Shown here piece after piece: positions 1 through 25,505 of a stretch of 25,505 nt of DNA. The stretch lies in IMG/VR virus record IMGVR_UViG_3300009103_000142, positions 1 to 25,505 of that record; one strand, written 5' to 3'. This DNA comes from a virus. Position 1 is the first letter of the stretch; each line of letters opens with the position of its first letter. Under the pieces are notes generated by a model. That model did not search any database. It was not told the DNA's origin and was given only the letters and a program-made list of their open reading frames with translations. The translations under genes were made by a program, and so were the position numbers.

Positions 1-567
1 ACTGCCTTTAATTTGAGAAACTTCAGCAGAAGCACTCTTATGAGCAGTCTTAAAATTATCAAATAATTTTAGATAATTATCTAAATTAAGTAATTCAATA
101 AGGAATTTCTTCCTATTAGTATCTGTAGCAGTTAAAAACTGTAAGGAACTTGTAGTACTTTGATATACTAATTGACTAAAAGTTTTAAAGTCTATTCCTA
201 ATACTTTTTCAATAGTTTTAAAGGTATTAGTAGCTGTATGAGATGAAATATCTTCACCATCACACTCTAATACTACTTGTAAACTAGACTTTCTATCAAT
301 GCTAATAGTATATTCTTTATTATCTACTTCAAAAGTAAGACCTATTTTATAACCCTTTTTAGGATTATTTCTATTAATTATATCAGTCTTTTTGACTCCT
401 TTAGAATTTTTATTAAATAGTGCTTCTTCTAAAATAATAGGGATAGAACTTTTTCCTGCTCCATTTTCTCCAATTAATTGAACAAGTATATCATTATCTA
501 AGTTAAGGATATTATTGTCTCCATAACTGAAACAATTACTCCATGTAAGTGTTTTAAGTGTAATCAT
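1..567 (-). CDS. sbcC: SbcC/Rad50-like exonuclease ATPase subunit, N-terminal part
   Basis: The reading frame opens with ATG at 567 and runs off the left edge, giving 189 residues. The start MITLKTLTWSNCFSYG followed by a Walker A motif GENGAGKS (about residues 33-40) is the N-terminal half of an SbcC/Rad50 ABC-type ATPase. A Q-loop-like Gln lies near residue 136 (LVYQST). The coiled coil, zinc hook and C-terminal Walker B lie outside the window. The start overlaps the end of the SbcD-like gene by 14 nt, so the two are translationally coupled. Together they should form the ATP-dependent nuclease that processes DNA ends; T5 has the same pair in its D12-D13 region. Family assignment is confident. 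Confidence 0.92.
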   Translation of the reverse strand, partial: MITLKTLTWSNCFSYGDNNILNLDNDILVQLIGENGAGKSSIPIILEEALFNKNSKGVKKTDIINRNNPKKGYKIGLTFEVDNKEYTISIDRKSSLQVVLECDGEDISSHTATNTFKTIEKVLGIDFKTFSQLVYQSTTSSLQFLTATDTNRKKFLIELLNLDNYLKLFDNFKTAHKSASAEVSQIKGS

Positions 568-1489
568 GGTATACTTTTAAAACCTCCTTAACTTTCTTTT
601 CATTTAATCCAAGAATATATTGTAAATACTCAGCCAATTCCTCTTCTAAAGTCATATTAGCACTTAAAATAAGGGCAGAGTCATTATGTCTTTTAATAAG
701 TTTTTTATCTAAAAGAGCATTATCTTTATCTACCTTTACTAACTCTGATAAATCGCCTTCTAACTCATAAATAGTATGATGATAATTAGTTTTAATCATC
801 TGATCTGGGTGTCCTACAGTCTGTCTAATTAACTGAGGTAACTTTAATTTCATCCAGGAATAGTTGAGAGTATCACTATCGAATAGCAAAACGCCAGTAT
901 CGACGGGATTACGATGAAAAGAAGTGGTAATAGGACTTCCAGGGTATACAATATTTTTTTGTGAATTTTCATGCGAATGTAAGTCTCCAGCTATAACAAT
1001 ATCCCACCTTTTTAACTTCGCTAAATCAATTTCAGGTGTAACATGTGGAGGAATCTCTCCTCTTACATGAGTAAATAAAGTCTTTCCTTTAAAATTTTCA
1101 GGTTTAAATTCTTTTAATTTATTATAAGGAATAAAATCCATATTTCCTAATTTATAATAATCATCAATAATTTCTACTAAAGGATTAACTGCTTTTGTAA
1201 CTTCTTTTAAATTACTAAGAAAAGAAGTATTCTTCTTTAATGCTTCATGATTTCCAGGATAAATAATAGTTTTAATACTTACCTCCTTAATATATTGGAA
1301 GTATAGACTAAGTTCATCTAAGGTAGGTAATCTATCAAATAAATCTCCACCAATTACATGAAGTTCTACAGTTTTTTCTAATTTATGTAATTCTTTAAAT
1401 AGGAGTTTATATCTATTAGTTGCCCACTCCTTTGGGACATTCTTTTGACCTAGCTTAATATGCCAGTCTGCACTAAACAGTATCTTCAT
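554..1489 (-). CDS. sbcD: SbcD/Mre11-like nuclease subunit
   Basis: A 311-residue calcineurin-like phosphoesterase. The five metal-binding motifs are visible: SADWH (D8, H10), GGDLFDR (D49), PGNHE (N80, H81), H141 in FTHVRGE, and AGDLHSH (H171, H173). It is the nuclease partner of the SbcC-like ATPase, whose start codon lies inside its last codons. It is expected to trim double-strand ends or hairpins during phage replication and recombination. At 311 residues it is shorter than bacterial SbcD (about 400), as is usual for phage versions. A terminator lies just upstream at 1505-1531, so expression needs read-through or an unseen promoter. Confidence 0.93.
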   Translation of the reverse strand: MKILFSADWHIKLGQKNVPKEWATNRYKLLFKELHKLEKTVELHVIGGDLFDRLPTLDELSLYFQYIKEVSIKTIIYPGNHEALKKNTSFLSNLKEVTKAVNPLVEIIDDYYKLGNMDFIPYNKLKEFKPENFKGKTLFTHVRGEIPPHVTPEIDLAKLKRWDIVIAGDLHSHENSQKNIVYPGSPITTSFHRNPVDTGVLLFDSDTLNYSWMKLKLPQLIRQTVGHPDQMIKTNYHHTIYELEGDLSELVKVDKDNALLDKKLIKRHNDSALILSANMTLEEELAEYLQYILGLNEKKVKEVLKVYHDYT

Positions 1490-1504
1490 GTATTATCCTT
1501 ATAA

Positions 1505-1531
1505 GATAAAAAAGCCCCAATTAAGGGGCTT
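1505..1531 (-). terminator. Intrinsic terminator between the SSB and SbcD genes
   Basis: On the minus strand a GCCCC / GGGGC stem with a short loop (arms within 1512-1531) is followed by TTTTTT. It follows the ssDNA-binding protein gene and precedes the sbcD-like gene. It would limit nuclease expression relative to SSB. Confidence 0.85.
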
Positions 1532-1543
1532 CTTCGTTGTATA

Positions 1544-2182
1544 CTAAAGTAACTCTTGTACTTCTTCAGCTACTCCATCAGGTACATCACTAGAACTATT
1601 GTCAAGTACGCGACTTTCAATAAAGTCTTTCTGCTGGTCTGCTGAAGGTCTAGGAATTACACTATCAATCTCGGGGAGTTCTTTAATAGCTTCCTTCTCT
1701 TCATCTGTAAGTTCACGATTCTTACATTTTAGTACTTGAAGAGTGTATTCTACGTTAAATGGTAGAGGCCCCGTCTTTTGCTTCTTAAAGCATAAATCCC
1801 ATCCAGTTTCAGTATCTGTTGGGTCACCAAGGTCTTCTGCAGCTACCATAATAGCTTCGAATAACTTCTTCTTTAGGTTAAGTACTTTAACCTTACCATC
1901 ATCAGGGTCAATACACTGTACAGCATATGCCCAAGAACACTTCATATCAGGATGGTAGTGACGTACCCAATCCTTTTCAATATTTGTGAATTGTTCTTTA
2001 TCTCTATCAAAACCAAGACATTCCATAGGAACGCGCTTGCCGTCCGCTGTAGTTACCCAGTATACATAGCGAGGAAGTACATCTCCTACCATACGAACAA
2101 CATTGTTGCCCTCTTTATATGTATATGCCTCAGCAGAGCTCTTCTTAGCCTTACCACTAATGTTTCCAAATTTAATTGCCAT
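1544..2182 (-). CDS. ssb: Phage single-stranded DNA-binding protein (gp32-like)
   Basis: This 212-residue protein begins MAIKFGNISGKAKKSS. Its central region resembles T4 gp32-type SSBs: a basic N-terminus, then aromatic-rich segments around WVRHYHPDMKCSWAYAVQCID, then a conserved KVKVLNLKKKLFE segment. The C-terminus is acidic and flexible (DVPDGVAEEVQELL), as in replication SSBs that recruit partners through the tail. The position, between helicase and recombination nuclease genes, fits. Codon choice is visibly less AT-biased than in neighbouring genes, suggesting high expression, and a terminator follows directly. Identification rests on pattern memory, not alignment; it overlaps the upstream gene by 11 nt. 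Confidence 0.72.
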   Translation of the reverse strand: MAIKFGNISGKAKKSSAEAYTYKEGNNVVRMVGDVLPRYVYWVTTADGKRVPMECLGFDRDKEQFTNIEKDWVRHYHPDMKCSWAYAVQCIDPDDGKVKVLNLKKKLFEAIMVAAEDLGDPTDTETGWDLCFKKQKTGPLPFNVEYTLQVLKCKNRELTDEEKEAIKELPEIDSVIPRPSADQQKDFIESRVLDNSSSDVPDGVAEEVQELL

Positions 2183-2579
2183 TTTCTCTTATTTCCTCTA
2201 AAGTAAAGTGTATATTATCGTTGTTGTCTATTTCTAACAAAGGATTGTTTTCTATAGCTTGTCGATTTATATTAGTATATTTAAATGGTAATGTTGTATT
2301 TTTATACCATTTATAATCTAAATAATTCCTTAAACTCGCCAAACTAATATATTCAGCCATTTGTTTAAGTGTTGCATGTTTGTCGTTTTTGAATATCTCT
2401 TTTGGATTCAGTAAATAGCTATCTCCTTTTATATCTTGGGTTAAAAGTCTAAACTTCTCTTTATTTCTCTTAAATTTAATAGAGTTAAGCTGATAAGTAT
2501 TAGCATACATAATTCTTATTATATCTTTTATATTACCATTACTTAATCGTAATACTTTTTTCCAGTCATAAAATATCAC
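2172..2579 (-). CDS. Hypothetical early protein, first gene of a transcription unit
   Basis: 135 residues, not recognised. The start is GTG, supported by GGAG six bases upstream and by a consensus promoter whose predicted start point lies about 18 nt upstream. The protein is rich in Lys, Asn and Ile, with no signal peptide or membrane segment. A C-terminal acidic stretch (LLEIDNNDNIHFTLEEIREN) ends the protein. It overlaps the SSB start by 11 nt, so it is probably translated together with SSB. A role in replication or recombination is inferred from position only; it occupies roughly the place of a small unassigned gene in T5-like phages. Confidence 0.75.
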   Translation of the reverse strand: MIFYDWKKVLRLSNGNIKDIIRIMYANTYQLNSIKFKRNKEKFRLLTQDIKGDSYLLNPKEIFKNDKHATLKQMAEYISLASLRNYLDYKWYKNTTLPFKYTNINRQAIENNPLLEIDNNDNIHFTLEEIRENGN

Positions 2580-2603
2580 TTAAAACTCCGATTTAGAATG
2601 TAT

Positions 2604-2632
2604 ATTATACTAGAAAATAACCTACTTGTCAA
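2604..2632 (-). promoter_or_regulatory. Consensus sigma70-type promoter for the 2172-2579 gene and SSB
   Basis: On the minus strand TTGACA (2632-2627), 17 bp, TATAAT (2609-2604), followed by ATACATTC. An AAAAATAA tract lies upstream of the -35. It sits in the gap after the D10-like helicase gene. Confidence 0.93.
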
Positions 2633-2641
2633 GTGTTATTT

Positions 2642-3934
2642 TTAAGTAGCTATAGTTTGTATTTCATAACCCTGTTTAATATATACTCCCATACGTGCTT
2701 TAGCCTGTTTACTAGCAGTATTCCCTTTTAAATGAATATCTAGTATAACAGGCTGTTGCTTTCCTTCAAGTTTCCTAATAACTCGTCCTATTAACTGGAT
2801 TAGAAGTGGCTCATTATTGAGAGGAGTGCCCAAAATAAGAACAGATAACTCATTAAGCGAAATACCTTCGCTAAATATACTCTGAGACCCATAAAGGATA
2901 TCTGCTGAACCATTTTTGATTTTATCGAGTTGTGTCTCTCTTTCCACATGATCTAGTTCTCCCGTAATACATACTGCGTTATTTCCGGTGAGGTCGGCGC
3001 AACGTTTTAAAAATTGGACTCTATCGCTTACTACTAATATTTTATGTCCTTTTGCAGCATAAGTACTGGCTAACATAGATACCATATGTTGGTATTCTTC
3101 ATTGTAAGCGACAGTATTTACTCGTCTAGCCCAAGGTATTTTAGCACTATCTGGAAAACGAACTTCTGACTTAACAACTACAACTCTTGGAGTAATATAA
3201 TTTTCTTTTGGAGGTTGATGAACGTCAAAACCAAAATAATCATTAAAAATTACATGTTTCCCATCTTTTCGTTGAAGAGTACCGCTGAGTCCAATTTTAT
3301 ACCTTGCGGTAGATTTATCAATTATATTAGCAAATGTAGGTGCACTCACATGATGCATTTCATCTAATATGAGAGTTCCGAACATTTGAGAAACTTCTTT
3401 AATTTTCTTACTAAGAGTTTGTACATTAGATATAACAATCATTGGTTCAGTATTAAATTTTCCGCTTCCTATGATACCTGGTTTAATACCTAAGGTTTTT
3501 TCAATCTCTTCTTCCCACTGGTTTCTTAACGCTAAAGTATGGACTACAATTAGAGTTTTCTGCCCTAATTTAGCGGCAATAGCCAGAGCTGTAAAAGTCT
3601 TACCCCAACTTACAAAAGCATTAATAATTGCATTATCTTCAACTAAATTGTAAACTCGGGCTTGGCTATCCCTCAGCTCGAATTTGAACTCTGGAAAAAT
3701 TTCTGGAACTTTGGTACGCTTATCTGAAATTTCAAACTCATCAGGTATTAAATCCATTCTACCAACTGGAACACTAATTAATTTATCACTAATCCGTCCC
3801 ATATTTTTAATAATAGTTGGCGGATCCATTGGGTTATATGAAGGAATTGTATAAGTAAGCTCCTTATCTAATAGTTCCTGCCGTTTAGCGTCAGCAGGCA
3901 TATAAATTCTATTAGATATAATTGCTTTTTTCAT
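2642..3934 (-). CDS. SF2 DNA helicase, T5 D10-like (UvsW family)
   Basis: 430 residues of a superfamily 2 helicase. Motif I is FVSWGKT (residues 107-113), lacking the usual leading Gly of a Walker A. Motif II is DEMH (191-194), motif III is SGT (217-219), and motif VI is QLIGRVIRK near residue 385. The layout, with a short N-terminal domain and RDSQ before motif I, matches phage UvsW/T5 D10-type helicases that act on branched replication or recombination intermediates. It lies downstream of the polymerase and a small gene, overlapping the latter by 4 nt. The following promoter starts a new unit, so this gene ends the polymerase operon. Confidence 0.9.
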   Translation of the reverse strand: MKKAIISNRIYMPADAKRQELLDKELTYTIPSYNPMDPPTIIKNMGRISDKLISVPVGRMDLIPDEFEISDKRTKVPEIFPEFKFELRDSQARVYNLVEDNAIINAFVSWGKTFTALAIAAKLGQKTLIVVHTLALRNQWEEEIEKTLGIKPGIIGSGKFNTEPMIVISNVQTLSKKIKEVSQMFGTLILDEMHHVSAPTFANIIDKSTARYKIGLSGTLQRKDGKHVIFNDYFGFDVHQPPKENYITPRVVVVKSEVRFPDSAKIPWARRVNTVAYNEEYQHMVSMLASTYAAKGHKILVVSDRVQFLKRCADLTGNNAVCITGELDHVERETQLDKIKNGSADILYGSQSIFSEGISLNELSVLILGTPLNNEPLLIQLIGRVIRKLEGKQQPVILDIHLKGNTASKQAKARMGVYIKQGYEIQTIAT

Positions 3935-4440
3935 AATTTCCTTCTAGTATCTTTTAGTTTTTCGTTAGTCATTTCATAGAGTAAATAACCTCTACCTACT
4001 TTTAGTACTCCAGCATATATAGCTCTTAGATTTAGCTTTCCTTTAATTTCAAAAGGGCTATTAATATCTTCTAAACCAAATATAGTAGAGTTACTTGTAT
4101 ATTTTCGCCAAATAACCTTTCTATAAATTAGAGGGTAGAACTTAGTCTTTTTATAATTAAAAAGCCTACCCTCATAGTCTATAAACTTGTTAGAACCTGA
4201 AAGTATTAAGTCTTTAAAATTCCAAATAGCTTTTTTAAGGGGATAAAGTTTATAATCCTTCATTTCTTTAGCTATTAATCTTCTTTGAGTAAAAGGATCT
4301 TTCTTATCTTCTAAATCCAACCTTCTGGTTCCTTTATCATCAGTGATTAAACCACCTGAAATAATTTCATGATGACGAATAGCCCATACAGGCCAGTGAA
4401 TATCAAAGAAACTCAGAGTATTGCTTTTCGAATTTTCCAA
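3931..4440 (-). CDS. Hypothetical protein between polymerase and D10-like helicase
   Basis: About 169 residues, not recognised. No ATG occurs before residue ~60 of the open frame. TTG at 4440 is preferred because GGAGAGG lies about nine bases upstream; another TTG at 4458 lacks such a site. The start lies inside the 3' end of the polymerase gene in another frame, and the stop overlaps the helicase start by 4 nt, so all three are coupled. The protein is basic and aromatic-rich, with a hydrophobic C-terminal segment (AIYAGVLKVGRGYLLYEM) but no clear membrane helix. Context suggests a replication accessory role; this is inference. Confidence 0.7.
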   Translation of the reverse strand: MENSKSNTLSFFDIHWPVWAIRHHEIISGGLITDDKGTRRLDLEDKKDPFTQRRLIAKEMKDYKLYPLKKAIWNFKDLILSGSNKFIDYEGRLFNYKKTKFYPLIYRKVIWRKYTSNSTIFGLEDINSPFEIKGKLNLRAIYAGVLKVGRGYLLYEMTNEKLKDTRRKL

Positions 4441-6667
4441 AACTGTAATCCTCTCCAATATCGAGGTCTACCCCGACTGGTTGTCCAGGTATACTACAGC
4501 CTCGATCTTTTTGTGTTAATTCCGCCATCTTTTTAGCTACTATGTCTACACTCTCATCCATTACTTCTAGTACTAAAGAATCGTGCACAAGTGCAATTAT
4601 TTTAGCATCAATAGAATTTTGTTTAATCCATTGATTTAACTCAATTCCAGCCAGAAGATTAATGTCAGAAGCAACAGATTGAATAAGAAAATTAATCCCA
4701 CTACGAACTTCATGTGAGGCAACCCCCTTATCGCTGCTAAAAACATTAGGGAGACGACGCTTACGCCCAAATATGGAGTATATATATCCATAACCCTCAA
4801 TTTCCTCCTTTGATTTTGCTAACCAAGTCTTCAACTTTGAAAATGTTTCAAAATACTTTGCAATCGTATCTTTAGCATCTTGAATGGTGAAGGGTTTTCC
4901 ACTATCTTTAGAAACTGTTTCGGATACCTTAGCCGGTCCTGAGCCATACATTATTCCGAATGTAATAGCTTTGGCGGCTTGTCGTTGAGTAGCCGCTTTA
5001 TCTTTAATTTCAGATACTTCATAAGGCAATCCAAATACCATTTTGGCAACTGTGGAGTGTAAGTCTCCTCCACTTTTAAATACATTTTGAAGATTTTTAT
5101 CTTTACTAAGAATAGCTGCAACATATACCTCAGCTGTAGCTAAATCTTGCTGTAAGATTTTATAACCAGGCTTTGCTTTAATACAACCTTTTACTGCCGC
5201 GTTGTCTCTCGGTAATTGTTGCATATTAATCTTCCCACTACTAGAAAGCCTGCCAGAAGTAGTGGAAGTGAGATTAAAATATGTTCTAAGACGCCCATCT
5301 TTATCTAACTCCGGTATAATCTTATCCAAGTAAGTATTTTTAATCTTGGATTTTTGTCTAATATCAAGAATAATTCCAGGGATTGGATGTTCTTCCGCAA
5401 GTTGTTTTAGGACTTCAGCATCCGTAGAAGCTGCACCAGTGCCAGTAAGTTTACCAGTGGGAGTAAGATTAAGATAATCAAATAGAAGTATTCTAAGTTG
5501 TTGCGTACTATTAGGGTTAAAGATTTTACCCTGTTCTTCTTCAAATTTATGTACTTCTTTATATGAATAAAGTGTTTCTTTATCTGCTTCAATTTCTTCC
5601 TCCATTAAGTGCTGAACTTTACTTAATCTTTCAGCATCAAAAGGTACTCCGTTTTCCTCCACATCTTTTAAGAATAACATTCCAGGAAGCATTAACTCTC
5701 TATATACTTTAGTGAGTTGAACACTGCTTAGAACCTTCTTACTAAACATTTGATATAATTCATATGTAACTGCTGTATCAATAGCAGCATACTCATACAT
5801 AATATCAAATGGGATAAGGTCATAAGTAAAATCCCCTTTTAATACTTTATGTTCCTTACAATATTGTGTTTTAAAATCATCGAGAGCTTTATCATAGTCT
5901 CCATAATCTGTGTATTTCATAGCTAATTGTTTTAAGCCGTGTGAACCTTGTGTTTCATCTAATACATAGTGCATTAACATCGTATCTGAAACTTTAGGGA
6001 AATAAAAGCCAAAATGATACTCAAGCATCTTCAAGTCAAATTTAGCATTATGAAATACAATCATTTTAGAGGAGAAAATGTCCTGCAACAGCTTTTCAGT
6101 TCTTTCTCCAATACACTCAGTGGATATGTAGACACCTTGTTCATTTTTATGTGTAAGGCTAATACCCAGTACGTAACCATCTCTTGGGTATAAAGCTGTT
6201 GTTTCCGTATCGCACGCCACAAACTTAATCGTCTCATCGCTAAGTATCGATTCAAGATATTCATTAGCTCTCTCCTCTTCAATAATACCCTCAAAATCCC
6301 CTGTAACTGTAGGTGGCTTCTCCCCCGCTACATATCCATGTAACTTTTCTACTGCTCTTTCAAATGACGGTTTAGCGTCAGGTTTGAAACTAAGCATAGC
6401 AGGATTAATCATTGGAATAAATTTTTCATTAACCAAGTGTCCTGCAAATTCTGTAACTGAACCTACTCCAGCAATAAACTTAGAGGCTTCTGAACCAATA
6501 AGTATAACGTATTCGTAAGAGTCAGAATCAAACTCTAAATCTACATCTCTTTTTAGTAGTTTCTTTATCTTTTTAGAAGATAAATGATAATGGTCAAAAT
6601 CAAAATCAAAATACTTTCTATAATTAACTCCACTTGGAGCTTTATCAACTATTGCTATCTCTGCCAT
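4403..6667 (-). CDS. Family A DNA polymerase with 3'-5' exonuclease (T5-like)
   Basis: 754 residues. The N-terminal ~120 residues are unassigned. The exonuclease domain follows, with ExoI CDTETT (D153, E155), ExoII HNAKFDLKML (D211) and ExoIII YAAIDT (D297). Polymerase motif A is QQDLATAEVY (D508, E513), the DLxTAE variant of T5 polymerase rather than DYSQIE. Motif B is RQAAKAITFGIMYG (R562, K566, F570, Y574), with Phe at the position matching E. coli F762. Motif C is VHDSLV (H695, D696), with Ser where most family A enzymes have Glu. No 5'-nuclease domain is present. The start overlaps the primase end by 23 nt. This is the replicative polymerase. Confidence 0.96.
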   Translation of the reverse strand: MAEIAIVDKAPSGVNYRKYFDFDFDHYHLSSKKIKKLLKRDVDLEFDSDSYEYVILIGSEASKFIAGVGSVTEFAGHLVNEKFIPMINPAMLSFKPDAKPSFERAVEKLHGYVAGEKPPTVTGDFEGIIEEERANEYLESILSDETIKFVACDTETTALYPRDGYVLGISLTHKNEQGVYISTECIGERTEKLLQDIFSSKMIVFHNAKFDLKMLEYHFGFYFPKVSDTMLMHYVLDETQGSHGLKQLAMKYTDYGDYDKALDDFKTQYCKEHKVLKGDFTYDLIPFDIMYEYAAIDTAVTYELYQMFSKKVLSSVQLTKVYRELMLPGMLFLKDVEENGVPFDAERLSKVQHLMEEEIEADKETLYSYKEVHKFEEEQGKIFNPNSTQQLRILLFDYLNLTPTGKLTGTGAASTDAEVLKQLAEEHPIPGIILDIRQKSKIKNTYLDKIIPELDKDGRLRTYFNLTSTTSGRLSSSGKINMQQLPRDNAAVKGCIKAKPGYKILQQDLATAEVYVAAILSKDKNLQNVFKSGGDLHSTVAKMVFGLPYEVSEIKDKAATQRQAAKAITFGIMYGSGPAKVSETVSKDSGKPFTIQDAKDTIAKYFETFSKLKTWLAKSKEEIEGYGYIYSIFGRKRRLPNVFSSDKGVASHEVRSGINFLIQSVASDINLLAGIELNQWIKQNSIDAKIIALVHDSLVLEVMDESVDIVAKKMAELTQKDRGCSIPGQPVGVDLDIGEDYSFGKFEKQYSEFL

Positions 6668-7496
6668 ATAGGTTTCCTTTTATATGTTTTATGTCTTCTA
6701 AAGACAGTTCCCCTGGATCTAACCCATCAGGTAATTCCAGAGCTGTATCATCATTAATAATAAATTTCTCACTTAATAATCTTTGAGCAACTTTAGTAGC
6801 CTTTCGACCTGCTTCATCTGCATCAAACATAGTATAAAGTGTATGTACTCCTTGTAATCTTAAAGTCTCTATCTTATCTAATTGAATATTATTAGCTCCT
6901 AATATTGCTACTGCATTTGTTAAACCTTTATCAATAAGATTTAGTGCATCAAATATTCCTTCTACTAAAATAGCGGTTCCCTCTATAGGAGTTACTATAG
7001 AAGGGAAGAGAGGAAGTTCTGCACCCGAAGGTTTAATCATATATTTAGGGTGTGCGTTACTGTTAATATATCTACCAATAAAAGCTCTAATTTTACCTGT
7101 AATATCAGGTAATGGAAAAACTATTCTTCCATCAAAATTTTTATGAGTAAAAGCCTTATATTCTGCTAAAGTTCTCTTATCTATATCTCTGAAATGTCTA
7201 GTAAAAGGAACAGAACCATTAGGTATAGCTAAGCCAGTAGAATTAGCTTTGATAGTAGATATTTTATCTTGTAGTTGTCTTACTCTTAAATCTTGCCAAT
7301 TTCTATCTATATTAAAGAACTTAAATACATTACCTTTAAATCCACAAGAAAAACAATGGAAAGCCCCTTCTTGCTGGTCTATATGCATTGAAGGGTTATT
7401 ATCCTCATGTTCAGGATTTAAACAGCTTACAACGTAATCCTGCCCTTTAGGAGTAAAAGGTATATTATGTTTATTTAAAATCTCTTCTACATTCAC
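6645..7496 (-). CDS. DnaG-type DNA primase, short form
   Basis: 283 residues. The N-terminal CHC2 zinc finger is visible (C25, H30, C48, C51). A TOPRIM domain follows, with ILVEGIFDAL (E179) and the metal-binding MFDADEAG (D225, D227). Bacterial DnaG is about 580 residues; the C-terminal helicase-binding domain is missing here, as in some phage primases. The gene overlaps the DnaB-type helicase gene by 4 nt upstream and the polymerase gene by 23 nt downstream. This supports coordinated synthesis of a helicase-primase-polymerase replisome. Confidence 0.95.
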   Translation of the reverse strand: MNVEEILNKHNIPFTPKGQDYVVSCLNPEHEDNNPSMHIDQQEGAFHCFSCGFKGNVFKFFNIDRNWQDLRVRQLQDKISTIKANSTGLAIPNGSVPFTRHFRDIDKRTLAEYKAFTHKNFDGRIVFPLPDITGKIRAFIGRYINSNAHPKYMIKPSGAELPLFPSIVTPIEGTAILVEGIFDALNLIDKGLTNAVAILGANNIQLDKIETLRLQGVHTLYTMFDADEAGRKATKVAQRLLSEKFIINDDTALELPDGLDPGELSLEDIKHIKGNLYGRDSNS

Positions 7497-8866
7497 CAGG
7501 GTAAGTCTCCATCTTCAGCTTTAGGTTTTTTCTTCTTTCCTACATCTTTAACTTCTTCTTTTTCAGAAGGTTTCATTACATTCTGTGGTCCAAGTTTTAA
7601 ACTTTCCCAATTCATAGTAGAAGTAAACTCTAAATCCGGACCACTTCTAACTTTAGTAGAAGTAAATGTAATAGCTTCATCTTCCTTACTATGTGCATCA
7701 ATAAGAAATGCAGAATCAGGACTATCAAGAAGCCCTTTAGCAAATCTTGTTTGACCACCTTCATCAATCTGATAAGGTGATATCATAGCTAAATCATATT
7801 TTCTAGCAAACTCTTTTAACTTTTTACTTGCAAATATCTGAGACTGCCAATCATATAAATCTTTTCCAATTCCTGTTTCAATCTGGTTTACGTAATCAAC
7901 AACTACTAAACCTAGGTTGTCTCCAAATTGGGCTTTTGCTTTTTGAAGTTGTAAATCAATACTTGTTAAAGATAGAGACCTATCATCAACAATAATTATT
8001 TGATTATCTTCTTTTAAACTACACTCTGTTACTAATTTCTTTTCAAAATGTAGAGGGTCTCTTTTTTCTAAAAATTCTTCATAAATTGACTCACTACTTT
8101 GGAACATTTCAGCTCTTAGTTTTGCTAAGTCATTTAATTCGTAAGGTTCTAATCTATTCTTTCTAATATTAGCATAAGGCACTCCAGATAGAATACTACT
8201 TATACGTTGGAAAGTTTCTAGTGCTGTCATTTCAATTGTAAAATAAATAGCAGTCTTACCCATACTATACTGATTAGCAACCATATTAGCACTTACTAGA
8301 GATTTACCAGAACCACGTTTGCCTCCTAGCATTATTAGTTCTTCTCTATAAGCACCTCCGACTTTACTATCAAAGTCATTATTAATTCCAAGAGATATAC
8401 AAGCATGGTCATCCACGCCTTCTTCCTGGAAAATCATAAGATTACTCATATTTGCTACAGATTCATCTGTATGTGTCTTTTCATCTAGTTTTAGAACTAT
8501 TTCAGAAAGACCTTCCTTTACTTCTAGAGTATCTTTTACTGTTATTTTATCTATGTATGTATCAATTAATTTTAAAGCTTCATTTTGAGTATACTGATCC
8601 GTCAAAGCATCTATCGCTAAGTCTAAATCAACCTCTGGAATCTCAAGAAGTTTAATGGCGGCTAAGTCTTTCTCAGTCTTAAGGTCTCTAGTAACTAATT
8701 CTAGTTCTTCGAAACTAGGAATACAGTTTTCTTTATTATAGAACCTATGAATACTGGAATAAAGAGAACTATAAGAATCATCAAAAAATTCTTTCTTAAT
8801 TCTAGCCCATCCATCGAGACTCTTGTCTTCCAATAACATATGAAGAACAATTGCTCCGATGTCCAT
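7493..8866 (-). CDS. Replicative DNA helicase, DnaB/RecA-like
   Basis: 457 residues. An N-terminal helical domain (about 1-140) precedes a RecA-type ATPase. Walker A is GGKRGSGKS (181-189), with a basic residue in the loop as in DnaB-like helicases, and Walker B is LVVVDYVNQI (D324). Later segments (KELARKYDLAM-like, QIDEGGQTRF) match the DnaB core. The C-terminal ~30 residues are Lys/Glu-rich and probably disordered. This is the 5'-3' replicative helicase. It overlaps the primase gene by 4 nt and the upstream 99-residue gene by 1 nt. Confidence 0.93.
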   Translation of the reverse strand: MDIGAIVLHMLLEDKSLDGWARIKKEFFDDSYSSLYSSIHRFYNKENCIPSFEELELVTRDLKTEKDLAAIKLLEIPEVDLDLAIDALTDQYTQNEALKLIDTYIDKITVKDTLEVKEGLSEIVLKLDEKTHTDESVANMSNLMIFQEEGVDDHACISLGINNDFDSKVGGAYREELIMLGGKRGSGKSLVSANMVANQYSMGKTAIYFTIEMTALETFQRISSILSGVPYANIRKNRLEPYELNDLAKLRAEMFQSSESIYEEFLEKRDPLHFEKKLVTECSLKEDNQIIIVDDRSLSLTSIDLQLQKAKAQFGDNLGLVVVDYVNQIETGIGKDLYDWQSQIFASKKLKEFARKYDLAMISPYQIDEGGQTRFAKGLLDSPDSAFLIDAHSKEDEAITFTSTKVRSGPDLEFTSTMNWESLKLGPQNVMKPSEKEEVKDVGKKKKPKAEDGDLPW

Positions 8867-9165
8867 TATTTCGCCTTGTATTCGTTATCCGTTATAACCT
8901 CATCTAATTCTTGAGTTAACCTACCTATCATCTTTGACCTCAGTTCTTTAATTTTTTGAGAATATAATGCACCTTCGTCAAATAATAAATTTAACTGTTC
9001 TCCAGTAATTATTTGTTGAAGTGCAAAATAGATAGTGTCCCAATGCTCTGTTGTACTGGGGTAGGCTTTTACTTCTGAAAATTCGCCTAATACATCTTTT
9101 GCTCGTCTAATAGCTTCATCAGCGGTGAATGATTCCACATCATGAAACTTTGCAACAATTTTCAT
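8866..9165 (-). CDS. Hypothetical protein preceding the replicative helicase
   Basis: 99 residues, not recognised. A strong ribosome-binding site (AAGGAGG) lies seven bases before the ATG. The sequence is helical and charged, with KIKELRSKMIGRLTQELDEV near the C-terminus and no membrane segment. The stop shares one base with the DnaB-like helicase start. Such tight coupling suggests a helicase partner or loader, but no loader motif (no Walker A) is present, so this is inference only. It is the first gene after a strong terminator. Confidence 0.75.
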   Translation of the reverse strand: MKIVAKFHDVESFTADEAIRRAKDVLGEFSEVKAYPSTTEHWDTIYFALQQIITGEQLNLLFDEGALYSQKIKELRSKMIGRLTQELDEVITDNEYKAK

Positions 9166-9182
9166 AAAGCCTCCTTATACAA

Positions 9183-9220
9183 TAAAAAAGGGGAATAACA
9201 GATAGAACTGCTATTCCCCT
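9183..9220 (-). terminator. Strong intrinsic terminator after the D5-like gene
   Basis: On the minus strand a 13-bp stem (AGGGGAATAGCAG with its partner, one G-U pair, six-base loop) runs into CCCCTTTTTT. The opposite strand has an A-C mismatch at the G-U position, so it is built to work on the minus strand. It separates the D5-like gene from the helicase operon. Confidence 0.92.
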
Positions 9221-9239
9221 CGATAGCTAATAGATTATA

Positions 9240-9965
9240 TTAAGCTGCATTCTTTGCTGCTTTCTTTGCACCATCATAATTAGCACAAGTAAGAGCACGG
9301 CGAGTAAGCATAGTCTTAACACCGCGAGCAGTCTTATCAATTGCATCAGCAATCTGCTCTACAGTCATAGCAGAGATATCACCTAGGTCAGTTAGAGCAT
9401 CTGTATGTGCCTTAGCACGAGATTCCTTCTGCTTAGGGATAGCATTAATTTCACCACTACGCAGGAAGGATAGAGCCTTACCACGAACAGAATTAATGCT
9501 CTTACCTAGAGCGTCAGCAATATCCTCTACAAAGGAGCCATTAGCTACCATGTCAAGGAATGTAGTCTCTTCTGCAGGAGTGTAGGTACGAGCAACCTCT
9601 ACCTTCTCAGCTGGCTTAACATGACCAGTCAATTCCATAGAAAGAATCTTACCCTGAACCTGCTTAGCTGAGAAATTACCACCTTCCCAAGCACCAGCAA
9701 TATCAGCATAAGTCATATTACCACTATTAGTTTCTACAAAGGCACGAAGTGAAGCTTCTTGCTCGTCAGAGAAAGCCTTCTTATGGGCAGTAGAAGCGAG
9801 TTCTACGTCATAGCCCATCTTGCGAAGCTTAGAGCTGATAGAGCGAGTAGTTGTGTCCAGCTCAGTTGCAGCAGTAGCTACTGTATCTTGAGAGATAGTT
9901 GCCATTCCCTCGACCATTGCGGTCAAAATGCGTGTGCGGTCTTCAGTCCACTTAGGAGTTGTCAT
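9240..9965 (-). CDS. Four-repeat HTH DNA-binding protein, T5 D5-like
   Basis: 241 residues made of about four ~50-residue helix-turn-helix units. They span roughly 6-53 (WTEDRTRIL...ISSKLRKMGY), 64-113 (FSDEQEASL...VQGKILSMEL), 128-175 (YTPAEETTF...VRGKALSFLR) and 188-230 (THTDALTDL-like...VKTMLTRRAL). Each ends in a recognition-helix-like V/I-x-x-x-hydrophobic pattern. Size, repeats and position beside the ligase match the abundant early DNA-binding regulator D5 of T5. Its codons are richer in G/C than neighbours (many GCT, AAG, ACT), consistent with high expression, and a strong terminator follows directly. The N-terminus overlaps the ligase B subunit end by 14 nt. Confidence 0.72.
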   Translation of the reverse strand: MTTPKWTEDRTRILTAMVEGMATISQDTVATAATELDTTTRSISSKLRKMGYDVELASTAHKKAFSDEQEASLRAFVETNSGNMTYADIAGAWEGGNFSAKQVQGKILSMELTGHVKPAEKVEVARTYTPAEETTFLDMVANGSFVEDIADALGKSINSVRGKALSFLRSGEINAIPKQKESRAKAHTDALTDLGDISAMTVEQIADAIDKTARGVKTMLTRRALTCANYDGAKKAAKNAA

Positions 9966-10725
9966 TTATATTTTCCTTTTTTAAAAGTTCTTTGATTGTT
10001 ACGATTGAAATACCATAGCTTTCAGCTTTGGTACGTTTACTTGATTGCTTATCTTCTTCATCTACTAAATAGTCTGTTTTCTTAGTTACTGAAGAGGCTA
10101 CCTTAAAACCAAAAGACTCCAAGTATTTCCCCGCTAAGGTTCTATTCTTGAAGTCAATTAGTTTGCCTGTAATACACACTGTTTTACCAATATCTTGTAC
10201 TACATCTACTTTTTCTGCCTTAAAGCTAAAGGGCAGATACTCTAATTCACCGTAGAAACTGGTTTCCAACCAATCGGTAAGATTGGCACATGCTTTAGGT
10301 CCTAAACTCGCTTCCATACATTTTTCAGGGGTTATATCGTGTATATCCGATATCACGTTAACTAACTTTTTGGAAGCCGAAGTACCTATAAGTGGAATTG
10401 AAAAGGCAGGTAGCAATAAGATTAAGTCGGATTGTTTACTTTGTTCAATCTGACTAAAGAGCTTTTCTCCAAGCTTTTCGCCAATTACATTGATGATTTC
10501 TTCTTTTGAAATACTATAGATTTCGGGGATAGAATTGAGAGATAACTTTTCAATAGTTTTAGGCCCGAGCCCTTTTATTTTTAGTGTTTTAGCAAAGTGT
10601 TCAACTTTCTTACTTGAGGTAGCGTCGCAATCGGGGTTACGGCAGAATAATTGGTCTTTTACTAATTCTAACTTTGACCCACAACTGGGACAATGGGTGG
10701 GCGGTACTATTGGTTGAAAATTCAT
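9952..10725 (-). CDS. ligB: NAD+-dependent DNA ligase, C-terminal subunit
   Basis: 257 residues forming the second half of a bacterial LigA-type ligase. A four-cysteine zinc finger comes first (C12, C15, C28, C33). Helix-hairpin-helix repeats follow (IKGLGPKTIEKL near 50), then a BRCT domain from about residue 180 (VCITGKLIDFKNR...KKTDYLV). It has no adenylation domain; that is encoded by the separate upstream gene at 10801-11757. T5 also uses a two-subunit NAD+ ligase. A consensus promoter lies in the 75-bp gap between the halves, so this subunit can be made independently. Confidence 0.93.
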   Translation of the reverse strand: MNFQPIVPPTHCPSCGSKLELVKDQLFCRNPDCDATSSKKVEHFAKTLKIKGLGPKTIEKLSLNSIPEIYSISKEEIINVIGEKLGEKLFSQIEQSKQSDLILLLPAFSIPLIGTSASKKLVNVISDIHDITPEKCMEASLGPKACANLTDWLETSFYGELEYLPFSFKAEKVDVVQDIGKTVCITGKLIDFKNRTLAGKYLESFGFKVASSVTKKTDYLVDEEDKQSSKRTKAESYGISIVTIKELLKKENINDNS

Positions 10726-10753
10726 CTTCGTTTTCTCTCAATTTCTAAAATAT

Positions 10754-10782
10754 ATTATACTAAAATCTAACCTGATTGTCAA
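10754..10782 (-). promoter_or_regulatory. Consensus promoter between the ligase halves
   Basis: TTGACA (10782-10777 on the minus strand), 17 bp, TATAAT (10759-10754). AAAAAATAACTC lies upstream of the -35. It drives ligB and then the D5-like gene. Confidence 0.93.
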
Positions 10783-10800
10783 GAGTTATTTTTTATCATG

Positions 10801-11757
10801 TTAACCAACTCTACCAACAACACAAGGAATAATCTTACCAGCTCTAATGACCTCTACTTGACATCCAATTTCTAAGTTTAAACTTTCGATGTATGCCATG
10901 TTGTTTAATGTTGCTCTTGAAATTTGCGCATCGTCAATTTCTATAGGTTCTAGAATTGCTACTGGTGTTACTTTTCCGCTCTTACCCGTTTGCCAAACCA
11001 CATCTAATAGTGTGGTTTCTATACCTTTTTCTCTAATTTTAAGAGCATAAGCACCACGAGGGTGGTGAGCAGTATAACCAAGCAAGTCAAAAGAAGTATT
11101 ATTATCTATCCTAAAAACACGACCATCATTAGGGAATATATCCCAATCAGAATCGCAGGCAGTACAAAAACCGAACTTCCCAAGGTATTCCATATCTTGT
11201 TTATAACTATTGGATTTATAACTCTGTTCATTTTCTTGTCCTTTCATTCCATAAGCAATAAAGGTTAGTTTTCTACCTAAAAACTCAGTTACAGATTTTA
11301 GATTAAGAGCACCGGCAGCATAGTTCCTAGCATTAGGAATATCTTTAGAAGCTACTAATTCTCCTGTGATTTGAAGAGTATCTTTAGTATTAAATCCTAT
11401 ATTTTGAGGTACAATATTACTAAAAATGAATTTATCAGTAACATTTACACCTTCTTCACCATTGCCTCTAGTAAGGACTCTTCTTAAAGAACCTCCTTTA
11501 TATTCAAGAGCAATAGCTGCCCCATCAAGTTTAGGGGTTTCAATTACAGTGCCCTTATATTGAATAGGTTCATCTTCACCTTGGAAAATTTTCTGAAGTG
11601 AGTAAAGTGGATACACATGTTTTAGTTTAGCGTCAGGATTATAACCAACTGGTTCATATCCTATTTTTTCAGCTAACCTGTCAAATTCTTCGTCTGACAA
11701 AAAAGGCTTACCTTCATAGTAAGCCTTAGATGCCTTGTCTAACAATTTTTTAGTCAT
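10801..11757 (-). CDS. ligA: NAD+-dependent DNA ligase, N-terminal (adenylation) subunit
   Basis: 318 residues. An Ia-like start (SKAYYEGKPFLSDEEFDRL) precedes the adenylation domain with the KLDG nucleotidyl-transfer motif (K76), followed by LTRGNGEEGVNVT. The C-terminal part is an OB fold (TPVAILEPIEI...RAGKIIP). The protein stops where the zinc finger of a one-chain ligase would begin; that part is encoded downstream as ligB. The two subunits should form one ligase that seals nicks during phage replication. The start overlaps the PC4-like gene by 8 nt. Confidence 0.94.
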   Translation of the reverse strand: MTKKLLDKASKAYYEGKPFLSDEEFDRLAEKIGYEPVGYNPDAKLKHVYPLYSLQKIFQGEDEPIQYKGTVIETPKLDGAAIALEYKGGSLRRVLTRGNGEEGVNVTDKFIFSNIVPQNIGFNTKDTLQITGELVASKDIPNARNYAAGALNLKSVTEFLGRKLTFIAYGMKGQENEQSYKSNSYKQDMEYLGKFGFCTACDSDWDIFPNDGRVFRIDNNTSFDLLGYTAHHPRGAYALKIREKGIETTLLDVVWQTGKSGKVTPVAILEPIEIDDAQISRATLNNMAYIESLNLEIGCQVEVIRAGKIIPCVVGRVG

Positions 11758-12043
11758 ATAAATCTCTTAATAAGTCTTTAAAATGTGTTTCTATGGAATC
11801 TTTGCTTTCTGCTAATGATAGTATTTCTACTAGAGCATCGAATAGATTTGATAAACTATTGAGTTCAAAGGGGATACAAGCTCCTTCTTTAGTAGGTTTG
11901 TATTCCCCTTCGAAATCAAGGTAGTATTTTCTTAAATGAAGGTACTCTATATCTCTAAATTTAGAAACAACGAGTCTCCATTGAGTCTCTTTATGGTCTT
12001 GTTCTAATATAATTCGTTCGTAAATATCGTTATCATCTGTCAT
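11750..12043 (-). CDS. PC4/p15-like ssDNA-binding protein
   Basis: 97 residues. The core LVVSKFRDIEYLHLRKYY followed by DFEGEYKPTKEGACIPF resembles the PC4 fold: strand, FRG-like turn, a Y-x-x-L/I-R-x-YY strand, then G-E-x-K-P-T-K-x-G. PC4 relatives bind single-stranded DNA as dimers and act in transcription or repair. The C-terminal ~35 residues (LFDALVEILSL, HFKDLLRDL) form the expected amphipathic dimer helix. Its place directly before the ligase fits a replication or repair role. Assigned from the motif pattern only; an unrelated beta-rich protein is possible. Confidence 0.6.
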   Translation of the reverse strand: MTDDNDIYERIILEQDHKETQWRLVVSKFRDIEYLHLRKYYLDFEGEYKPTKEGACIPFELNSLSNLFDALVEILSLAESKDSIETHFKDLLRDLYD

Positions 12044-12311
12044 ATCTTCTATTTTTTAAGATTGTTCCTAAAGGCTGGATATTAGTTACAGACCTAATAT
12101 TTATTTGTCTGAAGCTATTAGTATCCCAGCAGAATAATAGAAGGCAACCTTCCTTTACTTTTATATTATTTCGTTTATTCTTAATGTATTTACAGTTATC
12201 AATTTCCATTGTACATACATTGTATTTGAGCTTCTTCGAGTTTGGACTTCTGTAAGTTATAATAGCATCTCCTGCCTGTTCCATTTTACTCAAAAAAAGG
12301 TCTTTAATCAT
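12033..12311 (-). CDS. Hypothetical protein
   Basis: 92 residues, not recognised. It is basic and predicted mostly beta: YRSPNSKKLKYNVCTMEID, a Lys/Asn-rich turn, then CLLLFCWDTNSFRQINIRSV and a short tail. The middle region is faintly like a WYL or SH3-type small barrel, too weak to call. It shares one base with the upstream HTH gene stop and overlaps the PC4-like gene by 11 nt, so it belongs to the ligase operon. Confidence 0.7.
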   Translation of the reverse strand: MIKDLFLSKMEQAGDAIITYRSPNSKKLKYNVCTMEIDNCKYIKNKRNNIKVKEGCLLLFCWDTNSFRQINIRSVTNIQPLGTILKNRRYDR

Positions 12312-12967
12312 TATAGTTTTACTCCGAGTTTTTCTAAATGAGAAAGACTCGCTAGTTCATACCACGGTTGAGCAGCAAATTGTGCTCTTTTACCTCTAAG
12401 GTGAATCCTATATACATTTCCATGAATAGGATGTACTTGAATTAAACCATCATTATCCCACTTTCTAAATTTAGGGTCTGAAGATTTATGTCCAGTAATG
12501 ACCGCTGTAGTATTGTAGCGAGCACTCCATACTATCTCGCCAGCTTTAAAGTTTTCCTTTTGAGAACCTTCGGGGAGTAACTCTGGGAAAAAATAATTAG
12601 TAGAAGAAGAACGCTCGGGGACGTCATTCTCTCTAATAATGTTTTTCACAAAAGCCGTAGAACGATACATACCTTTAGCAATCTCACTAATAGAACCACC
12701 ATCTAAGTATTCTTCGATAGCTCTAGTAAGTTCGTGGGGTTGTGCTTTTTTACCACGATTTTTAGCTCGTAGTTTGGCTTCTCGCTCTAAGTCTTCTTTG
12801 TGACTAGCAATAATCTTATTAAGTCGAGTAGTATTGTAAGATATATTTAATATCTGACAAGCCTCTTTCTTCGTAATAGGGTTATCACTTTCTAATAGGT
12901 CAATTACACCGCTAACTGTAAATTCATCAAGTTTTTCACCTTGTTTCTTTTTTACTCGTTTTACCAT
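12311..12967 (-). CDS. HTH-containing putative DNA-binding regulator
   Basis: 218 residues. The N-terminus is very basic (MVKRVKKKQGEK). Two helix-turn-helix-like segments follow: ITKKEACQILNISYNTTRLN near residue 35, and GSISEIAKGMYRSTAFVKNI near residue 95. The second half looks beta-rich (AGEIVWSARYNTTAVITG, NVYRIHLRGKRAQFAAQPWYEL). It heads the ligase operon, immediately downstream of a terminator; no consensus promoter is visible before it. A transcription-related role is inferred from the HTH segments. Confidence 0.7.
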   Translation of the reverse strand: MVKRVKKKQGEKLDEFTVSGVIDLLESDNPITKKEACQILNISYNTTRLNKIIASHKEDLEREAKLRAKNRGKKAQPHELTRAIEEYLDGGSISEIAKGMYRSTAFVKNIIRENDVPERSSSTNYFFPELLPEGSQKENFKAGEIVWSARYNTTAVITGHKSSDPKFRKWDNDGLIQVHPIHGNVYRIHLRGKRAQFAAQPWYELASLSHLEKLGVKL

Positions 12968-12991
12968 TGTAATCTCCTATTAGAAAGCAAT

Positions 12992-13027
12992 AAAAAGGGA
13001 CTGATACACTAAGTACCAATCCCTTTT
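12992..13027 (-). terminator. Intrinsic terminator after the 13032-13385 gene
   Basis: On the minus strand AAAAGGGATTGGTAC pairs imperfectly with GTATCAGTCCCTTTTT around a short loop, ending in a T-rich tract. It follows within 5 nt of the upstream gene's stop codon. Confidence 0.8.
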
Positions 13028-13031
13028 GAAA

Positions 13032-13385
13032 TTAAGCGTTTACTGCATTAATTACATCAGCGAGGTACTTAGCTGCTTTGCCAGATAGCTTATTGATGAT
13101 ATCCTCATCAGCTTCCTGACCAGCACTAGTAATTGCGGAAGTTAGAGCTTCCTGGCAATCTGCCTTAGAAACCCTCTTAGTTCCGCCACCTCCTGAAGAG
13201 CTCTTTGTCGCTGGAGCTTTCTTAACATAAACACCGGCTTTAGTTAGAATCATACGAACACCATTTGGTGATTCGCCTAAATCCTCAGCAATATCCTTTA
13301 CAATCTCCATTGAAGTTTCTGGAGTAGGCTCTGCGTCCTCGTACATTGATACTGCTGCTGCTTTCTTATCGTCGTCCCATGCCAT
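13032..13385 (-). CDS. Single-repeat HTH protein related to the D5-like protein
   Basis: 117 residues. The first ~55 (W-DDDKKAAAVSMYED...NGVRMILTKAGVYVKK) have the same helix pattern as each unit of the D5-like protein at 9240-9965. A Ser/Gly linker (SSSGGGG) follows, then a small alpha-helical C-terminal domain (KADCQEALTSAITSAG...AAKYLADVINAV). It has its own promoter (13451-13479), a ~60 nt leader and a terminator, plus relatively G/C-rich codons. It looks like a highly expressed stand-alone unit. A DNA-binding or chromatin-like role is inferred. Confidence 0.75.
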   Translation of the reverse strand: MAWDDDKKAAAVSMYEDAEPTPETSMEIVKDIAEDLGESPNGVRMILTKAGVYVKKAPATKSSSGGGGTKRVSKADCQEALTSAITSAGQEADEDIINKLSGKAAKYLADVINAVNA

Positions 13386-13450
13386 CTTATGCGTTTCCTA
13401 TATTATTGGTTAAAAATTGTTTTTAGAAATTTCTCAATTTCAGAATGTAT

Positions 13451-13479
13451 ATTATATTAGATTTTAAGATAATTGTCAA
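13451..13479 (-). promoter_or_regulatory. Consensus promoter for the single-repeat HTH gene
   Basis: TTGACA (13479-13474), 17 bp, TATAAT (13456-13451), then ATACATTC. AAAAATAATTC lies upstream. Confidence 0.93.
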
Positions 13480-13488
13480 GAATTATTT

Positions 13489-13758
13489 TTAATCATCACT
13501 TAATTCTTCACTCTTAGCAGCGTCTGCAGCTTCAAAAGCTGCTACAGCTTCGGCTTGGTCAATTGGATCTGGCATGTTAGTATTTACTACATTTGCGAAT
13601 CCAGTATAAGCCATTTCATAATGCTGTTTAGTGGCTTCAAGTTCGTTTAGTTTAATTTTAATTGCCTGTAAATGATAGATGGCCTGTTGAGCCTCTGGGC
13701 TAAAAGCCGCAATTTGATAGTCTTTACCATCAATGTTAATATTTTCCTGTCCGGACAT
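13489..13758 (-). CDS. Small phage protein, possibly DUF6447-like
   Basis: 89 residues. INIDGKDYQIAAFSPEAQQ followed by a helix HLQAIKIKLNELEATKQHYEMAYTGF resembles a family of short phage and bacterial proteins that begin with an N-I-D-G-K-x-Y strand and continue as a coiled coil. The tail is acidic and Ala-rich. The start overlaps the upstream stop as TAATG. Function unknown; the family name is tentative. Confidence 0.7.
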   Translation of the reverse strand: MSGQENINIDGKDYQIAAFSPEAQQAIYHLQAIKIKLNELEATKQHYEMAYTGFANVVNTNMPDPIDQAEAVAAFEAADAAKSEELSDD

Positions 13759-13925
13759 TATTCATATTCCTGTCGTAATTCTGTTGTTAATTGATACAAA
13801 CTGTCTACATGATATTTAACTAAATATAAACTGTCTGTACTTCCCATAATTTCTTTCAAATCTTTTATTTCATTAAACAAAGCAAACATTTTAGTTTTAC
13901 ACTGTTCTTCTGTATGATAACCCAC
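13758..13925 (-). CDS. Small hypothetical protein following the tmRNA
   Basis: About 55 residues. The open frame extends back into the tmRNA and its terminator (to 13994), but those starts are unlikely. GTG at 13925 is preferred because GGAGG lies five bases upstream; ATG at 13937 has no such site. The protein (VGYHTEEQCKTKMFALFNEI...) is a short amphipathic helical protein with no membrane segment. It must be reached by read-through of the terminator that ends the tmRNA. Confidence 0.65.
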   Translation of the reverse strand: MGYHTEEQCKTKMFALFNEIKDLKEIMGSTDSLYLVKYHVDSLYQLTTELRQEYE

Positions 13926-13942
13926 CTTAGCCTCCATATATA

Positions 13943-13983
13943 AAATAAAGGGACAGCTTTTTGGTGATAAGGCAAGCTGTCCC
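13943..13983 (-). terminator. Intrinsic terminator ending the tmRNA transcript
   Basis: A perfect 10-bp stem GGGACAGCTT / AAGCTGTCCC (arms 13974-13983 and 13950-13959, 14-nt loop) is followed on the minus strand by TTTATTTT. It sits about 15 nt after the tmRNA tag stop codon. Confidence 0.88.
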
Positions 13984-13984
13984 A

Positions 13985-14279
13985 AGAACCTCACTTAGCT
14001 ATGCAGCTAAGGAATAAACGTTGTCGTTTGCGTTTATAGTTTTTGCTTCTGCGACCAAGAATCCTCAGTCCTGCGGCTTTCGCATTGCCGTGCTGTCGAC
14101 CTCTCACGCCTATTTAATCGAAACCTGTCATCCCCATTAAAAAGAGCTCTAAGACTCTAAGGTGGCGAAACTCCCTGCACGAAGTGCGTACTTCGGTCTA
14201 GGATGGTGGCAAGCCCTAAAGCCCTTATTGGTGGAGATGGGCGTAGTCGAAACGCCGTCTTAAATAGGTTAAATCGGCT
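13985..14279 (-). ncRNA. ssrA: Circularly permuted two-piece tmRNA
   Basis: The two tRNA-like halves are present in swapped order on the minus strand. The acceptor piece comes first (about 14275-14229): CCTATTTAA, a T-arm GGCGT-TTCGACT-ACGCC, then CATCTCC-A-CCA ending at 14229. A 93-nt intervening segment (14228-14136) follows. The coding piece then starts at 14135 with GGGGATG, D-loop-like ACAGGTTTCGA and TTAAATAGG. The acceptor stem pairs over 7 bp and contains G3-U70, the alanine identity element. TTAAATAGG (14117-14109) pairs perfectly with CCTATTTAA (14268-14260), 9 bp, as the long tmRNA helix. A tag frame follows at 14031-13999. The intervening segment should be excised to give two RNAs. 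Flanking protein genes and a terminator bound it tightly. tmRNA rescues stalled ribosomes with the host SmpB. Confidence 0.93.
13999..14031 (-). other. tmRNA tag-peptide reading frame (ANDNVYSLAA)
   Basis: Read from GCA at 14031, the codons give A-N-D-N-V-Y-S-L-A-A and a TAG stop. With the uncoded first Ala the tag is AANDNVYSLAA. It has the ANDN start common to proteobacterial tags and the LAA end recognised by ClpXP-type proteases. The resume codon is preceded by ACTATAAAC, comparable to the AATAGTC before E. coli's GCA. The end of the frame lies in a hairpin, TTAGCT / AGCTAA. Confidence 0.9.
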
Positions 14280-14549
14280 TCATACAGCCATATTCATTTT
14301 ATCTTTATTGAAACTTCTGAAATAGGAATTAAACCCCGCCTTGCGTATCCACTTCGTTCTCGCAGTAAATGCCTCTTCAATTTTTTCCTGATATTCTGCT
14401 AAACCAGCTTCGAGTTCATCTAACTCTTCATCGTTAAATTCGGTAATATCAATGGTAAAATAATTATTACTAGGCTCTGTTAATACAACTGCTTTTCTAT
14501 TTGTTATTTCTGTTGGCGTTTTGCTATATTGGAATTTAATATATTTCAT
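14280..14549 (-). CDS. Small hypothetical protein upstream of the tmRNA
   Basis: 89 residues, not recognised. It contains TIDITEFNDEELDELEAGLAEYQEKIEEAFTARTKWIRK, a long acidic then basic helix, and no signal or membrane segment. It lies about 26 nt downstream of the predicted start point of a consensus promoter. The stop codon is immediately followed by the tmRNA precursor, so tmRNA is made from the same transcript and must be cut out. Confidence 0.75.
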   Translation of the reverse strand: MKYIKFQYSKTPTEITNRKAVVLTEPSNNYFTIDITEFNDEELDELEAGLAEYQEKIEEAFTARTKWIRKAGFNSYFRSFNKDKMNMAV

Positions 14550-14581
14550 CTTTTTCTCTCTTTTTCGATTTTTGAATGTAT

Positions 14582-14610
14582 ATTATACTGAATTTTTAAC
14601 TAATTGTCAA
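14582..14610 (-). promoter_or_regulatory. Consensus promoter for the tmRNA transcription unit
   Basis: TTGACA (14610-14605), 17 bp, TATAAT (14587-14582), followed by ATACATTC and preceded by AAAAATAATTC. It serves the 89-residue gene and the tmRNA. Confidence 0.93.
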
Positions 14611-14613
14611 GAA

Positions 14614-14793
14614 TTATTTTTCATATGTGCGTACAATTCTACCACATTCATCTAGTTGTTCACATACTCCATTCATACAAAATTCTTTAATATAAGAGTC
14701 CTTTTTTAGACAAATAATAAGGTCTTCAGTTTCATAACTAAAATGAGCACATCCAGATATAACTAAAAAAGATAGAAGGACTAAAAACTTCAT
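14614..14793 (-). CDS. Small outer-membrane lipoprotein
   Basis: 59 residues from ATG at 14793, which overlaps the upstream stop as ATGA and has AGGAG upstream; the open frame extends further back without support. The signal peptide MKFLVLLSFLVISGC ends in a lipobox with acylated Cys15. The mature part is short, with four further cysteines (LIICLK, FCMNGVC, DEC) that could form disulfides in the periplasm. It directly follows the holin-like gene, so it could be an outer-membrane spanin. T5 also encodes a small lipoprotein (Llp) that blocks its receptor, so superinfection exclusion is an alternative. Neither is shown. Confidence 0.75.
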   Translation of the reverse strand: MKFLVLLSFLVISGCAHFSYETEDLIICLKKDSYIKEFCMNGVCEQLDECGRIVRTYEK

Positions 14794-15227
14794 CTTTTCA
14801 TTGCTCCTGCTCCGTAATAAAAGCCAATAATATTCATAATTGCTACAGGTAGCCATTCAGGAGTTACATAGCCTTCTAATTGTACATATTTAGTCACTGT
14901 ATTAGTGAAATCAAACCATAAAAATTTCCAGCCTTCTGTAACTTGAATAGGTACATTAGTTACTTCTTGCATCATGGGAGCCATAAATACAATTCCAAGC
15001 CCGCCAATAAGAGCAAGAAGAGCAATAAGCCTGCGAATGTAGTTACCTCCATCGGTATTATCTCGTTGTGCGGCATTATTGATACCCTCCTCTATTTGTA
15101 AGTTTCTAGCTATTAACATTTTTTGTTCTGCTGCTTTATCTGCCATACGTTGTGCAGCAATTTTCATAAGTCCTCCTAGTACGGTGGACCCCAACATTGA
15201 TACGGCTTCAATTGGTAGGCCTAACAT
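14790..15227 (-). CDS. Putative holin, GTA-type 3TM holin-like
   Basis: 145 residues. An amphipathic N-terminal segment (MLGLPIEAVSMLGSTVLGGLM) is followed by a charged helix (AAQRMADKAAEQKMLIARN), then GGNYIRRLIALLALIGGLGIVF as a clear membrane helix (about 62-85). A C-terminal hydrophobic segment (LPVAIMNIIGFYYGAGAM, 125-143) is a second. This order matches the 3TM holin family first described in alphaproteobacterial gene-transfer agents, where a conserved R-R precedes the main helix. Followed by a lipoprotein gene, it suggests a lysis pair, though no endolysin is seen here. Confidence 0.6.
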   Translation of the reverse strand: MLGLPIEAVSMLGSTVLGGLMKIAAQRMADKAAEQKMLIARNLQIEEGINNAAQRDNTDGGNYIRRLIALLALIGGLGIVFMAPMMQEVTNVPIQVTEGWKFLWFDFTNTVTKYVQLEGYVTPEWLPVAIMNIIGFYYGAGAMKR

Positions 15228-15324
15228 ATCTCTTTCCTTTAAAGAATTTTCTACATAGTTTACATTTTAAAAACTTACTAATACTTAATCTATCTCTTTG
15301 TTTCATTCGTTGGTAATTTGTCAT
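15208..15324 (-). CDS. Small basic CxxC protein
   Basis: 38 residues from ATG at 15324, which overlaps the upstream stop as ATGA, with no separate ribosome-binding site. It is very basic and has a single C-x-x-C (KFLKCKLCRKFFKGKRY), like half a zinc ribbon. The end overlaps the holin-like start by 20 nt. A micro-gene supported only by coupling and composition. Confidence 0.45.
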   Translation of the reverse strand: MTNYQRMKQRDRLSISKFLKCKLCRKFFKGKRYVRPTN

Positions 15325-15461
15325 GCAGCGAGTAAAATCAATCCTAAAGTTGCTACTAAAGCAACGCTTATACAATAAAATGTACAGTTAGTTAAATTAG
15401 GTCTATCATCCCAGACAGCCTTACGCACTCTAACGACTTTTCGTAAATTTTTAACTTTCAT
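15321..15461 (-). CDS. Small single-span membrane protein
   Basis: 46 residues. A basic cytoplasmic N-terminus (MKVKNLRKVVRVRKAVW) precedes one hydrophobic segment (FYCISVALVATLGLILLAA). The ATG lies only about 3 nt after the predicted start point of the promoter at 15471-15499, so the message would be leaderless. It overlaps the next micro-gene by 4 nt. The membrane topology is clear; function is unknown. Confidence 0.5.
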   Translation of the reverse strand: MKVKNLRKVVRVRKAVWDDRPNLTNCTFYCISVALVATLGLILLAA

Positions 15462-15470
15462 AACTTATCA

Positions 15471-15499
15471 ATTATAACACTATACAAAAGATATTTCAA
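15471..15499 (-). promoter_or_regulatory. Promoter for the holin-region micro-operon
   Basis: TTGAAA (15499-15494), 17 bp, TATAAT (15476-15471), preceded by AAAAATAATAC. One -35 base deviates from consensus. It drives the 46-residue gene, the CxxC gene, the holin-like gene and the lipoprotein. Confidence 0.82.
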
Positions 15500-15564
15500 G
15501 TATTATTTTTGCTTATGTCCATGTGTAATATTTGATGTGAAGTGAGTTTTGTTGGTCGGCGCAG

Positions 15565-15592
15565 GCAAGAAAAAACCGGCCGAAGCCGGTTT
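15565..15592 (-). terminator. Intrinsic terminator with TTCG loop
   Basis: On the minus strand AAACCGGC-TTCG-GCCGGTTTTTT, an 8-bp stem capped by a stable tetraloop (15573-15592). It ends the unit that contains the 52- and 70-residue genes. Confidence 0.95.
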
Positions 15593-15596
15593 GCAA

Positions 15597-15755
15597 TTAA
15601 GTATATTCAATATCCATTTCTTGTAGGATTTCTACGTTACTTTTGGTTTGATGGTGGTCTACTGGACAACCACATGAATATCCGTCTTCATCTTCGTGAA
15701 GCTCTGCTTGTTTATTGTGCCATTCTGCGATGGCTCTATGTTGTTCTACATTCAT
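15597..15755 (-). CDS. Small hypothetical His/Cys protein
   Basis: 52 residues from ATG at 15755, which overlaps the upstream stop as TAATG. The protein starts MNVEQHRAIAEWHNKQAELH as a helix, then has an acidic turn and a C-G-C-P-V-D-H-H cluster that could bind one metal ion. A strong terminator follows within 5 nt of the stop. Not recognised. Confidence 0.65.
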   Translation of the reverse strand: MNVEQHRAIAEWHNKQAELHEDEDGYSCGCPVDHHQTKSNVEILQEMDIEYT

Positions 15756-15967
15756 TAATTAAATCTCGGATTAGCGGTAGCCCATTCACCCCTTTCAGTA
15801 TGTATGGTTTCTACATTATTAGAATCTTTAGTCATTACTAAATAATTTTTTAAAGCATATACAGAGACAACTCCTGGGTCATTAGCTGTTATTTCAGAGC
15901 CGTCTTTCATAATACAACCCCATACCTGTATATCCCTACGAGGACCTTTCTTAGCTTTTCTTGCCAT
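15755..15967 (-). CDS. Small hypothetical basic protein
   Basis: 70 residues. ATG at 15967 is chosen because AAGGAG lies six to seven bases upstream; the open frame extends further back across the promoter at 16038-16066 and those starts are excluded. The sequence (MARKAKKGPRRDIQVWGC...) has a basic N-terminus and a compact beta-rich body ending ERGEWATANPRF. No signal peptide or membrane segment. Not recognised. Confidence 0.7.
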   Translation of the reverse strand: MARKAKKGPRRDIQVWGCIMKDGSEITANDPGVVSVYALKNYLVMTKDSNNVETIHTERGEWATANPRFN

Positions 15968-16037
15968 AATCATCTCCTTATTTTTTAGACCACCTGGGAA
16001 AAAATAACCCATTAAAATAGTCTGATTTACAAAGTAA

Positions 16038-16066
16038 ATTATATCAAAATTTTTGCTAAATGTCAA
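16038..16066 (-). promoter_or_regulatory. Consensus promoter for the 70- and 52-residue genes
   Basis: TTGACA (16066-16061), 17 bp, TATAAT (16043-16038), preceded by AAAAATAAG. It lies between the terminator at 16087-16113 and the ribosome-binding site of the 70-residue gene. Confidence 0.93.
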
Positions 16067-16086
16067 GAAACTTATTTTTCGAGGTC

Positions 16087-16113
16087 ATAAAAAACCCCAC
16101 ACGAGGTGGGGTT
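16087..16113 (-). terminator. Intrinsic terminator after the small membrane protein gene
   Basis: AACCCCAC / GTGGGGTT stem (16093-16113) followed by TTTTTT on the minus strand, 24 nt after the upstream stop codon. Confidence 0.93.
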
Positions 16114-16136
16114 ATTACTCTTAAAGTTTATTATTG

Positions 16137-16358
16137 TTATTTACGATTAAAGATGGCGTAAATGACAGCAACAGCGGCTAAACCAACTAGACCTTGAGAG
16201 CCAAGACCAGCTACGATGCCTGTAATATTTCCAACTACGTCGCCACCAACGAAAGGAACTACTGAACCAAAGATAACCTGCAATACAATTGCTAAAGCAA
16301 TAAGCGCAATACCAGTTTCAGTACCAGCTTTCATCCAACCATTAATTTTTTCTAACAT
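16137..16358 (-). CDS. Small two-span membrane protein, single-gene unit
   Basis: 73 residues. A short amphipathic start (MLEKINGWMKAGTETG) leads into two hydrophobic segments, IALIALAIVLQVIFGSVVPFV and a Gly/Ala-rich second (LGSQGLVGLAAVAVIYAIF), joined by a GGDVVGNITG loop. It has its own strong promoter, AAGGAG ribosome-binding site and terminator, so high expression is likely. Small glycine-rich two-span proteins can be holins or virion membrane proteins; neither is shown by sequence. Confidence 0.8.
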   Translation of the reverse strand: MLEKINGWMKAGTETGIALIALAIVLQVIFGSVVPFVGGDVVGNITGIVAGLGSQGLVGLAAVAVIYAIFNRK

Positions 16359-16405
16359 ATAATCTCCTTATGTTATATTTCCTTTTACCAATTTTTGGTA
16401 TGAAA

Positions 16406-16434
16406 ATTATATCAATTTGGGAGCAAAAAGTCAA
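16406..16434 (-). promoter_or_regulatory. Promoter for the two-span membrane protein
   Basis: TTGACT (16434-16429), 17 bp, TATAAT (16411-16406), preceded by AAAAATAACTC. Leader about 40 nt. Confidence 0.92.
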
Positions 16435-16456
16435 GAGTTATTTTTGTCAACTGATC

Positions 16457-17296
16457 TTAAAACTTTACACGAAGACCTACTGTAGTAGTATCACTCTCTA
16501 CGCCAGCTTCGGTTTCAGCATTTTGATAATTAACATAAGCTGAAGTCCTGCTAGAGAAGTTGTGAACACCTTCTAGAGTATAAGTTTCTGTTGTATTTTC
16601 AACATCCTGAAAACCTGCCTTCAGTGTATTAGCGCCTACATCCATAGAACCTACAGTAGTGAAAGTATCAGTTTCTACACCAGCAGCAGTTTCTTCAGTT
16701 TCAAATACACCGCTAAGGTCTACACCTGAATAAGAGATATTAGCACCGATTAATGTATTCTTAACATTAGCAGCAGTTTCAGCATAAGCAGTATAAGCAT
16801 TGATAGGACCTAAGTTAAGACTAGCACCTAATTCATAAGCTTCATCAGTAGCTGAAGTTGGTATGTTAGAAGCGCTTAAAGTGATTCCTCCAACCTTAGC
16901 AGTTGCTAAGATAGAGTTATCAATATCGCCCGAGTTGTTCACGTCAAATCCTGGACCTTCAAAAATATCGATAGTAGCATCACCTAACTGCTTTTGAACA
17001 CCAGCTTGGTCACCGACAGCTACAGAACCGATTGGGCCCGCTAGCCCTACATAAGCCTTACGCTGAGTAGCAGTAGCAGCAATATCCATAGAAAGTTCAC
17101 CATAAGCAGACATACCATTACCTAAGTCTTCACCAAAAGTGAAACCTACATAAGTGTCTTCAGATGAGATAGCTTCAGTTCCATTATCCCACTTCTTCTC
17201 TACAGAACCAAATACAGATGTATCAGCTGCAGCTTCTTCAGCACAGCCAGTTAAAACGATTGCAGCTAAAGCTGCAGCAATAATTGTCTTTTTCAT
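16457..17296 (-). CDS. Phage-encoded outer-membrane porin with lipoprotein-type signal
   Basis: 279 residues. The signal peptide MKKTIIAAALAAIVLTGC carries a lipobox (L-T-G-C18), then a beta-barrel of the gram-negative porin type. Visible family marks are SVFGSVEKKWDNG, the EDTYVGFTFGEDLGNGMSAYGELS strand pair, QRKAYVGLAGPIGSVAVGDQ, alternating hydrophobic strands throughout, and a C-terminal strand ending in Phe (TVGLRVKF), the sorting signal read by the BAM machinery. About 260 mature residues suit a small barrel. A lipidated N-terminus on a porin is unusual. The gene is a single unit with its own promoter and codons biased to GCA/GCT. It may change the infected cell's outer-membrane permeability or receptors. 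Fold confident, purpose inferred. Confidence 0.85.
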   Translation of the reverse strand: MKKTIIAAALAAIVLTGCAEEAAADTSVFGSVEKKWDNGTEAISSEDTYVGFTFGEDLGNGMSAYGELSMDIAATATQRKAYVGLAGPIGSVAVGDQAGVQKQLGDATIDIFEGPGFDVNNSGDIDNSILATAKVGGITLSASNIPTSATDEAYELGASLNLGPINAYTAYAETAANVKNTLIGANISYSGVDLSGVFETEETAAGVETDTFTTVGSMDVGANTLKAGFQDVENTTETYTLEGVHNFSSRTSAYVNYQNAETEAGVESDTTTVGLRVKF

Positions 17297-17343
17297 TTAT
17301 TTCTCCTTAAAAAATTTTTAGACTTTTCAAATTTTGAAATATT

Positions 17344-17372
17344 ATTATACACTTATATACCAAAAAAGTCAA
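17344..17372 (-). promoter_or_regulatory. Promoter for the porin gene
   Basis: TTGACT (17372-17367), 17 bp, TATAAT (17349-17344). The upstream tract is ACAAATAGTAC, slightly divergent from the family. Leader about 40 nt. Confidence 0.9.
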
Positions 17373-17400
17373 GTACTATTTGTAGCAAAAGTGATAATAG

Positions 17401-17417
17401 TGTATCAAAATGATACA
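17401..17417. promoter_or_regulatory. Palindrome upstream of the porin promoter
   Basis: TGTATCA-AAA-TGATACA is a perfect 7-bp inverted repeat with a 3-bp centre, about 28 bp upstream of the porin -35. Its position suits an activator or repressor site. It lacks a following T-run, so it is not a terminator. No second copy was noticed. Confidence 0.4.
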
Positions 17418-17428
17418 GTACCTCCAAT

Positions 17429-17451
17429 AAAAAACCCCGCACAAGGCGGGG
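17429..17451 (-). terminator. Intrinsic terminator after the secreted-protein unit
   Basis: CCCCGC / GCGGGG stem (17435-17451) followed by TTTTTT on the minus strand. It isolates the porin unit from the genes before it. Confidence 0.93.
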
Positions 17452-17474
17452 CTAAACTATCCGTCCTGGAATGT

Positions 17475-17591
17475 TTAAGAAAGTAATTCCCAAAATACTA
17501 CAAATATAGTTAGTAATATTGCGAGAGTAGGAGGAACTATTAATAAAGTAGCTCCTAAACCTTCTAAATACTTTTTACTCCCAATAGCCAT
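17475..17591 (-). CDS. Small single-span membrane peptide
   Basis: 38 residues from ATG at 17591, overlapping the upstream gene by 17 nt. After MAIGSKKYLEGLG there is one continuous hydrophobic segment (ATLLIVPPTLAILLTIFVVF) and a short ELLS end. No ribosome-binding site is visible, so translation would depend on coupling. A terminator follows. The clean membrane-helix composition and placement support a real gene; function unknown. Confidence 0.5.
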   Translation of the reverse strand: MAIGSKKYLEGLGATLLIVPPTLAILLTIFVVFWELLS

Positions 17592-17799
17592 TTTGTTCAT
17601 TCCAAACTGAAACTGCTTCCTCCCATTCAGTAAAATATCCATTAGATTCAGCATCTGCTAATTCATCTGTATATTTAAATTCTGCATAAGGGTTTACATA
17701 GTTATCTGAAATACCATCAAAAGTACCATATAACTCATTCCAGTCTGTAGCGACTGCACTAAAGGAAACGACTAAAAGTGTCGCTAATAAAGTTTTCAT
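17575..17799 (-). CDS. Small secreted acidic protein
   Basis: 74 residues. A cleavable signal peptide (MKTLLATLLVVSFSAVA, likely cut after A-V-A) precedes an acidic, aromatic-rich mature part of about 57 residues (Tyr, Trp, Glu; FKYTDELADAESNGYFTEWEEA). No cysteine and no lipobox, so a soluble periplasmic protein is expected. It lies downstream of another exported protein gene in one unit. Not recognised. Confidence 0.75.
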   Translation of the reverse strand: MKTLLATLLVVSFSAVATDWNELYGTFDGISDNYVNPYAEFKYTDELADAESNGYFTEWEEAVSVWNEQNGYWE

Positions 17800-17850
17800 A
17801 TATTTTATCTCCGTATAAAATTAAAGGAAGTTCCCTCCTCCTTCTATTTT

Positions 17851-18177
17851 TTACTTAACTGTGCTATAAGGGGCAACGCCGTAGTAAGCAGGCGTATTCT
17901 CTGTACGAATATCAGTAGCACCGTTGAAACGGTTATTACTATCTGCATCCATATCAGCTTCCATATTAGAATGAGCCTTACCAGAAGCATTGATAGTCAT
18001 ACTGAAGTTACCTTCTGCATCCATATCTCCTTTTCCAGCACCACGGCCACGTCCGTCAAATGCGCTATCTACATTACCATTGCCGTATCCGGACTGGTTA
18101 TCATCACCAGAACCAAAGAAAGCTGAAGCTGAAGTTGCTGTTGCTACCATAATCATTGCGATAATCATCTTTTTCAT
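17851..18177 (-). CDS. Exported Gly/Asn/Asp-rich protein, sulfur-globule-protein-like
   Basis: 108 residues. The signal peptide MKKMIIAMIMVATATSASA is followed by a low-complexity mature part rich in Gly, Asn, Asp and Met (GSGDDNQSGYGNGN, GRGRGAGKGDMDAEGNFSM, NMEADMDADSNNRFNG) and an end AYYGVAPYSTVK. This composition and the YYGxAPY ending resemble exported proteins annotated as sulfur-globule (CV1-type) proteins in marine and sulfur-oxidising bacteria. The similarity is compositional and could mislead. The gene heads its own unit, behind a promoter and a leader hairpin. Confidence 0.72.
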   Translation of the reverse strand: MKKMIIAMIMVATATSASAFFGSGDDNQSGYGNGNVDSAFDGRGRGAGKGDMDAEGNFSMTINASGKAHSNMEADMDADSNNRFNGATDIRTENTPAYYGVAPYSTVK

Positions 18178-18223
18178 TTTATTTCTCCATAAAGTATATT
18201 AGTGAATTCTTATATTCACATTC

Positions 18224-18253
18224 AAAAAATTAGGAGGTTTTTTACGACCTCCT
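18224..18253 (-). promoter_or_regulatory. Leader hairpin resembling a terminator/attenuator
   Basis: On the minus strand AGGAGGT-8 nt-ACCTCCT followed by AATTTTTT. It lies between the promoter at 18293-18321 and the start codon at 18177, so it is inside the leader. The 5' arm is a perfect anti-anti-SD sequence (AGGAGG) held in the stem, with no start codon after it. A second hairpin, GTGAAT / ATTCAC, follows at 18203-18220. Confidence 0.6.
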
Positions 18254-18292
18254 ATAAAAATTTAATTTGAGAATTTCCCAAAATCTATGTAT

Positions 18293-18321
18293 ATTATATC
18301 AAATTTTAACCAACTTGTCAA
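18293..18321 (-). promoter_or_regulatory. Consensus promoter for the exported-protein unit
   Basis: TTGACA (18321-18316), 17 bp, TATAAT (18298-18293), followed by ATACAT. Upstream tract AATAATGTG is weaker than in the other copies. The leader is unusually long, about 110 nt. Confidence 0.92.
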
Positions 18322-18364
18322 CACATTATTCAACAAATTGCTTAAATACTTTATTTTTCCAAGG

Positions 18365-18601
18365 TTATATGTATAAACAACTTGGTGTGTGAAAAATGTC
18401 ATATGTTGGACTACAATCTAACTTTTTCAACTTTGGAAGCTCTTTTTGGTACTTTTCTTCTATTACCACTTCCTTTGGCCTGGCAGGTTTAACTTCTTTT
18501 TCTTCTGCAGCGTGTACTCGCTCTGAAGTTATAAAAAGTAAAAATAATAAACCTATTAATGCTAAAAATAGTCCTAATCCAAATTTTGTATTGTCACTCA
18601 C
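18365..18601 (-). CDS. Membrane-anchored small protein with proline-rich stalk
   Basis: 78 residues. A hydrophobic segment (FGLGLFLALIGLLFLLFITSERVHA) near the N-terminus is either a signal anchor or a signal peptide cut after V-H-A. The rest is a Lys/Glu/Pro-rich stalk (EEKEVKPARPKEVVIEEKYQKELPKLKKL) with two cysteines near the end. Topology is similar to small phage inner-membrane spanins, but no partner is adjacent. It overlaps the upstream gene by 8 nt. Confidence 0.7.
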   Translation of the reverse strand: MSDNTKFGLGLFLALIGLLFLLFITSERVHAAEEKEVKPARPKEVVIEEKYQKELPKLKKLDCSPTYDIFHTPSCLYI

Positions 18602-18815
18602 TCACATATATCCTATAAAACTCTTTTGGATGACACCAATCTACTATCGCCCAAAGTCTGTTCTTGAAAGCCAGTTTCCTCCACTCTGGCACATTCATTT
18701 CGTTAATATATTCTACTACATCATCAGTAGTATAAAATCTATCTACATCTGGTAGATATTCTAATTTATAAGTTTCTAGAACTCCTGTTCTATCATAAAT
18801 ATCTAATTTAATCAT
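18594..18815 (-). CDS. Hypothetical protein
   Basis: 73 residues, not recognised: a compact mixed alpha/beta protein rich in aromatic residues (YDRTGVLETYKLEYLPDVDRFY, PEWRKLAFKNRLWAIVDWCHPKEFYRIYV). No signal or membrane segment. Overlaps its neighbours by 4 and 8 nt in the thyX operon. Confidence 0.7.
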   Translation of the reverse strand: MIKLDIYDRTGVLETYKLEYLPDVDRFYTTDDVVEYINEMNVPEWRKLAFKNRLWAIVDWCHPKEFYRIYVSE

Positions 18816-18994
18816 CCTGGGTATTTAATATTCTTTTTAACCTGCTCTTCTAGAAGGTTTATTAGTTCTTCATTAGTTTGGATTGTAAAAGTATCTATAA
18901 GTTGTGCCAAAGCATTAATAGCATGGGGTAAATTATCTTCTCTATCACTTAGCCAAGCTCTAACTAAGCCGCAAGCTCTGTCTGAGTCATTCAT
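18812..18994 (-). CDS. Hypothetical protein following thyX
   Basis: 60 residues from ATG at 18994, which overlaps the thyX stop (ATGA) and has GGAG eight bases upstream; an earlier ATG at 19018 lacks a comparable site. The protein is helical (ACGLVRAWLSDREDNLPHAINALAQLIDTF...ELINLLEEQVKKN). Not recognised. Confidence 0.7.
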   Translation of the reverse strand: MNDSDRACGLVRAWLSDREDNLPHAINALAQLIDTFTIQTNEELINLLEEQVKKNIKYPG

Positions 18995-19743
18995 TCTAAG
19001 TTCTCCATGAATTCCCATTGGTTATTTATAAAGTATCTCGCCAATTGATGCAAATATGGAAATTGTTCTTGTACTTGTAATTCCATACATTTAGCATATT
19101 CTTGGGTTTCATGCTGTGCATGACTTTCTGTTCTAAGGAATATAACATTCATCAAACTGCGAAAGTTTAGCGTCCAAATTACTTCCGTATACTCAGATAC
19201 CGGTTGTAGACCTCTGACCAATTCTCTTGCGCGAGCTCTCCACGGATCTCTACCATCCCTAGTATCTGGCGGTAGCGCTCCTTCTTCTCTTGCTTTTTCA
19301 ATTCTGCTATAGGCGGATTCAAGTAACTCCTCCCGAATGTGTTGTATCGAATTGAGTGCAGTTTCATATTGAATTAAATCCTGTTTACTAAAAATAGGGA
19401 AACCTTCTACTTCCAGAAGGTCTTCTTTAGGTGTATAATAGGGAGTAGGCTTTCCACGATATCTTCTACTCATTTCATTCCAACTAGACATTCTATGTTT
19501 AACAAGTTGTCTAGCTACAAAAATGGGCATACGTAGTCGCCATCTAAAATACAGAGTTTCAAAAGGAGTGCCATGCGAGCCAAAGAGTAGAGCTTTTAGT
19601 AGATTTTTATCTCTATCATCTAACTCTTGACCTTCTACTCTCCTATCAGATGCTGATAACCTGGCAGTATCGCAAATGCGCCCTTCATTACCCCAAGTAT
19701 CTTCTAGAATTACTAGGCTAGTTCCATCATTCAAAGGATCCAC
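18991..19743 (-). CDS. thyX: FAD-dependent thymidylate synthase
   Basis: 250 residues. The ThyX signature RHRxxSxNExSxR appears as KHRMSSWNEMSRR (82-94), with Lys for the first Arg; the rest, including S87, N89, E90, S92 and R94, is intact. Other family marks are HGTPFE (57-62) and FRSLMNVIFLRTESHAQHE near residue 200. It makes dTMP from dUMP with methylene-tetrahydrofolate and FAD, supplying dTTP for phage DNA. It overlaps the DUF3310 gene by 17 nt, a common phage pairing. Confidence 0.95.
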   Translation of the reverse strand: MDPLNDGTSLVILEDTWGNEGRICDTARLSASDRRVEGQELDDRDKNLLKALLFGSHGTPFETLYFRWRLRMPIFVARQLVKHRMSSWNEMSRRYRGKPTPYYTPKEDLLEVEGFPIFSKQDLIQYETALNSIQHIREELLESAYSRIEKAREEGALPPDTRDGRDPWRARARELVRGLQPVSEYTEVIWTLNFRSLMNVIFLRTESHAQHETQEYAKCMELQVQEQFPYLHQLARYFINNQWEFMENLE

Positions 19744-19933
19744 GTGTTTCTCCTATTAGTTTATTTAAGTACCATTGAGCTTTTTCTAAATCTTCTAAAC
19801 CATTTTTATACTTATAACGACTAACATATTTGATAATATTGCCTTCTAAGTAATTCATATCTTGGTCTAGTATGTATTCTATTGTTTCTATACTTCCCTG
19901 GTTATAATGGGAAGGATTAATGTGATCTTTCAC
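19727..19933 (-). CDS. DUF3310 protein
   Basis: 68 residues. INPSHYNQGSIETIEYI, then NYLEGNIIKYVSRYKYKNGLEDLEKAQWYLNKLI, is the full DUF3310 pattern (SaV-like), found widely in phages and often annotated as a nucleotide kinase-like protein without experimental support. Adjacent thyX makes a nucleotide-metabolism role plausible. Confidence 0.88.
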   Translation of the reverse strand: MKDHINPSHYNQGSIETIEYILDQDMNYLEGNIIKYVSRYKYKNGLEDLEKAQWYLNKLIGETRGSFE

Positions 19934-20189
19934 GTTTCATGAATCCTTTTGTTAGGTTAAAAATAAATGCTATACGAACTTTATTATTAAGTAAGGGTAG
20001 TGTAAGCATAGGCATAACTATTGTAGCTATTCCTAACCAGACTATTGAAGCTAAAAATTTACTTTGTAGTATAGGATGTTCACATTCTTCTTTACAAAGT
20101 AAATATAAAGCCGGTCTAAAGATACTCCACCAAGTTACTAATGCTCCTGACATAGCGAATATTGTATAATAATACAACCACTCTAACAT
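19917..20189 (-). CDS. Small membrane protein
   Basis: 90 residues with two or three hydrophobic stretches: LYYYTIFAMSGALVTWWSIF near the N-terminus and ASIVWLGIATIVMPMLTLPL in the middle. A Cys/Glu/His-containing loop (LCKEECEHP) lies between them and a basic tail (GFMKRERSH) follows. Not recognised. It overlaps the DUF3310 gene by 17 nt. Confidence 0.7.
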   Translation of the reverse strand: MLEWLYYYTIFAMSGALVTWWSIFRPALYLLCKEECEHPILQSKFLASIVWLGIATIVMPMLTLPLLNNKVRIAFIFNLTKGFMKRERSH

Positions 20190-20200
20190 AATTAATCCCT

Positions 20201-20446
20201 TTATCTGGCATTAATTATATCATTCAAAGTTTGAGCTTTTTTAATTCCACGTACCATACACATACAATAATTGCGGGCTTTACTTTGTTGATATAATTTT
20301 TCAGCCACTGTTGATGGAATAAGTCCATCATTAAAATATTGTTTCATTAAGGAATCCTTAATGTTAAAACAGGAAAGGCATTTACTATAGGAAGATAGTT
20401 CAATATTAACTTCTTTAACCCAGGGAATGTAAGCGTCTAATTTCAT
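20201..20446 (-). CDS. Hypothetical cysteine-containing protein
   Basis: 81 residues, first gene after the promoter at 20513-20541. Cysteines are paired (SKCLSCF and YCMCM), suggesting a metal site, with helices between (DSLMKQYFNDGLIPSTVAEKLYQQSKAR). Not recognised. It starts the thyX-containing operon. Confidence 0.7.
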   Translation of the reverse strand: MKLDAYIPWVKEVNIELSSYSKCLSCFNIKDSLMKQYFNDGLIPSTVAEKLYQQSKARNYCMCMVRGIKKAQTLNDIINAR

Positions 20447-20512
20447 AGAAAATCCTCAATAAATAAACTTATTCCTTTCCGATTTTTTACCAACATATTT
20501 TTCTTATCTCCG

Positions 20513-20541
20513 ATTATATCAACATTAAGTTAAAAAGTCAA
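20513..20541 (-). promoter_or_regulatory. Consensus promoter for the thyX operon
   Basis: TTGACT (20541-20536), 17 bp, TATAAT (20518-20513), preceded by AAAAATAACAC. Leader about 60 nt. Confidence 0.92.
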
Positions 20542-20563
20542 GTGTTATTTTTCTTACGTGCAT

Positions 20564-20585
20564 AAAAAAGCCCTCTTGTGAGGGC
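20564..20585 (-). terminator. Intrinsic terminator ending the hsp20 / structured RNA transcript
   Basis: GCCCTC-ACAA-GAGGGC on the minus strand followed by TTTTTT (stem 20570-20585). Confidence 0.94.
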
Positions 20586-20586
20586 A

Positions 20587-20880
20587 ATTTATATTTATCT
20601 TTAAGAATACTATTACTAATACTCTTAAAGATGTTCTCTGATTTTAGAACTAGCTTAGGCCGACAACTAAGTAGAGGCTCAGAGAACGAAGCCCGCGGAC
20701 CTTTGTTTTATATCCTGTAGTGGATACGCTTATTTTATACTAAGAGCTTACTTAGTTCCCTCTGTATTTTTAGGTTTCCGAGGGCGATGTACTGTAGAAA
20801 TTTTATAATTTTAGACTTCTACCAACTATTAGATATGTTGTAGTATATCATACTGATGTGATTAAAGTGGTGGGTCTCCC
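20587..20880 (-). ncRNA. Hairpin-rich region after hsp20, possible structured RNA
   Basis: Almost 300 nt without a gene between the hsp20 stop and a terminator. On the minus strand the order is: GTGGG / CCCAC hairpin just after the stop; GTAGAA / TTTCTAC; CCCTC / GAGGG; TATCC / GGATA; a perfect 9-bp pairing GTTCTCTGA (20687-20679) with TCAGAGAAC (20641-20633); and a 32-nt hairpin CTTTAAGA...TCTTAAAG (20630-20599). Base composition is richer in G/C than the surrounding spacers. No promoter of the local family lies inside. It may be an hsp20 3' UTR or a processed RNA. No known RNA family recognised. Confidence 0.5.
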
Positions 20881-20881
20881 A

Positions 20882-21313
20882 CTATGCGGCTGCCTCTAAT
20901 AGCCGATTAGAGGTATCTACGGTTATTTTTCGAGGTCGCAGCTCCTCTGGAATCTCCACTTCCAAACTAATAGTAAGAATTCCCTGATTCAGAGATGCAC
21001 TAGCTACGTGCATTTGCTCAGATAGCTTGAATTCTCTAGTAAAAGCTCGAGACCCAATTCCTTTATATATAAAGTCTCTATCAGTGTCTTCAACTTTAGA
21101 ACCTTTGATAGTTAAAGTACTTTGATGTTCTTCAATATCAATTTGTTCCTCTGTCCAACCTGCTAAAGCTACTTCGATTTGATACTCAGTATCAGATTTC
21201 TTTTCAATATTATAAGGTGGATATTTCTGACTAGCAGGTAATCTACTTGCTTGATTAAAAAAGTTATCAAAGCCAATCATCATATCTTGTAATGGAAAGT
21301 TAGGGTGTGTCAT
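20882..21313 (-). CDS. Small heat-shock protein (Hsp20/IbpA family)
   Basis: 143 residues from ATG at 21313, chosen because AAGGAG precedes it; the open frame extends upstream to 21358 without support. The alpha-crystallin domain runs from about YPPYNIEKKSDTEYQIEVALAGW to ASLNQGILTISLEVEIPEE, with the typical A-x-L-x-x-GIL-x-I-x-L signature, and ends with the I-x-V-type RKITV tail. It would hold unfolding proteins during infection. Hsp20 genes are known in cyanophages and some other marine phages. Downstream lies a long structured 3' region. Confidence 0.92.
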   Translation of the reverse strand: MTHPNFPLQDMMIGFDNFFNQASRLPASQKYPPYNIEKKSDTEYQIEVALAGWTEEQIDIEEHQSTLTIKGSKVEDTDRDFIYKGIGSRAFTREFKLSEQMHVASASLNQGILTISLEVEIPEELRPRKITVDTSNRLLEAAA

Positions 21314-21327
21314 AAGTTTTCTCCTTT

Positions 21328-21534
21328 TCAGTAAGAATCGTACGAATGCAAATGCCATTCGTTAGGGTTTAAATCGAACATATGATTAGCAGAAACCACT
21401 TTCATATAAGCTTCTGCCTCACTACGCTCTCTAAAAAGCATAAAGAACTCGTAAGCTTCTCCATGCTGTAAATCTTTTGCCCAAATATGATAACCCATAT
21501 TATTCTTCTGAACTTCAAAGTCCCATTTATCCAT
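21328..21534 (-). CDS. Small hypothetical protein before hsp20
   Basis: About 68 residues (MDKWDFEVQKNNMGYHIWAKDL...), aromatic and acidic, not recognised. Three in-frame starts compete. ATG at 21543 lies between the -10 and the predicted start point, so it is not in the message. ATG at 21534 would be about 5 nt from the 5' end (leaderless). ATG at 21498 has a weak AGAAG upstream. The stop lies 15 nt before hsp20. Confidence 0.65.
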   Translation of the reverse strand: MDKWDFEVQKNNMGYHIWAKDLQHGEAYEFFMLFRERSEAEAYMKVVSANHMFDLNPNEWHLHSYDSY

Positions 21535-21545
21535 CCAATTCATAT

Positions 21546-21574
21546 ATTATACCTAAACTAAGTTAAAAAGTCAA
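21546..21574 (-). promoter_or_regulatory. Consensus promoter for the hsp20 unit
   Basis: TTGACT (21574-21569), 17 bp, TATAAT (21551-21546), preceded by an A/T-rich AAAAAAATATCTC tract. The -35 contains the TGA stop of the upstream micro-gene. Confidence 0.9.
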
Positions 21575-21729
21575 GAGATATTTTTTTGAAGGTACATCTC
21601 CCATTTTTTACAACTAAAAGCCGGAGATACTTTAGATTCTAGCAATTGACAATAAGGTATCCCCCATTTATCCATTCTAGTAATGGTATAGCTCTTACAA
21701 GTTATACAGTGTTTTCCTTTACTCTTCAA
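21571..21729 (-). CDS. Small zinc-ribbon-like protein
   Basis: 52 residues, probably from TTG at 21729, which overlaps the upstream gene by 11 nt; no ATG lies before residue ~20. Cysteines at about 8, 11, 28 and 40 (HCITCKSY, PYCQLLE, FSCKKW) form a C-x-x-C...C...C pattern, as in many tiny phage zinc proteins. The stop codon is inside the -35 of the hsp20 promoter. Function unknown. Confidence 0.6.
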   Translation of the reverse strand: MKSKGKHCITCKSYTITRMDKWGIPYCQLLESKVSPAFSCKKWEMYLQKNIS

Positions 21730-21856
21730 ACTCTAAAATTCCTTGATTTTCTAAGAAATCCACCGTATTAGAGATTCCTTTCTTATGTCCTAAGAAGTAG
21801 GAAATACCGGATACAAGTGCTATTCCGATTATTGTTATTATTTGAATATCACTCAT
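21719..21856 (-). CDS. Small single-span membrane protein
   Basis: 45 residues. One N-terminal membrane segment (IQIITIIGIALVSGISYFLG) is followed by a short cytoplasmic tail (HKKGISNTVDFLENQGILEFEE). The start overlaps the preceding stop as ATGA. Not recognised. Confidence 0.65.
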   Translation of the reverse strand: MSDIQIITIIGIALVSGISYFLGHKKGISNTVDFLENQGILEFEE

Positions 21857-21987
21857 CTTTTACCCTTACACAATGGACTATTAGGCTTACGCTTGCATCG
21901 AAAAGTTCCATGTGAAGATGTTTTAGGAAAATTGTGAGTTACTCTACTCATACCTTTTGGAATTACAAATTTTGTTGTTTTACCCAT
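21853..21987 (-). CDS. Small basic protein
   Basis: 44 residues (MGKTTKFVIPKGMSRVTHNF...CKRKPNSPLCKGKR), strongly basic with two cysteines near the C-terminus. The start lies inside the preceding gene's last codons and the stop overlaps the next ATG. A nucleic-acid-binding role is possible from charge alone. Confidence 0.6.
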   Translation of the reverse strand: MGKTTKFVIPKGMSRVTHNFPKTSSHGTFRCKRKPNSPLCKGKR

Positions 21988-22147
21988 TGTCTAAACCTCT
22001 CTCCTTTTTTCTTTGTTGATAGAACTCTTGTTTTTTGGCAAGCTCTACAGCTTGTCTCTCTTTGAATCTTTCTACTTCTTCTGTATCAGTATTTTTTATA
22101 ACTTGACCTTCTAAATGGTCTTTTACGTAGATATAATCAGTACTCAT
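21980..22147 (-). CDS. Small hypothetical helical protein
   Basis: 55 residues (MSTDYIYVKDHLEGQVIKNTDTEE...), ending in a long charged helix rich in Lys, Glu, Gln and Arg. It shares one base with the stop of the upstream gene and overlaps the next by 8 nt. GGAAG lies a few bases before the start. Not recognised. Confidence 0.65.
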   Translation of the reverse strand: MSTDYIYVKDHLEGQVIKNTDTEEVERFKERQAVELAKKQEFYQQRKKERGLDNG

Positions 22148-22449
22148 TATTCTTCCTTACCACACCAATTACAAGGTTCACCTTTACCTACTAAATGGAA
22201 ACCTTCTACAGGACAGTTATGTTCCCACATGTCTAAAAATTTATTTAAACCATTCTTAAGAGTTTCTTTTCTACTTTCAGTCATATCAACATGGTCAGCA
22301 TAAACATCTATTCCAGCTTCTTCCGCTGTCATAGTTGGTAAACTATTGAGATAAGCCTTTCTATCTTTTTTACTTTTTTTAAATATTTTATCCCAATTTT
22401 CGTCAAACTTCTTTTTATTTGTAGGTCTTTGTTTACTGCCTTTACTCAT
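22147..22449 (-). CDS. Hypothetical phage protein with C-terminal CxxC
   Basis: 100 residues from ATG at 22449, which has GGAGG five bases upstream; a start at 22461 is less supported. The basic N-terminus SKGSKQRPTNKKKFDENWDKIFKKSK precedes a helical middle part. The end HNCPVEGFHLVGKGEPCNWCGKEE has cysteines and a histidine spaced for one zinc ion. Not recognised beyond being phage-like. Overlaps the upstream gene by 8 nt. Confidence 0.72.
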   Translation of the reverse strand: MSKGSKQRPTNKKKFDENWDKIFKKSKKDRKAYLNSLPTMTAEEAGIDVYADHVDMTESRKETLKNGLNKFLDMWEHNCPVEGFHLVGKGEPCNWCGKEE

Positions 22450-22657
22450 CAGAACCTCCATTATTATAATAAAAGTTTTCTACCCAATCTTCAAATTCAT
22501 TCCCAACTTCATAATTACAACCAAGTTCATACCAGTGTATACTTAAATCATTTTCATACTCATTATACCAGTCTTCAAAATCCATAAGACTACAAGCCTC
22601 CTCTGGACTAACTATAGCTTTATAATTAGTTTTACCTATTTTATGAAATATTGTCAT
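22442..22657 (-). CDS. Small acidic hypothetical protein
   Basis: 71 residues from ATG at 22657, which overlaps the preceding stop as TAATG; the frame stays open to 22738 but that part lies over the upstream gene. The sequence (MTIFHKIGKTNYKAIVSPEEAC...) is strongly acidic and aromatic (DFEDWYNEYENDLSIHWYEL), features sometimes seen in DNA-mimic or inhibitor proteins. That is speculation. Confidence 0.65.
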   Translation of the reverse strand: MTIFHKIGKTNYKAIVSPEEACSLMDFEDWYNEYENDLSIHWYELGCNYEVGNEFEDWVENFYYNNGGSDE

Positions 22658-22830
22658 TATATTGTATACCCCTGCTCTCGTATACGAGCCTTCCAAGGAC
22701 CTCCTAGAAGTTGTTCCTCTTTTTGTAAAGTAATCCATTCTATTAGTTCTTTATGCTTTATAGGATTTATTACTTTTAATCCTGCTAAAATAATTGTTAC
22801 ATCATTTGCTGTTAATTGGTGTAGATTCAT
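22657..22830 (-). CDS. Small hypothetical protein
   Basis: 57 residues (MNLHQLTANDVTIILAGLKV...), helical, ending WKARIREQGYTI. It overlaps the upstream gene by 29 nt in another frame and hands over to the next by TAATG. Not recognised. Confidence 0.65.
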   Translation of the reverse strand: MNLHQLTANDVTIILAGLKVINPIKHKELIEWITLQKEEQLLGGPWKARIREQGYTI

Positions 22831-22969
22831 AATCTAAAAATTCCTCGAAACCTTGGTGAACTAAAATAGTTTCACCTATATTATCTGGATCTGGTACTTC
22901 TACATACCTTTCCTGTTCTTTTTTAATATTATCTAATAAATCATTCCAAAATTCTTCTGTAGTAATCAT
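22802..22969 (-). CDS. Small acidic hypothetical protein
   Basis: 55 residues (MITTEEFWNDLLDNIKKEQERYVEV...), acidic, starting at a TAATG overlap with the upstream stop. The last 29 nt overlap the next gene. Not recognised. Confidence 0.62.
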   Translation of the reverse strand: MITTEEFWNDLLDNIKKEQERYVEVPDPDNIGETILVHQGFEEFLDYESTPINSK

Positions 22970-23265
22970 TAGCAGCCTGTACTTTCTTCAGCTTCAGCTT
23001 TTTTAATACCTTCTTTAATAGCATCAATTACACCCATATGTAAAAGAAGTTGAAATTCTTCATCACTAAGTTCATATGTCTTAGCTTCTTTACTTAGTGG
23101 TTCGATGGGATCACATATAACTAAATCTTTAATGCCCTCTTCTTTCATAATAGCTTTAAAACCTTGCTTAAGCATTAATCTAGTAGTTTCAGTATCCAAA
23201 TCGAAGGACATTGTAGCTGAGCCATCTTCATGCTCTTCAATTGTTTCTACACTTATTTTACTCAT
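22969..23265 (-). CDS. Hypothetical protein after the tRNA cluster
   Basis: 98 residues from ATG at 23265, with AGGA about eight bases upstream. The open frame extends to 23310 but would overlap tRNA-His, so the later start is used. The sequence (MSKISVETIEEHEDGSATMSFDLD...) is acidic, with a Cys in VICDPIEPL and a Cys at the last residue. First gene after the tRNA block and probably transcribed with it. Confidence 0.7.
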   Translation of the reverse strand: MSKISVETIEEHEDGSATMSFDLDTETTRLMLKQGFKAIMKEEGIKDLVICDPIEPLSKEAKTYELSDEEFQLLLHMGVIDAIKEGIKKAEAEESTGC

Positions 23266-23282
23266 TACATTATTCCTATAGT

Positions 23283-23356
23283 TGGGGTGCAGTGTAGGTA
23301 ACGCTCCCACGTCGACGGGATCACAACCCGTGGCTCTACTTTTGAGCTAACCGCAC
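23283..23356 (-). tRNA. tRNA-His (GTG), altered elbow loops
   Basis: Acceptor GTGCGGT / ACTGCAC (one G-U), discriminator C73 as expected for His, encoded CCA. Anticodon loop TTGTGAT. The D-loop is only AAAAGTA (no G18-G19) and the T-loop is AGCGTTA instead of TTCRANY, with stem GTGGG / CCTAC. The -1 base is T, not the usual G. Confidence 0.82.
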
Positions 23357-23366
23357 ATATTTAAAT

Positions 23367-23442
23367 TGGTCTCCCGACTAGGATTTGAACCTAGGATACT
23401 ACGTCCCAAACGTAGGGTATTACCAGACTATACTATCGAGAG
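23367..23442 (-). tRNA. tRNA-Pro (TGG)
   Basis: Acceptor CTCTCGA / TCGGGAG, discriminator A, CCA encoded. Anticodon loop TTTGGGA on stem CTACG / CGTAG. D-loop contains GG; T-loop TTCAAAT is canonical. Confidence 0.93.
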
Positions 23443-23447
23443 TTGAT

Positions 23448-23521
23448 TGGTCCTCAGTGATGGTAACACTCCATCTTCTACCGCTTATTAGGCGACCGTT
23501 CTACTTTTGAACTAACCGAGG
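23448..23521 (-). tRNA. tRNA with anticodon AAT (Ile?), altered elbow loops
   Basis: Acceptor CCTCGGT / ACTGAGG, discriminator A, CCA encoded. Anticodon loop CTAATAA gives AAT, an A34 anticodon rarely used for Ile in bacteria; the anticodon stem has G-U pairs. The D-loop is AAAAGTA and the T-loop is AGTGTTA (stem GATGG / CCATC), as in the neighbouring tRNA-His. Identity uncertain. Confidence 0.65.
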
Positions 23522-23528
23522 AATAAAT

Positions 23529-23601
23529 TGGAGCGGATAGGGGAAATCGAATCCCCACAGCACGGCTTGGAAGGCCGGCGGTACACCTTGTACTTACCCG
23601 C
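23529..23601 (-). tRNA. tRNA-Gly (TCC)
   Basis: Acceptor GCGGGTA / TATCCGC, discriminator T as usual for Gly, CCA encoded. Anticodon loop CTTCCAA. Short D-loop AAGGT keeps GG; T-loop TTCGATT on GGGGA / TCCCC. Confidence 0.93.
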
Positions 23602-23604
23602 GTT

Positions 23605-23678
23605 TGGCTTCGGGTCGAGAACTCGAATCTCGATTCACAGGATCAAAACCTGTTGTCCTGCCATTAGACGAACCCGAA
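23605..23678 (-). tRNA. tRNA-Gln (TTG)
   Basis: Acceptor TTCGGGT / ACCCGAA, discriminator G, CCA encoded. Anticodon loop TTTTGAT on ACAGG / CCTGT. T-loop TTCGAGT. Confidence 0.93.
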
Positions 23679-23679
23679 A

Positions 23680-23755
23680 TGGCTCCTCGAATTGGACTCG
23701 AACCAATGACAAACGGATTAACAGTCCGTGGCTCTACCAACTGAGCTATCGAGGA
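23680..23755 (-). tRNA. tRNA-Asn (GTT)
   Basis: Acceptor TCCTCGA / TCGAGGA, discriminator G, CCA encoded. D-loop AGTTGGTA; anticodon loop CTGTTAA; T-loop TTCGAGT. Fully canonical. Confidence 0.95.
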
Positions 23756-23759
23756 AAAG

Positions 23760-23835
23760 TGGTGCCCAGAGTCGGATTCGAACTGACGACCTACGCATTA
23801 CAAGTGCGTTGCTCTACCAACTGAGCTATCCGGGC
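23760..23835 (-). tRNA. tRNA-Thr (TGT)
   Basis: Acceptor GCCCGGA / TCTGGGC, discriminator A, CCA encoded. Anticodon loop CTTGTAA on ACGCA / TGCGT. T-loop TTCGAAT. Canonical. Confidence 0.94.
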
Positions 23836-23842
23836 TTTATTT

Positions 23843-23917
23843 TGGTGGGTCTGAATGGGATTGAACCATTACTCAACCGATTATGAGTCGGATGCTTTAC
23901 CATTAAGCTACAGACCC
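23843..23917 (-). tRNA. tRNA with CAT anticodon (elongator Met or Ile2)
   Basis: Acceptor GGGTCTG / CAGACCC, discriminator A, CCA encoded. Anticodon loop CTCATAA on TCCGA / TCGGT. It lacks the GGG/CCC anticodon stem of initiators. The GACTCATAATCG core resembles Ile2 tRNAs whose C34 becomes lysidine; sequence alone does not separate this from elongator Met. Confidence 0.9.
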
Positions 23918-23921
23918 AGAG

Positions 23922-24006
23922 TGGTAGCTGGAGAGGGACTCGAACCCTCAACCCTTACGGGGAACGATTTTAAGTCGTTTGTGTAAACCAATTCCACCAT
24001 CCAGCC
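23922..24006 (-). tRNA. tRNA-Leu (TAA)
   Basis: 85 nt with a long variable arm (CCCCGTAAGGGT). Acceptor GGCTGGA / TCCAGCT (G1-U72), discriminator A, CCA encoded. Anticodon loop CTTAAAA; T-loop TTCGAGT. Confidence 0.93.
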
Positions 24007-24007
24007 T

Positions 24008-24268
24008 TTATTTCTTTAAAGTTTTACCTTTATTATATTCTAATCTTAAATATTTTGCCATTATATTCCAGGCTTCTTCTCCTTCATGGGGGATAATACA
24101 TCCTGAACAATCTTTATCACCATTAGGGAGTATTTCATATACACCTGGACATTTTATAAAGTATAATGGACAATAACAAAAAAGGCAGTTGAAATCAGCT
24201 GCCCTCTTTAATTTGTGGCAAGGGTAATACTTGCATTCTTTATTTGTAAAAACTTTATAACTATTCAT
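24008..24268 (-). CDS. Cysteine-rich small-domain protein within the tRNA cluster
   Basis: 86 residues. The pattern ECKYYPCHK...FNCLFCYCPLY...CPG...DCSGCIIPH (C12, C17, H18, C28, C31, C33, C40, C54, C57, H61) matches the cysteine-rich small domain family PF04071, a probable metal-binding domain of unknown function in archaea and anaerobic bacteria. Its ATG is 2 nt after the CCA end of the initiator tRNA and its stop is 2 nt before tRNA-Leu. It thus fills the gap exactly, has no ribosome-binding site, and would be freed by tRNA processing. Confidence 0.82.
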   Translation of the reverse strand: MNSYKVFTNKECKYYPCHKLKRAADFNCLFCYCPLYFIKCPGVYEILPNGDKDCSGCIIPHEGEEAWNIMAKYLRLEYNKGKTLKK

Positions 24269-24269
24269 T

Positions 24270-24344
24270 TGGTAGCAGGGGAGGGACTCGAACCCCCAAC
24301 CACTGGGTTATGAGCCCAGTAATCTACCTTTGATATACCCTGCA
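24270..24344 (-). tRNA. Initiator tRNA-fMet (CAT)
   Basis: Three initiator marks are visible. Position 1-72 is unpaired (T1, T72; acceptor TGCAGGG / CCCTGCT). Three G-C pairs sit in the anticodon stem next to the loop (CTGGG-CTCATAA-CCCAG). Position 11-24 is A-T. CCA is encoded; T-loop TTCGAGT. Confidence 0.88.
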
Positions 24345-24351
24345 ATAAAAT

Positions 24352-24426
24352 TGGTACTCGGTAGGGTAATCGAAACCCTGTTACGCGGATGAAAACCGTG
24401 TGTCCTAACCTCTAGACGAACCGAGC
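24352..24426 (-). tRNA. tRNA-Glu (TTC)
   Basis: Acceptor GCTCGGT / ACCGAGT (G1-U72), discriminator A, CCA encoded. Anticodon loop TTTTCAT. T-loop TTCGATT on AGGGT / ACCCT. Confidence 0.92.
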
Positions 24427-24435
24427 ATAATAAAT

Positions 24436-24502
24436 TGGTTTGCCTATGGTTCGAACATAGAATTCCCACTAAAGTAGGTGTTTTACTTTAAACTAACAAA
24501 CC
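24436..24502 (-). tRNA. Degenerate tRNA or tRNA-like RNA with a short anticodon arm
   Basis: A perfect acceptor GGTTTGT / GCAAACC, D-arm GTTT / AAAC (loop AAAGTA) and T-arm CTATG-TTCGAAC-CATAG are present. Only 14 nt (CCTACTTTAGTGGG) occupy the anticodon arm, three fewer than normal. The best fold is a 5-bp stem with a 4-nt loop, so no anticodon can be assigned. After discriminator A no CCA is encoded, unlike its neighbours. Confidence 0.5.
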
Positions 24503-25044
24503 CACACTTTCAACAAATTTAATAAGCTCTTTAACGCTTAGTTTACCACTTACATTAAGTGCTGGCTCTCTAAAGAGCTTATTAAATGCCTCTTCTATTT
24601 TAGTCGGAAGAGGCTACGACTTGGTTTCATACTAACACAATTTTAAGAAGTATTTTACTTCACCAGATGCGAGCAAAATGGGTGGTTAATCCTTAATCCT
24701 TTTCCGAATACTCAGACAAAAGGCACACGCAAAGGCACTGTCTTCCCTTGTTAGTTAGGGCAAGTTACCAACTTACTTTGTTTTTAATGAAACACGCGGC
24801 ATGAAGCCGTAATGAGGTTGTGAGTTCTTTTATATACCGTCGTCCACCCTTATCCTCAGTGCCAACGGTTCGGCAGTTTACGCACTGGGTCTCTCGACAT
24901 TCTTCACCAGTTAAAGGAATGACATTTCTTCTCGATTCCTATGCTTAGCCATTTAGTTTTTACATCTTCTTTGATGGAACAGTTCCTTTTGATTAAAGAG
25001 AGTAGTAGCTGTCTCAAATCCCATCTCTCTATTTCTCATTTTAT
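24503..25044 (-). ncRNA. Unidentified large structured RNA upstream of the tRNA cluster
   Basis: About 540 nt from the predicted start point of the promoter at 25051-25079 to the first tRNA-like element, with no convincing complete gene. Minus-strand helices include AGGAAT / ATTCCT (24940-24915), CAGTGC / GCACTG (24887-24857), CGGC / GCCG, AAGTT / AACTT, GAAGTA / TACTTC and an 8-bp GCCTCTTC / GAAGAGGC (24614-24588). A perfect 16-bp inverted repeat (24586-24571 with 24533-24518) encloses a CACTTA / TAAGTG hairpin. The middle part is richer in G/C than surrounding spacers. I find no RNase P, group I or group II core. Large ornate phage RNAs such as GOLLD and ROOL also lie near tRNAs and are the main comparison. 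Confidence 0.55.
24953..25039 (-). CDS. Possible leaderless micro-ORF at the start of the structured RNA
   Basis: 28 codons from ATG at 25039 (MRNREMGFETATTLFNQKEL...), only about 5 nt from the predicted transcript start and without a ribosome-binding site. It may be a leaderless peptide, the first part of an interrupted gene, or chance. Confidence 0.25.
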   Translation of the reverse strand: MRNREMGFETATTLFNQKELFHQRRCKN

Positions 25045-25050
25045 ATGTAT

Positions 25051-25079
25051 ATTATACTGAATTTTTAACAAATTGTCAA
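25051..25079 (-). promoter_or_regulatory. Consensus promoter for the structured RNA and tRNA cluster
   Basis: TTGACA (25079-25074), 17 bp, TATAAT (25056-25051), followed by ATACAT and preceded by GAAAAAATTTC. No terminator is seen before the tRNA genes, so it should drive both. Confidence 0.93.
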
Positions 25080-25099
25080 GAAATTTTTTCTTTTATGTC

Positions 25100-25276
25100 C
25101 TAAGATTTGATACCCCAGGCAAACTCTTTATATTCTACCCATACTTTATTAGCTGCTTCTTTAACAGTACTATTATCCTCCATAATCCACTTTATTATAA
25201 GCATAATAGGTATCATTGGTGTAAATAGAAATACACTAAAAATTCTTCTGATTAACCACTTAAATCCTTTAATCAT
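25100..25276 (-). CDS. Small membrane protein
   Basis: 58 residues from ATG at 25276, with AAGGAG about six bases upstream. A basic start (MIKGFKWLIRR) leads into one hydrophobic segment (IFSVFLFTPMIPIMLIIKWIM) and an amphipathic tail (STVKEAANKVWVEYKEFAW). It overlaps the upstream gene by 8 nt. Not recognised. Confidence 0.72.
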   Translation of the reverse strand: MIKGFKWLIRRIFSVFLFTPMIPIMLIIKWIMEDNSTVKEAANKVWVEYKEFAWGIKS

Positions 25277-25421
25277 TTCTTACTCCTTTATAGTCTACCC
25301 AAATAATTCCGCAACCTTCACAAATAACTTTAGTGACTTCATCTTCTTTACATAGACCAGCTAAATCACCCATATCTTCGCCAAAGACTTCAATACTACA
25401 TTCTTTACAAAAATCAGCCAT
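25269..25421 (-). CDS. Small zinc-ribbon-like protein
   Basis: 50 residues (MADFCKECSIEVFGEDMGDL...). Two C-x-x-C pairs (FCKECS at 5-8 and ICEGCG at about 34-37), plus C24, suggest a small zinc ribbon. The start overlaps the upstream stop by one base (TAATG) and the end overlaps the membrane protein gene. Function unknown. Confidence 0.7.
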   Translation of the reverse strand: MADFCKECSIEVFGEDMGDLAGLCKEDEVTKVICEGCGIIWVDYKGVRND

Positions 25422-25505
25422 TATGTCCACATTCCTTTTCGCACTTTAGCTAAACGGATAAACATTTCTTCATCCTCTCTTTCTTCGCGTTCTTCAATCT
25501 CTCCA
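25421..25505 (-). CDS. Partial gene, C-terminal end only
   Basis: The last 28 codons of a gene entering from the right edge (GEIEERERED-type charged helix, ending MFIRLAKVRKGMWT). Very rich in Glu and Arg. Too little remains to identify it. Confidence 0.6.
   Translation of the reverse strand, partial: GEIEEREEREDEEMFIRLAKVRKGMWT

Follow-up and report, generated by a model that had tools for sequence, protein, structure and literature searches.

A complete, circularly permuted (two-piece) tmRNA gene, genuine by its model matches and its anatomy, is encoded on the minus strand of the window, by which we mean the whole 25.5-kb fragment of an IMG/VR virus record analysed here. ARAGORN, run over the window, called a permuted tmRNA with the tag ANDNVYSLAA, and the Rfam model of the permuted class (tmRNA_permuted, RF04321) matched 14289-13999 from end to end (model positions 1-213 of 213; 87 bits, E 1.1e-15), well over its curated cut-off of 47 bits. 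The first-pass annotation had proposed a phage-encoded gene of this class, with the CCA-bearing acceptor half 5' of the tag half across a 93-nt spacer, a 7-bp acceptor stem with G3-U70, a TTCGACT T-loop, a perfect 9-bp helix between the pieces and a tag frame ANDNVYSLAA-stop, and had suggested a covariance-model search as a check; all of these diagnostic parts are present, within a syntenic T5-like gene array. The combination of acceptor stem, fully paired T-stem and CCA occurs once in the window and in 0/200 simulated controls (first-order Markov sequences of window length). An unconstrained fold of the whole precursor reproduces the tmRNA architecture (z -2.99), co-folding of the two pieces without the spacer gives the tRNA-like domain together with helix H2, and the GC content of the tmRNA is 48%, versus 34.8% for the window. 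Gene anatomy, model matches, phage context and recurrence in relatives are shown by the analysis, along with a probable deletion of the gene in one relative.

Anatomy and genomic setting of the gene

The features expected for alanine identity are in place, i.e. an acceptor stem with 7/7 pairs, G3.U70, and A73 followed by an encoded CCA (Table 1). The T-stem is paired at 5/5 positions, the D-loop, which contains GGUUUCGA, has the GG..UUCGA pattern, and H2 joins the two pieces with 9/9 pairs. Piece sizes of about 45 and about 150 nt had been suggested and are corrected here to about 61 and about 190 nt; the larger acceptor piece follows from its 5' end, which reaches 14289 or beyond, as GCUGU near that end can pair with ACAGC in the coding piece. 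The spacer forms a long hairpin adjoining the acceptor stem (z -3.16, with shuffles never folding as well), which reappears in the fold of the whole precursor, and its excision is expected. The stretch AGAGCUCUUUUU within the spacer was considered as a terminator between the pieces and rejected, being one arm of this hairpin.

In the coding piece, a short frame opens at a GCA resume codon and ends with a hydrophobic residue, two alanines and a stop, giving ANDNVYSLAA, or AANDNVYSLAA once the charged alanine is counted. The region 5' of the tag, where PK1 would be expected, has an extra hairpin of ~19 nt relative to RF04321, in a comparison made by a method that is not pseudoknot-aware, and an H5-like hairpin spans the tag end and the stop codon. 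The 3' hairpin (fold z -5.34) had been described as a terminator; by alignment with the betaproteobacterial model (beta_tmRNA, RF01850) it is the conserved 3' element of beta-type tmRNAs, and what stands of the earlier description is that the U-rich tail (13949-13940) may also terminate transcription. RF01850 matches 14346-13946 over its full length and is the best subtype model, which places the gene closest to the beta type, though its 57.4 bits lie under the curated cut-off of 84 bits.

Table 1. Coordinates of the tmRNA gene, its parts and related features (window positions unless a locus is named)
Feature	Position	Strand	Basis
Circularly permuted tmRNA, complete	14289-13946	-	ARAGORN, RF04321
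Consensus promoter TTGACA-17-TATAAT, 12/12	14582..14610	-	conserved in relative L056
89-aa ORF, no assigned function, directly 5' of tmRNA	14280..14549	-	homologues in nine related loci
Acceptor piece	14229..14289	-	ARAGORN, RF04321, sequence, fold
GCUGU (acceptor piece)	14288-14284	-	
H2 3' strand CCUAUUUAA	14268-14260	-	sequence
T-arm GGCGU-UUCGACU-ACGCC	14256-14240	-	sequence
Acceptor 3' strand CAUCUCC	14239-14233	-	sequence
A73 and encoded CCA	14232-14229	-	sequence
Intervening segment, exactly 93 nt	14136..14228	-	fold
Coding piece, ~190 nt, 3' end approximate	13946..14135	-	RF04321 and RF01850 alignments
Acceptor 5' strand GGGGAUG	14135-14129	-	sequence
D-loop ACAGGUUUCGA	14128-14118	-	sequence
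H2 5' strand UUAAAUAGG, perfect 9-bp with CCUAUUUAA	14117-14109	-	sequence
ACAGC (coding piece)	14096-14092	-	sequence
Tag frame GCA AAC GAC AAC GTT TAT TCC TTA GCT GCA TAG	13999..14031	-	ARAGORN, RF04321
H5-like hairpin CUUAGC-UGCAUA-GCUAAG	13994..14011	-	sequence, fold
3' hairpin GGGACAGCUU / AAGCUGUCCC, 14-nt loop GCCUUAUCACCAAA	13950..13983	-	beta_tmRNA alignment, fold
Hairpin with tmRNA 3' loop GCCUUAACACCAAA, at exact place of window's tmRNA	L056:850-863	+	
Tag-less tRNA-like domain	L075:1501-1629	-	RF04321
Tag-less tRNA-like domain	L076:1501-1632	-	RF04321
Tag-less tRNA-like domain	L077:1501-1614	+	RF04321
Unlisted permuted tmRNA, Pseudomonas phage SM1	L096:1174-1594	+	
Unlisted permuted tmRNA, Pseudomonas phage UF_RH6	L098:1177-1597	+	
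Unlisted permuted tmRNA, Pseudomonas phage PaMx31	L100:1174-1594	+	
Unlisted permuted tmRNA, Stenotrophomonas phage BUCTxx99	L097:1141-1466	+	

The sigma-70 promoter upstream of the 89-aa ORF is the probable start of the tmRNA precursor, and because the stop codon of that ORF falls within the acceptor piece, the two are probably co-transcribed. The window's polymerase shares about 47% identity with the enzymes of T5-like Vibrio and Enterobacter phages, and the neighbouring genes encode a D5-like regulator, NAD ligase, a DnaB-like helicase, primase, SSB and an SbcD-like nuclease. The tmRNA thus sits among the early and replication genes of a T5-like phage. A tRNA array lies at 23283-24426 (ARAGORN, Rfam); two of its genes (23451-23521 and 23532-23601, minus strand) were scored by Rfam without an ARAGORN call, bringing the array to 11 tRNAs.

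Two further genes of the window touch on the host. One (16457-17296, minus strand) encodes a porin of the Gram-negative type (Pfam Porin_4, E 9e-23) whose signal peptide is lipoprotein-like; such a protein might modify the surface of the host or keep other phages out. A host search with this porin gave only 31-32% matches. The other (17851-18177, minus strand) encodes a secreted protein of 108 aa that matches sulphur globule protein below the threshold, hinting weakly at a sulfur-oxidising host. Several related contigs have accessions that we take to be from Saanich Inlet or hydrothermal-plume samples, waters in which SUP05 sulfur oxidisers are abundant, and the sulphur-globule match weakly agrees with such a presumed origin.

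Probable trans-translation and the tag-less relatives

The gene very probably gives rise to a functional phage two-piece tmRNA, of closest likeness to the beta type, that is processed, charged with alanine, bound by host SmpB and able to release ribosomes and append AANDNVYSLAA. From established tmRNA biology we infer that the RNA is transcribed, cut, charged, bound by SmpB and used for tagging, to the benefit of the phage, as follows. Transcription from the early sigma-70 promoter would yield a precursor containing the small ORF and the tmRNA, from which host RNase P, cutting at G1, and 3'-end nucleases, stopping at the encoded CCA, would excise the 93-nt spacer with its hairpin. The acceptor and coding pieces would then be held together by the acceptor stem and H2, and be charged with alanine via G3.U70. 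SmpB was found neither in the window nor in a further 13 viral records, mostly fragments, and the charged RNA would thus presumably bind the SmpB of the host. Stalled ribosomes would be released with AANDNVYSLAA added to their products, the LAA end of which should be readable by host ClpXP. The phage would probably benefit because ribosomes are recycled and truncated products cleared away while mRNA turnover is high in infection. Trans-translation in the infected cell, with a tag supplied by the phage, is the most likely function. Against this reading count the sub-cut-off score with RF01850, the extra ~19-nt hairpin before the tag, the lack of a tmRNA after the upstream gene in nine related loci (see below) and the failure to find SmpB in the viral records. 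Our literature search, of limited extent, found no paper showing the action of a phage tmRNA in infection.

Three related loci are tag-less. L075, L076 and L077 (records G009, G006 and G008) match RF04321 in the tRNA-like domain only, at 45.3, 41 and 38.6 bits, respectively, under the cut-off; all three retain the T-stem and a fully paired acceptor stem (7/7) with G3.U70 and CCA. No tag frame is recognisable 3' of the domain, where the region differs among the three, and a candidate tag in the upstream part was ruled out since its frame is not conserved among them. In each the domain lies within a conserved non-coding leader of ~650 nt that runs from a consensus-like promoter to a thioredoxin-like gene (assigned by eye from a WCxPC motif). 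The consensus fold of the leader has 26 pairs in which both sides have changed in at least one sequence, a preliminary count given n=3, and two of its conserved stretches had no counterpart in any other viral contig. The domain in its leader is a candidate SmpB decoy or riboregulator. There is a precedent in mycobacteriophage DS6A, whose tmRNA gene comprises the tRNA-like domain only, and a molecule limited to that domain inhibits tmRNA, perhaps by SmpB titration (PMC4131195).

Both the tag-less relatives and DS6A lend some weight to the idea that the window's RNA is itself mainly a decoy, one that ties up host SmpB through its tRNA-like domain and so slows host trans-translation, the tag being secondary. 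We consider this quite improbable, as the window gene has an intact tag with a normal start and an LAA end, as well as the H5 and 3' hairpins, none of which a decoy would need. A broader proposal, which we put forward only tentatively and think rather doubtful, is that the lineage carries a phage-adapted module varying between two uses, namely tagging two-piece tmRNAs of the ANDNVY type in hosts with one-piece tmRNA, and tag-less leader RNAs that block or redirect host SmpB.

Presence and probable loss among T5-like relatives

A full permuted tmRNA scoring over the cut-off was present in 5/43 related viral records. Three of the five are from one metagenome and share a gene with the tag ANDNVYAIAA; the fourth has the tag ANDEIYALAA and the fifth, which is alpha-like, has ANDNDSFADIRLAA (both read from alignments). 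The gene lies roughly 15-24 kb 5' of the polymerase gene in these relatives versus 7.5 kb in the window, and by position and tag the T5-like relatives have permuted tmRNAs that differ from the window's and occupy other places. None of the nine related loci holding the upstream gene has a tmRNA after it, with one retaining the 3' hairpin, and the tmRNA is thus dispensable; the gene is optional in the T5-like lineage.

In L056, the closest relative by synteny, the flanking genes are the same but the tmRNA is missing; in its place is a hairpin whose loop, GCCUUAACACCAAA, is identical to the window loop at 13/14 bases, with a different stem sequence. Among 106 loci this loop motif occurs only in L056 and the window's own copy (L001). 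The simplest reading is that the tmRNA was probably deleted in the L056 lineage, leaving the 3' hairpin as a remnant; because that hairpin folds no better than shuffles (z only -0.83), the case for a deletion is built on the loop, the position and a stem that has changed yet still pairs. L056 shares another feature with L026 (10001-13349) and L027: immediately ahead of the MYGSG motif, their polymerase genes are split by an insert of about 1.1 kb, a probable self-splicing intron, which contains a 258-aa ORF resembling a homing endonuclease.

The apparent reduction to a hairpin in the nearest relative, the lack of a tmRNA at the same place in others and the sub-cut-off beta score might together suggest a captured or decaying gene that does nothing for the phage, which we regard as very unlikely given that all helices examined are intact and the tag is open. 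The distribution of the tag also argues against decay. The exact tag pattern with Ser-7 was absent from the viral contigs searched; widened to Ala or Ser at position 7 and a codon with middle T at position 8, the ANDNVY pattern turned up in 16 viral contigs (15 confirmed permuted tmRNAs, and a 16th that is cut off at the contig edge) versus a single bacterial genome, in which the gene is one-piece, which points to long residence in phages. One of the beta-like permuted tmRNAs (L092:1287-1661, minus strand), with the tag ANDNVYALAA, lies in a 364-kb viral contig, i.e. that of a huge phage. Misassembly or misbinning of cellular DNA, making the tmRNA bacterial, is an extremely remote prospect even for a window of metagenome origin, since the genes on both sides are syntenic with viral contigs, L056 has the same flanks and a separate 5,960-base viral contig (L017) is 100% identical across the part of the polymerase that it covers.

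Comparison with known permuted tmRNAs

Although blastn of the window tmRNA against GenBank phages gave no match, a better-conserved viral copy revealed permuted tmRNAs in Stenotrophomonas phages, some annotated as tmRNA. It also revealed them in Stenotrophomonas phage BUCTxx99 and in Samunavirus phages of Pseudomonas, at places where the records show no tmRNA. The tags of the unlisted genes (SM1, UF_RH6, PaMx31 and BUCTxx99) are ANDTSFDVRLAA and ANDDVYVVALAA. The permuted tmRNAs of these isolated phages are of the beta type; their hosts have a one-piece tmRNA, and such phages would therefore bring a different tmRNA architecture into the cell. The window gene, L075-L077 and a further 15 permuted tmRNAs with a tag (14 from phages or viral records, one from a bacterium) all have 7/7 pairs in the acceptor stem, with G-U at 3-70, and ACCA after it, whereas stem bases, spacer length (4-112 nt) and tags vary. 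The tags compared share an AND close to their beginning and finish in (L/I)AA. A scan of 369 genomes of one class for permuted tmRNAs returned a single match, which, with six candidates scored per genome, gives no frequency.

Two-piece tmRNAs in phages are not as rare as had at first been implied, 53 of the 133 unique phage tmRNAs reported in 2022 being of this kind (PMC9004378), and Rfam's merged model for permuted tmRNAs appeared in 2025 (PMC11915505). With that model (RF04321, merged from alpha, beta and cyanobacterial types) the window gene shares a full-length match, the order of the pieces, the acceptor stem, T-arm, H2 and tag, but differs in its long structured 93-nt spacer and in the extra hairpin before the tag. 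RF01850, the best subtype model, has in common with it the 3' hairpin with a GCCUU..ACCAAA loop, whereas the model's second 3' stem is missing from the window gene, which scores 57.4 against 84 bits. The Methylophilales phage Melnitz and its marine relatives likewise encode a permuted tmRNA 3' of an early promoter; Melnitz differs in being a T4-like myophage, in having a gene of the alphaproteobacterial type and in its glutamine riboswitch (PMC9004378), and no riboswitch was matched by Rfam in the window.

The T5-like lineage, with members that have a full two-piece tmRNA, a remnant, none, or a tRNA-like half, offers a naturally occurring series in which to compare rescue, tagging and inhibition, and the culturable Pseudomonas and Stenotrophomonas phages with permuted tmRNAs open the question to laboratory testing. 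Like the window, Stenotrophomonas phages Yut2, Moby and BUCTxx99 and Pseudomonas phages SM1, PaMx31 and UF_RH6 have a permuted gene with G3.U70 and an (L/I)AA tag end; these gammaproteobacterial phage isolates differ in belonging to other genera, in their tags and, for some, in having no GenBank annotation of the gene. Set against these systems, in which the phage two-piece tmRNA is already known, the window gene is a well-formed further example, and what is unusual is its occurrence in T5-like phages, together with the putative deletion remnant and the tag-less relatives.

Follow-up and report, generated by a model that had tools for sequence, protein, structure and literature searches.

The window, by which we mean the whole 25.5 kb of DNA that was analysed, is an IMG/VR virus record and a fragment of a T5-like phage. 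Its T5-like character, as claimed in the original prediction, is borne out by the replication genes, which include a DNA polymerase with 47% identity over 99% of its length to those of T5-like Vibrio phages (e.g., pVp-1 and KIT04), helicases, an SbcD-like gene and a two-gene NAD ligase; ThyX is also encoded. On one strand and within 5.8 kb, the window carries thyX, a porin gene and a permuted tmRNA gene in that order, with thyX 1.7 kb or less from the first gene of the porin cassette (Table 1). The porin open reading frame begins with ATG, preceded by AAGGAG, and genes for two small secreted proteins lie upstream of it. Matches of the 108-aa-type secreted protein to sulphur globule protein PF17228 scored 21.7 and 14.5 bits, below the cut-off of 26.7. 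Farther upstream, a small heat-shock-like protein, of the Hsp20 type as judged by eye, is encoded at 20882-21358 (minus strand) and is conserved in 23 related phage loci.

Table 1. Features of the porin locus in window coordinates
Feature	Position	Strand	Basis or comparison
Permuted (two-piece) tmRNA gene, tag ANDNVYSLAA	13999..14289	-	RF04321 87 bits, ARAGORN
Nearest clear terminator-like hairpin downstream of the porin, following the 73-aa gene	16093..16113	-	
73-aa hydrophobic membrane protein, own strong promoter 16434-16406, no family match	16137..16358	-	72-75% identical in L014-L017
Porin gene, 279 aa, predicted 16-strand outer-membrane barrel	16457..17296	-	Porin_4 82 bits; AlphaFold2 model; Z about 27
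C-terminal strand, TTVGLRVKF, terminal-Phe sorting signal of outer-membrane barrels	16460..16486	-	sequence
Constriction loop L3, residues 99-123; TIDIFEGPGFDVNNS identical in both phages	16928..17002	-	model, segment identities
Lipobox cysteine C18, LTG-C-A, sole Cys of the porin	17243..17245	-	LTA-C-S in L002
Signal peptide, residues 1-17, MKKTIIAAALAAIVLTG, if signal peptidase II cuts	17246..17296	-	sequence, model
Ribosome-binding site AAGGAG	17303..17308	-	sequence
Porin promoter TTGACT-17-TATAAT	17344..17372	-	same promoter in L002
Perfect 17-bp palindrome TGTATCA-TTT-TGATACA, operator-like	17401..17417	-	22-base run identical in L002
Terminator-like hairpin between porin unit and upstream genes	17433..17453	-	
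74-aa secreted protein, NEQNGYW-type motif at end	17575..17799	-	short counterpart in L002
108-aa secreted protein	17851..18177	-	sub-threshold PF17228; counterpart at the corresponding place in L002 and, less closely related, in L015
ThyX thymidylate synthase, upstream of the porin	18991..19743	-	Pfam Thy1 122.8 bits

The original prediction of a phage-encoded outer-membrane porin is upheld by family, fold, phage context and an orthologue in a second phage. The checks it had named included a search against porin families and a predicted barrel of 12-18 strands. The first returned a Pfam Porin_4 match of 82 bits (E 8.7e-23, residues 9-263) against a curated cut-off of 27 bits, while PHROG gave weak signal-peptide matches only. 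For the second, AlphaFold2 with 26 aligned porins produced a complete barrel of 16 strands (pLDDT 83.9, pTM 0.76), with one helix at residues 100-108, the expected place of constriction loop 3, and another at residues 2-17 in the signal peptide. Run with the two phage porin sequences alone, it gave no usable fold (pLDDT 27.6). As the 26-sequence alignment behind the fold consists mostly of Porin_4 proteins, the model confirms the homology and is not independent proof of it. A Foldseek search with the model placed Vibrio OmpU at the top (E 1.3e-15), and VIA-align gave Z scores of 27.3 to OmpT and Omp32 and 26.6 to PorB, with rmsd values of 1.8-2.2 over about 255 residues. The C-terminal Phe sorting signal was also read correctly, and this residue, F279, is an invariant column in the alignment of 26 porins.

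The window porin thus shares with the Porin_4 general porins (Neisseria PorB, Comamonas Omp32, Vibrio OmpU and OmpT) the family profile, the 16-strand fold, the loop-3 helix and the C-terminal Phe, but differs from them in being phage-encoded, in its length of 279 residues, very short loops, pI of 4.05 and strict lipobox, and in a conserved palindrome at its promoter. Surface loops L5, L6, L7 and L8 measure 5, 5, 3 and 4 residues, respectively. The mature protein contains 11 K+R and 38 D+E, and seven comparators have pI values of 5.6-9.5; from this strong acidity we infer that the phage pore is probably cation-selective. Loop 1, loop 5 and the core of loop 3 are identical between the two phage orthologues, a conservation above that of most strands.

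The orthologue, at locus L002 on a separate IMG/VR contig, is 64% identical to the window porin and matches Porin_4 at 54 bits. Gene order there is as in the window: the 108-aa-type secreted protein, the short secreted protein, the porin, a holin-like protein and an overlapping lipoprotein. In the window, the last two genes (14614-14856 and 14790-15227, minus strand) encode a holin-like membrane protein and a small lipoprotein (ISGCAHF) and overlap out of frame; the pair is possibly a lysis cassette, or its lipoprotein possibly Llp-like. On the L002 contig, the DNA polymerase match at 5268-8616 is split between residues 1-572 and residues 572-754, with about 1.1 kb between the two parts, where an intron, a homing endonuclease or a similar element has presumably inserted.

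Since porin genes originate in bacteria, a bacterial gene in a misassembled or contaminated contig had to be considered as the source of the window porin. Phage genes, however, flank the porin on both sides, an independent contig has the same cassette order, and in the tree the two porins form a private clade that has 100/100 support, sits on a long stem and is separate from the porins of other viral contigs. Codon comparison of the pair (pN 0.22, pS 0.71, dN/dS about 0.12 with dS saturated) indicates that the phage porin is under purifying selection. This low nonsynonymous change, together with the synteny, makes contamination so unlikely that we regard it as negligible. The position of the two porins in a clade of their own on a long stem also suggests that they were captured separately from other viral porins.

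A lipoprotein signal had been claimed for the porin, and the strict lipobox LTGC-A is present as described and recurs as LTAC-S in the orthologue, each protein having a single Cys that lies within it. By the strict consensus [LVI][ASTVI][GAS]C, judged by eye with a charged N-terminus and a hydrophobic stretch before it, the motif occurs in 2 of 63 porins gathered from bacterial genomes and viral contigs, the two phage orthologues, and in none of the other 61; a loose pattern matches 6 of the 63, four of them outside the strict consensus. Ala or Ser after the lipobox Cys suits outer-membrane sorting. The lipid anchor itself is less firmly established than the motif. In both orthologues an AxA signal-peptidase-I motif ends at A24 (AAA|D and VKA|E), the usual porin cleavage position, and the signal peptide could be an ordinary one cut after A24, leaving a porin that is no lipoprotein. 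Such a reading would change the anchor and nothing about the role of the pore. The A24 site, the palindrome upstream of the promoter and the very short surface loops were not part of the original prediction. We consider it the less probable of the two, though a serious one; against it stand the strict lipobox and sole Cys, kept in both orthologues and missing from 61 other porins, and a following residue that fits outer-membrane sorting. The A24 site in both orthologues keeps lipidation of C18 at probable and no higher.

A lipoprotein-type signal in a T5-like background recalls Llp of T5, a small receptor-blocking lipoprotein that acts on FhuA; Llp is not a barrel. A phage-carried outer-membrane porin is itself familiar from Lc of the lambdoid phage PA-2, an OmpC-type, non-lipidated porin of a temperate enterobacterial phage, for which receptor replacement or masking against superinfection has reportedly been proposed. 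The window differs from PA-2 in having a Porin_4 porin in a T5-like phage, while Lc and related phage porins resemble the window porin in having their own promoter (for IpeX, see PMC12197685). By analogy, the window porin could replace or mask a host receptor porin, so that superinfection is prevented and progeny are not trapped on debris. Its very short extracellular loops would deprive phages of binding sites, and an effect of phage porin transcripts on host OmpC is known (IpeX, PMC12197685). Masking would not, however, need the strong conservation that is seen in the pore-constricting loop, and we consider surface remodelling an unlikely role for this protein.

The dedicated strong promoter that was originally predicted for the porin is real, a TTGACT-17-TATAAT element reading from 17372 to 17344. 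The window contains 12 near-consensus promoters (11 or 12 of 12 matches), this one included, all on the coding (minus) strand and all with 17-bp spacers, compared to 1.47 expected in dinucleotide shuffles of the window. About 28 nt upstream of the -35 hexamer, in the window and in L002, lies the perfect palindrome, which occurs once in the window and, among 157 loci compared, at the two orthologous porins only. A further viral contig (L159) carries the palindrome at the end of a helicase open reading frame, without a porin, and this occurrence was taken as chance. The palindrome is centred at about -72 from the inferred transcription start, the spacing used by class I activators, and it is a candidate operator for a host or phage regulator.

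A third possible role lies in lysis timing or in membrane stress: the pore, along with the holin-like protein and lipoprotein encoded nearby, would disturb the outer membrane late in infection. These two overlapping genes lie 1.2 kb downstream of the porin, and likewise in L002. A comparable role has been proposed for the CsgG outer-membrane pore of phage Melnitz, whose gene likewise lies close to thyX and a two-piece tmRNA (PMC9004378). Against this, a separate promoter and a terminator stand between the porin and the holin-like cassette, and general porins are not toxic in themselves; we judge a function in lysis timing to be quite improbable.

A Porin_4 match was found in one of 38 related phage records, the contig of L002; many of the records are fragments. 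With its own promoter, patchy presence among relatives and host-type function, the porin has the marks of a cargo (moron or auxiliary) gene. In L015-L017 (3300003086, listed as Guaymas Basin in PMC5186765), this locus encodes a 291-aa secreted protein that ends in TVTF and has no Pfam match, beside a related secreted protein and the 73-aa membrane protein. This protein (L015:6458-7333) has relatives in two other viral contigs (L097:2321-3184 and L098:8001-8867), and together they form a family of secreted proteins of about 290 residues with a C-terminal Phe. No relative was found in 50,697 phage records, and no homology to Porin_4 was detectable (no Pfam match; 18% in profile comparison). The family is probably a second phage-borne outer-membrane barrel family, and with this other barrel-like gene in the place of the porin, the locus seems to have received a barrel gene on two occasions, a different one each time.

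The host of the phage was sought by a bacterial profile search, in which the best match reached 45 bits, and no host was assigned. A SUP05 sulphur oxidiser, prompted by the sulphur globule match and by relatives from Guaymas Basin plumes, was set aside for lack of any confirmation. The L015 tmRNA matches the betaproteobacterial model.

Porins in phage genomes were expected to be rare, which holds for phage records and does not hold for environmental viral contigs. A search of 50,697 phage records with the window porin gave no match at E 0.01, and four porin and barrel queries against the same records yielded a single match, weak and partial. When the porin or the two-row alignment was used for pattern scans, L002 was the only hit in viral contigs, alongside two distant bacterial porins. 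One scan with a mixed porin alignment, by comparison, found 26 environmental viral contigs with bacterial-like Porin_4 genes, in 12 protein groups at 50% identity. Where checked, these viral porins are flanked by phage genes (ThyX, DNA ligase, exonuclease and a weak tape-measure match), and phage proteins annotated as porins are already present in BFVD.

At 10 of the 26 viral loci, representing 5 of the 12 groups, a permuted tmRNA identified by Rfam and ARAGORN immediately precedes the porin on its own strand, at a distance of about 55-630 nt (L099, L100, L101, L103, L104, L105, L108, L116, L122 and L124). No tmRNA was found in the sequence covered at 69 bacterial porin loci, a comparison in which flanks are shorter, a few loci overlap and the true hosts may be unsampled. 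Among related T5-like loci, only L015-L017, those with the other barrel, carry a tmRNA. In addition, five other viral porin loci (L102, L106, L107, L112 and L117) have thyX no more than about 4 kb from the porin, compared to 1 of 79 T5-like loci. The sober explanation for the adjacency of tmRNA and porin is a shared insertion hotspot beside RNA genes.

In bacteria, CsgG forms a lipoprotein barrel. In phage Melnitz, csgGF is located downstream of thyX and ssrA (PMC9004378), and CsgG of Melnitz and the pelagimyophages resembles the window porin as a phage outer-membrane pore near thyX and a two-piece tmRNA, while belonging to another pore family and a T4-like phage type (PMC9004378). A two-piece tmRNA and an outer-membrane pore, be it Porin_4, the L015-type barrel or CsgG, might form a recurrent functional unit of aquatic phages that was assembled several times independently, represented here by a lipid-anchored porin whose operator is recognised by a regulator of the host or the phage. 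We offer this as a tentative and rather doubtful proposal.

Phage-borne porins are already known, and a viral porin beside an ammonium transporter has been reported: in viruses of oxygen-minimum zones, OmpL adjoins glnK-amtB (PMC8115048). Like the window porin, viral OmpL is a predicted barrel from an environmental virus with its own promoter and a proposed uptake role, but it is of Bacteroidetes origin and adjoins a transporter gene (PMC8115048); no transporter gene adjoins the porin in the window.

Taken together, the product of the gene is a complete general-diffusion porin of Porin_4 type, which this T5-like phage carries in a promoter unit of its own. The original prediction had suggested altered nutrient uptake, replacement of a host porin or the hiding of a receptor; we lean toward the view that the most likely effect is to make the outer membrane of the infected cell more permeable to small solutes. 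What gets into a Gram-negative cell depends on its porins, which phages commonly use as receptors, and a pore by itself is also compatible with roles in exclusion or lysis timing; it is the conserved open pore with its conserved constriction that favours permeability over masking or exclusion and over lysis timing. In the mechanism we propose, a regulator binding the palindrome would control expression of the porin, and the preprotein would be exported through Sec, probably lipidated at C18 and then cut by signal peptidase II. The BAM complex would fold it into a pore predicted to be trimeric and conducting, with the N-terminal lipid in the inner leaflet of the outer membrane. Such a pore would serve in nutrient supply, an auxiliary role, by admitting more small solutes across the outer membrane.

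A T5-like phage with its own acidic, short-looped and probably lipid-anchored porin, and with a conserved operator-like site at its promoter, suggests that outer-membrane permeability is actively controlled in infection. Since porins recur beside permuted tmRNA genes in environmental phages that are unrelated to one another, it can be tested directly why phages carry outer-membrane pores.

Follow-up and report, generated by a model that had tools for sequence, protein, structure and literature searches.

A conserved double-pseudoknot RNA beside the tRNA genes of T5-like phages: a candidate uncatalogued phage RNA

Introduction

To our knowledge, few large structured RNAs are known in phages, and no function has been assigned to those that lie next to tRNAs, ROOL and GOLLD. 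ROOL is often found near tRNA islands, contains multiple pseudoknots and has been described without an assigned function, and GOLLD, likewise a phage RNA often located near tRNAs, has a conserved 3' region and a less conserved 5' region (PMC12286853).

A sequence-only reading of a 25,505-nt stretch of viral DNA (IMG/VR record IMGVR_UViG_3300009103_000142, positions 1 to 25,505; here called the window) had proposed that a tRNA operon begins with a large structured RNA of about 540 nt, possibly a divergent ROOL or GOLLD RNA or a new class. We compared this region with catalogued RNAs and with related phage genomes. The best explanation, to which we give a probability of roughly 0.6, is that this is the gene of a structured phage RNA not yet catalogued, which is processed from the tRNA transcript and acts in trans. 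This would add a separate RNA family that shares the genomic habit of ROOL and GOLLD, with a core compact enough for probing and structure solution, and it makes testable whether dedicated helper RNAs are the general company of phage tRNA clusters.

Results and Discussion

Genomic setting

The window, which encodes a DNA polymerase, a DnaB-like helicase, a D5-like regulator, an NAD ligase and SbcD, is part of a T5-like phage; the closest GenBank relatives of the NAD ligase are T5-like, and the relatives examined are mostly Demerecviridae. The consensus promoter reported at the start of the region is indeed present (TTGACA-17-TATAAT; Table 1). It recurs within the window near 14613-14580, and 45 of 50 related records matched the query, the majority at its promoter part. 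Judged from these matches, the promoter is a phage-wide element. Near-identical early promoters at 14580-14613 and 25045-25079 (minus strand), together with many more in relatives, define a set of promoters in this group of phages.

The stretch of about 540 nt on the minus strand between the promoter and the first tRNA-like gene (24502) holds no protein gene, as had been stated; the longest listed ORF within 24503-25044 has 42 aa and lies on the opposite strand. The tRNA genes come directly after it and have the same orientation. The first of them was missed by ARAGORN and found by Rfam, has an anticodon loop of just 4 nt by our reading, and is possibly a pseudogene, decayed, or an unusual tRNA. 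A search for terminator-like sites between the RNA and the tRNAs gave nothing convincing, the single weak match being inside the first tRNA, and co-transcription is therefore likely. The 86-aa Cys-rich small-domain protein (PF04071) encoded within the tRNA cluster at 24008-24268 (minus strand) has relatives in eight other viral contigs.

Table 1. Positions of the promoter, RNA elements and neighbouring RNA genes in the window.
Feature	Position	Strand	Basis
Sigma-70-type promoter, TTGACA-N17-TATAAT	25051..25079	-	12/12 consensus positions
Predicted transcription start	near 25044	-	From the sigma-70-type promoter
5' leader of transcript, ~260 nt	24785..25044	-	No ORF, homologue or folding excess (z +0.1)
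Conserved structured RNA core (family domain)	24588..24784	-	nhmmer (L123, L125), pattern scans (L178), leave-one-out profile
P1 hairpin, CCCU(24760-24757)/AGGG(24748-24745), loop AACUAACA	24745..24760	-	100% pairing across the 4 members; both sides differ in one pair
PKa 5' strand ACUAAC, in P1 loop	24750..24755	-	Pairs with 24636-24631 in 4/4; both sides differ in two pairs
CCUUU motif, 5' side of proposed P2	24731..24735	-	Invariant 4/4; P2 pairing by eye
P3 hairpin GAAGU(AAAAU)ACUUC, directly 5' of UUAAA	24647..24661	-	Hairpin at same place in 4/4
CUUAAA strand	24641..24647	-	Invariant 4/4
PKa 3' strand GUUAGU	24631..24636	-	Partner of P1 loop
PKb: S1 AGUCG/CGACU, S2 GCCUCUU/AAGAGGC, L3 AAAAUAG	24588..24621	-	Same architecture and place in 3/3 T5-like members
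17-bp perfect hairpin with inner hairpin, variable 3' extension	24517..24587	-	Repeat search, shuffles
First tRNA-like gene 3' of the RNA	24436..24502	-	Rfam tRNA model, 41.4 bits
Remaining tRNA cluster, with gene for 86-aa Cys-rich protein inside	23283..24426	-	tRNA genes
Permuted (two-piece type) tmRNA, tag ANDNVYSLAA	13999-14289	-	tmRNA model match (RF04321)

Folding of the region

The claim that the region contains many helices held only in part. The whole 551-nt strand folded with an energy z of -1.13 relative to shuffles (14/100), so that predicted helices are by themselves no evidence here; the folding excess was limited to the 3' 140 nt (z -4.0) and did not extend to the 5' 260 nt. The perfect inverted repeat that encloses a smaller hairpin, reported as 16 bp, is in fact 17 bp long (24517-24533 with 24571-24587). 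It exceeds every other inverted repeat in the window by at least 5 bp, and dinucleotide shuffles of the region (n=300) gave inverted repeats of 12 bp at most. Neither this hairpin nor the 5' 260 nt had a sequence counterpart among the homologues described below: different hairpins occupy its place in L123, and L125 has almost none, only a short stretch. The proposed length of about 540 nt thus shrank, as homology spans only about 160-200 nt, beyond which lies a 3' hairpin region that varies; a structured part is supported only for the 3' 200-280 nt, and the 5' 260 nt are unsupported.

The ordinary folding energy would also suit a region with no RNA gene at all, consisting of a decayed protein gene or of spacer in a fast-changing tRNA region. 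In the relative G008, the same two genes that precede the region in the window (98% and 59% identical) lead into different small genes and, after these, the homologue of 22969-23268, and neither the RNA nor the tRNAs occur between these flanking genes; the RNA and tRNAs (23283-25044) therefore form a replaceable module, whose absence from G008 agrees with this explanation, as does a protein-like open stretch of 38 codons at the 3' end. However, that stretch lacks both a start codon and a convincing homologue, and the compensatory changes in the pseudoknots would be unexpected in spacer, and we regard this explanation as barely credible. An interrupted gene or intron was rejected as well, the 3' open frame (PLPTKIEEAFNKLF...) resembling unrelated genes only.

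Homologues of the core

The core, about 160-200 nt at window positions 24784-24588 (minus strand), has counterparts in three IMG/VR relatives, so that the family has four members: the window, L123 (contigs G012/G013/G028), L125 (G004) and L178. L123 and L125 are other T5-like phages, and the contig L178 is related to T4 (gp32 family). When the window RNA was used as a single nhmmer query over the fetched loci, L123 was the top match (E 0.04) and L125 came lower (E 9), and L123 and L125 matched each other at the same place (E 0.026), the core match in both being directly 5' of the first tRNA, tRNA-Gly(UCC). In profiles built on three members and used to find the fourth, in a search space of 1.76 Mb, the window was recovered at E 4e-4, G004 at 7e-4, G013 at 5e-3 and L178 at 1e-2.

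L178 was found by running the pattern CCTANCTA-N3-6-GGAA-N66-96-TTAAA-N5-GNTAG on all viral contigs, which returned two T5-like groups, L178, and one chance match present in two near-identical contigs. The non-coding stretch of L178 also contains features that the pattern did not specify, namely complete complementarity of the loop, CCUUU, GNUAGYA and a C preceding UUAAA. A second, relaxed viral scan from which the P1 motif was dropped recovered L178 again, with six new matches that we judged to be chance, as they were located in open coding frames. Two matches of a pattern scan of genome contigs were likewise judged to be chance (L179 in coding sequence, L180 unconvincing). In G038 and G019, short stretches that matched the hairpin arms were coincidences in coding sequence.

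In distant blastn searches with the window RNA and each homologue against 50,697 GenBank phages, the RNA body had no credible counterpart, and model R1 found no further member in about 80 other viral records or in eight reference phages (hosts Vibrio, Aeromonas, Pectobacterium, Escherichia, Proteus and Sphingobium). The absence of the RNA from the GenBank and reference phages indicates that it is rare or resides in uncultured phages. The majority of the related records searched, many of which are fragments, did not contain it, with tRNA clusters or without, and no published description of this RNA was found in the literature.

Conserved fold of the core

The sequence-only reading had suggested that homologues be collected and tested for covariation, and this comparison supported a possible new class, a structured RNA heading the tRNA operon: pairs in P1 and PKa changed on both sides among four members, and pairs in PKb among three. 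The P1 hairpin has the consensus YCCU/RGGR over the four members, with the loop R-CUA-N-N, and in all four the first pseudoknot, PKa, forms between this loop and a GNUAGY strand further downstream. This 3' strand of PKa starts a few nucleotides after UUAAA, and in the window it lies about 110 nt downstream of P1. In P1 and PKa together, 40 of 40 cells were paired and three pairs were changed on both sides; when the partners were slid, pairing fell to 28-55%. By eye, the CC of CCUUU pairs with the GG before P3 to form P2. The stems of P3 differ across the four members (GAAGU/ACUUC, GAGC/GCUC, GGGCU/AGCCC and GAGCAU/AUGUUC).

The second pseudoknot, PKb, is of the H-type and occurs within about 20 nt after PKa in the three T5-like members. 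Its S1 helix reads AGUCG/CGACU, UCCCC/GGGGA and GUGAC/GUCAC, its S2 helix GCCUCUU/AAGAGGC, UGUCCUU/AAGGACA and UGCCCUC/GAGGGCA, and its A-rich linker L3 AAAAUAG, AUAAAAUAG and UAGAAUAAAGA. Each member forms 12 Watson-Crick pairs, the majority of which vary between members. Both P3 and PKb were selected by eye; with this reservation, the strands of PKb paired with their own partners in 36 of 36 cases and with swapped partners in 35 of 72 (S1 alone, 15/15 and 7/30), and the inner four pairs of P3 in 16 of 16 and 27 of 48 cases, respectively. A strict search for the 12-Watson-Crick-pair form found PKb in every T5-like segment, over a background of 0.016 per kb that includes the family members. 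The strict form was not found in L178, which possibly has, by eye only, an elaborated PKb and a closing helix. In alignment for a covariance model, P3 and PKb are misplaced by the aligner.

H-type pseudoknots with an A-rich L3 are an architecture common to many unrelated RNAs. PKb resembles them in its 5-bp S1, 7-bp S2, short L1 and A-rich L3; this likeness is one of architecture. As only four independent members are available, the covariation statistics are thin; on the aligned sequences, the core fold, including its pseudoknots, is preserved across phage lineages despite many changed letters. In practical terms, the core was missed by single-sequence folding energy and found by comparing a few distant relatives with pseudoknots considered.

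Comparison with catalogued RNAs

The Rfam search that had been suggested for GOLLD, ROOL, OLE, RNase P and group I/II introns was run against all of Rfam 15 (4227 families) with gathering and permissive thresholds (E<=10), and only tRNA matches were credible in the window region. OLE, RNase P, group I/II introns, ribozymes and riboswitches gave no covariance-model match, and in L123 and L178 tRNA was the only Rfam family with credible matches. The ROOL model (RF03087, threshold 99.1 bits) matched neither the window nor any of 14 related whole records at E<=10, a result that rests on the model's own scoring, as the sets searched held no known ROOL-bearing record as a positive control. The GOLLD model (RF02032, threshold 150 bits), run on the region and on whole records, gave none but a meaningless 5-bit match in G070.

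A divergent ROOL or GOLLD RNA forming a homo-oligomer, which in ROOL is a nanocage, would agree with the phage origin and the position by tRNAs, both described for these RNAs (PMC12286853), and with the predicted transcript of about 540 nt. The window RNA resembles ROOL in phage origin, transcript length, tRNA proximity and multiple pseudoknots, and GOLLD in its proximity to phage tRNAs and in a conserved 3' and less conserved 5' region. However, its core of just about 200 nt is smaller than the 574 positions of the ROOL model and the 416 of the GOLLD model, neither of which matches it, and in L125 fewer than 200 nt separate the start of the core from the tRNA. We therefore consider membership in either class very improbable; the likeness in position stands, and it is one of genomic habit only.

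The permuted tmRNA (RF04321) is another structured RNA of these phages. It also occurs in T5-like relatives, and in L125 and L173 it lies upstream of the RNA core on the same strand, but it is a separate gene: its model matches the window at 14289-13999, and a search that used the L125 tmRNA region as query missed the core. A candidate second RNA at 3606-3965 of L125 was rejected, as it is the tmRNA of L125.

A small double-pseudoknot core with invariant CCUUU and CUUAAA, located beside RNA that needs processing, could also be a ribozyme that trims the tRNA transcript by self-cleavage. We find this distinctly unlikely, since no Rfam ribozyme model matched at E<=10, no invariant cleavage-site context was recognised, and a tRNA is missing beside the L178 copy.

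Possible action of the RNA

All three T5-like members have the RNA adjacent to tRNAs, and the best reading is that in these phages it heads, or sits inside, the early tRNA transcript. The L178 copy has no adjacent tRNA and is directly followed by a 148-aa ORF; the link to tRNA is therefore not universal. Two pseudoknots in about 200 nt are a customary design of aptamers and nuclease blocks. A cis-acting leader that controls the expression, processing or stability of the downstream genes (tRNAs, or the ORF in L178), for example by ligand sensing or nuclease shielding, would fit this design as well as the location of the RNA tens of nucleotides 5' of the first tRNA in the three T5-like phages and the way the L178 stretch runs into its ORF. 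Yet these downstream genes are unrelated, the 5' neighbour of the RNA in L123 and L125 is a protein gene, making the RNA intergenic there rather than a leader, and the interval to the tRNAs lacks a convincing terminator-like site, so that control in cis is conceivable but on the whole unlikely. Because the downstream genes differ, we favour action in trans, a preference of modest weight.

For an RNA processed from the tRNA transcript and acting in trans, the following steps can be envisaged. The strong early promoter would drive a polycistronic transcript with the RNA as its first part and the tRNAs after it. Host tRNA-processing nucleases, with RNase P cutting the first tRNA at its 5' end, would free the RNA; cleavage by RNase P at tRNA 5' ends is established tRNA biology and would set the 3' end of the RNA. 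The compact double pseudoknot could confer nuclease resistance, and the freed RNA would then be stable and act in trans in the infected cell; since it travels with tRNA and tmRNA genes, translation or RNA turnover would be a plausible target. We put forward, as a tentative extension that is rather less than an even bet, that it represents a new class of trans-acting RNA, made early with phage tRNAs in unrelated phage lineages and targeting the host translation or RNA-decay machinery.

Two neighbouring genes may be mentioned. In L125, the tmRNA and the RNA core are separated by a DsrC/TusE-like protein gene (3968-4258); TusE has a role in tRNA thiolation in bacteria, and this gene may be another tRNA-linked gene. 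In L178, the gene for a gp32-like single-strand binding protein (3934-6065) is in two halves with a 313-aa endonuclease-like ORF between them, and the insertion that splits it is likely an intron or other mobile insertion.
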